A DNA stretch of 47,022 bases, taken from positions 1-47,022 of the forward strand of contig CAJQHM010000049.1 of the NCBI GenBank assembly GCA_905478195.1. Reading direction: 5' to 3'. This document shows, piece by piece, positions 1 to 47,022 of this stretch (position 1 is its first letter; each line of letters begins with the position of its first letter). Under the pieces are notes generated by a model, which saw nothing but the letters and a program-made list of their open reading frames with translations, was not told the DNA's origin and did no database searches. The translations under genes were made by a program, and so were the position numbers. The stretch comes from an uncultured Pseudomonadales bacterium. GTDB taxonomy: Bacteria > Pseudomonadota > Gammaproteobacteria > Pseudomonadales > Pseudohongiellaceae.

Positions 1-10
1 TGCACATGAG

Positions 11-41
11 TTGCACGCCGTTATAGTAGAGAGATTATATT
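11..41 (+). promoter_or_regulatory. possible sigma70 promoter of the selenoprotein operon
   Basis: TTGCAC at 11-16 and TATATT at 36-41 are separated by 19 nt, which is longer than ideal. They lie about 80 nt upstream of the first gene. This is a weak pattern match only, and the true promoter may lie before the window. Confidence 0.25.
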
Positions 42-122
42 AATGAATATCGACGGGAATTATGCAAAGCGGCTCTCAAATGATAATAAGCTATCGTGTT
101 GATAATTAAGGATATTAATTCC

Positions 123-755
123 ATGCCAGATCATGAAATAACCATAGACGTCTTCACCGATTACATCTGACCCTGGTGTTACCTCAGTACCGTGAGTATT
201 GAAAAATTGAAGCAGAACTACCCGGTGAAAACCCGCTGGATTCATTTCCCGCTACACCCGGAAACACCGCAGGAGGGCAAGTCTCTGGCAGAGCTGTTCG
301 CTGGTCGCGACCTCGCTCCGATGCGCGAGCGGATGAAGGGCCTAATGGCTGAAGCTGGGCTCGAGTATGGCGATCGCACGCACACCTTTAATAGCCGTCT
401 TGCCCAGGAGCTGGGCAAATGGGCCGACACCCAGCCAGGCGGAGAAGCTATTCATGATGCCCTGTATCGCAGCTACTTTGTGGACAATAAGAATATCAGT
501 TCTACCGAAGTGCTGGTGGACGTTGCTGAGGCGGTGGGCCTGGACGGTATTGAGGCCAGACGCATAATCGAGAATAGGGCATTTAAGAATGCCGTAGACG
601 AAGACTGGCAGCGCTCTCGAGAGCTTGGTGTTACTGGGGTGCCTACATTCCTGGGAAATAACCTGATTGTTGTCGGCTGTCAGCCCTACGAAACGCTAGA
701 GAAATTTGTCTTGCACCTAATGGAAACTAACTCGAAGCAGAATGAGGCATTATGA
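123..755 (+). CDS. DsbA/FrnE-family thioredoxin-fold oxidoreductase, probable selenoprotein (UGA-encoded Sec16)
   Basis: Read from ATG 123, the frame gives a 210-residue DsbA-like protein of the FrnE/2-hydroxychromene-2-carboxylate isomerase type, interrupted only by TGA at 168-170. That codon falls exactly at the first cysteine of the family's C-P-W-C site, giving V-F-T-D-Y-I-U-P-W-C-Y (U16, C19). The helical insert follows, then the conserved cis-proline loop G-V-T-G-V-P-T-F (P174). AAGGA at 108-112, about 10 nt before ATG 123, supports a start upstream of the UGA. The only downstream alternative, GTG 192, would remove the whole active site and first beta strand and has no ribosome binding site. 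A hairpin at 180-198 fits a bacterial SECIS element. Predicted role: cytoplasmic thiol/selenol oxidoreductase or isomerase (no signal peptide). Its stop overlaps the next gene by 4 nt. The alternative is a Cys-to-stop nonsense mutation; the otherwise intact frame argues against it. No sel genes lie in the window. Confidence 0.75.
168..170 (+). other. in-frame UGA, predicted selenocysteine recoding site
   Basis: TGA replaces TGT/TGC at the N-terminal catalytic cysteine of a C-x-x-C motif and is followed by CCC TGG TGT (P-W-C). Known bacterial selenoproteins of the thioredoxin fold often place Sec at this position. The family frame runs on for 195 codons after it. Confidence 0.7.
180..198 (+). 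promoter_or_regulatory. bSECIS-like stem-loop
   Basis: CUCA (183-186) pairs with UGAG (193-196) around the six-base loop GUACCG. UA (180-181) pairs with UA (197-198), leaving C182 bulged. The apical loop begins 16 nt after the UGA and opens with G-U. This resembles the E. coli fdhF element (short upper stem, one bulged base, G then U in the loop). The hairpin is short and was folded by eye, so the evidence is moderate. Confidence 0.55.
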
Positions 756-1420
756 TGTCCCGCAGAACCGCACTTGTGACTTGTATCGATAGCTACATGG
801 GCCCAGCCATCAGCGAGAAGTTTGAAGAGATTGGAATTAATGTTATAGCCGGCCCTTCTGATCTACATAGCGAGGCTCAGATAAATAAATTAGTCGCCGA
901 TGCCGGTCACATCGACATTCTCGTAGCCAATCTTGCCGAGCCGCCAATGACAGGCCCGGTGCAAAATATCGATAGTGATAACTGGAATCTATTATTCGAT
1001 TCCTTAGTGCATCCTCTGATGTATCTAGTCCGCGCGGTCACGCCACAAATGCTAGAAAGAAAAAGCGGAAAGATAATTGCGATCACCAGTGCCGCACCAC
1101 TGCGAGGAATCCCAAACAATGCGGCTTACTGTGCAGCCCGTGGTGCGCAGAATGGTTTTATCAAGGCAGCAGGACTGGAACTTGCGCGCAGCAATATTCA
1201 GGTCAATGCCATCGCGCAGAACTACATCAACAACAACACCTACTACCCAGACGACATACTCGACAATCAAAAATTTCTGAATCATGTTAAGCGTAACGTG
1301 CCTAGTAATAAGATAGGCGCGGCAAGCGAAACGGCGCAACTGGCAGCTTACCTTTCAAGAGAAGACTGCAGGCATATGGTTGGACAAGTGATTCCATTAG
1401 CGGGGGGATGGGCGACCTAG
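752..1420 (+). CDS. SDR-fold protein with halohydrin dehalogenase signature motifs
   Basis: This 222-residue protein has the SDR fold but lacks the glycine-rich TGxxxGxG cofactor motif. In its place it has T10-x4-Y15-x-G17 (T-C-I-D-S-Y-M-G), the nucleophile-pocket motif T-x4-F/Y-x-G of halohydrin dehalogenases. Its catalytic residues are S113-x12-Y126-x3-R130, with arginine where dehydrogenases have lysine; spacing and residues match HheC (S132, Y145, R149). The C-terminal half also follows HheC as I recall it (N-Y before a Tyr/Pro-rich stretch, H-V-K, G-Q-V, L-A-G-G). Predicted activity: reversible conversion of vicinal halohydrins to epoxides plus halide, and possibly epoxide opening by small anions, without NAD(P)H. 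ATG 752 overlaps the stop of the selenoprotein gene (ATGATG), implying translational coupling. The alternative is an atypical SDR of unknown function. Length is slightly below the usual 230-255. Confidence 0.65.
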   Translation: MMSRRTALVTCIDSYMGPAISEKFEEIGINVIAGPSDLHSEAQINKLVADAGHIDILVANLAEPPMTGPVQNIDSDNWNLLFDSLVHPLMYLVRAVTPQMLERKSGKIIAITSAAPLRGIPNNAAYCAARGAQNGFIKAAGLELARSNIQVNAIAQNYINNNTYYPDDILDNQKFLNHVKRNVPSNKIGAASETAQLAAYLSREDCRHMVGQVIPLAGGWAT

Positions 1421-1475
1421 TCAGCCTTGGCGATATGGAAGCGTCTGTCTCTGTTCGGTTATTCTACTCGGTCCC

Positions 1476-2693
1476 CTATTCTTTTTCTGGCCCTGCTACC
1501 ACCCCAGTATCGTGTAGCTTACCGATCTCACTATCGGAAAGCCCCAGTGTATCTGCGAGTATCTCATCCGTATGCTGGCCCAGAATGGGGGCAGGCTTTA
1601 CAGGGACACTTTGCAATCCTTCGAAGTGCAATGGGTTCGATGGCATAAGGTATTCTCCTATACCCGGCTGCTCCACTCTTTCGAACAAGGGATTATCAAC
1701 ACTGCAATCAACGTCGTTCTCTACGAGTTGCTCTATGGTTTGATAAGGCCCCCAACATACAGAGGCCTCATCGAGAGATCGATACACGATTTGCGAATCT
1801 CGCTGCCCAAACCACGGCGCGAACAGTTCCCGCAGCTGTTCACTAGCCCTATAGCGATCTCCCTCCTTAAAAAAATCCAGCCCAAGTTCTAGCTCAAGTG
1901 CCGCCACCGCCGCTTCGGTCTCGGTGACCCTCACGATAGCCTTCCATTGATTCGGGCTAACACCAACTATCATTACTCGCTCGCCATCTTTACATTGAAA
2001 GTCGTGCCCGAAACTGCCGAAGACGTGATTACCCACTGCCTGACGCGGCGCCCGATTGACTTCCGCCTCGGCCAGATACCCAAGATGACCCATCGTGGCC
2101 AGAGCAACATCGGCCAGCGCAAGTCGTATAAACTGCCCCTGGCCATGAATTCGTCTATGACGCTCGGCTGTGAGCAGGCCAAGCGCTATGTGCTGTCCCG
2201 CTATAACATCCCAGGCAGGAAAGGGATTGTTGCTCGGGGTTTGCCCATCGCCGGTGAGAAACGGTAGACCTATCTTACTATTCACCGTGTAATCCAAGGC
2301 ACTACCGCCGTGGCGATCGCCGGTTAGATTCAGGTAGATAAGGTCAGGTCGCAACGCTCGCAACGCAGAATCTGCCAGCCAACCCTTCGCAGGAAAGTTC
2401 GTTAGAAAAATACCAGCGTCATCACCGTCCGCAGCGATAAGCTGGGTGATGAGTTGCTGACCCTTGGGTTTACGAAAATCTACGGCAAAGGAGCGCTTGC
2501 CTTTATTCAGGCTGTGCCAGTACAGGCTCTTGCCCTTGTCCGTTACGGGCCAGCGCCGATAATCGATTCCACCACCGATCTGATCGAAGCGAATGACATC
2601 CGCCCCAAGCTGCGCGAGAGTCATCCCGCCCGAGGGGGCCGCAATGAAGGCGCTGCCTTCGACGACACGCATACCACTTAGTAAAGCTTGCAA
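1476..2693 (-). CDS. mct: CoA-transferase family III protein, probable mesaconyl-CoA C1-C4 isomerase (Mct-like)
   Basis: This 405-residue CaiB/BaiF-family protein has an N-terminus (R-V-V-E-G-S-A-F, G-G-M-T-L-A-Q-L-G-A-D-V-I-R-F-D, then G-G-G-I-D-Y-R-R-W-P) closely resembling what I recall of Chloroflexus 2-methylfumaryl-CoA isomerase, which moves CoA intramolecularly between the C1 and C4 carboxyls of mesaconate. A-L-D-Y-T-V-N near residue 133 and the P-A-W-D-V-I-A-G segment also fit that subgroup. The start is TTG 2693, preceded by GGAG five bases upstream; the ATG seven codons in would cut off a conserved N-terminus. It is the last gene of a three-gene operon, 24 nt after a MaoC hydratase. 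A generic formyl- or succinyl-CoA transferase remains possible. Confidence 0.68.
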   Translation of the reverse strand: MQALLSGMRVVEGSAFIAAPSGGMTLAQLGADVIRFDQIGGGIDYRRWPVTDKGKSLYWHSLNKGKRSFAVDFRKPKGQQLITQLIAADGDDAGIFLTNFPAKGWLADSALRALRPDLIYLNLTGDRHGGSALDYTVNSKIGLPFLTGDGQTPSNNPFPAWDVIAGQHIALGLLTAERHRRIHGQGQFIRLALADVALATMGHLGYLAEAEVNRAPRQAVGNHVFGSFGHDFQCKDGERVMIVGVSPNQWKAIVRVTETEAAVAALELELGLDFFKEGDRYRASEQLRELFAPWFGQRDSQIVYRSLDEASVCWGPYQTIEQLVENDVDCSVDNPLFERVEQPGIGEYLMPSNPLHFEGLQSVPVKPAPILGQHTDEILADTLGLSDSEIGKLHDTGVVAGPEKE

Positions 2694-2717
2694 TTGAGCT
2701 CCAATATTCAGATAGAT

Positions 2718-3575
2718 CTATTCGATGAGAAGATAGCCATTATTAATTACGATTTTGTCCTGCTCTACTGACTTACACAGAAACGTCATCTCATTTCCGT
2801 TGTTCCATATCTCCGTTCTAATAGTTTCGCCCGGATACACCGGTGCAGAAAAGCGCAATCGCATGCGCTTGAAACGCGAGGTATCGTAGTCACAACAACT
2901 CTTTAACAGCGCATGGGTTGCTACACCCATGGTGCACAGCCCGTGTAGGATTGGCGCTTTGAACCCTGCTGCCCTAGCCGCATCTGGCGATGCATGCAGT
3001 GGATTGAAGTCACCGGACAAGCGATAGATGAGCGCCTGTTGGGGCAATGTAGGCAGGTCGCAGACAATGTCTGGCTCAGTCTTGGGTATGAGATCCGTCT
3101 TCGAAGTCGACTTACGCTCGCCCCCAAATCCTCCATTGCCTCTCGCAATTATGGTTGTAACCAGCGTGCAAATGTCCTCTCCGGTGGCGACGTCACGCAC
3201 GACTCTGTCAGAAACTATTAGCGCTCCTATACGTTCGCCCTTGTCAGTAACTTCCGTTATTCGCGTCTTCGCCTCGACGGTGCCTTCACTAGGAAAAGGT
3301 CTATGCATGATGATCTCCTGCCCCAGGTGCAGAACCTTCAGCCAGTCGAGTCCGGTATCGTCTTCCCGCGCCCAGAAACCCGGATGCGCCATCATTACCG
3401 ACTGACTCGGCATTACTTTCAGGTTCTCTTCAAATACGAAGCGAAGGCACTCTTCATCTAGCGGGTCTATTCCCATTCCGATACCTAGCGCATATAACAT
3501 GCAGTCTTTGGTTGTATATGTCTGTTGAACAGGTGGAAAATTCTTGTTCAACAATCTGTTGGCATCGAGTGTCAT
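2718..3575 (-). CDS. MaoC-like type 2 enoyl-CoA hydratase
   Basis: This 285-residue protein has two hotdog halves, as in hydratase-2 enzymes. The C-terminal half carries the hydratase-2 motif Y-R-L-S-G-D-F-N-P-L-H (catalytic D189, H194), followed by G-F-K-A-P-I-L-H-G-L-C-T-M-G. The N-terminal half starts with Y-x-L-G-I-G-M-G-I-D-P, typical of the non-catalytic half that binds the acyl chain. The family adds water to trans-2-enoyl-CoA to give (R)-3-hydroxyacyl-CoA. It sits between an Mct-like transferase and an Mcd-like dehydrogenase, so the inferred substrate is a mesaconyl-CoA species, for example mesaconyl-C4-CoA to citramalyl-CoA (Meh role). That assignment rests on context; medium-chain enoyl-CoA is the alternative. 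Confidence 0.72.
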   Translation of the reverse strand: MTLDANRLLNKNFPPVQQTYTTKDCMLYALGIGMGIDPLDEECLRFVFEENLKVMPSQSVMMAHPGFWAREDDTGLDWLKVLHLGQEIIMHRPFPSEGTVEAKTRITEVTDKGERIGALIVSDRVVRDVATGEDICTLVTTIIARGNGGFGGERKSTSKTDLIPKTEPDIVCDLPTLPQQALIYRLSGDFNPLHASPDAARAAGFKAPILHGLCTMGVATHALLKSCCDYDTSRFKRMRLRFSAPVYPGETIRTEIWNNGNEMTFLCKSVEQDKIVINNGYLLIE

Positions 3576-3612
3576 TAAGCTACTACTCTATCAGAGTTAG
3601 ATTCGAGAATGC

Positions 3613-5274
3613 TCAATTAGCATCTTCAATCAGTTCTCGGGCTACAACTTTAATCGCCAGCACTTCTTCTGCGCCTTCAAATATCGAGAGTACACGAGCA
3701 TCGACAAACAGCCGACTTACCGCGCTTTCTTCCGCATAGCCCATGCCCCCATGAATTTGCAGTGCTTCACGACTGAGCGTCTCCGCAGCGCGACAGCTAA
3801 ACAATTTCACAAGACTAGCCTCCATCTGTCCATTCCCCTCGTCCATGAGTTCCGCCACAGAATAACTGAACTGCCGTGCAGCCGTGAGCGTGGCTAACAG
3901 CCTAGCCAACTTCACCTTGGTAAATTGAAAGTCTGCCACGGCATTACCAAAAACTTTTCGGTCCTTCGCATAGGAAAGTGCACTCTCGAATGCTGCCTGC
4001 ATAACGCCGGTTGCCCTTGCCGCCGTTTGAATTCTACCACCTGCAAAACCGGCCATGGTGTAGTAGAAGCCTTTTCCCTCACCTTCCTCCTCGCCAACAA
4101 GATTCTCCGCCGGCACGAAGAAGTCTTCGAAGAACAAGTCATAGGAATGCATGCCACGGTAGCCAATAGTCGCAATTGCCTTTCCCTTTATCGTTCCCCC
4201 ACCTGCCTGCTCATGCGTAAATTGATGTCCTGCAAACGCCGGCTTCTCTACGAGGAAAAGACTAAGCCCTCTATGGCCTAGCGCAGGATCTGCATTCGTC
4301 CGGGCCAATACTACGAGCAGCTCAGATTTACCGGCAAAGGTGCACCAAGTCTTGCTACCGTTCAGTAGCCATCCATTCTCAACAGGTGTCGCCCTGAGTG
4401 AAACTGCGGCAACATCGGAGCCTGTATTGGGTTCGGTAATGGAAATCGCACAGAGTATTTCTCCAGCGGCGAGTGGCGGAAGCCATCTCTGTTGCTGTTG
4501 CTGAGTCCCTCCGCTTAACAAGGCTCTTGCTGCGATCTCCGGCCTTGTTATCAAGCTGCCGGCAGCGCCAAGAGAAGCTCGTGACAACTCTTCCGTGACT
4601 ACAATCATGCTCAGGCTGTCGGGTCGTGAGTCTGGTTGCAGCCCGCCGAAGCGTTCGGGTATACAAGTACCGAAACAGCCTAACTCTGCTGCTGGCCGCA
4701 ATATGGAATCGGGAATATCTTCATCGTTGCGATGGATCTGTTCAGCCAGAGGCATTACCACGTCATTCGCAAAACGAAAGAAAGTTTCCCGAACCAGCTC
4801 CTTCTCCTCATCCAGCAACGAAGGTAGTCGTTGCACATTCTTGTCCGCTATCTCAGCACCCAAACGCGCCAAACATTCTGAACTCGCATAAAGATCCAGT
4901 AGTTTCTTGAAACTTTCGCGCGCGTGAAATCCCAGAAGCTCGGATTTATCCAGATCTACATCTGACGCTCTAGCGATTAAACGATTTAAGACGGCCTGTA
5001 GAGTCTCGGCACAGAAACTCAAGGCAAGCTGCTGCGTTAGTGCATCTGTGGACAGGTTCTTGGCATAGTCATTAAATGCTGCTACTGCGGATAGTTCCGC
5101 GACAGAGAAAGCGAGCTCATAGCTTGGCAATTGCCAATCGTCGAGTAGCTTGCCGTCCAGCTTGTCATTAGTGGAACACTTGGCCTTGATGTTGGAACAG
5201 GCTCGCAGCACTTGCTGTTTGAGCGCAACAAGTTCCGCATTCGCTTCTTCAAGATGTGTAGAGTGTGATGCCAT
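3613..5274 (-). CDS. mcd: long acyl-CoA dehydrogenase, probable (2S)-methylsuccinyl-CoA dehydrogenase (Mcd-like)
   Basis: This is an FAD-dependent acyl-CoA dehydrogenase of about 553 residues with an N-terminal helical extension of roughly 150 residues before the usual three-domain fold. It shows the signature I-S-I-T-E-P-N-T-G-S-D, K-T-W-C-T-F-A, G-Y-R-G-M-H-S-Y and, near the C-terminus, I-H-G-G-M-G-Y-A and S-I-F-E-G-A-E-E, whose first Glu is the predicted catalytic base. Size (about 60 kDa) and the K-T-W-C-T-F and T-I-G-Y-R-G-M-H-S-Y segments match methylsuccinyl-CoA dehydrogenase of the ethylmalonyl-CoA pathway as I remember it. It is the first gene of the operon with the hydratase and CoA-transferase (37 and 24 nt gaps). 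ATG 5274 is taken as the start; TTG 5298 is an alternative, and neither has a clear ribosome binding site. Electrons would pass to ETF, which is not in this window. Confidence 0.68.
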   Translation of the reverse strand: MASHSTHLEEANAELVALKQQVLRACSNIKAKCSTNDKLDGKLLDDWQLPSYELAFSVAELSAVAAFNDYAKNLSTDALTQQLALSFCAETLQAVLNRLIARASDVDLDKSELLGFHARESFKKLLDLYASSECLARLGAEIADKNVQRLPSLLDEEKELVRETFFRFANDVVMPLAEQIHRNDEDIPDSILRPAAELGCFGTCIPERFGGLQPDSRPDSLSMIVVTEELSRASLGAAGSLITRPEIAARALLSGGTQQQQQRWLPPLAAGEILCAISITEPNTGSDVAAVSLRATPVENGWLLNGSKTWCTFAGKSELLVVLARTNADPALGHRGLSLFLVEKPAFAGHQFTHEQAGGGTIKGKAIATIGYRGMHSYDLFFEDFFVPAENLVGEEEGEGKGFYYTMAGFAGGRIQTAARATGVMQAAFESALSYAKDRKVFGNAVADFQFTKVKLARLLATLTAARQFSYSVAELMDEGNGQMEASLVKLFSCRAAETLSREALQIHGGMGYAEESAVSRLFVDARVLSIFEGAEEVLAIKVVARELIEDAN

Positions 5275-5474
5275 GGATGTAGGACTCAATCGAGACAAGA
5301 GTTTGCATGCTTACTGTATACCCTCTCAACGCGCCTTCTTCTAGAGGTCGTGTCTGAAGGAGCGGGTATTTTATTCGATATCGTCGGCAATTGCTAAGTA
5401 AGCCGGGCTATCGAAGAGACAGGCTAGGTCGTAGCGAGAGAATATCTGGAAGAATAATCGTAGAATCAAGGCAA

Positions 5475-6038
5475 ATGACTGAGACACCAAAAATAATGAA
5501 AATACGCTGCTTCGTAGGCATACCCTGCCAGCTGCCCGATGCTGCACAGCCACTACTTGAAGAGCTGAAGCGCTTAGCGCTCAGAGGTGTAAGGGTCGTG
5601 CCTGCGACGAATCTGCACATTACACTCAAATTCATCGGCGCGGTCGACCAGGATCAAGTCGGCCTCCTCAATTCGATTCTTCGAAACTTTAGCAGCAAGC
5701 AGCCGGGCCTAAATCTGCGCTGCCATGGCATAGAATTCCTTAGTAATTCAGTCTGCCTGGGCATTGAAAAGAGTGATGCCCTCGAACAGCTGGTTTCAAG
5801 ACTCAATGAGGACTTTACGTTTCTCGGCTACGCCGTCGAGGAGAGAAAATTCATACCTCATATTACGCTAGCTAGGTTTGATAAATCCGCAGAAGGCATT
5901 CTCAAGGATGTAACAGCACAGTACAGCGATAGACGCTGGGGCGACTTTATCTTCGATCGCTACCAACTATACCGCTCGGAGACATTACCCAAGGGCGCAA
6001 GGTATACAGTCATTAGCGACTACCCGCTGTACGGCTAG
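5475..6038 (+). CDS. thpR: RNA 2',3'-cyclic phosphodiesterase (2H family)
   Basis: This 187-residue LigT/ThpR protein has the two H-x-T-L motifs of the 2H phosphoesterases: N-L-H-I-T-L-K (H48) and P-H-I-T-L-A-R (H129). Both histidines form the active site that opens 2',3'-cyclic phosphates to 2'-phosphates; the E. coli enzyme also ligates tRNA half-molecules in vitro. The frame is open upstream to ATG 5391, but ATG 5475 follows AAGG closely and leads directly into the conserved R-C-F-V-G-I start, so it is preferred; ATG 5496 is also possible. It is a single gene, divergent from the acyl-CoA operon and convergent with the acetyltransferases. Confidence 0.88.
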   Translation: MTETPKIMKIRCFVGIPCQLPDAAQPLLEELKRLALRGVRVVPATNLHITLKFIGAVDQDQVGLLNSILRNFSSKQPGLNLRCHGIEFLSNSVCLGIEKSDALEQLVSRLNEDFTFLGYAVEERKFIPHITLARFDKSAEGILKDVTAQYSDRRWGDFIFDRYQLYRSETLPKGARYTVISDYPLYG

Positions 6039-6055
6039 GTTTTCAAACTCTTGCT

Positions 6056-6102
6056 CCACTTCTTTTGCCTGCCTGCAGGCCCATGTTTCAAGAATGAAGT
6101 GG
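6056..6102. terminator. inverted repeat between convergent genes, possible bidirectional transcription end
   Basis: CCACTTC (6056-6062) pairs with GAAGTGG (6096-6102), and within it GCCTG (6067-6071) pairs with CAGGC (6076-6080) around CCTG. It lies between the convergent thpR and acetyltransferase genes. There is no clean U-tract directly after the outer stem, so intrinsic termination is uncertain. Confidence 0.35.
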
Positions 6103-6148
6103 CACTATTCCTTCGTTAGGCTGATTACACATTACTCTTATCTACAGT

Positions 6149-6676
6149 TCACTCTCTGTAGTCTTTGTTGATTAGAGAATTTAGGACATGGTCTTCCCAT
6201 TTCCCATCTATCTGAAGAAAACGCTTCGCGTATCCTTCACGCTCAAACCCAAGCCTCTTTAGTAACGCCTCCGATCGTGTGTTCGCTGGCATATGATTTG
6301 CGATAATGCGGTGCAGCTTGAGCTCCGAAAACACGTAGCCTATAGTGTGCTCTACTATCTCCTGCATTTTCCCCTGCCCTTCAAAATTTCTATCAACCGA
6401 ATAGCCTATATGACAGGATTGAAAAACGCCGCGAACGATATTACTGATAGAGCAGGTTCCGATAAGCAAGGATTCGGAATCATTGGTGCCGATGAAGTGC
6501 ACCGACTTATCCTCTTCGAATTCTTTTTCCCGCTCGACAAGGCGAATACTCCAACTAGCTACCGAATGATGAGTCCTCGGCATAAGCGGACTCCATTTTT
6601 TGAAATGCGCCAGATTAGCCTGGTAATAGTTCGATAGAATTATTTCATGACCAGGCCTGCTTCGGATGATCTTCAT
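6149..6676 (-). CDS. GNAT N-acetyltransferase, RimJ/RimL-like
   Basis: This 175-residue protein has the single GNAT fold of the RimJ/RimL/SpeG group: an N-terminal substrate loop, a central beta hairpin (S-L-L-I-G-T-C-S-I-S-N-I), a G-Y-S-V-D segment, and a C-terminal A-N-T-R-S-E-A-L-L-K-R-L-G-F-E-R-E-G-Y-A motif of the acetyl-CoA site. H-R-I-I-A-N-H (residues about 130-136) is the expected strand before it. The family acetylates N-terminal amines of ribosomal proteins or small amines; the substrate cannot be told here. ATG 6676 is 5 nt downstream of the stop of another acetyltransferase, so the two are probably co-transcribed. Confidence 0.82.
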   Translation of the reverse strand: MKIIRSRPGHEIILSNYYQANLAHFKKWSPLMPRTHHSVASWSIRLVEREKEFEEDKSVHFIGTNDSESLLIGTCSISNIVRGVFQSCHIGYSVDRNFEGQGKMQEIVEHTIGYVFSELKLHRIIANHMPANTRSEALLKRLGFEREGYAKRFLQIDGKWEDHVLNSLINKDYRE

Positions 6677-6681
6677 TACGC

Positions 6682-7161
6682 CTACAGCCTCTTCAACATG
6701 AGCAGGGCACGCTCGTCCCTATGTGTAAACTCGCCTATAGCCTCCCAGCCTAAGTCGGCATAGAGCCCGCCTTCTAGATCGATCGTCTGCAGATATAGGT
6801 GCGGAAGCTGTAACAACTTAGCCATCTCTACGACCCGCTGGCTCAACCTGGATGCGATCTTGTCACCTCGCGAATTTGCCTCCACGAACACACTGCCCAA
6901 CCAGTAGTGGTAATCGGGAAACAGCTCCGCCAGCTCCTGATCTTTCAGCGCAGCGCTACCAACCGGCCTGCCGTCTACCGTAGCGAGTATATGAATCGGT
7001 AGCCCACTAGACTTCAGAGAGGATCGTAATTGTTCTCTGGCTAGCTCGACGTCCTCACCGATGCGATCGGCCCAGATAGTTCGCCACCAATCGATAACCA
7101 GCGGCACATCTTCCGGACGATCGGCCAGCAATTCAAATTTTAGTTTGCGACTACGATCCAT
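6682..7161 (-). CDS. GNAT family N-acetyltransferase
   Basis: This 159-residue single-domain GNAT protein has V-D-G-R-P-V-G-S-A-A-L as the central strands. Y-W-L-G-S-V-F-V-E-A-N-S-R-G-D-K-I-A-S-R-L is the acetyl-CoA pyrophosphate loop (expected R/Q-x-x-G-x-G/A, here S-R-G-D-K-I-A), and a C-terminal L-Y-L-Q-T and L-G-W-E-A-I-G-E follow. The substrate is unknown. It is the first gene of a probable two-gene unit with the RimJ/RimL-like gene and divergent from the interrupted sensor kinase. Confidence 0.8.
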   Translation of the reverse strand: MDRSRKLKFELLADRPEDVPLVIDWWRTIWADRIGEDVELAREQLRSSLKSSGLPIHILATVDGRPVGSAALKDQELAELFPDYHYWLGSVFVEANSRGDKIASRLSQRVVEMAKLLQLPHLYLQTIDLEGGLYADLGWEAIGEFTHRDERALLMLKRL

Positions 7162-7458
7162 TATCTAGTCTCTATAGAGTAAAAACAGACATTGCAGGTC
7201 AAAGATACGCCGATAATAAGATCCAATTCAATGAGGCGTGAGAATTATTCCTACAAACGGAAGAAGCTTCCCTGTCTCCCTCTAGCTTACCGATTCGCCG
7301 CATATAGCCCCCATTTCCGTAAAGAGAGCCGACAACTCTATAAGCTAGGCAGCTCTGCTTAGTTTTCCCTTGAGGTTTACCCACAAAATATAGGAGACTC
7401 AGACAATACTCAGGAACGATTTTTCCGACCACAGAACCTCGAACTAACGGTGATTTAA
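7162..7458. other. intergenic region without a recognised gene
   Basis: This 297-nt divergent spacer separates the acetyltransferase pair from the sensor kinase gene. TTGCAG (7193-7198) and TAATAA (7215-7220), 16 nt apart, could form a plus-strand promoter, but this is a weak match. No RNA gene or convincing short coding sequence was seen. Confidence 0.3.
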
Positions 7459-9774
7459 TTGGCAGCTGACAGCACGACGACAAACGCCACAGACGAAACC
7501 ACCGTAACTAGCGACTGGCACCAGATAGAGCCGCAAGAATTTCGCCGCGAGCAGATCAAGATGCTATGGGATCATCTACCCCTCATCTTACTTGCGGATA
7601 TCGCCACCGGATCTTTCCTCTTAGCACTACTGCTCACTACCGCCTATAATCCAATCGCCTATGTATGGTACGGGGCTCTGGTACTTAACACCGCTATTCG
7701 CGCACTCATTGCTTACTTGCACAACCGAAGACCATCGACATCCTACAACTACGATTCGGACTGGCGATTTCTGATAGTTGGCGCATTTATCTCAGGCTGC
7801 ATATGGGGTAGCTTGGCGTTTGTATTACCCGAAGATCCCTCCTTCGTTACCGTTGCGATCATCAGCTTGTGGCTTGCTGGACTGTTGGCGGGTGCGGCGA
7901 CAACCATGTCAGTGCTGCGTGAGGTGTTTTTTAGTTTTACCATTCCTGCCTCGGCTCTCTATTTCAGCTACATATTTCTAAACATCTCAGAAAACCAGAT
8001 TCCTCTTGGAGGAGGCTATGCAATCTTCGTTGCCTTCATAATTCCAATAGCCATGAGAATCTCAGGAGACTTTCGACATAGCATACGACTCAATATATAG
8101 AATAGAAATCTTCAGCAAAAATTGAAAGCCGATGCAACGAATCTATTGGAGAAGGAAGAAGAGCTGGCGAAACAGCGAAGGCGCCAAGCTACCTTACAAA
8201 GCCAGAAAGCTCACGTGGACGAGAAGCTAAAATCAGCAGACGAGGATCGTCTATTGCTTCTGGAGGCAGTCCAAGAAGGTATTTTCGGCATCAGCAATGT
8301 TGGTTCTATCACCTTCATCAACAAATCGGCCCTTAAACTACTTGGCTATGAAGAAGGCGAACTTTTGGGCATGAGTGCTACACAGCTGATCTGCCCGGTT
8401 CAGGACTCACCCGATAGCATTACTCAATCTAACAAAGAGATTCTTACATCGTATCTAATGGGTCTCCCCGCTGAGCTAGTGGATAGCGCCTTCACCAGGA
8501 AGGACTCTAGCCTGATACCAGTGCGTTTCTCTAGCGAACCCTTAAAAAAAGCAGGGAAGGTAATCGGTGCCGTAGTTAGCTTTGCGGATACAACGAAACA
8601 GAAAGAGATGGAGAACATGCTTATTCAATCGCAGAAGATGGAAGCGATTGGCCGGCTGACTGGCGGCGTATCTCACGATTTTAATAACCTACTAACAGTT
8701 ATCATGAGTAATTTGCAATTTTTGCAACGGCAACTCGTAGACAATGAAGATGCGCTCAACCTTGTAATAAAGGTAATGAATGCTGCCAAGAATGGAGCAG
8801 AGCTAAATAACAGATTACTTAGCTTCTCAAGAGAACAGGCGCTCATCAACACGCCTGTAGACATTGACGAGATGCTTACCGAAATGTATGAATTTCTCGC
8901 GAGAATTCTAGGCGAGGATATCGATCTCAGCCTGAATATAGGTGACAAAGATTGCATCGCCATAACCGACCGCAACCAGCTAGAGAATGGAATACTCAAC
9001 CTCTGTGTTAACGCCAAAGACGCAATGCCCAATGGCGGCAAATTAGCCGTCAGTGCGAAGAAAGTTCGACTAGCAGAATCGCACCTTGGACACGAGAGCA
9101 GCAACGATCTGCAGGACTACGTTGAGCTTACCGTTACCGACAGCGGGACAGGCATCCCATTGGATATTCAGAAGAAAATTTTCGAGCCCTTCTTCACCAC
9201 CAAGGAAAAAAACCAGGGAACCGGATTGGGCCTGAGCACTGTATATGGATTTCTAAGACAATCCGGCGGCAACATAACCGTCGACAGCATACTCGGCCAA
9301 GGCACAACCTTTCGTCTGTTCTTACCGATAACCGGCGAACCGACCAGTGTTCCCGAACCGGTTAAGATTGTTAGGAATGAGAAGGCAAACTACGAGGGTA
9401 AAATTCTGGTTGTCGAGGACGACGACAGTGTACGAGACGTGGCGAGCCATCTGCTGCAGTCTGCGGGGTTTGAGGTAATTTCTGCTGACAACGGCAGTTC
9501 CGGGCTCCGAGAATTCAAGGCCAACTCCGATATCGATCTAGTATTTTCTGACGTCATCATGCCGGGGGGTATGACTGGTGTTGAGTTAGCAACCAAGATA
9601 TTGGAGATATCGCCTGGATTACCGATTCTCTTGGCTACCGGCTATGCCGAGAAAAAATTGAAGGATCGGCTCGCGGATCGTAAGAATGTTATTCTGATTG
9701 CCAAGCCCTATGACACGAATGAGCTGCCCGATCTGATTAATTCGATGATGTTGCGAGAAGCCAAGACCGACTAG
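7459..9774 (+). pseudogene. hybrid sensor histidine kinase interrupted by an in-frame amber codon
   Basis: One continuous frame encodes a hybrid kinase of about 771 residues, but codon 214 (8098-8100) is TAG. The first part has about five to six membrane helices (residues ~30-210). The second continues in the same frame with a coiled coil (E-K-E-E-E-L-A-K-Q-R-R), a PAS domain (S-V-G/N-V-G-S-I-T-F-I-N-K-S-A), a dimerisation helix with the phospho-acceptor S-H-D-F-N-N-L-L, an HATPase domain (N-A-K-D-A, D-S-G-T-G-I-P, G-T-G-L-G-L-S) and a C-terminal receiver with D in F-S-D-V-I-M-P-G-G. Upstream, TAA directly precedes TTG 7459; ATG 7561 is the first ATG. The second part lacks a good start (TTG 8122, no ribosome binding site). 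The likely original codon was GAG or CAG in L-N-I-x-N-R-N-L. It is a recent nonsense mutation, a sequencing error, or a split gene; one base change would restore it. Confidence 0.7.
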
Positions 9775-9808
9775 GGCTTCTCGCAGAATCATCTTCTATG
9801 GAGAGAGC

Positions 9809-11077
9809 TTATCGTCGCTGTATGATTGCCTTGTCCACCATCTCGCTAAATATTTCTCGAAAACCCCCGCCACTCGATGGCGAAAGCTGCGCCATGATTA
9901 CGATGACCAGCGACTCCTTCGGATCGATAAAATAACGTGTAGCGGCAGAACCATCCCACCAGATTGTGCCCTCGGAAACGGGAAAATTGTACTGCGCCGG
10001 GTCCATGACTAAATTGAAGCCACCTAGAGTCCAACCAGAACCTAGCCAGTAGCCACGATCGCCTATGGGCATAGCCTGATCCGGGACCCCATTCACATAC
10101 ATCAGTGCGGCAGTTTCTTCTTTTAAAACCGTTCGGCCCTTGAATTGACCTCTATCGAGTACCATCTGTGAGAAATTTAAAAAATCGGGGACGGATGATA
10201 ACAAACCAACGCCGCCCTCGATCAGTGCAGGACGCGAAGTCCATGGCACAGATTCAATCTTGTAAGGACGTAGCTCACCATTTATGGGTCGGTACAATTC
10301 GGCGAGCCTGCTGGCATCTGCTCCATCCGCCCAGAACATTGTGCTATTCATTTCCAAAGGATCTAGAATATTTTCCTGCAGATAATCCTGAAATAGCTGC
10401 CCCGACCAGACTTCTACTAACTTTCCTAATATGGTTGCATGTATCCCGTACCGGAACTGTGTGCCAGGGTCTTGAAATAATGGAACCCGCGCAGCATTAG
10501 AAACCATTTGATCAAGAGTAAAGTTCTTGTCCCTAACATTACTTTCTCTATACAATGCCGAGCTACGACTACCCAGGCCCGACGTATGCGTAAGAAGGTT
10601 GGCAACGGTGATATCACCTGTGCGCGCCTTCGTCTGGGTGATATCGGTGCTGGACGAGTCGAGCAGCACTCGCTGGTTCTCGAATTCGGGCAGATACATC
10701 TTTATTGGATCACCTAGTTGAAACTTACCCTCTTCGTATAATTTGAGGACGGCGGCGCTGGTGACCTCTCTGGTCATGGAATAGATTCTGAAAAGCGCAT
10801 CGGCTTGCATAGGCTGGCCACTCTCCAGATTCAATTTCCCCAGAGATTCGAAATAGACCGGCTTGCCATCTCTGGATACCGCTGCAACAACACCGGCTAT
10901 CTCGCCATCATCTATATGCTTCTGTAAGCGAGCAGTTGCGTCTGCCAGCGCACTAGACGACATACCTACGGACTCGGCCGCCACCAAATTCTCCGACCAG
11001 TCCTGCGCATTCGACAAGTGAATCTGGCAGACCAACAAGCTGATGAGCGATAGTCTCATCCATAATTTTTTAGTCAT
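9809..11077 (-). CDS. secreted beta-lactamase-fold serine hydrolase, class C/EstB type, with SxxR
   Basis: This 422-residue protein starts at ATG 11077, preceded by a GGA-rich site, and opens with a clear signal peptide (K-K-L-W-M-R then a hydrophobic stretch to S-N-A-Q). The frame is open further upstream to 11134, but that would bury the signal peptide. The fold is beta-lactamase/family VIII esterase: F-R-I-Y-S-M-T-R-E-V-T-S holds the nucleophile S100, H-T-S-G-L-G-S is a conserved loop, F-R-Y-G-I-H supplies the tyrosine base, and W-D-G-S-A-A-T-R-Y is in the C-terminal strand position. The usual S-x-x-K lysine is arginine (R103, codon AGA). Relatives are periplasmic esterases or peptidases. 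With Arg in place of Lys, activity may be lost or altered. Monocistronic. Confidence 0.8.
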   Translation of the reverse strand: MTKKLWMRLSLISLLVCQIHLSNAQDWSENLVAAESVGMSSSALADATARLQKHIDDGEIAGVVAAVSRDGKPVYFESLGKLNLESGQPMQADALFRIYSMTREVTSAAVLKLYEEGKFQLGDPIKMYLPEFENQRVLLDSSSTDITQTKARTGDITVANLLTHTSGLGSRSSALYRESNVRDKNFTLDQMVSNAARVPLFQDPGTQFRYGIHATILGKLVEVWSGQLFQDYLQENILDPLEMNSTMFWADGADASRLAELYRPINGELRPYKIESVPWTSRPALIEGGVGLLSSVPDFLNFSQMVLDRGQFKGRTVLKEETAALMYVNGVPDQAMPIGDRGYWLGSGWTLGGFNLVMDPAQYNFPVSEGTIWWDGSAATRYFIDPKESLVIVIMAQLSPSSGGGFREIFSEMVDKAIIQRR

Positions 11078-11224
11078 TCTGATTTCCAACTCTCTAGTGA
11101 ATAGCTTATGTCTAACTGCATGTCTTGTACCCAACGAACGACGCGCACCTCAAGATGATAGATATTAGTAATTAGGAGTGAGTAGATTGAGCAATGGTTA
11201 AAACAGAGCAAGAAGCTAATACTT

Positions 11225-12058
11225 TTATAGTTGCTTGTCCAGCAACTGCTGCCAGGGGTAGAGCGGATCCGCTAAGGCTATAAAATAGGGGTTTAGCAAC
11301 TCGGCCTTGGTATTGTAGCGCAGGGTCCGAAACTTTAGATCTACAATCGCCCCGCCAGCCGCAGTGAGAATACCCTGAGCCGCAGCAGTATCCCATTCAG
11401 AGGTGGGGGCCAGACGAGGATAAATATCCGCCCTCCCTTCAGCCAGCAGACACATCTTCAACGAGCTGCCCATACTCACTATCGCAACCTTGCCGAGCTG
11501 TCCTTCGATCTGTTGTATCACTGCATCCAGATCTTCGCCGCGATGACGACGGCTCGCTACGATACTTACACCGATCTCTTGCTCCATGAGTCGACACTTT
11601 ATTGGGTTCGCTACAGCATCCGGGCAATTCAAATCCTGCTTCCATGCCCCCAGCCCAATACCACCGAGATAGCTGACACCAGAAACCGGCACGTAGACTA
11701 CCCCGGCAACCGCCGTGTTATTTTCGATTAGCGCGATGTTGACGGTGAACTCACCGTTGCGCCCAATAAACTCTTTCGTGCCATCGAGAGGATCGATGAG
11801 CCAGTAGCGTTGCCAGGATTTTCTTTGAGAGAAATCGATCGCATCAGATTCTTCCGAAAGAAGAGGAATATCTGGCGTGAGCTTACTCAGACGGTCGATG
11901 ATCAGACGATTGGCGCGGCGGTCGGCATCGGTAATAGGCGAATCATCCTGTTTCGTCGTTACCGCGATGGCCCGATCGGAATTGTAAACCTCGAGAATTT
12001 CGGCGCCCGCTGCGATAGCAATATCCTTTACCTCATTGAGCAATGGTAGATCTAACAT
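11225..12058 (-). CDS. cysQ: 3'(2'),5'-bisphosphate nucleotidase
   Basis: This 277-residue member of the inositol-monophosphatase-like superfamily has the metal sites D-D-S-P-I-T-D-A-D, L-L-S-E-E-S-D, D-P-L-D-G-T-K-E-F and, in the C-terminal half, P-T-S-E-W-D-T-A-A-A-Q-G. D-G-T-K-E-F rather than D-G-T-x-N-F is typical of CysQ. It hydrolyses 3'-phosphoadenosine 5'-phosphate to AMP, relieving inhibition of sulfate assimilation and oligoribonuclease. It starts at ATG 12058, is divergent from yrfG, and lies in the gene neighbourhood nudE-cysQ-yrfG-hslR seen in many gammaproteobacteria (nudE is absent here). Confidence 0.92.
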   Translation of the reverse strand: MLDLPLLNEVKDIAIAAGAEILEVYNSDRAIAVTTKQDDSPITDADRRANRLIIDRLSKLTPDIPLLSEESDAIDFSQRKSWQRYWLIDPLDGTKEFIGRNGEFTVNIALIENNTAVAGVVYVPVSGVSYLGGIGLGAWKQDLNCPDAVANPIKCRLMEQEIGVSIVASRRHRGEDLDAVIQQIEGQLGKVAIVSMGSSLKMCLLAEGRADIYPRLAPTSEWDTAAAQGILTAAGGAIVDLKFRTLRYNTKAELLNPYFIALADPLYPWQQLLDKQL

Positions 12059-12204
12059 CGACTAAGATTATCCTTGGAGATTGATGAATTACTTATCTAA
12101 GATCTGGGCGCAGACACCACTGTACTGGTACTGCTTCCCGTTTCGCCTGTATCATGTTGCATGAGCCGTCAGTCCTTGCCAAGGCTTATTTTCAGGAGGG
12201 TAAA

Positions 12205-12873
12205 ATGCTACCGTGGCCAGACATAGACACCATCATGTTCGATATGGATGGCACACTACTGGACCTGCACTTCGATAATTATTTCTGGCAGCAGTTGATT
12301 CCCAAACTCTATGGCGAGAAACATGGTCTCAGCGAGGACGCTGCGCTAGAGTTTATGCATTGCAAAACTACCGAAGTCCAAGGAACACTCGATTGGTATT
12401 GCCTGGATTATTGGAAGGAGCAGTTGCAACTGGACATAACCGGCCTTAAGCGCGACGCCAAGCACAAGATCAATATTCGCCCTCATGTCGAAGACATTTT
12501 ACTGGAATTAAAACTAAGCGATAAACGTGTAGTACTGGTCACGAACGCACATCCTTCCAGCCTGGCCATCAAGATGGAGCACACGGGGATCGCTCACTAT
12601 TTCGATCAATGTATTAGCTCACACACTTTAGAGCTGGCGAAAGAGAATCAGGGTTTCTGGCAGAGTCTGCAAAAAGTAGAACGTTACGACCCAGAGCGTA
12701 CCGTGCTATTCGACGACTCGCTTGCAGTCTTGCGTCAGGCAAAACGCGAAGGAATTAAACACCTGTTCGGCATTATGCAACCGGATAGCAAAAAACCCGG
12801 AGTGCCTATGGATGAATTTCCGCAGATAGACAGATTCGAAGAGATACTTCCCTCTTTATCATCCCCCAACTAG
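12205..12873 (+). CDS. yrfG: HAD-family GMP/IMP 5'-nucleotidase
   Basis: This 222-residue haloacid-dehalogenase-fold phosphatase starts at ATG 12205, seven bases after a strong AGGAGG; the open frame upstream to 12154 is not needed. Motif I is F-D-M-D-G-T-L-L-D (nucleophile Asp), motif II is L-V-T-N-A-H, and motif IV is L-F-D-D-S. The Y-F-W-x-x-L-I-P and D-W-Y-C-L-D-Y-W segments are characteristic of YrfG, which dephosphorylates purine nucleoside monophosphates. It is followed 21 nt later by hslR, the usual partner. Confidence 0.9.
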   Translation: MLPWPDIDTIMFDMDGTLLDLHFDNYFWQQLIPKLYGEKHGLSEDAALEFMHCKTTEVQGTLDWYCLDYWKEQLQLDITGLKRDAKHKINIRPHVEDILLELKLSDKRVVLVTNAHPSSLAIKMEHTGIAHYFDQCISSHTLELAKENQGFWQSLQKVERYDPERTVLFDDSLAVLRQAKREGIKHLFGIMQPDSKKPGVPMDEFPQIDRFEEILPSLSSPN

Positions 12874-12894
12874 ATTATATAATTATACTGAGCC

Positions 12895-13305
12895 ATGGCC
12901 AAAAGCAAACCCGCAGAAAAGAACACCGACCTGAGCCGTTTACGCCTGGATAAGTGGCTATGGGCGGCACGGTTCTACAAGACTCGCTCGGTAGCCAAGC
13001 ATGCCATCGAAGGGGGTAAGGTCTATTGCGGGGGTAGCCGCTGCAAACCTGGCAAGGAAGTCGAGATTGGTATGGAGATACGACTGCGTCAGGGCTTGGA
13101 TGAGAAAACAGTCATAATTCAGGCTCTATCGGAACAGCGCCGCGGAGCGCCTGAGGCACAGCTGCTATATGCAGAGACTGAAGAAAGTATCGAGCTGCGA
13201 GAGAAACAGGCTCTTGAGCGCAAGGCTCAGCCCAGTGTATGGCAGTCTGATGGCAAGCCAAATAAGAGAGATCGGCGGCTTATTCACCGTTTTAAGCAGA
13301 GTTAG
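12895..13305 (+). CDS. hslR: ribosome-associated heat shock protein Hsp15 (S4 domain)
   Basis: This 136-residue protein has an N-terminal S4 RNA-binding domain (L-R-L-D-K-W-L-W-A-A-R-F-Y-K-T-R-S at ~16-32, then A-I-E-G-G-K-V) and a basic C-terminal tail (K-P-N-K-R-D-R-R). Hsp15 binds free 50S subunits that carry stalled nascent chains and helps recycle them. The length and the W-L-W-A-A-R-F core match E. coli HslR (133 residues). It follows yrfG by 21 nt and is probably co-transcribed. In E. coli hslO comes next; here gshA follows after a gap. Confidence 0.93.
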   Translation: MAKSKPAEKNTDLSRLRLDKWLWAARFYKTRSVAKHAIEGGKVYCGGSRCKPGKEVEIGMEIRLRQGLDEKTVIIQALSEQRRGAPEAQLLYAETEESIELREKQALERKAQPSVWQSDGKPNKRDRRLIHRFKQS

Positions 13306-13606
13306 CTGCAAGCTAGTTGCGAGATAGCTGAGAATTAAGCAAGAACCTGCTGAAAGAATAGCCTGCCGCAGCCTGTCTGGGCTCTACAGCACTAGCATTG
13401 ATCCCAAACCTATCGAAGACATGCCGCGTTAGCACTGACTAATGATATTTGTCATAATGCCGCTCACCTGAAATGAGTCATTGCCCGAGTCGGGGCCAAG
13501 GCACTATCAGAGTCCCTGGGCAAGCAACAGCCGAACAATTGGCAACCACTGTGCTAACTAGCAACTACACGAATTGAATGTACTAACAGACCTTCCAGGA
13601 GATATC
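13306..13606 (+). promoter_or_regulatory. intergenic region upstream of gshA with a possible promoter
   Basis: No gene was recognised in this stretch of about 300 nt. TTAGCA (13429-13434) and CATAAT (13453-13458) are 18 nt apart with TG one base before the -10, a plausible extended -10 promoter giving a leader of about 140 nt to gshA. No terminator with a U-tract was seen after hslR. Confidence 0.35.
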
Positions 13607-15175
13607 TTGAGTAAAGAATTCGATGAGTGCCTGCAACGCTACCAGCTACCTGAGTTTAACGCGGCCTGGGGCGCCATTTATCGAGGTATCGAGAAGGAAA
13701 GTCTGCGCGTCTCGAAAGACGGCCATATTTCTCTGGCCAGCCATCCTCAGTCACTTGGCTCCAGCCTAAGCAATCCTTTTATTACTACCGATTTCAGCGA
13801 ATCCTTATTGGAATTCATCACGCCTGCCTATAGCGATATAGATACCTGTCTAGCGAAGATGGAAGACATACACCGCTTCACCATGCAGAATCTCGAGAAT
13901 GAGGAAATGCTCTGGGTGTCTAGCATGCCCTGCCCGCTTGGCAGTTCGGATGAAATACCGATAGCACAGTACGGCTCTTCCAATGTCGGCAAACTGAAAA
14001 CCCTCTACCGCCATGGCCTAAGCAATCGCTATGGTCGCTTAATGCAAATCATCTCCGGTATTCACTACAATTTCTCGATGCCCGAGTCGTTCTGGCAGCC
14101 ATATCAGGAAATGTGTGCCGACAAGGGACAGCTAAAGGATTTCAAGACCGAGAAATACCTCCACCTGATTAGAAATTTCCACCGCTATTCCTGGCTGCTT
14201 ATCTATCTATTTGGCGCCTCGCCCGCCGCTTGCAAATGTTTTGTTCAAGGGCGTGAGCACGATCTGCAAGAACTGGATGATTCCAGTCTCTATCTTCCCT
14301 ACGCCACCTGTTTGCGCATGGGCAACCTGGGATACAAGAGTGAAGCACAGAAGTCATTGTTCGTCTGTTACAACGAGCTAGACTCCTATGCGGACTGTCT
14401 GCGCCAGGCCATGGATACGCCCTACCCCGAATACGAGGCCATGGGTCAGAGCAAAGACGGCGAGTATCTACAACTCAACACAAATCTTTTGCAGCTCGAG
14501 AATGAGTTCTACAGCACCATAAGACCGAAGCGCGTTGTTAAGAGTGGTCAACGCCCCTTGGAAGCGTTGACACAGGACGGTATCGAATACATCGAGGTTA
14601 GGGCTCTGGATTTAAACCCCTATCTCCCTCTGGGCCTGGACAAAGAACAGATCCACTTCCTCGATAGCTTCCTGTTACATTGCCTCTTGGCCGAAAGTCC
14701 TGAGTGCCACAAGCAAGAGTTCTTCGAGGTAGCAGACAATATTTCCAAAGTAGTGAATCAGGGTCGCGACCCCCAGCTGTCTCTCAATCTGGAAGCTGCT
14801 CCGAAGAAACTGACAGACTGGGCCAACGAGATACTAGCGGAGGTTTCTAACGCCGCCTCTATGCTCGACAAAATCCATGGAGGCAATAACTATAGCGAGA
14901 GTTTGGCCGCACAGTCAGCCAAGGTAGCCGATCCGGATCTTACTCCTTCGGGCAAAATCCTGAAAGATATGAAAGAAGGCGAACTATCGTTCTTCGAGTT
15001 CTCCATGCAGCAGTCTCGAATTCACCGAGACTATCTTCAAAATGGCGGACTAAGCGATGCAACCGAAAAGCTAATGAAGAAGACCGCTGCCGAATCGCTT
15101 CTTGAGCAAGCAGAGATTGAAAGCAAGGACACCATCGGCTTCGATGAGTACCTGAAGAACTGGAACAAGGCGTAG
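13607..15175 (+). CDS. gshA: glutamate-cysteine ligase
   Basis: This protein of about 522 residues is homologous to E. coli-type GshA throughout: G-I-E-K-E-S-L-R-V (ATP/Glu site), T-T-D-F-S-E-S-L-L-E-F-I-T-P, A-Q-Y-G-S-S-N-V-G, S-G-I-H-Y-N-F-S, E-V-R-A-L-D-L-N-P. It catalyses the first, rate-limiting step of glutathione synthesis from Glu and Cys. TTG 13607 is preferred because AGGAG lies 6-7 nt upstream; ATG 13574 is in frame but has no ribosome binding site and adds 11 unconserved residues. Many gshA genes also use TTG. gshB is not in the window. It is followed 97 nt later by dsbB. Confidence 0.95.
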   Translation: MSKEFDECLQRYQLPEFNAAWGAIYRGIEKESLRVSKDGHISLASHPQSLGSSLSNPFITTDFSESLLEFITPAYSDIDTCLAKMEDIHRFTMQNLENEEMLWVSSMPCPLGSSDEIPIAQYGSSNVGKLKTLYRHGLSNRYGRLMQIISGIHYNFSMPESFWQPYQEMCADKGQLKDFKTEKYLHLIRNFHRYSWLLIYLFGASPAACKCFVQGREHDLQELDDSSLYLPYATCLRMGNLGYKSEAQKSLFVCYNELDSYADCLRQAMDTPYPEYEAMGQSKDGEYLQLNTNLLQLENEFYSTIRPKRVVKSGQRPLEALTQDGIEYIEVRALDLNPYLPLGLDKEQIHFLDSFLLHCLLAESPECHKQEFFEVADNISKVVNQGRDPQLSLNLEAAPKKLTDWANEILAEVSNAASMLDKIHGGNNYSESLAAQSAKVADPDLTPSGKILKDMKEGELSFFEFSMQQSRIHRDYLQNGGLSDATEKLMKKTAAESLLEQAEIESKDTIGFDEYLKNWNKA

Positions 15176-15272
15176 CGGTTCTTGCCTTTAGGCAGCTATG
15201 CTAGGATGCGGCACAATAAAGCAGATTTAGGGGCGAGCTCAGCTCGTCAAGACATGAAATTAGGAACAGTCG

Positions 15273-15782
15273 ATGGCTCTGGCAATTCCCGGCAATAGAA
15301 TAATCAACATAGGCATCTTCCTGACCACCGTGGTTACTATCGCTATCGCGCTATATATGGAACACGTGATGCTACTCTCGCCCTGCGGCTTATGTATCAC
15401 CCAGCGTGTCTTTTTTATTCTCTGCGGCTTGGTCTGTTTAGCAGCGGCGATTCATAATCACGCGGCCGATGGGCAGAAGATCTATGCATTCGTAGCGGCG
15501 GCAATGTGTATCTTCGGCAGTTATTTCGCCGGAAGACAGATCTGGTTACAACACTTGCCAGAGGACTTGGTACCCGCTTGCGGCCCGGGCTTCACTTATA
15601 TTCGCGATAATTTCCCCTTCATTGATCTACTCGACTTTCTCCTGGTGGGCGACGGTAATTGCGCAGAAGTTCAGTTCCGCTTCCTAGGCATTTTCTCAAT
15701 TGCCGAGATGTCCATCATCGCCTTCTTCGGCCTTTTCAGTGTTTGCCTGTTCACCGCTTTTCGCCAACAGGCGACCGACTAA
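15273..15782 (+). CDS. dsbB: disulfide bond formation protein B
   Basis: This 169-residue inner-membrane protein has four predicted helices. The first periplasmic loop has C38-G-L-C41 and the second has C103 and C130, the two pairs that pass electrons from DsbA to quinone; positions nearly coincide with E. coli DsbB (41, 44, 104, 130). R45 of T-Q-R is the expected quinone-site arginine. It reoxidises periplasmic DsbA; no periplasmic dsbA is in the window, since the DsbA-like gene at the left end has no signal peptide. Its last four bases overlap the convergent oxidoreductase gene. Confidence 0.93.
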   Translation: MALAIPGNRIINIGIFLTTVVTIAIALYMEHVMLLSPCGLCITQRVFFILCGLVCLAAAIHNHAADGQKIYAFVAAAMCIFGSYFAGRQIWLQHLPEDLVPACGPGFTYIRDNFPFIDLLDFLLVGDGNCAEVQFRFLGIFSIAEMSIIAFFGLFSVCLFTAFRQQATD

Positions 15783-17914
15783 TTACGCCGCCAAGCGAAG
15801 AACTTCTCTAAATAGGGAAAATATTTTTCCGGAAGACGCTCGCTGCGCCAGGCATTGGCGGCAAACTTGTTCGCCTCGAGAATCGTCGGATAAATATGCG
15901 TTACCGCCGAAATTTTCTTTAGACCCATACCGTGGGTCATGGCGAAGACAAACTCCCCTATCACCTCTCCAGCATGGTGCCCAACGATTGTTACCCCAAG
16001 AATCTTGTCTTTTCCGGGGACTGTAAGAACCTTAATGAAGCCGTGAGCCTCGCCATCGGCCAAGGAACGATCATGATGGTCCATCTCATAGCGAGTAAGT
16101 TCATAAGAAATCTTCTTTTTCTTGGCTTCTGTTTCACTCAGCCCTACTCTTGCGACTTCAGGGTCGGTGAACGTTGCCCAGGGCACAACCGAGTAATTGA
16201 TCTTGGAGCGATAGAGACCACCTAGCAGCGCATTAAACGAAGCGAACCAGGCCTGGAAGGATGCCATGTGAGTAAATTGATAGGGACCTGCGACATCGCC
16301 ACAAGCGAATACATTGGGCATGCTGGTTTGCAGGTATTCGTTCACTTCTATCGTCCCCTGCCCTGTCAATGCCAGATTTAGATTCTCCAGACCAAAGCCT
16401 TCGACATTCGCCTTGCGGCCAATAGCGAGTAAGACCTTGTCGAATTCGACTGTGACCGTTTCACCCCTGTGTTCGGCCTCCATATAATCACAATTCTCAC
16501 CCGCCCCAAACTTGACTAACTTGTGTCCGGTGAGAATCCGAATTCCCTGCTCGCGAAAAGCCTTTGCTACCTCTTCGGAAACTTCCGCATCTTCGCGCGG
16601 CATGATTCGCTCGGCCATGTCGACCTGCGTCACCTGTGCACCCAAATTACTAAACGCCTGAGCAAGTTCACAACCAATCGGTCCACCACCGACAACCAGC
16701 AAGCGCTTCGGCAACTCTGAAAGCGACCAAATTGAATCAGAGGTTAGGTAGTCGATCTCAGCTAACCCTGGAATCGGCGGAACCAGAGGACGCGCACCTG
16801 TAGCAACTATTATGGAGCGCGTCGTAATGCGCCTATCATTGACGGTCACAACATAGGGAGATTCGATCACAGCATCACCTAGTTCAACTTCGACACCCAA
16901 AGAGGTAAACCGCTCTACCGAATCATGAGGCTCAATAGTTTTGATTACGCCCTGAACACGCGCCATCACTGCGGCAAAGTTAACCTCTCCCTTCGCGCCA
17001 TCGATTCCAAATTCTTTTGCCCTTCGTATGTAGGACATGATGCGACCACTACGAATAATCGATTTACTGGGAACACAGCCGGTGTTCAAGCAGTCTCCAC
17101 CCATCTTGTGTTTCTCGATAAGAATTACTTTGGCTTTTGCACCTGCCGTTATCAATGAGGCAACGAGACCCGCAGACCCCGCGCCGACGATGACAACGTT
17201 AGCGTCGAAGCGTTTTGGTTTCTCAAAACTCTGCAACTCCTTGTTGCGCTGCATACTGTTGAGAATAAGCTTGGCAATGAGTGGGAACACGCCGAGCAAC
17301 ACTAGTGAACCCAAGACGGGTGCGCTGACCAAACCGGACAGCGATGATATCTGCGAAAGCTCCGAACCTGCATTTACATATACTGCCGTGCCAATCAACA
17401 TGCCTGCCTGGCTGGCAAGATAGAACGAAGTCGTCCGAATAGCAGTTAGACCCATCAGGAGGTTCACAACGAAGAAGGGAAACAGAGGAACCATTCGAAT
17501 ACTAAAGAGATAGAAGCTGCCGTCTTTCTCTATGCCTTTGTTCAAGGGCGCAAGATAGTCCCCGAATCTTCGCTGCACCCAGTCTCGCAACAGAACTCGA
17601 GATGCTAGAAACGCCAGCGTCGCACCTATGCTACTGGCAAAGGATACCAGCAGGGTTCCCCAGAACAGCCCGAATATCGCACCACCTAACAAGGTAATTA
17701 TAATTGCGCCTGGAATAGAGAGCCCCGTGGCAATCACATAGCCTATGAAATAGATCAGAGCTGTTTGTGCGAAGTTCTCATTCTTATAGTCTTGAATATT
17801 CGACAGCTGAGATTGTGCATATTCCAGCGTAAGATATTGTCCTAGATCCAGCGTGATGTAGCCGAATATGGCGATTACGAGTAGAGCAATTAGAATGAGT
17901 TTGGTCTTATTCAC
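15779..17914 (-). CDS. TVP38/DedA-type membrane domain fused to FAD-dependent disulfide oxidoreductase
   Basis: This 711-residue two-part protein begins (~1-215) with a TVP38/TMEM64 (SNARE-associated) membrane domain with about six helices and the motifs G-A-I-I-I-T-L-L-G-G-A-I-F-G and R-M-V-P-L-F-P-F. Residues ~238-711 are a class I pyridine nucleotide-disulfide oxidoreductase: FAD site V-I-V-G-A-G-S-A-G-L, redox pair G-G-D-C275-L-N-T-G-C280-V-P-S-K, NAD(P) site V-V-G-G-G-P-I-G-C-E-L-A, second FAD motif A-C-G-D-V-A-G, and a C-terminal dimerisation domain ending in T-H-I-Y-P-T. There is no C-terminal cysteine pair, so it is not a true mercuric reductase. The substrate is unknown; it would act on the cytoplasmic face of the inner membrane. 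The same fusion occurs in other proteobacteria. Confidence 0.85.
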   Translation of the reverse strand: MNKTKLILIALLVIAIFGYITLDLGQYLTLEYAQSQLSNIQDYKNENFAQTALIYFIGYVIATGLSIPGAIIITLLGGAIFGLFWGTLLVSFASSIGATLAFLASRVLLRDWVQRRFGDYLAPLNKGIEKDGSFYLFSIRMVPLFPFFVVNLLMGLTAIRTTSFYLASQAGMLIGTAVYVNAGSELSQISSLSGLVSAPVLGSLVLLGVFPLIAKLILNSMQRNKELQSFEKPKRFDANVVIVGAGSAGLVASLITAGAKAKVILIEKHKMGGDCLNTGCVPSKSIIRSGRIMSYIRRAKEFGIDGAKGEVNFAAVMARVQGVIKTIEPHDSVERFTSLGVEVELGDAVIESPYVVTVNDRRITTRSIIVATGARPLVPPIPGLAEIDYLTSDSIWSLSELPKRLLVVGGGPIGCELAQAFSNLGAQVTQVDMAERIMPREDAEVSEEVAKAFREQGIRILTGHKLVKFGAGENCDYMEAEHRGETVTVEFDKVLLAIGRKANVEGFGLENLNLALTGQGTIEVNEYLQTSMPNVFACGDVAGPYQFTHMASFQAWFASFNALLGGLYRSKINYSVVPWATFTDPEVARVGLSETEAKKKKISYELTRYEMDHHDRSLADGEAHGFIKVLTVPGKDKILGVTIVGHHAGEVIGEFVFAMTHGMGLKKISAVTHIYPTILEANKFAANAWRSERLPEKYFPYLEKFFAWRRN

Positions 17915-17991
17915 AGGTTTAGCCTTTGCATTTTTTTACAGGTAGAACATCTGCCACTGAGGGACGTGGCCGGATTTCTGGCATATAATCC

Positions 17992-18019
17992 TTGCCAACA
18001 TAGATCGGTATGCTATAAC
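17992..18019 (+). promoter_or_regulatory. probable sigma70 promoter of hemB
   Basis: TTGCCA (17992-17997), a 16-nt spacer and TATAAC (18014-18019) preceded by TGC form a good extended -10 promoter. A second TATAAT at 17984-17989 lacks a clear -35. The leader to the hemB GTG would be about 100 nt. Confidence 0.5.
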
Positions 18020-18109
18020 CGTTTGCGTTCCATTGGCGAGAAACATTTAGCTAGGCCACAGAAACATTGGTCTTCAAACAGTTCAGCACATGTCCTTCAC
18101 CAACACTAA

Positions 18110-19141
<1,032 letters not shown>

Positions 19142-19177
19142 CATTGTTACCAATTAGTCGCTATATGCAGCTAGCCC

Positions 19178-19205
19178 TTGAATCCTGAATTTTTGGCCTT
19201 ATCAT
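19178..19205 (+). promoter_or_regulatory. possible sigma70 promoter of trxA
   Basis: TTGAAT (19178-19183) and TATCAT (19200-19205) are separated by 16 nt, about 95 nt upstream of trxA ATG. The match is moderate (4/6 and 5/6). Confidence 0.4.
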
Positions 19206-19299
19206 AGGCAGCACACGAGCATGTAATCGAGTACTTCAGTCTGACGGCTCCTCATTTACGACTCTGAATTCCCAAATAGCTAATACAAGGAAAACCTCT

Positions 19300-19626
19300 A
19301 TGAGCGACAATATCGTTCACATTTCTGACAGCAGTTTCGAAACCGACGTACTTCAGGCCGAGGGTCCAGTCCTGGTTGATTTCTGGGCAGAATGGTGTGG
19401 CCCCTGCAAGATGATTGCCCCGGTACTCGAAGAATTGGCTGGCGAATACGACGGCAAGCTGAAGATCTGTAAGATGGATGTCGATGCCAACGTCGAAACG
19501 GCGCCAAAATATGGCGTAAGGGGGATTCCTACGCTAATCGTATTCAATAATGGTGATGTTGCTGGCACCAAAGTAGGCGCCCTATCGAAATCACAGCTTT
19601 CCGCATTTATTGACAGCGTGATTTAA
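19300..19626 (+). CDS. trxA: thioredoxin 1
   Basis: This 108-residue cytoplasmic thioredoxin has F-W-A-E-W-C33-G-P-C36-K and the cis-proline R-G-I-P77-T-L, with the length and spacing of E. coli TrxA. It reduces protein disulfides, ribonucleotide reductase and methionine sulfoxide reductase, and is itself reduced by TrxB, which is not in the window. AAGGAA stands about 10 nt before ATG 19300. The trxA-rho order is conserved in gammaproteobacteria; here the two are 564 nt apart and rho probably has its own promoter. Confidence 0.97.
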
Positions 19627-19638
19627 ATTGCGTTTAAT

Positions 19639-19667
19639 GTGGTGTCTCGACGTTCTCGGGACGCCAC
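19639..19667 (+). terminator. 12-bp hairpin after trxA, without U-tract
   Basis: Arms 19639-19650 and 19656-19667 pair over 12 bp with two G-U pairs, around the loop CGTTC, 12 nt after the trxA stop. No run of U follows (AGGATGTG), so it may protect the 3' end or stop RNase trimming after Rho-dependent termination; it is not a canonical intrinsic terminator. Confidence 0.5.
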
Positions 19668-19847
19668 AGGATGTGACCAGATCGATAATTGCAATTAGTG
19701 CTGCCGATCATACTACCAAAATAGCAAACTCAATACCCTGATTCTCTATCACGACTCGCCGGATGCTTGTTCGATATTCTGAGTCACAACTAATTCAAAT
19801 TGAATCTCACGTCGAGTAATCGATTATTTTCTTCAGACGAGATTTAG

Positions 19848-19876
19848 TAGACATAACGAAAAAGTAGGACTATATT
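19848..19876 (+). promoter_or_regulatory. probable sigma70 promoter of rho
   Basis: TAGACA (19848-19853), a 17-nt spacer and TATATT (19871-19876) each match consensus at 5/6. Transcription would start near 19883, giving a rho leader of about 308 nt. Confidence 0.5.
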
Positions 19877-19882
19877 GCGGGA

Positions 19883-20190
19883 AAGTTGAAGCTAAAAACA
19901 TTGTCGACCAAATAGATAAGCAAAAAACTACAGTCGATATACTAACTACCGATACTAATCACTAGCTAGCAGCGCAAACAGTTAGAAGCACAACAATCCC
20001 GCTGTACACAATTTTCCAAATTTAAAACCCAAAATCTATCTAATACCCAAAACCAACCCCAAGCACCACCACTTTATCTATGACACTTAACTGTGCATGC
20101 TAATAAGCGTTTAGGCGGCTTGACTATAAGCACTATAACTACAGTCAACCCAGACTAGACACTCCCAACCACATAAGAAGACCCAAACAC
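19883..20190 (+). promoter_or_regulatory. long rho leader with C-rich, G-poor (rut-like) tract
   Basis: No gene is seen between trxA and rho. Bases 20005-20081 contain about 25 C and one G (at 20063), with many CCC/ACC/CCA groups spaced along an unstructured A/C-rich stretch. This is the composition expected of a Rho utilisation site. E. coli rho is autoregulated by Rho-dependent termination in its leader, so the same is inferred here. The C-rich character resumes just before the ATG (20146-20190). Confidence 0.5.
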
Positions 20191-21450
20191 ATGAACCTAA
20201 CCGAATTAAAACAAAAGCCAATTGCAGAACTTCAAGCTACTGCCCATGAAATGGGATTGGAAAATGTTTCTAGAACGCGCAAGCAAGACATCATCTTCGT
20301 CATACTAAAAAAGCACGCTAAGAATGGCGAAGATATTCACGGTGATGGTGTATTGGAAATTTTGCAGGATGGATTTGGTTTCCTGCGCTCAGCAGACTCT
20401 TCTTACCTGGCGGGTCCGGATGACATCTATGTCTCTCCGAGTCAGATACGACGCTTTAATCTGCGCACAGGCGACACGGTAGCTGGAAAGATTAGACCAC
20501 CTAAGGACGGCGAACGTTATTTTGCGCTACTAAAGATTCATGAAATTAATTTTAGCAGCCCCGAAGAATCCAAAAACAAAATCCTTTTCGAAAACCTTAC
20601 TCCACTCTTTCCAACCCAACGGCTCGCTCTCGAAGTCGGTAACGGCAGCACCGAAGACTTAAGTGCCCGTGTTATCGATCTTTCTGCGCCTATCGGTAAG
20701 GGCCAGCGCGGACTTATCGTATCTCCACCGAAGGCAGGTAAGACACTCATTCTACAAAACATGGCGCAGTCGATTGCCAAAAATAACCCGGAATGTAGAC
20801 TCATCGTATTGCTGATCGATGAACGTCCGGAAGAAGTAACAGAGATGCAACGCTCGGTACGCGGCGAAGTTGTTGCCAGTACCTTTGATGAGCCCCCGGC
20901 CCGCCACGTGCAAGTTGCCGAGATGGTTATCGAGAAGGCGAAGCGCCTCGTTGAACACAAAGAAGACGTGATCATTCTTTTGGATTCGATCACACGACTC
21001 GCACGAGCCTACAACACAATCATTCCTTCATCAGGCAAAGTACTAACTGGCGGTGTTGACGCACATGCGCTGGAACGACCAAAGCGTTTCTTTGGTGCAG
21101 CGCGTAATCTGGAAGAAGGTGGAAGCCTGACCATTATAGCGACCGCGTTGATTGAAACCGGTTCGAAGATGGACGAGGTGATCTATGAAGAATTTAAGGG
21201 CACGGGTAATATGGAACTGCATCTCGACAGAAAGATTGCCGAGAAGCGTGTATATCCTGCGATCAATGTTCGTCGATCCGGCACACGTCGTGAAGAATTG
21301 CTAACCTCGGAAGAAGAATTGCAACGCATGTGGATTCTGCGCAAGCTATTAAGTTCGATGGAAGATGTACAGGCGACAGAATTTATTCTCGACAAGTTGA
21401 AAGAAACCAAAACTAACGAAGAGTTTTTCAATTCGATGAAAAGAAAGTAG
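20191..21450 (+). CDS. rho: transcription termination factor Rho
   Basis: This 419-residue hexameric RNA helicase matches E. coli Rho in length (419). The N-terminal helical domain starts with M-N-L-T-E-L-K, followed by the cold-shock-like RNA-binding fold ([20 protein letters not shown]). Walker A is P-P-K-A-G-K-T, Walker B is [15 protein letters not shown], the Q-loop region follows L-T-G-G-V-D, and the R-loop region is G-T-G-N-M-E. It has no long insertion. The start at ATG 20191 is fixed by the conserved N-terminus. ubiD follows 78 nt later. Confidence 0.98.
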
Positions 21451-21528
21451 TTCACTGTTAAAACTAGAACGAAATCTTTTCTACCAGACTCGATAGCTTA
21501 ACTCCCACAGCTACGTAAGCGGCCAGCC

Positions 21529-23007
21529 ATGTCATTCAGAGATTTGCGCGACTTCATCGAACTTCTTGAGAAAGAAGGCGAACTCAAGCGAATCACTATG
21601 GAAGTAGATCCTTATCTGGAAGTTACCGAGATAAGCGATCGAGCTCTGCGAAGCAATGGCCCCGCCCTGCTTTTTGAGAACCCTAAGGGCTCGAACATCC
21701 CCCTACTTGCCAATTTATTTGGCAATACCCGGCGAATCGCCCTGGCCATGGGCCAGGAAGACATCGATGGTCTGCGGGACGTTGGCAAGCTTCTCGCCTT
21801 TCTAAAAGAACCCGAGCCACCGAAAGGCTGGAAAGATCTTTGGGAAACGCTGCCCAGTTACAAGAGCGTGCTGAACATGCCGGCGAATGTGAAGAAGTCT
21901 GCGCCGTGTCAGGAAGTAATTATCGAAGGCGACGATGTCGATCTTGGTTTTCTGCCTATTCAAACTTGCTGGCCAGGTGATGCGGCACCCTTAGTGACAT
22001 GGCCACTGGTCATCACTAAGGGCCCCGAAAAAGAACGCCAGAACCTCGGCATCTACCGTATGCAACTGCTTGGCAAGAACAAGCTAATCATGCGCTGGTT
22101 ATCCCATCGGGGTGGCGCCCTGGACTTCAGAGAATGGCAGCAGGCTCATCCCGGCGAGGCCTTTCCGATTTCCATAGCGATAGGCGCCGATCCTGCCACC
22201 ATATTGGCTACGGTTACTCCTGTTCCCGACACGCTCTCCGAATATGCCTTCGCCGGATTACTGCGCGGCAGCAAGACCGACGTGGTGAAGTCGCGCACCA
22301 ATGACCTACAGGTACCGGCTAGCGCCGAGTTTGTTTTAGAGGGTGTCATAGAGCCGGGCGAAATGGCCGACGAAGGACCCTATGGCGACCACACCGGTTA
22401 TTACAACGAAGTCGAAAAATTTCCTGTGTTCACGGTGACCTGCCTTACACACCGTAAAAATCCTATTTATCACAGCACTTATACGGGCCGGCCACCCGAC
22501 GAGCCGGCAATGCTAGGTGTGGCACTAAACGAAGTGTTCGTTCCACTTCTGCAGAAACAATATCCTGAGATAGTCGACTTCTATCTGCCGCCGGAAGGCT
22601 GCTCCTATCGGCTTGCCGTGGTCAGCATAAAAAAGCAATACCCGGGTCACGCAAAGCGCGTAATGATGGGTGTGTGGTCGTTCCTTAGACAGTTCATGTA
22701 TACGAAGTTTGTCATAGTGGTTGATGATGATGTGAATATACGAAGCTGGGACGATGTCATCTGGGCAATTACAACACGAATGGATCCGGCCAGGGATACG
22801 GTACTTATAGAGAACACACCGATAGACTACCTCGATTTTGCATCTCCCGTTTCAGGCCTAGGCTCGAAGATGGGAATGGACGCTACGAACAAGATGGAAG
22901 GTGAGACACAGCGCACATGGGGCGACACCATTAGCATGAGCGATGAAGTTAAGGCCCGCGTCGATCAGATGTGGGAAGAGCTTGGTATTGACGGAAACAA
23001 AAGTTAA
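21529..23007 (+). CDS. ubiD: 3-octaprenyl-4-hydroxybenzoate carboxy-lyase
   Basis: This 492-residue prenylated-FMN-dependent decarboxylase is collinear with E. coli UbiD (497 residues): [10 protein letters not shown] at the N-terminus, the prFMN-binding core, [21 protein letters not shown], whose Glu-Arg-Glu network is catalytic, and the C-terminal M-G-M-D-A-T-N-K segment. It decarboxylates the ubiquinone ring precursor and needs UbiX for its cofactor; ubiX is not seen here. The trxA-rho-ubiD order is conserved in Pseudomonas and relatives. Confidence 0.96.
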
Positions 23008-23054
23008 CACCAACGCTTCTGTCTAGAAAATTGTTGTAGATTAGGAATGCTGTA

Positions 23055-23939
23055 GTGAAGACCGTACTACTCTGGTTACAACGACTATTCCTGCTTTTCA
23101 GCATCGCATTTCTGATCTATGTGTTTGTACAAAACAGACGCGATATTGTTGAAGTTTTTTCAGCCGTGTCGATGTCCGGCATCGTCCTGGGAATGGGTTT
23201 CTGGATCCTTGCGACGCTAGTAATACCTCTGATAGCGCTGACGGTTCTGAGAGATAGGGGCAATACTATTTTCTATTCCACACTTCTCTTCATCCATCTA
23301 AATCGCATTCCCTCCAAGTTTCTGCCAGGCGGCGTGTGGCAAACCGTTGCGCGGGCCTATGATATGAACAGCCTCGGCATCAGTCGGAGAGATATTAGCC
23401 TGGTTGTTCTCCATGAGAATAGCTATTCGATATTACTGGCAGCGTTAATCTCCACCCTGGGTATCTATCTGTTGGACTCCAATGCTCTCTACTCCAAATT
23501 CGCTCTTGCCCTGTTCATCGGGAGTCTGCTCACGATTCCCACGGCGTTTGTCTTTCGCAAGCGCAGTTTCATTCTTTCCATTAGCGCCTATACGAAGCTC
23601 ACCTTAGTTTGTGCGTGCTTCTGGATGGCGGCGATGGCGGCATTCTATTCCTATATGAGTTCGATTCCACTTATCGCCGCGTCTTATAAGCCACTGCTGA
23701 TGGTAGTCCACTACTTGTTTTCTTATGTGGTGGGCTTCGTCAGTATCTTCGCCCCACAAGGCATAGGCGTATTCGAGGTGGTAGTTGCCGAATTAGCCGA
23801 CTTGGATATGCCGTTCACTCAGGTAGTAATTCTAGTGGCAGGTTTCAGGGTGCTGATTTTTCTTAGCGACATAGTCTCTTGGGCGATCTACATGTTGCTA
23901 AGGTCTACGGGGAAGATTGGCGAAATACCGACGAATTGA
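23055..23939 (+). CDS. LPG-synthase-TM-like (UPF0104/AglD type) inner membrane protein
   Basis: This 294-residue protein is strongly hydrophobic, with about eight membrane helices. The segments R-I-P-S-K-F-L-P-G-G-V-W-Q and F-A-P-Q-G-I-G-V-F-E fit the lysylphosphatidylglycerol-synthase transmembrane family (PF03706), members of which act in lipid flipping or glycolipid and polysaccharide export. GTG 23055 follows AGGA at about 10 nt. It lies 47 nt after ubiD. No catalytic aminoacyl-transfer domain is present, so lysyl-PG synthesis is not implied. The substrate is unknown. Confidence 0.7.
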   Translation: MKTVLLWLQRLFLLFSIAFLIYVFVQNRRDIVEVFSAVSMSGIVLGMGFWILATLVIPLIALTVLRDRGNTIFYSTLLFIHLNRIPSKFLPGGVWQTVARAYDMNSLGISRRDISLVVLHENSYSILLAALISTLGIYLLDSNALYSKFALALFIGSLLTIPTAFVFRKRSFILSISAYTKLTLVCACFWMAAMAAFYSYMSSIPLIAASYKPLLMVVHYLFSYVVGFVSIFAPQGIGVFEVVVAELADLDMPFTQVVILVAGFRVLIFLSDIVSWAIYMLLRSTGKIGEIPTN

Positions 23940-23986
23940 GTACTATTTCCATATAACTGAATATCTTCATCAGGGAATTCTTCAGA

Positions 23987-24427
23987 ATGAAAATTAAAAC
24001 TACCAGCCAATTTGTCTTGAACACCGCATTACTGTTCTCACTGCTTTTCACTCTGACCGCACAAGGCGCAGAGGAAGAGATCAATCTGGAGGACACAAAC
24101 TGGCAACTGCGAAATATGAAAGTGCTTGGTGGCTTTCTGTTTACACCGGATGACTCGAGCAAGTATCGACTCAATTTTCGTAGCGACAATCGTCTCACCG
24201 GCACGTCGGACTGTAACACCATCACCGGTAATTATTTTCAGGAAGAAACGGGCTTTCGTTTCGACCCCTTCGTATCTACCCGAAAACTATGCCCACCAGG
24301 ATCGCTGCATAACAATCTGGTATTGATACTGAAAGATATCAACGCGATCGAGTTCCGTGACGGCTATATGTATATGACCAATGGCTATCAGGGTGTGGAG
24401 TTAGAGTTCGAAGCCAGAGGTTTCTAG
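23987..24427 (+). CDS. META-domain periplasmic protein
   Basis: This 146-residue protein has a signal peptide (K-I-K-T-T then a hydrophobic core ending A-Q-G-A) and one META domain: N-W-Q-L near the start, L-T-G-T-S-D-C-N-T-I-T-G-N-Y, T-R-K-L-C-P and a final beta strand. The two cysteines fit the conserved META-domain positions. HslJ and other META proteins are envelope proteins linked to heat or antibiotic stress; biochemical function is unknown. There is no lipobox cysteine at the cleavage site, so it is predicted soluble. Confidence 0.72.
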   Translation: MKIKTTSQFVLNTALLFSLLFTLTAQGAEEEINLEDTNWQLRNMKVLGGFLFTPDDSSKYRLNFRSDNRLTGTSDCNTITGNYFQEETGFRFDPFVSTRKLCPPGSLHNNLVLILKDINAIEFRDGYMYMTNGYQGVELEFEARGF

Positions 24428-24431
24428 GAGC

Positions 24432-24677
24432 CTACGATTCGCCAATAACATAGCGTCGCCCAATATAACCGTGAGTTATTGAATAGTTGATTAACCAAAA
24501 AATAAGATACCCCGTTAGCAAGTACAGGCCATTTTTCTGACTGATCACTAGTACGATGCTAATCGTAAGACTAATTTCGCCAAACTGCTGGCCTGCGATA
24601 CGCAGTTTTCTAAGCTCAGATTGGGTCCTATTTTTCTCTTCTCTCAGAACAGCCCCATCACAGATGCTTAACAGCAT
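24432..24677 (-). CDS. small putative membrane protein, unrecognised
   Basis: About 81 residues read from ATG 24677 (TTG 24686 is an alternative). A charged N-terminal third (R-E-E-K-N-R-T-Q-S-E-L-R-K-L-R) is followed by two hydrophobic helices (I-S-L-T-I-S-I-V-L-V-I and L-Y-L-L-T-G-Y-L-I-F-W-L-I) and a basic tail. This looks like a real small membrane protein, but no family is recognised and no strong ribosome binding site is seen. It is convergent with the META gene, 4 nt away. Confidence 0.4.
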   Translation of the reverse strand: MLLSICDGAVLREEKNRTQSELRKLRIAGQQFGEISLTISIVLVISQKNGLYLLTGYLIFWLINYSITHGYIGRRYVIGES

Positions 24678-24757
24678 TTCGCACAATCAGTCCAACTCCT
24701 ACATCCTGCGACGATAGCTTCGATTGCGTAGTCCTTCTTCGAGTCGATAATCATTTG

Positions 24758-25408
24758 CTAGCTTGCAGCCATAGCAAATTTTCCCTCTCGCCAGCGTATC
24801 CAGTACTGTGCAAGCGCGAGGTTGAATATCCAGGACAGCCAATACACAACTTGAAACTGCGTAATCTCATCAAAGAGTGCGGCTAATACCGGGTTCATCA
24901 ACCTTAGCGTCACTGCCGTATAGGTTAGTGCAAAGCTGCGTATCATCCAAACACGATGAGCCTGGATATTCCCGTTACGGGCATGCATCACCGCCACTAG
25001 AGTGAAAGACCACCACAGAGTAGACAGTATGCCCAGGCCCAGCATGCTGATGATTCCACCAAAGGCGTGCCATGCCATATAGTAGCCACCTATGCTGGCA
25101 AGCATGATTGCAACAAAATAGACGCGGCCTAAGTATCTATGCAGAATTCGATTCCTGCGATAGATCATAAACTGAAATGGCGAGATCAGAAGCGCAATGC
25201 CACCTCCAACTACATGCATAGTAATAAGCGCCATCGACATGCTCAAATAGCGTTGATGAAACTCATTAGTAATCGATGGCAACAGCAGCGGAAACGCGAT
25301 GCCATAGGCTGCGATTGCTACGGCCAGAAAGGTCCCAAGAGCGAGCAGGCTCTCTGTCGTATTTTTTTTTCGAGGTGGCCGAATCAATTCGGCTGAAATT
25401 TCAATCAT
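24758..25408 (-). CDS. DUF2306 family membrane protein
   Basis: This 216-residue protein is read from ATG 25408, which follows a strong AAGGAG; the frame is open upstream to 25462 but without support. It has about six membrane helices with the DUF2306 pattern: paired histidines in the second and third helices (M-H-V-V-G-G-G, R-I-L-H-R-Y-L-G-R-V-Y), Q-A-H-R-V-W-M-I-R-S in the fourth, and R-L-M-N-P. The histidines could bind heme, but the family has no assigned function. It lies downstream of a membrane AraC regulator on the same strand, and its ribosome binding site falls in a large inverted repeat. Confidence 0.72.
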   Translation of the reverse strand: MIEISAELIRPPRKKNTTESLLALGTFLAVAIAAYGIAFPLLLPSITNEFHQRYLSMSMALITMHVVGGGIALLISPFQFMIYRRNRILHRYLGRVYFVAIMLASIGGYYMAWHAFGGIISMLGLGILSTLWWSFTLVAVMHARNGNIQAHRVWMIRSFALTYTAVTLRLMNPVLAALFDEITQFQVVYWLSWIFNLALAQYWIRWREGKFAMAAS

Positions 25409-25415
25409 GGTGACT

Positions 25416-25480
25416 CCTTGTAAAATAGGTTGTGGTTCACTTCGATGCCAGGAAGTGAACATGAGCCTATTTCAACAAGG
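25416..25480 (-). promoter_or_regulatory. 65-nt two-tier inverted repeat over the DUF2306 leader and ribosome binding site
   Basis: Inner arms GTTCACTT (25435-25442) and AAGTGAAC (25453-25460) are perfect. Outer arms 25416-25429 (CCTTGTAAAATAGG) and 25466-25480 pair over about 12 positions with a small mismatch, and the two 5-nt internal loops are symmetric. The outer arm includes the CAAGG of the gene's Shine-Dalgarno site (25414-25420). It could be an RNA hairpin hiding the ribosome binding site, or a dyad operator for a dimeric regulator such as the AraC protein upstream. No U-tract follows. Confidence 0.5.
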
Positions 25481-25562
25481 ATTCGGGCCGGCGGCGTCTA
25501 GCTCGTGCAAATTGGACGTACAGTTCGACCGGATTGGACGGTTCTGGTTTAGGTAGTGACTG

Positions 25563-26678
25563 CTATTGTCTGTTCTTCTCTCGGTATTGCGAGGGCGTTA
25601 AACCGGTGTGTTTCTTAAACACCGAATTAAAAGTACTCTTAGAAGAGAATCCGGAATTCAGCCCCAGATCGAGCAGCTTGATGTCTCGATCTTCCTTGAG
25701 CCGCCCACAGACAAACTCGATGCGGAAATTATTCACGAAGTTGTAGAAATTCTGGCCCTCCTCCTGGTTCAGTACTTCGGATAGATGGTGGGTGCTGACG
25801 CCGACAGCTTCGGCCAGCCCGCGCAAAGATAAGTCATTATCCAGAAATGCCTGCTCAGCCTTCATATAGTGAACAACTGACTGCAGCAAACTAACGCGGG
25901 TACTCTCATCCAATGCGCCAGTTAGTTTTGGATCACCGCCTGAGCCGGATACCAATGAATCTTCCTGTGCCAGATCGGCGATCTTGAATAATTTGGGGTT
26001 GCGCCACTGGGCCATACCGATGCCGTAGATCAGCACTACTATCAACAGATCCCCAGCAACGAACAGAATAATATTGTCACTCATAAATCCTGACGCTGTC
26101 TTAATGCTCCATATAACCAGGTTAAAGCCTTGCACGATCCACAGCCAATCGAAGATATCCGGATTGAAGCTCGCATAATTATTCTGAGCCCGCCTCTGAT
26201 AGCGCCAGAGAAAAAGAGCGGTATAGCCCATGTAGGCAAAGGCCTGTATGTACATAATGGTCGAGGCTAGAAGGAAGCGTATAGACAGTGACTCAGCGCT
26301 GGTTGTGGAGGCCTGTAATATTAAGTCTGGCGCGAATATGAGGTCCACATTGAGAATATAACAGCTGAGAAAGGGCATGAAGTGCAGCAGGTCCGTCGAC
26401 TGAAACCCGTCATCGAAAACAGAATGACGGCAATACAAGTAGAGTAGCGCGCCATAACTGGCAGGAAAAAAGCCGGTCATGCCTAGCAATAAACCGTAGG
26501 ATCCAATTTCTTCGCTCTGAGTGACCAGCACCGTCATCAGCCCTATGGCCAGAAAGGCACACCAGATACCCAAGACACGACTGGCATGGCTAACAGCTGG
26601 CGTAAACAGAAGCAGAGCAGAAAGCAGGAAGCCCTGAAAAGTGCCGATGACATACAGATATTGCAGAAAAGTAGGCAT
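25563..26678 (-). CDS. AraC-family transcriptional regulator with N-terminal membrane domain
   Basis: In this 371-residue protein, residues ~1-225 form about seven membrane helices beginning Y-V-I-G-T-F-Q-G-F-L-L, and the C-terminal ~100 residues are an AraC double helix-turn-helix (L-R-G-L-A-E-A-V-G-V-S-T-H-H-L-S-E-V-L-N, then L-G-F/N-S-G-F-S-S-K-S-T-F-N-S-V-F-K-K-H-T-G-L-T-P-S-Q-Y-R). This layout is known in regulators that sense an envelope or membrane signal. The sensed signal and targets are unknown; the downstream DUF2306 gene (155 nt away, same strand) is the natural candidate target. Confidence 0.85.
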   Translation of the reverse strand: MPTFLQYLYVIGTFQGFLLSALLLFTPAVSHASRVLGIWCAFLAIGLMTVLVTQSEEIGSYGLLLGMTGFFPASYGALLYLYCRHSVFDDGFQSTDLLHFMPFLSCYILNVDLIFAPDLILQASTTSAESLSIRFLLASTIMYIQAFAYMGYTALFLWRYQRRAQNNYASFNPDIFDWLWIVQGFNLVIWSIKTASGFMSDNIILFVAGDLLIVVLIYGIGMAQWRNPKLFKIADLAQEDSLVSGSGGDPKLTGALDESTRVSLLQSVVHYMKAEQAFLDNDLSLRGLAEAVGVSTHHLSEVLNQEEGQNFYNFVNNFRIEFVCGRLKEDRDIKLLDLGLNSGFSSKSTFNSVFKKHTGLTPSQYREKNRQ

Positions 26679-26808
26679 AGGGCTTTACGTCAAAGACCGG
26701 ATTCGCGATATCGAAATAGTAACCCATGACCGCCCATAGTGCATGAGGCCTTTAGCCAGGCCTGACTCCGCCTGATTAGCGGGCATCCAGAGCCAGCTCT
26801 CTCGACCC

Positions 26809-27102
26809 CTAGACCATCTGAACCCAGGCCCGGATGGAGTTCAGATACACAAACTCGCTGCCTATAGATGCCACCGCTCTCACGTCCCCGTCCTCAGGGG
26901 CGTCATAGTCCTCCAACCCTTCCAGAGCGAGGGCGTTGTGCATTGGAGGTTTATCCTGACGCGCGGTGAGAGGTGCATTAAGATGCAGCTCTTCGGCACT
27001 CCAGAACACGCCATCGCGCTCTACAGGAGAAGCTCCATTATAATCGGCGGACAGAAACACCGCCGAAGTACCAGCCATCTTCTTATAATTGTCGGCAAAC
27101 AT
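26809..27102 (-). CDS. small hypothetical protein
   Basis: This 97-residue acidic protein has no recognised domain, signal peptide or membrane segment. Short features are F-A-D-N-Y-K-K-M-A-G at the N-terminus and a proline/aspartate-rich middle (D-Y-D-A-P-E-D-G-D). A weak GGA lies about 10 nt before ATG 27102. It stands alone between hemY and the AraC regulator, so it may be real or a chance frame; the codon pattern looks coding. Confidence 0.4.
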   Translation of the reverse strand: MFADNYKKMAGTSAVFLSADYNGASPVERDGVFWSAEELHLNAPLTARQDKPPMHNALALEGLEDYDAPEDGDVRAVASIGSEFVYLNSIRAWVQMV

Positions 27103-27268
27103 AGTTTACTAATCCAGTAGTCGGAAAGAGTCGACTATAAAGACATTCAACGGCAGAGGCCTTGCTCTACATCAAGTCGATTGAAGAAAGAAAGCTCGCA
27201 GCGGCAATCAGAAAGGCTTAAGCAACAGAGGCTAGACGAAAAAAGAGTTAACCGGGGAGATGAACAAC

Positions 27269-28531
27269 TTAGTCTTTCTTGACTACAGACGGAGCCGGTA
27301 GCGGCAGCAAAGGTAGCTCTGCCCCAATCGCCGCCACGAACTTCGCCTGATGTATATCGCTTGCCTGAGTCTCGCCTAGGTGTTTCAACAGGCGTGCTAA
27401 TTCACCATGGGCTGCGGCGATTGAGGCGATCTCGATACTTGTCTCGAAGTACTCTCTAGCTTTACCCCATAGCTCATTACGCATAGCGAGCCTGCCCAGT
27501 GACAACAGGAGGTGGGCATTGCCGGGGCGGGCCTGCAGCCAACCCTCGGCGATTAGCAGATGCTTGTGACTATTACCGAAATCGATCTCACCGTAACGTG
27601 CAACGAGAACGTCGCTCCAGGCGTTGTTGAGTACAGTCTCGATAACCTTGGCGGCGAGGTCTACACGATTTAGTTTAAGGAGTATATCGGCGTAGTGTTT
27701 TACGATTCGCTCGTCCTGCTTGTAGTTGGCAGGCCCCTTCTTCCAGGCCTTTTCTAACTGCTGGATGATCTCATCATCGCTGAAGTCCGCGCGGCGACTA
27801 CTCATCGCGTAGAGGTTTTCCATAAAGATGCGAACACGAATACTCTCGGCCTCATCGCTATCGATGACTTCATTCTTCTCAAGAGACGGTAGTAGTTTTT
27901 CTAACTGCTCCCAGTCTTCAAGCTTCAGATACACTTCCTTTAGAAGTTGTAGCAGGCAATGATCGTTAAGAGAGTTTGCCTTCATCTGTTGCAGCACCGC
28001 TACGCATTGTTCCAGTTGATTCGACTTGAACAATAACTGCGCCTTCAATGAGTTAATCGTTGAACGTGCCGACGGGTATTCGCTCTCGGCTTTCTCCAAA
28101 GATTGCATCCAGACATTCTTGTCACCACGCTCATAGGCGGCATAGGCAGCAGCTAAATAATTGACTACCGTTGCGTCTGGATCTTTCATTCCTTTGGTTA
28201 GCAGCTTATAGCTGGAATCCCAATTGCCGCGGGTGAAGTAAAGAAGACCCTCGACGGTTTTGCTCCGGCTCTTGGCTTTCAACTTATCTTTGTAATTACG
28301 GCCGAAGCGGATCAGATACCAGGGGTTTATCCAGCGAAACACCATAAGGATTAACTTAGCAAGCAGATATAGTATTGCGATCGTCACTAGCAGAGCGAAT
28401 AGGCTAGTCTCAAATGTGTAACTGCCGAAGGCGATCAATAAATAACCGGGGTCACCCGGAAAACCGAGATATAGACTGACGAATAACGCCAGCACGATCG
28501 CCAGAAGACTATATATATAGAGCTTAATCAT
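27269..28531 (-). CDS. hemY: HemY-like TPR membrane protein of the heme operon
   Basis: This 420-residue protein has two N-terminal membrane helices (~5-25 and ~40-65) followed by the HemY_N domain and TPR-like helical repeats (A-A-A-Y-A-A-Y-E-R-G-D, Q-L-E-Q-C-V-A-V-L, Y-A-D-I-L-L-K-L-N-R). It is the last gene of hemC-hemD-hemX-hemY, 8 nt after hemX. The proteobacterial HemY here is a TPR protein and is not the Bacillus protoporphyrinogen oxidase of the same name; its exact role in tetrapyrrole metabolism is unresolved. Confidence 0.88.
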   Translation of the reverse strand: MIKLYIYSLLAIVLALFVSLYLGFPGDPGYLLIAFGSYTFETSLFALLVTIAILYLLAKLILMVFRWINPWYLIRFGRNYKDKLKAKSRSKTVEGLLYFTRGNWDSSYKLLTKGMKDPDATVVNYLAAAYAAYERGDKNVWMQSLEKAESEYPSARSTINSLKAQLLFKSNQLEQCVAVLQQMKANSLNDHCLLQLLKEVYLKLEDWEQLEKLLPSLEKNEVIDSDEAESIRVRIFMENLYAMSSRRADFSDDEIIQQLEKAWKKGPANYKQDERIVKHYADILLKLNRVDLAAKVIETVLNNAWSDVLVARYGEIDFGNSHKHLLIAEGWLQARPGNAHLLLSLGRLAMRNELWGKAREYFETSIEIASIAAAHGELARLLKHLGETQASDIHQAKFVAAIGAELPLLPLPAPSVVKKD

Positions 28532-28539
28532 GAGTTGCT

Positions 28540-29655
28540 CTAACGCTCGCTTGCGGTGAGCTGGTTAATCAGAGACAACGACTGACTCAACCCCGGCAGG
28601 ATTGGATTAATGTCGTAGCCGCCAAGCTGGCTCAGAGATGCTGCTATCGCCCTGCCCTGCTCCGAGTCTGTTACGGCATAGCGCTGAAACCAATTCTGGC
28701 TCTTTGCCATAGCCTGCTGATAGAGCGCATTATCACGCATCAGTAGTGCAAGCTGCGCTTGCTCCAACATGAGTCTCAAGTTTTGTTTAATGAGTTCATC
28801 TTGACCCGGTGCGAGCATAGCCTGCGGGGTTTCTTCCCACTTGCGCCAAACGAAAATAGAGCTAAGAAATTTCAAACTGGATTCAAGGTAGCCGTTAGCA
28901 TCGGTACCAAGGGTTAAAGGCTGCGATTCTGCATTGCGCCGGCTCTCGAAATCTGTGCGCATTGAATTTAGCAGGTCGATGCCCTGCATCTCGGCGAGAA
29001 GATTATCCAATTGCAGATAGACGCCCTCTCTATCAAGCTCCTCGATATTTCGCAGCTGCTGTAGTTCAGTAGCAATGGCCTGACGAACGGCAAATACATT
29101 AGCGCTACCGGAATCCAATAACGCCTGATCAGCACGCTCCAATTGTGCAGTAGCAGTTGCCACGTCACCCTCTAACTGTAGTTTCTGGCTGGCGATGCCA
29201 ATGAGATATTCGGCCTCGAGTATCTTCCATTCCCGATCGGTTTCGTTCGTAGATCTTAATTGTTGTGCCTGCAGGTCGGCAAGCTGAGTCGTAAGTCGAT
29301 CGACTTCTTGTATCAGAGTCGATTCGAGCTCTAACAATGCCGAGTCATCGAATTCAATTGGCTCTGGGGCCCGCAATTGGCTCTGCTCCAGCTCTCTAAT
29401 AAGGGCCGTTTGCTGTTCCAGATTCTGTGTGAGTTGCTGATTGTCCACAGTCATCTGTGCCAGCTGAGATTGCACCGATATTTGTTGATAGCCTAGAAGA
29501 AGAACGCCGGCGATTATAGGAAACAGTATGGCGAGTACGACGACGAAACGACGTCGCGCCGTCTGTTGCTTGCGCGAGATTCGGCTGCTGGCCTTGGCCG
29601 AATTACTCTTGGAGATTTCGTCTAAGATTTTGGGTGTTTCTGCCTGCTCTGTCAC
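28540..29655 (-). CDS. hemX: HemX-like membrane-anchored coiled-coil protein
   Basis: In this 371-residue protein, one membrane helix at ~32-55 follows a basic segment (R-K-Q-Q-T-A-R-R-R), then comes a long coiled coil (~70-135, rich in Q, L and E) and the C-terminal HemX domain (E-A-E-Y-L-I-G-I-A, L-R-L-M-L-E-Q-A-Q-L-A-L-L). Often annotated uroporphyrin-III C-methyltransferase, it lacks a SAM methyltransferase fold, so that name is misleading. GTG 29655 follows AAGG at 8 nt. It lies between hemD and hemY. Confidence 0.88.
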   Translation of the reverse strand: MTEQAETPKILDEISKSNSAKASSRISRKQQTARRRFVVVLAILFPIIAGVLLLGYQQISVQSQLAQMTVDNQQLTQNLEQQTALIRELEQSQLRAPEPIEFDDSALLELESTLIQEVDRLTTQLADLQAQQLRSTNETDREWKILEAEYLIGIASQKLQLEGDVATATAQLERADQALLDSGSANVFAVRQAIATELQQLRNIEELDREGVYLQLDNLLAEMQGIDLLNSMRTDFESRRNAESQPLTLGTDANGYLESSLKFLSSIFVWRKWEETPQAMLAPGQDELIKQNLRLMLEQAQLALLMRDNALYQQAMAKSQNWFQRYAVTDSEQGRAIAASLSQLGGYDINPILPGLSQSLSLINQLTASER

Positions 29656-29691
29656 TTTACTGCCTTCTGAGTCGTGAACTAGATTCTAAGC

Positions 29692-30510
29692 TTACTCTTG
29701 ATTTGCACCGAGTTCACCCAGCGCCGCTACAAAACTGGCAGGATCTGCACCGGATGCGTTATACACTCGCGTGTAGCCAGCCTCCATCGCCTGCTGAGCC
29801 ACTCTCTGCGAGGGGGTTAGCAGACTAAGCTGCTGCATGATTTCTCTATTGTCGGCACGGCCGTCTTCCTGCAGCCCTTTATCGATCAATAGTGCTGTGA
29901 GTCTATCCAAAGATTCGCTGCTTGTAACGGTGAGTATATTCACGCCTGCCGCCTTCAAGGCCTGGCAAAAAACTGCGCTCTCATAAATCATTGGCTTGCG
30001 GCTATAGGCCTCCAGGTAGTCTACCGTTGCGCCTCTGTGCCTGAGCGTCTCTGCCAGTAATTCTCTACCGCCCTGCCCCCGTACTATACCTATCTTCCTG
30101 TCTGCCACATCTTGCAGTTGGGGCAGTTCAAGAATGTCTTCGCTGGTCATGCCGGTGCTGGGCTGAATGACCTCACAGCCAAATGCGCTGCTAGCTGCTT
30201 TCGCTGTGCTCGGGCCTACCGCGATTACATCGATTTCTGCGGGAAACTGCGGCCAATAATTGTTGATAGTTTCCCCGCCAAACGTAACCGCATTATTGCT
30301 AACGAATATGAGTGCATTATAGCTATCCAGCTGCATTACTTTATCTTTGAGGTCTTGCAGTGCTGCAGGTTCGGTTATAGGGGCAATATCGATCAATGGT
30401 AGGGACAGGACACGACCGCCCGCATCCTCTATTGCTTGCTGCAGGACCTGCTGTTGATTGGAAGGTCGTGTGATGAGAACCGTCAATCCGGATAGAGAAT
30501 CAGAGTTCAT
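29692..30510 (-). CDS. hemD: uroporphyrinogen-III synthase
   Basis: This 272-residue protein has two alternating alpha/beta domains. Weakly conserved family signatures are L-I-T-R-P-S near the start, F-V-S-N-N-A-V, A-V-G-P-S-T-A-K-A, and T-V-T-S-S-E-S-L in the second half. It closes and inverts ring D of hydroxymethylbilane to give uroporphyrinogen III. It follows hemC by 43 nt. Sequence is poorly conserved in this family, so position in the operon is a strong part of the call. Confidence 0.93.
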   Translation of the reverse strand: MNSDSLSGLTVLITRPSNQQQVLQQAIEDAGGRVLSLPLIDIAPITEPAALQDLKDKVMQLDSYNALIFVSNNAVTFGGETINNYWPQFPAEIDVIAVGPSTAKAASSAFGCEVIQPSTGMTSEDILELPQLQDVADRKIGIVRGQGGRELLAETLRHRGATVDYLEAYSRKPMIYESAVFCQALKAAGVNILTVTSSESLDRLTALLIDKGLQEDGRADNREIMQQLSLLTPSQRVAQQAMEAGYTRVYNASGADPASFVAALGELGANQE

Positions 30511-30553
30511 GAATTAACCTGCTTGATCTGATCGATTCCGCTGTCATCTCCGT

Positions 30554-31480
30554 TTAGTCACGAAGAGCAGCGAGTATTTCTTCGGCGCCCTGAGAAAGAA
30601 GGTCCTCGGCGACTGTTAGCCCCAAGTGTTCTGCCTGATGCCTGTCGCCGCGAATCTCGCTGCGAATAATAATGCTGCCATCAAGATTACCCACCAAAGC
30701 GCGCAGGTGCAATTCCTCACCATCGAGTTCTGCGAAGCTGGCGATAGGAACCTGACAGCCACCCTGCAGATGCGCATTGACCGCACGCTCTGCAACCACT
30801 CGGGTGGCCGTATCGACATGGTGCAGGCAATCGAGCAGCTTTAGAGTTTCGATATCCTGTGTGCGGCATTCGATGCCGACGGCACCCTGCCCGCCGGCGG
30901 GCAAAGAATCCTGAAAGGACAAACTCTCTCTTATGCGTTCCCCTAGTTCCAGTCGTTTCAAACCTGCAGCTGCAAGAATGATAGCGTCGTATTCGCCAGC
31001 ATCCAGTTTCGACAAACGCGTGCCGACGTTACCGCGCAGATCCGCGATCTTTAAGTCCGGGCGCAATTCTCGCAGCTGGCATTGCCGGCGAAAACTGGAT
31101 GTACCAACAACCGCACCTTGCGGAAGATCGGCGAGCTTGCCAAATTTATTGGAGACAAAGGCATCGGCTGGGTCTTCACGCTCGCAGATAATGGCGAGAC
31201 CAAGGCCCTCGGGAAACTCCATTGGCACATCCTTCATAGAATGTACGGCGATGTCGGCTCTATTCTCGAGCATGGCATGCTCCAATTCCTTTACAAACAG
31301 ACCTTTGCCGCCGACTTTAGCCAGTGGCGTATCCAGAATCTTGTCGCCTCGGGTGCTCATGGCCAATAGCTCTACATTGAGATCGCTATGCTCCAGCTCC
31401 AGAGCCGCCTTAACATAGTTAGCCTGCCACAGGGCGAGAGGACTCTTACGGGTAGCGATACGCAGGGTTTTAGACGACAT
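30554..31480 (-). CDS. hemC: hydroxymethylbilane synthase (porphobilinogen deaminase)
   Basis: This 308-residue protein polymerises four porphobilinogens to hydroxymethylbilane. C242 in Q-G-G-C-Q-V-P carries the dipyrromethane cofactor (same number as in E. coli). Other signatures are [27 protein letters not shown] and D-L-R-G-N-V-G-T-R. It is the first gene of the operon and divergent from ridA-argH. Confidence 0.97.
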
Positions 31481-31539
31481 GATGTGTAGCTCTTCAGGTG
31501 TTTAGTGTTAAGGCTGTTTTTAGTCTCGAGTTGCAAGGC

Positions 31540-31568
31540 ATTTTACGGCAATTGTTCAGATTTGTCCG
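31540..31568 (-). promoter_or_regulatory. possible promoter of the hemCDXY operon
   Basis: On the minus strand, CGGACA (31563-31568) and TAAAAT (31540-31545) are 17 nt apart, about 60 nt before hemC. This is a moderate match. Confidence 0.35.
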
Positions 31569-31601
31569 AATTTACTGGCCTTCAGGGGTGCGCGAAGGGA
31601 A

Positions 31602-31631
31602 TTATTAAGCGCTAGGCTATCCTGCTATAAT
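31602..31631 (+). promoter_or_regulatory. probable extended -10 promoter of ridA-argH
   Basis: A perfect TATAAT (31626-31631) is preceded by TGC, an extended -10. TTATTA (31602-31607) is a weak -35 at 18 nt. The ridA ATG is about 58 nt downstream. Confidence 0.5.
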
Positions 31632-31688
31632 GCCGGCCCTGTTTAAATAGCTCTTAATCGAAAGTATAAATTTGGATGAAATTGCACT

Positions 31689-32078
31689 ATGACTAGAAAG
31701 CTAATTTCCAGCGGTTCAGAATTCGAAAGCAAGATTGGCTACTCCCGTGCGGTAGTAGACGGTGACTTTGTATTCGTTTCGGGAACAACGGGATACGATT
31801 ACGAAACGATGACGATTTCAGAGAATGTCGCAGAGCAGGCGGACCAATGTCTTAAGAATATCCAACAAGTTTTGGAATCTGCCGGCAGCGGCCTTTCTGG
31901 AATTGTACGTATTCGCTATATACTTCCCAACAAGGCTGACTTCGAGCCCTGCTGGCCTGTATTGCAGAAGTACCTGGCCACCGTTCTCCCTGCGGCAACA
32001 GTTTTCGAAGCGGGCTTGCTCGATGAAAAAATGAAGATCGAAATAGAAGTGACCGCAAAGCTAAATGCGAACCCTTAA
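31689..32078 (+). CDS. RidA-family (YjgF/YER057c/UK114) protein
   Basis: In this 129-residue small trimeric fold, the key features are S-R-A-V-V-D-G-D-F-V-F-V-S-G-T-T-G-Y-D, L-K-N-I-Q-Q-V-L, V-R-I-R-Y-I-L-P and the C-terminal K-M-K-I-E-I-E-V-T-A. RidA deaminates reactive enamines and imines; the arginine in V-R-I-R (about residue 75-77) is compatible with but not proof of deaminase activity, and other subgroups lack it. It lies just upstream of argH (62 nt) and is probably co-transcribed. Gene symbol not assigned because it may belong to a non-RidA subgroup. Confidence 0.85.
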   Translation: MTRKLISSGSEFESKIGYSRAVVDGDFVFVSGTTGYDYETMTISENVAEQADQCLKNIQQVLESAGSGLSGIVRIRYILPNKADFEPCWPVLQKYLATVLPAATVFEAGLLDEKMKIEIEVTAKLNANP

Positions 32079-32140
32079 AAATCGAATCGAGAACATCTTG
32101 AGTTGTTTTACTAACATTACTTACAGTGCAAAACTAAGCT

Positions 32141-33538
32141 ATGAGCAAGAATAAGGATCAAAATAAACTCTGGGGCGGGAGATTCTCTGAAGCCACAGAC
32201 GCCTTCGTGCAACGATTTACTGCCTCGGTGGATTTCGATCGTCGCTTGTTCCAGCAAGATATAAATGGCTCACTCGCACATGCCAAGATGTTAGCGAAAG
32301 CCGGAATTCTATCGGCGGACGAAGAGACACAGATACTGAACGGTCTCGAAGCGATTCGACAAGATATTCTGGACGACAACTTCGAATGGTCGGTTGAACT
32401 CGAAGATGTACACATGAACATCGAGTCCGCCCTCACTGCTCGCATCGGCGATATAGGCAAGAAACTTCATACCGGTAGATCGCGAAACGATCAGGTTGCA
32501 ACCGATATTCGCCTGTTTGTGCGTGATGAGATAGATCAAATAGCCGAATTGATCACGAATTTACAATCGGCCCTTTGCGGAGTCGCCGAGAAAGAAGCAG
32601 CCACAATCATGCCTGGTTTCACTCATCTACAGACCGCGCAGCCAGTTAGTTTCGGTCATCACATGATGGCCTGGTACGAAATGCTGGGAAGAGACTACAG
32701 CCGCCTGCTCGACTGTCGTAAAAGAGTAAACCTGTCACCTTTGGGTGCGGCAGCTTTGGCTGGCACCACCTATCCAATCGACAGAAATTTTACGGCGCAG
32801 CAGCTTGGCTTCGATGCGCCCACGAGGAACTCCCTAGATTCGGTGAGTGATAGAGACTTCGCGATCGAGCTTGCCTCTTTTGCCAGCCTGTTGATGACGC
32901 ACCTTTCTCGATTCTCTGAGGAATTGGTGCTTTGGACGTCGGCACAGTTTAATTTTGTAAACCTACCCGACAGATTTTGCACTGGCTCCTCTATCATGCC
33001 GCAGAAGAAGAATCCTGACGTCCCCGAACTAATCCGCGGCAAGACAGGTCGTGTACATGGACATCTGATCTCACTACTGACATTGATGAAGTCACAGCCA
33101 CTGGCCTATAACAAAGACAATCAGGAAGACAAGGAGCCATTGTTCGACCTGATCGATACGGTTAAGGATTGTCTTTTTGCCTATAGCGAGATGATGCCAG
33201 CCATTGAGTGCAATAAGTCCGAAATGTATGCCGCCGCGAAGCAGGGCTACGCTACGGCAACGGATCTGGCGGACTATCTTGTGAAGAAAGGCATGCCGTT
33301 TAGAGATGCCCACGAGGTTGTAGGCAAATCGGTCGCCTTCGGTATAGAGCAGAGTAAAGACCTGGCAGAATTAAGCCTGGATGAACTGAAAACCTTCTCT
33401 GATCTGATCGGTGACGATATTTTCGAGGTGCTTACTCTCGAAGGCTCTATAGGCGCTCGCGACCATATCGGCGGCACCGCACCTAATCAGGTGTTGGCGG
33501 CGGTAGCTGTTGCGAAGACTGACCTCGCACAACGCTAG
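32141..33538 (+). CDS. argH: argininosuccinate lyase
   Basis: This 465-residue protein catalyses the last step of arginine synthesis, splitting argininosuccinate into arginine and fumarate. It carries the superfamily signature [12 protein letters not shown] at ~282-293, [10 protein letters not shown] at ~110, and [10 protein letters not shown] at ~159-168, which holds the general acid/base His. Length matches the family. Its stop overlaps the convergent protease gene by 4 nt. The argH-near-hemC arrangement occurs in Pseudomonas, where algZ/algR lie between; these are absent here. Confidence 0.97.
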
Positions 33539-34596
33539 CGACTACCCGGCGCTAGCAAGCGAATATCGTATTCCTGAATCTGATTGTCGCGCAGGGTCTT
33601 TACCTTAACCAAGTCTCCTGCGCGCCGCTGTTCCAGCACATCGGCGTAATCATCTTCGTTGCGCACCGGCTGTCCGTCGATCTCTATGATCACATCACCC
33701 AGCTGGATGCGGCCACGCTGGCTGCGACTTAGCCCACGCATACCCAGACGCTCAGGGTCGCTACCTTGAAACACATCCAGCACGATAACCCCTTCTATAC
33801 CCCACTGACGACGATAGTAGTCCGCCTGTGGAATCTGTGCGATACCCATGGCTGGCGTCTGCACCCTGCCATAGGCGATCAATTCAGGCACGATCCGCTT
33901 AACGGTGTTGACCGGGATGGCGAAGCCTATGCCTGAGCTACCCCCACTAGGGCTATAGATTGCCGTATTTACTCCAACCAGTTGCCCTAGCGAGTTCAAT
34001 AGAGGCCCTCCCGAGTTGCCCGGATTGATAGCGGCATCGGTCTGAATCACATCACGAATCTTACGTCGACTGACCGAATCGATCTCCCGTCCCAGGGCGC
34101 TGACCACGCCCACCGTCATGGTTGTATCTAGACCGAAAGGATTCCCGATAGCGATGACCTTCCTGCCGACTTCTAGCAGCGATGAATCCCCGGGCTTTAC
34201 CGCGATCAGCTTAGTGTCCGGCGCGTCTATCTTGAGTACGGCCAAATCTTTATCCGGGTCCACGCCCACTGCGGTAGCTGCATAGGTGGTGCCATCCTGC
34301 AGCGTTACCGTGACACGGTCAGCCTGTTGCACAACATGGTAGTTGGTGACCACGTAGCCTTCTTCGTTCCAGATGAATCCGGTGCCACTGCCCTGCGGCA
34401 CTTCCTGTGGATTGAAGGCATAGAAAGAGCGCACTAATCTAGAGTTGGTGATATTGACCACCGATGGACTGACCGACTTGAAGATCTCGATATTATTCTC
34501 TTCGTCATTGGTCTTGAACTGGCTGTAATCTGGAGGCTGTGCGCTGGCCACGGCCGTGAGCATGAAGCCTGCCAACAGCGAGTAGAGATATTTCAT
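33535..34596 (-). CDS. HtrA/Deg-like periplasmic serine protease with one PDZ domain
   Basis: This 353-residue protein is read from ATG 34596 (AGGTGG 8-9 nt upstream); GTG 34608 is an in-frame alternative. A signal peptide ends in A-S-A-Q. The S1C catalytic triad is H87 (N-Y-H-V-V), D117 (D-K-D-L-A-V-L) and S195 (G-N-S-G-G-P-L). One PDZ domain follows (~250-350; [12 protein letters not shown]). It is one PDZ shorter than DegP/DegQ and, with a cleavable signal peptide in place of an anchor, differs from DegS. The likely role is envelope protein quality control. It is a single gene convergent with argH. Confidence 0.87.
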
Positions 34597-34725
34597 TGGG
34601 CTTACCACCTGTGTTCCTAAATTCGGCTAACTAGCGATCTACTATTATTGGTCTAGGATTACTAAGATTGGAGCGTTTTTGGCAGATTCAAGTGGGGAAG
34701 TGTCGGGAGGAATTATTCTAGCGTA

Positions 34726-36633
34726 TCAGCTGTAACTGCCTACTTCTTCGAGTACCTCCAACCACTGCTCCTCTGCCGCGTTTAGCTGCGACTTGAGTGC
34801 GCTTTGTTCCTGGATCAACGCGTGCAGTTCGGTCTTGTTCTCTTCCAGGTACATCGCCTCATCCGCCAGTGACGACTCGATTGTCACTAACCTCTTCTGC
34901 AACTTATCGATCTGCGTTTCCAGGCTCTTTTCCTTCTTCTTTAATGGCCCCAATTTCTCGCGGCGATCCGCAGCCTGTTGCCGCTTCTCTTTCTTGTCGA
35001 GCTTAGGCTTGGGAGCTGCAGACTTGGCATTCTTCGCCTGCGCCTCATTCTCTTCATAGGCCGCAAATGTCTGCGTGCTCAACCATTTTTCATAGTCTTT
35101 CAGATCACCCTTGAATTCGGCAAAGACGCCCTTGTGGATAGAGTAGAACTCATCGACGGTGTTCACTAATAGGTGGCGGTCATGCGACACCACAATCATT
35201 GCGCCCTGATATTGTTGCAAGGCCACCGTCAGCGCGTGACACATCTCCAGGTCCAGATGATTAGTAGGCTCATCGAGTAACAGAAGATTGGGTTTCTGCC
35301 ACGCTACCTTGGCTAAAGCGAGTCTCGCCTTTTCGCCGCCGGAGAAATTCTTGATAGTTGCATTCACCCGCGTGCCGCGAAAGTCGAAGCCACCTAGATA
35401 GTCTCTAATCTGCTGCTCCGTAGCATTACCCTCTTCCTTCTGTATGAGTTGTATCGGTGTTGCCTGCTGATCCAGCTCATCTACTTGATGCTGCGCGAAG
35501 TAACCGATCCTTAACTTCTTCGATCGAATGATATCTCCGTCTAGTTGCTGCATCTGCCTGGCAAGCACCTTCAACAGTGTGGACTTGCCACTGCCATTGA
35601 AACCTAACAGACCAAAACGAGATTCCGAACCAACACTGAGTTCTATTTTCTCGACTAGCGGCGCATCAAAACCAATGGACAGCGCATCCATCTGCATAAG
35701 ATAACTAGATGGCTCATCTATTTCTGGAAACTGAAAACGGAAAGGCGAATCTACATGTGCGGGAGCAATGTCCTGCATACGATCCAATTCTTTCAGCCGA
35801 CTCTGTGCCTGTTTCGCCTTTGTTGCCTTGGCCTTGAAGCGACGCACGAAACTTTCTATCTCGGATTTTCTTCGCTGCTGCTTTTCATATAATGCTTGTT
35901 GTAGCGCCATTCGTTCGGCACGCTGCCTCTCGTAGGAACTGTAGTTGCCTTTATAAACTTCCAGACCACCATTATCGAAGCTAATAACATTATTGATTAC
36001 CGAATCGAGGAAGGTGCGATCGTGGGAGATCAACAAGATAGTGCCCTGATAATTTTGTAGCCATTGCTCCAGCCAGACTGTCGCCTCCAAGTCTAGGTGG
36101 TTAGTAGGCTCATCCAGCATCAACAGATCGGATGGACACATCAGAGCGGCGGCGAGATTCAATCGAACGCGCCAGCCTCCGGAAAAACTACTAACCGGCT
36201 GATCGAACTCATCGACGGCGAAACCAAGGCCCGAAAGAAGCCTTTCCGCGCGATGGCTGATGTCATAGCCATCAATTTCTTCCAGTTTGCCGAAGAGCTC
36301 AGCGAGGCCAAGGTCATCGCCGTCGGCTTCTGCCTTTTGGATAGATTGTTCTAGCTGCCGGAATTCGTTATGCGCGTCCAGTATGAAATCAAGGGCACTG
36401 CGCTTGCTACCTGGGGTTTCCTGCGCCATCGATGAGCTGCGCAGCCCATTCGGCATCTCGATCTCTCCCTCTTCCAGAGCAATCTCACCACTGAGCGCAC
36501 GAAACAGGCTCGTCTTGCCACAGCCATTGCGGCCGATGATACCGGTGCGCTGGCCCTTGTGAATAACCACAGAGACGTTGCGCAGCAGAATCTGGCTGCC
36601 GCGCATCAGCATTATGTTATTTAGAGAAATCAT
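34726..36633 (-). CDS. yheS: ABC-F family ATPase, YheS type
   Basis: This 635-residue protein has two ABC cassettes with no membrane domain. Walker A sites are G-R-N-G-C-G-K-T-S and G-F-N-G-S-G-K-S-T; signatures are S-S-F-S-G-G-W-R-V-R-L and K-N-F-S-G-G-E-K-A-R-L; both Walker B sites read L-L-x-L-D-E-P-T-N-H-L-D. A linker (~240-290, rich in K/R/Q) and a C-terminal coiled coil (~540-630) match E. coli YheS (637 residues). ABC-F proteins bind the ribosomal E site and relieve certain stalled complexes. It is divergent from the two-component system. Confidence 0.92.
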   Translation of the reverse strand: MISLNNIMLMRGSQILLRNVSVVIHKGQRTGIIGRNGCGKTSLFRALSGEIALEEGEIEMPNGLRSSSMAQETPGSKRSALDFILDAHNEFRQLEQSIQKAEADGDDLGLAELFGKLEEIDGYDISHRAERLLSGLGFAVDEFDQPVSSFSGGWRVRLNLAAALMCPSDLLMLDEPTNHLDLEATVWLEQWLQNYQGTILLISHDRTFLDSVINNVISFDNGGLEVYKGNYSSYERQRAERMALQQALYEKQQRRKSEIESFVRRFKAKATKAKQAQSRLKELDRMQDIAPAHVDSPFRFQFPEIDEPSSYLMQMDALSIGFDAPLVEKIELSVGSESRFGLLGFNGSGKSTLLKVLARQMQQLDGDIIRSKKLRIGYFAQHQVDELDQQATPIQLIQKEEGNATEQQIRDYLGGFDFRGTRVNATIKNFSGGEKARLALAKVAWQKPNLLLLDEPTNHLDLEMCHALTVALQQYQGAMIVVSHDRHLLVNTVDEFYSIHKGVFAEFKGDLKDYEKWLSTQTFAAYEENEAQAKNAKSAAPKPKLDKKEKRQQAADRREKLGPLKKKEKSLETQIDKLQKRLVTIESSLADEAMYLEENKTELHALIQEQSALKSQLNAAEEQWLEVLEEVGSYS

Positions 36634-36819
36634 GAAGCCCGTGAATGTCTATTGAAAGCGTCTAGGGAAATAACGAAGCGGCACATAATACACTAGTTTC
36701 CATTCATTCTGGCGCTCTCGGGCCCCATCGGTGGCCGTAATCGACGAATCTGGGTATCAAGCCTATCCTATGAGGCCCGAGACTTGATCGGAGGTTCCCT
36801 TATTCGTACTATTGGGCCC

Positions 36820-36842
36820 TGCCTCTCTATTCAAGAGAGGCA
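36820..36842 (+). promoter_or_regulatory. 9-bp perfect hairpin in the leader of the response-regulator gene
   Basis: TGCCTCTCT (36820-36828) pairs perfectly with AGAGAGGCA (36834-36842) around ATTCA. GGCC (36815-36818) can pair further out with GGCC (36848-36851). It lies 19 nt before the start codon. A candidate promoter, TTGATC (36784) with TACTAT (36807) at 17 nt, would start transcription close to the hairpin's 5' side. Its role is unknown; mRNA stability or translation control is possible. Confidence 0.4.
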
Positions 36843-36861
36843 ATGCAGGCCGGAAACGATA

Positions 36862-37560
36862 ATGAAACAAATATTGATCATTGATGACGACGAGAAGTTA
36901 GGCCAGCTGCTAACTCAGTATCTTGAGAGATACGACATGCAGGCTCATGTCGCAATGACACCAAGTAAGGGGTTTGAGTTATTGAAGAAGGTGAAGCCGG
37001 ACCTTCTGATTCTTGATGTGATGCTGCCGGAGAAAGACGGGTTTGAGATATGCAGAGAGATCCGGGCCAAGTCCTCCATTTTCGGGCAACTGCCAATCTT
37101 AATGCTGACCGCACACGCCGAGGTTACCGATCGCATCGTTGGTCTTGAACTGGGTGCGGATGACTACCTGCCAAAACCCTTCGAGCCTCGCGAACTGGTT
37201 GCGAGAATCCACAATATCCTGCGCCGCAGCAGTGATGACAATAGCCTGCGCGACATCAAGAACATCAATGGCCTCGAAGTCGACTCCTCGCGTCGGGAAG
37301 TTAAACTCGATTCTGAGGTTCTAGACCTCACCACAATGGAATATGAGCTGCTAATTCTTTTCATGCAGTTCCCGAACAAGACATTCACCCGCGATGAGTT
37401 GATGAACCGACTCCGCGGGATAGATGCCGAACTCTTTTCGAGAGCAGTAGACACTCTGGTTAGCCGCTTGCGACACAAGTTAAATGACACATCGAAAACA
37501 CCACGGTTTATTAAAACTGTGTGGGGTCGTGGTTATACTTTTGTCGGCGAGCAAATATGA
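36862..37560 (+). CDS. OmpR/PhoB-family response regulator
   Basis: This 232-residue protein has an N-terminal receiver with the acidic pair in I-D-D-D, phospho-acceptor D52 (L-L-I-L-D-V-M-L-P) and K in L-P-K-P-F, and a C-terminal winged helix (D-L-T-T-M-E-Y-E-L-L, S-R-A-V-D-T-L-V-S-R-L-R-H-K, F-I-K-T-V-W-G-R-G-Y-T-F). ATG 36862 directly precedes the K-Q-I-L-I-I-D-D-D strand; the longer upstream frame (from TTG 36784) crosses the leader hairpin and is not conserved in type. It resembles CpxR/RstA. The kinase gene overlaps by 4 nt (ATGA). Confidence 0.92.
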   Translation: MKQILIIDDDEKLGQLLTQYLERYDMQAHVAMTPSKGFELLKKVKPDLLILDVMLPEKDGFEICREIRAKSSIFGQLPILMLTAHAEVTDRIVGLELGADDYLPKPFEPRELVARIHNILRRSSDDNSLRDIKNINGLEVDSSRREVKLDSEVLDLTTMEYELLILFMQFPNKTFTRDELMNRLRGIDAELFSRAVDTLVSRLRHKLNDTSKTPRFIKTVWGRGYTFVGEQI

Positions 37561-38888
37561 CCACACTGGTTCAGGTTGTCAGGCGATCGCTGTTCGTTCG
37601 CCTGCTGCTTATATTTGGAATTACAGTAATTCTATTTTTCGCCATCTTCTCTATCTCGTTGCGTACTGTTAACCAGAACAACAATACTATTGATGCCATT
37701 CCTGACTTCTTCACCCGCAACATCGAATCAATCATCGAGGATATAGGCACGCCTCCAAATCTGAATAACGCCATGCGCCTTGCCGATGAGCTGGAATGGA
37801 GTATTGCGATCAACAATCCGATCATGCGCTGGAGCTCTGACAACGAATATCGCTTACCTGTAGAACAGTCCGTATTCAATCGAACACTTACTTCCGACGC
37901 CGAAGTTCGTTCGATCGATAACGAAGATATCATCATGGTTCAGCGCGGTGGTTACGACTTCTATCTGTATCAACGATCGCTCAGTGAAAACAACTCGAAC
38001 TACATAGTCCTCTATGTCGGCGTCGCACTGGCAAGTATTGTTCTGTTTCTCAACTACTTCATGGTAAATCGTCTGCTCGATCCGGTGCGCATGCTAAGAA
38101 AAGGAGCAGAGCGGATTCGCCTGGGCGAGCTCAACTTTCGGGTGAAGGGCAATCGACAGGATGAACTGGGGGAACTCACCGAGAGCATCAATCACATGGC
38201 GGATTCCCTGCAATCGATGTTGGAGGCGAAGCGGCAACTATTACTCGCCATAAGCCATGAATTGCGCACCCCTATTACCAGAGCCAAACTGCGTCTCGAG
38301 TTCATGCCGGAAAGTGATGAGAAGGATCAGCTCAAAGAAGACATTCAAGAAATAGAACAGCTGATCACCGATCTTATCGAGGCCGAGCGACTCAACGAAG
38401 AACACGCCGTGCTTACTGCCGAACCCACACCCCTTGCAGCGTTCGTCGAAGGAGTCTGCGAACAGTTCGAGAGTTATCCCGGCGGCCTCGAATTGGAACT
38501 ACCCGATGAGGACCGCGAGTTCATCATCGATAATCTGCGCGTTAGACTGCTGATTACGAACCTAGTCAACAACGCCATACGCCATGGCGAGAGCAACCCT
38601 ATAATTGTTCGTGTTAGCTTCAATGGTGAATTTGCCCACCTGGAAGTGGAAGACCACGGCGAGGGTATAGCGGCAGAACACCTGACACATATTTGCGAAC
38701 CCTTCTATCGCGCCGACAGCGCCAGACAGAGAAATACCGGCGGTTTCGGGCTGGGCCTCTATCTGTGCCGCCTGATCGCACAGGCGCACGGCGGAGAGTT
38801 AATCATAGAGAGTCAGCTTGGCAAAGGCACTCACATCAAGGTGAAACTACCACCGCACCCACCTCGGGAAGAAGCGGCAGAGGAATAG
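37557..38888 (+). CDS. sensor histidine kinase, CpxA/RstB-like
   Basis: This 443-residue protein starts at ATG 37557, overlapping the regulator's stop (ATGA), so the pair is translationally coupled. It has a first membrane helix at ~12-35, a periplasmic domain of about 120 residues, a second helix at ~155-175, a HAMP domain (R-L-L-D-P-V-R-M-L-R-K-G-A), the H-box L-A-I-S-H-E-L-R-T-P, N-box N-L-V-N-N-A-I-R-H-G, and D-H-G-E-G-I and G-F-G-L-G-L-Y ATP-binding boxes. The signal is unknown; the resemblance to CpxA suggests envelope stress, and the neighbouring HtrA-like gene would be a natural target (inference). Confidence 0.92.
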   Translation: MTTLVQVVRRSLFVRLLLIFGITVILFFAIFSISLRTVNQNNNTIDAIPDFFTRNIESIIEDIGTPPNLNNAMRLADELEWSIAINNPIMRWSSDNEYRLPVEQSVFNRTLTSDAEVRSIDNEDIIMVQRGGYDFYLYQRSLSENNSNYIVLYVGVALASIVLFLNYFMVNRLLDPVRMLRKGAERIRLGELNFRVKGNRQDELGELTESINHMADSLQSMLEAKRQLLLAISHELRTPITRAKLRLEFMPESDEKDQLKEDIQEIEQLITDLIEAERLNEEHAVLTAEPTPLAAFVEGVCEQFESYPGGLELELPDEDREFIIDNLRVRLLITNLVNNAIRHGESNPIIVRVSFNGEFAHLEVEDHGEGIAAEHLTHICEPFYRADSARQRNTGGFGLGLYLCRLIAQAHGGELIIESQLGKGTHIKVKLPPHPPREEAAEE

Positions 38889-38917
38889 CGCCCGTAATGA
38901 CGCTATTCCGGCCGGGC

Positions 38918-40876
38918 CTAGGCTCGTGTAAGCTTGCGACGCTGCGCTCTAACGTAGCTCAATAGCAAAGCCAGAATACTCAGAATCACTGGAATCAATG
39001 CCGTGTTGATCAACTTAAGATTCGACCCAAGCTGTTCTATATCTTCAGTCAACTGATATTGCACGTCGCGAAGACTACGGCGAGTCGCCAGCATTTCTTC
39101 GTTGAAGCGGTCGACCTCACTCTGAATCTCTGGTGTTACCTGCCCGATCAAATCGCCACTCTCGTCTTGATTTAACTCGGCAAGTGCCGCCTCAGTCTCG
39201 GCAAGCCGCTCGAGAAGCTCGGCCTCTTCTACACGCAGACGGTCATCCGCCTGCCGCTGCAATTGAATCACGCGAGTGAATGGACGGGAGTAAGTACCGC
39301 GGCTTCTAATACCAGATAGATCTGCCCCACCACTTAAGTTATCTAACGCATTAATAACCATATCGCCATTGTTAGAAAAAGGCTGCGGTATACGCTGACC
39401 CATAAACTGAGTAACACGCACCCACATCCTATCGCTCAACATATCCGTATCTGCGAACACCAGAATGTTTACCTCGCCGTTTGAGCTAGTTAGATGCTCG
39501 GCGACTGGCGCATCTTCAACAGGATCCTCTGCAACGATTTCCCTGTCGGCCTCTTCCTCCTCTGCGGAGACTTCGACTTCTTCGATAGGCCTGCCGTCGG
39601 GAAAAGCCGTCTCTATCACTCCGCTCACTCGCGCAGCGATGGTAAAGCTTCTATCTTCGGAGACGAACTCATCGAATAGCACCGAAGGGTCGGTAACATC
39701 TTCGAGCAGACCGGCATCCATTAACATCGCATCACTGGATGAAACCATCAGCGGCTCGAATCTGGTTGTCGATCCCTGCGCCTGACTGATTACTCCTGGG
39801 GATGAGAGATTAATATTTTCAAGACGACTGGTAACGATATCATTCTGGGTCAAAAAATTTCTCTGCACACCTAACATGCCCAGATGAGCGATAGGACGTT
39901 GACCCTGACCCATCGAAACACGCAGAGCGAGTTCGTTATCGGTAAGTACCTTGTCAGAAGAAAATTCTATTCCCCAGGCTTCCAATAGACCGGGTAATTC
40001 GGATCTCATGCCTGCGGGGATTAGATTGCCCTGCCGGGAACGACTCACCATAGAATCTGCACTCGGATCCAGAAACAACATCGTCTTTCCGCCACGCATC
40101 ATAAACTGATCGATGGCGTAGAGCATCTGTTCAGAAAGACCCTCGGGATGAACGATCATCAATATATCGATCTCTTCGTCGATTTCTGCGGCAGTAAGGT
40201 CTACGCGCTGCACGGCATAGAGTTGGCGAATGATATCCATGATCATCCACTGCTGCGTTGCCTGCCCCGCGATGGGATCGAAGCCACCGTCGATATCTAA
40301 TTGCGTAACAAGTCCCACGACCTGCAGGTCAGGGTTGTTCACCTTGCTGATAAGCTTCATGAATTCGTATTCGAGAAACTGCTCCTGATCTGGCCGAATC
40401 AACGGGAGGGTCTCCGCCGCACGTCCCAGTGCGGGATTGACTGCGGCGCCCTCTTCCTGAGCCGCCACCAGCCCGAAGTAGATAGCCTGGCCACCCTGAC
40501 TCACGGGGACCGCCTGTATGCCAAATTCGGTGGCAAGATCCTCATCCTCAGAGAAGGGTTCCGGGTCAATGACACTGAAACTGAGACGCCCGTTGCTGGC
40601 GAGTACGATTTCTCGCAGTAACTCCTGCACGCGCGTGCCATAGCTTCGTATTTGCGGTATATCCTCTGTCGCGCTCTCCGAATAAAAAAACATGAGTTCG
40701 ATAGGCGTCTGCAGGTTGGAAACGATATTGCGTGTGCCATCTGACAATGAATAGAGGTTGTCTTCGGTTAAATCGATTCGCAGGCTCGGTAATGAGCTGA
40801 TAAGGGCTACCGCAACTATTGTAGCAACCGCGATCACGGCTATACCGGCTTTGGAAAATAGGAATTTAATATTCAT
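38918..40876 (-). CDS. GldG-like ABC-exporter auxiliary protein
   Basis: This 652-residue protein starts at ATG 40876, eight bases after AGGAG. It has one N-terminal and one C-terminal membrane helix with a large extracytoplasmic part between. The N-terminal L-T-E-D-N-L-Y-S-L-S-D-G-T-R-N-I and F-F-Y-S-E motifs are typical of GldG/ABC_transp_aux (PF09822). A glutamate-rich stretch (~435-465) and a coiled coil (~555-620) precede the last helix. It is the third gene of an ATPase-permease-GldG operon. In Bacteroidetes the homologues support gliding; in gammaproteobacteria the exported substrate is unknown. Confidence 0.82.
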   Translation of the reverse strand: MNIKFLFSKAGIAVIAVATIVAVALISSLPSLRIDLTEDNLYSLSDGTRNIVSNLQTPIELMFFYSESATEDIPQIRSYGTRVQELLREIVLASNGRLSFSVIDPEPFSEDEDLATEFGIQAVPVSQGGQAIYFGLVAAQEEGAAVNPALGRAAETLPLIRPDQEQFLEYEFMKLISKVNNPDLQVVGLVTQLDIDGGFDPIAGQATQQWMIMDIIRQLYAVQRVDLTAAEIDEEIDILMIVHPEGLSEQMLYAIDQFMMRGGKTMLFLDPSADSMVSRSRQGNLIPAGMRSELPGLLEAWGIEFSSDKVLTDNELALRVSMGQGQRPIAHLGMLGVQRNFLTQNDIVTSRLENINLSSPGVISQAQGSTTRFEPLMVSSSDAMLMDAGLLEDVTDPSVLFDEFVSEDRSFTIAARVSGVIETAFPDGRPIEEVEVSAEEEEADREIVAEDPVEDAPVAEHLTSSNGEVNILVFADTDMLSDRMWVRVTQFMGQRIPQPFSNNGDMVINALDNLSGGADLSGIRSRGTYSRPFTRVIQLQRQADDRLRVEEAELLERLAETEAALAELNQDESGDLIGQVTPEIQSEVDRFNEEMLATRRSLRDVQYQLTEDIEQLGSNLKLINTALIPVILSILALLLSYVRAQRRKLTRA

Positions 40877-40890
40877 CAAAGCACTCCTTC

Positions 40891-41625
40891 TTAGTTTGCT
40901 TTTTTCATTTCGATGACAACCGCACTGGCGAGAAGCCAGGCAGCGATGAACACGCTAAAGAACAGGAAATCACGAATATCCAGAACTCCTTTAGCAATCG
41001 AATCGAAGTGTGTGAGAAAACCCATAGCGGAGAACGCATCCACAAAAAACTGTGGAATCCACGCGGGGAAGGCATTGAGAAGTATGGGCGAACCCATAAT
41101 GACGAAGATAAAACAGATACTCACAGTCAGGATAAAGGCGATGACTGAATTCTTCGTACAGGCCGACATACAGGAACCGATGGAGAGGAAGCCGCCGGCC
41201 ATGAACCAGCTTCCCAGATAGGCAGCGAAGATTACGCCATTATCGGGGTCGCCCAGATAGTTCACCGTCAACCAGATTGGAAAGGTAAGCAGCAGAGCAA
41301 TCCCAATTAACGCCCAGGCCGCCAGAAATTTTCCAAGAACGGCATCGGCCAACCGAACCGGCAGTGTAAGTAGCAACTCGATAGTTCCGGTCTTGCGCTC
41401 ATCCGCCCATAATGTCATCGCTATCGCCGGGATCATAAAGAGATACAGCCAGGGATGAAAACTAAAGAACGGCAGCAGGTCGGCTTGACCTCGCGCGTAG
41501 AAACCACCTAGATCGAATGTAAAAATACCATTCGATATTAGGAAGATAACTATGAAGATATAGGCAAGCGGAGTCGCAAAATAGCTTAGTAATTCGCGCT
41601 TGAAGATAATCGGTAGGGTTCCCAT
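40891..41625 (-). CDS. ABC-2 type permease, GldF-like
   Basis: This 244-residue protein has six predicted membrane helices. The motif W-A-D-E-R-K-T-G-T-I-E-L-L-L-T-L-P-V, typical of ABC-2 permeases coupled to GldA-like ATPases, is at ~73-90. Its start codon shares one base with the stop of the ATPase gene (TAATG), and it is followed 14 nt later by the GldG-like gene. With the ATPase it would form the transport core. Confidence 0.88.
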   Translation of the reverse strand: MGTLPIIFKRELLSYFATPLAYIFIVIFLISNGIFTFDLGGFYARGQADLLPFFSFHPWLYLFMIPAIAMTLWADERKTGTIELLLTLPVRLADAVLGKFLAAWALIGIALLLTFPIWLTVNYLGDPDNGVIFAAYLGSWFMAGGFLSIGSCMSACTKNSVIAFILTVSICFIFVIMGSPILLNAFPAWIPQFFVDAFSAMGFLTHFDSIAKGVLDIRDFLFFSVFIAAWLLASAVVIEMKKAN

Positions 41626-42560
41626 TACTGCGCTCCTTGTGTCTGCTGCGTCACGGTTCTAAATACATCTTCAAGTTGGCCACGACTGACATGAAACTCG
41701 GTAACCGGCCAGTGCTTAGCCTGGGCGATTTCGGATACCTGAGAAAATATTGACTTGCCATCACTGGCGAGAATGCGAAAGACCATCTCGTCCTCGCCGT
41801 CCTTCTCTACCTCGCTCACCTCACTAAGACCCGAAAGGTCAGCAGCCAAATCATAGTCCTCGCTTAGACGGACACTCACAGCCTGATGATACTTCGAACG
41901 CGACTCAAGCTCGGCCGGTGTGCCATCAGCTACGATTCTGCCCTGCGCGATGATTATGGCACGACTACAGACCGCGGTAACCTCTTCGAGGATATGGGTC
42001 GAGATGATGACGATCTTGTCGCGCGCAAGATTTTTAATGAGCTCGCGAACATGGTGTTTCTGATTTGGGTCGAGGCCGTCGGTCGGTTCGTCCAGGATTA
42101 GCACCTTGGGATCGTGCATGATTGCCTGCGCCAGACCTACCCGTCGCTTAAAACCCTTGGACAGCGTCTCAATAGTCTGTTGGCTAACAGAATTAAGCTC
42201 TACCTCATCCAACACATGCTGCACGCGTTGACTAATTTCTTCTCCTCTAAAGCCTCTAACCTGAGCGACGAAGTTGAGAAACTCCAAGGTAGTCATGTCG
42301 CCATAGGAGGGAGCTCCCTCCGGCAGATAGCCCATGAGCGACTTGGCCTCGATTGGGTTCTCGCTGATATCGAAACCGTCAATACTTACCGTGCCATGGC
42401 TAGCAGAAAGGAAACCAGTGATTAGCTTCATAGTCGTGGACTTACCGGCGCCGTTGGGACCGAGAAAGCCGAGGACCTCACCTTCCTTCACGGTGAAGGT
42501 CAGGTCGTCAATGGCGGTAAACTGGTCGAAGTTTTTTGTTAAATTAGTAATTTCAATCAT
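41625..42560 (-). CDS. ABC transporter ATP-binding protein, GldA-like
   Basis: This 311-residue protein has Walker A G-P-N-G-A-G-K-S-T, signature L-S-K-G-F-K-R-R-V-G-L-A-Q and Walker B V-L-I-L-D-E-P-T-D-G-L-D-P-N-Q, followed by the H-loop I-I-S-T-H-I-L-E-E-V. A C-terminal extension of about 80 residues is usual for exporter ATPases of this group. It is the first gene of the ATPase-permease-GldG operon. Confidence 0.9.
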   Translation of the reverse strand: MIEITNLTKNFDQFTAIDDLTFTVKEGEVLGFLGPNGAGKSTTMKLITGFLSASHGTVSIDGFDISENPIEAKSLMGYLPEGAPSYGDMTTLEFLNFVAQVRGFRGEEISQRVQHVLDEVELNSVSQQTIETLSKGFKRRVGLAQAIMHDPKVLILDEPTDGLDPNQKHHVRELIKNLARDKIVIISTHILEEVTAVCSRAIIIAQGRIVADGTPAELESRSKYHQAVSVRLSEDYDLAADLSGLSEVSEVEKDGEDEMVFRILASDGKSIFSQVSEIAQAKHWPVTEFHVSRGQLEDVFRTVTQQTQGAQ

Positions 42561-42682
42561 CTGCTTTCAGACCCTGAGTTTGTTGCATTCTAAGTGTGTT
42601 TTGCAGGAGTAGCTGCAATGCTTTACGGCCTATCCGCAGCTCTCATTGAGATTGCAGTGAAATGCCGCAAAATGTGATGGGC

Positions 42683-42709
42683 AAATATAGGCACGTTGCC
42701 TCTATTTTT
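42683..42709 (+). terminator. terminator-like hairpin with T-tract, no gene assigned
   Basis: Arms 42683-42693 and 42697-42707 pair with one mismatch around CGT, and T's run to 42709. On the plus strand it resembles an intrinsic terminator, yet no plus-strand gene precedes it; it could end an antisense or leader transcript from the exporter side. Confidence 0.35.
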
Positions 42710-42943
42710 CAAGGCTGGAAGGTCCAAACCGGACTATACACAGGATAAAAAGTAAATCGATGAAAGACTGCCGTGTCAGTTTGCCTGTCGCATGCGAATT
42801 TCAAAACAGTGGTAGATCGCCAGGGGATTGGAAAACAGAAAACGAGTAATTTAGACTAAGCAGGCAATACTCCAACCGGACACTAGCCATGCAGACCCCT
42901 GCCTTGACGGGAATTTAGTCTGTGTTTCTAGTAGCGCTGGCGT

Positions 42944-42949
42944 TATAAT
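42944..42949 (+). promoter_or_regulatory. -10 element of the lptM-lysA-dapF operon
   Basis: A perfect TATAAT lies 36 nt before the lptM start. The -35 is poor (TGTGTT at 42921 with a 17-nt spacer); TTGACG at 42904 is too far away to pair with it. Confidence 0.4.
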
Positions 42950-42985
42950 CGCGACTTTCCGGCTAATCCGATACCGATACGCCCA

Positions 42986-43129
42986 ATGAAAATTCAAATC
43001 AACAGACTCTTTGCCCTTCTAGCACTAATAGGCCTGACGCTAAGCCTTAGCTATTGTGGACAGAAAGGCGGTCTTACTCGCCCCGAACCGTCAGCGTTCA
43101 CTGCCTCGAATTTCGTCTCGGGCAAATAG
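42986..43129 (+). CDS. lptM: LptM-type small lipoprotein
   Basis: This 47-residue protein has K-I-Q-I-N-R, a hydrophobic core, L-S-Y-C24 then G-Q-K-G-G-L-T-R-P-E. The Cys followed by G-x-K-G-x-L, short length and location directly before lysA-dapF identify the LptM (YifL, Pseudomonas LppL) lipoprotein, which assists maturation of the LptD/E lipopolysaccharide translocon. The lipobox is unusual in having Tyr at position -1, where Gly, Ala or Ser is usual, so lipidation is likely but not certain. After it a 6-bp G/C hairpin (43135-43150) precedes lysA. Confidence 0.72.
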   Translation: MKIQINRLFALLALIGLTLSLSYCGQKGGLTRPEPSAFTASNFVSGK

Positions 43130-43173
43130 CTCATAGGGCCCTGCGGCCCTCATAAAATGGACTCCAACTACGA

Positions 43174-44421
43174 ATGGACTATTTCAATTACAAAGGTGAT
43201 GCGCTCTACGCGGAAGAACTGGCCGTTGCCGATATCGCGAAACAGCACGGCACGCCATGCTTCATTTATTCTCGAGCTACCCTTGAGCGGCACTACAGAG
43301 CCTACGAACAGGCGCTTTCCGGGCTGCCCAATATGATTTGCTATGCGGTCAAGGCGAACTCCAACCTGGCGGTGTTAGATGTTCTGGCTCGCATGGGAGC
43401 TGGCTTCGATATTGTCTCCGGTGGCGAGCTTAGTCGCGTGCTACAGGCAGGCGGCGATCCGGCGAAAGTTATCTTCTCCGGCCTAGGCAAGACCGTAGCC
43501 GAGATTGAACAGGCTCTTAAGGCCAATATCCTCTGTTTTAACGTCGAATCCGAGGCAGAGCTTAGCCGCCTGAACGAAGTGGCGATTCGGCTGGGTCTGC
43601 CCGCTTCCATATCCGTGCGAGTGAATCCTGATGTAGATGCCGGTACCCATCCGTATATATCCACAGGCCTGAAGGAGAACAAGTTCGGCATATCAACGGA
43701 CCGCGCGCTTGAAGTCTACAGGACGGCTGCGCAGCTGGAAGGCATCAAGGTAGCAGGCATAGACTGCCATATCGGATCACAGCTTACCTCGGTGGAGCCG
43801 TATCTTGATGCGATCGATAGATTGCTCGCCATGGTTGACCATCTCAACGAAGAAGGCATCAGCCTCAATCACTTCGATATGGGCGGCGGCTTAGGAGTGA
43901 GCTACGGCGCCGAGAATCCTCCACTGCCCCGTGATTTGATAGCGGCGGTAAAGGGTCGCTTTGCTGACCGCGGACTTACGCTGATGGTTGAGCCGGGGCG
44001 CTCTATCGCTGCCAATGCTGGCATCTTCGTTACCCGAGTCGAGTATATTAAGAATACCGAACACAAGAACTTCGCGATTGTAGACGGAGCTATGAACGAC
44101 CTCTTGAGACCCGCGCTCTACAGCGCCTGGCAGGAGATCATTCCGGTGATTAAGCGGGAGGGCGACGCGCTTAACTATGACGTCGTTGGACCGATTTGCG
44201 AATCGGCCGATTTCCTTGGCAAGGACCGAGAGCTGGTAGTGACTGCAAACGATCTATTGGCAGTGCGCTCCGCCGGTGCCTATGGCTTCGTAATGAGTTC
44301 AAACTACAATACGCGCCCGCGAGTTGCGGAAATCATGGTCGATGGCTCTATCGCGCACCTTGTTAGACGGCGCGAAGTTTTAGAAGACCTACTCGAACTG
44401 GAGACATGCCTGCCAAGCTGA
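43174..44421 (+). CDS. lysA: diaminopimelate decarboxylase
   Basis: This 415-residue PLP enzyme makes lysine from meso-diaminopimelate. The PLP lysine is K60 in I-C-Y-A-V-K-A-N-S-N. Other motifs are G-A-G-F-D-I-V-S-G-G-E-L, H-I-G-S-Q at ~200, the phosphate-binding G-G-G-L-G-V near 240, E-P-G-R-S at ~275, and the substrate-site G-P-I-C-E-S-A-D-F. Length matches the family (415 in P. aeruginosa). It is in operon with lptM upstream and dapF downstream. Confidence 0.97.
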   Translation: MDYFNYKGDALYAEELAVADIAKQHGTPCFIYSRATLERHYRAYEQALSGLPNMICYAVKANSNLAVLDVLARMGAGFDIVSGGELSRVLQAGGDPAKVIFSGLGKTVAEIEQALKANILCFNVESEAELSRLNEVAIRLGLPASISVRVNPDVDAGTHPYISTGLKENKFGISTDRALEVYRTAAQLEGIKVAGIDCHIGSQLTSVEPYLDAIDRLLAMVDHLNEEGISLNHFDMGGGLGVSYGAENPPLPRDLIAAVKGRFADRGLTLMVEPGRSIAANAGIFVTRVEYIKNTEHKNFAIVDGAMNDLLRPALYSAWQEIIPVIKREGDALNYDVVGPICESADFLGKDRELVVTANDLLAVRSAGAYGFVMSSNYNTRPRVAEIMVDGSIAHLVRRREVLEDLLELETCLPS

Positions 44422-44429
44422 GTCAAATT

Positions 44430-45272
44430 ATGGATATTCACTTTACAAAGATGCATGGCCTGGGCAACGACTTCATTGTGCTGAATAATCTAGACAATGA
44501 ATATAGCCTGAGCACGGAACAGATCTCACTGCTCGGGAATCGACACTTCGGCATTGGTTTCGATCAATTACTGGTAATTGAGTCAGCCGCAGAGGCAGAT
44601 ATCGATTTCAGCTATCGCATCTTCAATATCGACGGGCAGGAAGCCGAGCACTGTGGCAATGGTGCCCGCTGCTTCGCTAAATATGTAACAGACAAGGGCC
44701 TGACCGACAAGGACAGTATCGTAGTAAAGACGGTCAATCGACTGCTCACACTGACAATAAGCGACAATGGCCAGGTGCGTGTCGACATGGAAGCGCCGGT
44801 GTTCGAGCCGAGTGACATTCCCTTTTTCACTAGCAGCGATGCCGTAGTGCATTCTCGCCAACTCATTGTTTCGGGTAATTCAGTGTCAGTAGATTTCTGC
44901 GCCTTGTCCATGGGTAATCCCCACGCCGTAATTAGAGTTGAAGACCTAAGCAAAACAGCCGTAAAAGAGATAGGGGCAGCTCTTGGTTCACATCCGGATT
45001 TCCCCGAAGGTTGTAATGTGGGTTTCATGCAACTGTTAGATAGAAAGTCTATTGAATTACGCGTCTATGAGCGCGGCGCTGGCGAGACACTAGCCTGCGG
45101 CACTGGGGCCTGTGCGGCGGTAGTGGCCGGTTGCTTACAGGGTCTGTTAGATGATACCGTCAGGGTCAAATTGCGCGGCGGCGAACTTATTATTCAATGG
45201 CTCGGAATCGGTTCTCCCGTCTTTATGACAGGACCAGCCACTACAGTTTATGAGGGGACAATTCAGATATGA
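44430..45272 (+). CDS. dapF: diaminopimelate epimerase
   Basis: This 280-residue, PLP-independent racemase interconverts LL- and meso-diaminopimelate. The catalytic cysteines are C75 (E-H-C-G-N-G-A-R-C) and C223 (A-C-G-T-G-A-C), and the conserved start is F-T-K-M-H-G-L-G-N-D-F. ATG 44430 starts the conserved sequence 8 nt after the lysA stop; ATG 44406 would overlap lysA and add 8 residues. It is followed with an ATGA overlap by the DUF484 gene, the usual order. Confidence 0.97.
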   Translation: MDIHFTKMHGLGNDFIVLNNLDNEYSLSTEQISLLGNRHFGIGFDQLLVIESAAEADIDFSYRIFNIDGQEAEHCGNGARCFAKYVTDKGLTDKDSIVVKTVNRLLTLTISDNGQVRVDMEAPVFEPSDIPFFTSSDAVVHSRQLIVSGNSVSVDFCALSMGNPHAVIRVEDLSKTAVKEIGAALGSHPDFPEGCNVGFMQLLDRKSIELRVYERGAGETLACGTGACAAVVAGCLQGLLDDTVRVKLRGGELIIQWLGIGSPVFMTGPATTVYEGTIQI

Positions 45273-45994
45273 ACAGCGATAATTCGGCAGCTGAAAAAAT
45301 TGAGACCGAGAGCAGCAACAAGCTCTCCCCAGATGACGTAGCCAGCTATCTGAAAACTAACCCCGATTTTTTTATTGAGCAAGAAGACTTGCTCGCAGAT
45401 CTTTCGCTTCCACATGAAAGCGGCAATGCTATTTCTTTATTAGAACGACAAGTTACTATCTTAAGAGATCGAGGAATCGACGCACGACAAAAACTGAATA
45501 ACCTCCTTGAGAATGCACGCAATAACGATCAGCTTTTTGATACAACGCGTAATTTGGTATTAGCCCTACTCCGAGCGAAAGACATTACTGAGATTGCCGA
45601 TGTTGCTCAAGATCAATTGTCCAATCAAGCAAACATCGATTCCTGCGAGGTCATAATGGTCGCTAGGCAGGGACTAAAAGTTTCCGACTCGGTACGACTC
45701 GAAGCTGAAGACAATCTTAAAGAACGATTTGCCGATGTATTTCGCCTGAAACGAACTCACTGCGGCCCGATAGGCAAGGAACAGACTCAATACCTCTTCC
45801 CTGCCAGTGACAACAACATCAAGTCAACGGCACTGTGTCCTGTAATAAGTAATGGCGAGGTGTTAGCACTGATCGCGTTTGGAAATAACTCTGACAACTA
45901 TTTCAATGTGAATCTGGACACCCTGTTTCTCGATTTTATTGGTCATGTAGTCGGCGCTGTCCTCGACAAGCAACTAAGCGAAACCGCACAGTAA
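45269..45994 (+). CDS. DUF484 family protein (GAF-like)
   Basis: This 241-residue protein has the DUF484 N-terminus (V-A-S-Y-L-K-T-N-P-D-F-F, L-S-L-P-H-E-S-G-N-A-I-S-L-L-E-R-Q), a short coiled coil (~65-95), and a GAF-like C-terminal domain ending L-D-F-I-G-H-V-V-G. Function is unknown. It is normally encoded between dapF and xerC; here dapF precedes it with a 4-nt overlap, but xerC does not follow. Confidence 0.88.
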   Translation: MNSDNSAAEKIETESSNKLSPDDVASYLKTNPDFFIEQEDLLADLSLPHESGNAISLLERQVTILRDRGIDARQKLNNLLENARNNDQLFDTTRNLVLALLRAKDITEIADVAQDQLSNQANIDSCEVIMVARQGLKVSDSVRLEAEDNLKERFADVFRLKRTHCGPIGKEQTQYLFPASDNNIKSTALCPVISNGEVLALIAFGNNSDNYFNVNLDTLFLDFIGHVVGAVLDKQLSETAQ

Positions 45995-46035
45995 ACTCTT
46001 TGGCGTGCCATGGGGCTTGAGCAGAGGTTGTCTGT

Positions 46036-47022
46036 ATGTCTACTGAAAGTCCAGCTGAAAGTTACAATCAGGTTTCAATAATCTGCCGAACTCTCGGTCG
46101 TGCCGAACTACAGCAGGCGCTTCAGTCCATTGCAGCACAATCCTATTCCAATATAGAAATCGTTCTGGTGGATGCCGCAGGTAGCAATGCACTCGACTTT
46201 GCAGGCGCCACTGGCGACCGGCCAGTTGAATTAGTGACTACCGGAAAGCCTCTCAGCCGTTCGCAGGCGGCGAATGCAGGACTGGATGCAGCCCATGGTA
46301 AATACATTCAATTTCTGGACGATGACGACTGGATCGCACCGGATCACATCAGTCAGCTACTTGCCACGTTAGAAGGCCGCAACGAGTTTGGCGCAGTCTA
46401 TAGCAGCACTCAGAAGACCGATGCAGCGGGCGGATCGCTAGACTATGTGTTCAGAGAAGACTTCGATCCTATTCTATTGATGCGAGACAATTATATTCCG
46501 ATACACGCTATCCTTTTCGATAGCGCCTTGTTGCACAAAGGCTGCCGCTTCGATGAGGCCTTCGATATCTATGAAGACTGGGATTTCTGGATACAACTCA
46601 GTCAGCACACAAGCTTTAAACATGTCGATGTGATTACGGCGTTCTATAGAGAGGGCGGCGACTCTGATACTGCAGTTGCAGATGTAAGCGTGCGCTATCA
46701 GGCAGACAACGACCTAGGAAAGGCCCGCGCCGCGATCTTCGAGAAGTGGCTGCCCCAGTGGACCGGCGAGAAGGTAAACGCACTCATCGGCCAACTCGAC
46801 CAGTCGGCTCTGCTGATGGAGCAAGACGCTCAGATTCACGCAGAACTGAAGAGGAATGCCGAGCTACAGCATGAAGTTAACAAAAGAGGTATGCAGATAA
46901 ATGAACTCGACCAACAGATTGCAGAGTCTAGATCGCAACTGGATCAGCTACAAACTCATAGTGAACAACAAGCGCAGCATATCTCCCAACAGACCAAGCA
47001 TATCTCCCAACAGACCAAGCAT
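46036..47022 (+). CDS. family 2 glycosyltransferase with C-terminal coiled coil, truncated by the window end
   Basis: The frame is open from ATG 46036 to the end of the window (329 codons, no stop). Residues ~12-230 form a GT-A fold: V-S-I-I-C-R-T-L, A-A-Q-S-Y-S-N-I-E-I-V-L-V-D, S-R-S-Q-A-A-N-A-G-L-D-A-A-H-G-K-Y, the metal/nucleotide-sugar motif F-L-D-D-D-D-W (D95-D98), and Y-E-D-W-D-F-W in the acceptor region. From ~255 the sequence becomes a Q/E/L-rich coiled coil ending in exact heptad copies of H-I-S-Q-Q-T-K. It probably adds sugars to a surface polysaccharide or protein. It replaces xerC at this locus. AGAGG lies about 9 nt before the ATG. Confidence 0.8.
   Translation, partial: MSTESPAESYNQVSIICRTLGRAELQQALQSIAAQSYSNIEIVLVDAAGSNALDFAGATGDRPVELVTTGKPLSRSQAANAGLDAAHGKYIQFLDDDDWIAPDHISQLLATLEGRNEFGAVYSSTQKTDAAGGSLDYVFREDFDPILLMRDNYIPIHAILFDSALLHKGCRFDEAFDIYEDWDFWIQLSQHTSFKHVDVITAFYREGGDSDTAVADVSVRYQADNDLGKARAAIFEKWLPQWTGEKVNALIGQLDQSALLMEQDAQIHAELKRNAELQHEVNKRGMQINELDQQIAESRSQLDQLQTHSEQQAQHISQQTKHISQQTKH
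46978..47022 (+). repeat. 21-bp in-frame tandem repeat at the window end
   Basis: Two exact 21-bp units, 46978-46998 and 46999-47019 (CATATCTCCCAACAGACCAAG), are followed by CAT of a third. Each encodes the heptad H-I-S-Q-Q-T-K within the glycosyltransferase coiled coil. The array is cut by the window, so the copy number is unknown. Confidence 0.85.

Follow-up and report, generated by a model that had tools for sequence, protein, structure and literature searches.

The gene at positions 123–755 of the window, as we call the whole stretch of 47,022 nucleotides analysed here, is predicted from its sequence to encode a selenoprotein of the FrnE type, and we regard this assignment as almost certain. 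The forward-strand frame from ATG 123 to TGA 753–755 is a full DsbA/FrnE-type open reading frame (ORF) with TGA 168–170 as its sole interruption, and in the translation, which begins MPDHEITIDVFTDYI-U-PWCY..., this codon stands at the first Cys position of C-P-W-C. With the TGA read as Cys, the read-through product was aligned with profile positions 1–188 of the 191 positions of Pfam DSBA (E 1.6e-33). An initial annotation of this stretch had described a complete DsbA-like frame preceded by AAGGA and interrupted only at the nucleophilic Cys, and had proposed a probable selenoprotein. Frame, upstream motif and interruption were found as described, and the proposal is supported by the conserved UGA, the Cys homologues, a constrained covarying hairpin and the presence of sel genes. 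It had also foreseen that gene finders would start at GTG 192; the table-11 ORF list places the start exactly there, and because it begins at this codon the active site is lost. The coordinates of all features are compiled in Table 1.

Table 1. Features of the predicted selenoprotein gene and of the genes next to it (window coordinates).
Feature	Position	Strand	Evidence
AAGGA, possible ribosome-binding site before ATG 123	108..112	+	sequence
Predicted Sec-FrnE/DsbA-like selenoprotein gene, 210 residues, Sec at 16	123..755	+	translation, Pfam DSBA, FrnE fold, conserved TGA
UGA, predicted to be read as selenocysteine (U-P-W-C)	168..170	+	TGA in 48/48 aligned genus copies; named relatives (best 80 of at least 584): TGA 79/80, TGC 1
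Codon of likely resolving Cys19 of U-P-W-C	177..179	+	Cys in 48/48 genus copies and 120/120 mixed-set rows
Predicted bSECIS hairpin: stem 184–190/196–202, loop pair 191–194 around GU 192–193, bulged A195	184..202	+	pairing, double changes, frozen synonymous sites
Codon of Cys186 (GCQP), a third Cys, frequent among Sec forms in the genus clade	678..680	+	Cys in 65/90 Sec rows
Halohydrin-dehalogenase-like protein (SDR superfamily), start overlaps selenogene stop (ATG 752)	752..1420	+	motifs, PDB matches
CoA-transferase family III, convergent neighbour	1476..2693	-	PF02515; best NCBIfam 2-methylfumaryl-CoA isomerase, 557 bits, below cut-off 725
MaoC-like dehydratase	2718..3575	-	PF01575
Acyl-CoA dehydrogenase	3613..5298	-	PF00441, PF02770, PF02771

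With an E threshold of 1e-3, a first protein search matched 67 of 97 genomes. Within the genus, a close homologue was present in 48 of 61 genomes (own genome included), every one with a TGA inside, and all 48 aligned genus copies carry the TGA at the identical codon, within the motif D-Y-[IV]-U-[PL]-W-C-[YF]-L. Two sequences were left out of this alignment, namely a degenerate copy (L058, from G010) and one from another family of the order (L059). A larger search of the genus detected the selenogene in 67 of 84 genomes with 68 copies and one or two TGAs each; this search counts in-frame TGAs, and the exact codon position was established for the 48 aligned copies. The gene is absent from the other 17 genomes, all of which have selA, so that it is dispensable and other selenoproteins are likely to exist there.

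In genome contigs, at least 584 relatives were confirmed, and the best 80 of them (the named relatives) were compared. The site is TGA in 79 of these 80 and TGC in a betaproteobacterial one (L143). They include OX638378.1 and OX638341.1 (uncultured Pseudohongiella) and NTJZ01000003.1 (OM182 bacterium MED-G28), and more Sec copies among these best 80 come from Alphaproteobacteria, Rhodospirillaceae and other records. The 48 genus copies and the 80 named relatives overlap, since some contigs belong to the same assemblies. The pooled set of 128 sequences, minus the TGC row and one N-containing row, came to 126, of which 88 are distinct. One record, titled as a metagenome-assembled genome of Klebsiella pneumoniae (L141), has a copy grouping with the alphaproteobacterial ones and is probably a mislabelled bin. 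Of 398 genomes sampled from the whole phylum, 128 had a match; among the matches listed, the window's own was the only one with a TGA inside, and one other match had an internal stop, a TAA (L156). All 29 outgroup rows retrieved show Cys at the two CxxC positions; 28 of them are free of internal stops, and L156 has its TAA. The initial annotation had suggested a comparison with homologues and had named random stop positions among relatives as an outcome that would speak against its reading; the comparison revealed TGA at one and the same codon and Cys forms elsewhere. A scan of viral contigs yielded no relative of the selenogene protein.

In a tree of 120 proteins, the 90 Sec rows were grouped together with L143 and a long-branch Cys row (L154) with support 100/99, and the remaining 28 Cys rows stood separately. 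A single origin of Sec is at most a possibility on these sequences: a branch dividing the Sec rows from all others occurred in 23% of 200 bootstrap trees, and long branches meet. Two further findings from the searches are recorded here. A FrnE homologue belonging to a different family of the order has CP-TGA-C, with the TGA at the Trp position and not at a Cys (L059:2018-2020, G063:C20), which may be due to an error, to decay or to another cause. Also, paralogues in G013 and G008 flagged with one TGA were discarded, as they are SPWS proteins in which the TGA is the ordinary final stop.

A nonsense mutation or a sequencing error at TGA 168–170, with the protein not made whole, is an extremely improbable explanation of these data. 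Decay does occur in the group, as the copy in G010 has acquired additional in-frame TGAs and its motifs are damaged; a second stop also lies in the aligned range of G060, G044, G024 and G053, but in each case it simply ends a product that is slightly shorter. However, the identical TGA codon recurs in many separate genomes, and the RNA downstream is constrained and covarying. Moreover, the protein 3′ of the hairpin is under purifying selection with a median dN/dS of 0.072 (49 of 946 pairs with dS in the usable range). On the other side of the balance, the codons 5′ of the UGA gave a median of 0.375 (437 pairs; at most 13 codons).

The true start could instead be GTG 192, as called by the ORF finder, giving a shortened protein without CxxC and an untranslated upstream frame. 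We consider this very unlikely, since the codon is GTG in 63 of the 88 distinct sequences, and the other 25 have GGG, GTA, GTT or GTC with no common start. In addition, U-P-W-C and the residues around it rank among the best conserved, and the outgroup rows described above have both Cys residues. A start at GTG 192 removes the active site from an enzyme that is present in 67 of the 84 genus genomes searched.

The predicted bacterial selenocysteine insertion element (bSECIS) is a 7-bp stem starting 13 nt after the UGA, closed by a 5-nt loop (191–195, C-GU-G-A) 20 nt after the UGA, in which GU are the second and third bases. The hairpin of the initial annotation, placed 16 nt downstream and given a loop opening with GU, differs from this one in slight details. 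From the 48 genus sequences, RNAalifold proposed this 7-bp stem, none of whose own pairs shows a double change there. Covariation was counted over the seven stem pairs plus the loop pair 191–194 (8 pairs, 48 genus rows): 99.7% of the cells are paired, 7 cells show a double change and the covariation score is 0.092; in 500 shuffles, none of these values was ever equalled. How many pairs carry a double change (301 of 500 shuffles) and how many further pair types occur (300 of 500) is unexceptional, because all double changes in the 48-row alignment sit in one pair. Among the 88 distinct pooled sequences, every pair holds in 86–88; pair 188–198 is changed from U-A to C-G in 4, and the loop-closing pair 191–194 covaries (CG 74, UA 6, GC 3, AU 2, GU 2, UU 1). 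Base 192 is G in all 88; at base 193, 77 have U and 11 have G.

Constraint on the RNA was also visible in the codons. Over codons +5 to +11 after the UGA, the mean normalised synonymous entropy is 0.13 versus 0.85 over 134 other columns (44 of 48 rows used), a value as low being reached in 0 of 100,000 random column sets, and the lowest 7-column window elsewhere has 0.69. The weak point of the hairpin is its predicted energy in the window, about −6.6 to −6.7 kcal/mol, which is ordinary for its composition (z −0.21; equalled or bettered in 79 of 200 shuffles), and no Rfam family scored above threshold in the window. A published bSECIS model sets limits of 3–9 nt for the loop, 4–16 bp for the stem and 16–37 nt for the distance from the UGA, with a G in the first two loop bases and an energy limit of −7.5 kcal/mol (PMC13188914). 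The geometry of the hairpin lies within these limits and its energy above the last one; the segment from the UGA to +43 reaches the energy limit in 34 of the 88 distinct sequences, the window's own not among them. Since some bSECIS elements are known not to satisfy the model (PMC13188914), this makes for a weaker match to the model and does not weaken the evidence from the UGA, the covariation and the sel genes. An alternative 4-bp hairpin (183–186/193–196) was rejected, as 7 of 47 distinct rows break it and double changes are absent from it.

The initial annotation had recommended a search for sel genes, their absence being an outcome that would refute its reading, and all four are present in the window's genome: selA (C136, 523 bits), selB (C133, 395.5 bits, with two SelB winged-helix domains), selD (C76, 278.9 bits) and the tRNA-Sec gene selC (C75, 67 bits, anticodon tca). 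This selD is fused behind a pyridine nucleotide-disulfide (FAD/NAD) oxidoreductase domain (L208:321-2594, 757 aa). Across the genus, selA was found in 76 of 84 genomes, and the eight selA-negative drafts (G005, G008, G017, G019, G023, G039, G055, G057) all contain the UGA gene. Four of them (G017, G023, G055, G057), including both that are more than 90% complete, have selB over the cut-off, and the selA/selB gaps are likely due to missing contigs. The remaining four (G005, G008, G019, G039; 65–85% complete) have the UGA gene with neither selA nor selB over the cut-off, reflecting either incomplete assemblies or loss of the machinery. As a second selenoprotein, formate dehydrogenase was dismissed: the best match in the own genome scores 300 bits, short of the family cut-off, and is free of internal stops. 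Two more places in the window where a UGA lies near a Cys codon (4223, 4502) run antisense within the acyl-CoA dehydrogenase gene and were set aside.

It is hardly conceivable that the UGA is decoded as another residue by suppression or a general code change, as TGA terminates 9 of the 37 large ORFs of the window (TAG 18, TAA 10). Nothing was found in favour of such decoding. Also, homologues have Cys at the site, selA, selB, selC and selD are present, and the hairpin lies where a bSECIS is expected. Following the established bacterial pathway, SelB carrying Sec-tRNA-Sec would bind the hairpin 184–202 and insert Sec at UGA 168–170.

The FrnE type named in the initial annotation is backed by sequence and by fold. 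The best sequence match among solved structures is Deinococcus FrnE (E 8.3e-22), and an AlphaFold2 model built from 47 sequences (pLDDT 92, pTM 0.87) has FrnE entries as its best structural matches (TM 0.86–0.89), with HCCA isomerases and kappa glutathione transferases lower (TM 0.71–0.75). In this model, strand 6–12 leads to helix 17–32, which places Sec16 just before the first helix. The proline of VPTF, which we take to be the cis-Pro, is kept in all 120 rows of the mixed set. A PF01323 domain, UPWC at the CP(W/F)C position and a FrnE-like fold are found together. Cys19 and Cys186 are the only Cys residues besides Sec16. At position 186, the 90 Sec rows have Cys in 65, Ala in 23, Ser in one and a gap in one, and 25 of the 29 Cys-form outgroup rows have Ala. 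The C-terminal CxxxxC is absent from the window protein; it occurs in many but not all FrnE members (PMC8945050). No hydrophobic leader was recognisable by eye in residues 1–15. Deinococcus FrnE has been proposed to be a cytoplasmic disulfide reductase (PMC8945050), and by analogy a cytosolic disulfide reductase role is the probable one here. Sec16 would attack disulfides, or else substrates that are oxidised or electrophilic in another way, and Cys19 would resolve it via a selenenyl-sulfide.

The gene downstream provides a hint at a client. Its product carries T-x4-Y-x-G and S-x12-Y-x3-R, and the best match is PDB 7b73 (E 1.4e-54; labelled SDR), presumably HheD2; halohydrin epoxidase B was matched at E 2.3e-43. 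Both motifs, T-x4-F/Y-x-G and S-x12-Y-x3-R in general form, are those of halohydrin dehalogenases (PMC11976700), and in the dehalogenase cluster they were found in 35 and 37 of 38 members, respectively, short frames included. From gene order and overlap, selenogene and dehalogenase gene are probably one transcript. The dehalogenase was detected in 55 of 84 genus genomes (E 1e-45, partial copies included), and 53 of these 55 also have the selenogene. In 45 of the 53 the two genes lie within 400 bp, in 5 they are 3.8–4.2 kb apart on one contig and in 3 on different contigs. The selenogene alone occurs in 14 genomes, neither gene in 15 and the dehalogenase alone in 2, one of which is G010 with its decayed selenogene. 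This co-occurrence has a Fisher p of 4.7e-7, kinship uncorrected. Judged by neighbouring sequence, the dehalogenase lies downstream in 30 of the 46 aligned copies with enough sequence (of 48) and at 37 of 77 loci with enough downstream sequence from the best 80 of at least 584 relatives. No dehalogenase was found beside the alphaproteobacterial copies among these named loci.

Some loci are recorded in their own right. The decayed copy of G010 (L058:2078-2533, G010:C185) adjoins an intact halohydrin-dehalogenase-like gene, and at G105:C14:372252-373554 a selenogene match with two TGAs adjoins a dehalogenase-like match with two TAAs, possibly a decay of the gene pair. In L118, L119, L129 and L139, another SDR (S-x12-Y-x3-K) is encoded on the opposite strand just downstream of the selenogene. 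Upstream, 46 named loci (e.g. L115; from the best 80 of at least 584) have a conserved opposite-strand protein, TPR-like by eye; the window begins too near the selenogene to contain this gene.

Whether this linkage has a functional meaning is, in our judgement, evenly balanced. The dehalogenase follows the selenogene in most genus genomes holding the latter, so that the dehalogenase step or its reactive product may be one client of Sec-FrnE. Its alternative, a general redox enzyme without any tie and a linkage that is merely inherited co-location, comes close to an even chance: the dehalogenase is missing in 14 of 67 selenogene genomes, and 0 of 21 related dehalogenase loci outside the genus have a FrnE-like neighbour in flanks of up to 1.5 kb a side. 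Yet nearly all dehalogenase genomes hold the selenogene, including the eight in which the pair is separated. A more specific proposal, a selenium-dependent two-enzyme unit of Sec-FrnE and halohydrin dehalogenase, is unlikely. In it, the dehalogenase would convert a marine halohydrin to an epoxide or catalyse the opposite reaction, while the selenolate would act directly on the reactive product or repair its damage. A selenolate is far more nucleophilic than a thiol. If true, a selenoenzyme would take part in the natural turnover of organohalogens. For the tie in general, the naming of a specific neighbour enzyme makes the substrate of Sec-FrnE testable.

Selenoproteins of this kind are already in print. 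DsbA 1 of the 2008 GOS survey is a PF01323 selenoprotein with UxxC (PMC2398784); its first table count is 63, taken here as Sec sequences. This survey bears out the statement of the initial annotation that Sec-containing DsbA-like proteins had been predicted in marine metagenomes. A 2026 review lists "DsbA-like protein form 1", also with UxxC (PMC13188914), DsbA-like families are tabulated in PMC1794560 and PMC5029168, and DsbA-like is named in a legend of PMC9402790. In the open-licence literature searched, we found no FrnE assignment of a selenoprotein, nothing linking Pseudohongiella to selenocysteine and no tie of halohydrin dehalogenase to selenoproteins or DsbA, apart from a protein-engineering paper that looks unrelated. 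The present analysis contributes the FrnE assignment, the covarying hairpin, the spread over Pseudohongiella/OM182 and Alphaproteobacteria, and the dehalogenase linkage. It places a selenoprotein group that is probably marine-enriched in the FrnE subfamily and adds a well-supported covarying bSECIS.

Compared with known systems, the hairpin resembles the bacterial SECIS consensus (PMC13188914) in its 5-nt loop, 7-bp stem, 20-nt spacing and second-base G followed by U or G, and in the pairing base preceding the loop G. It differs from this consensus in its energy and in the partner base, which comes right after G[U/G], so that an A or C is left bulged. SelB binds the E. coli element at U17 and G23 (PMC8659212). 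The neighbouring product, a putative halohydrin dehalogenase, shares both fingerprint motifs (PMC11976700) with HheD2 and HheB. With FrnE of Deinococcus radiodurans (PDB 5co3, 5xwh), the selenoprotein shares the fold (model TM 0.88–0.89), 29–30% identity and the CPWC position; unlike it, it has Sec in place of the first Cys and is without the C-terminal CxxxxC. The word FrnE does not occur in the main texts on DsbA 1 and form 1 (PMC2398784, PMC13188914), nor "dehalogenase" in the review (PMC13188914). With both families the window protein shares the PF01323 domain and U-x-x-C, and by comparison of descriptions rather than member sequences its group is likely DsbA 1/DsbA-like form 1.
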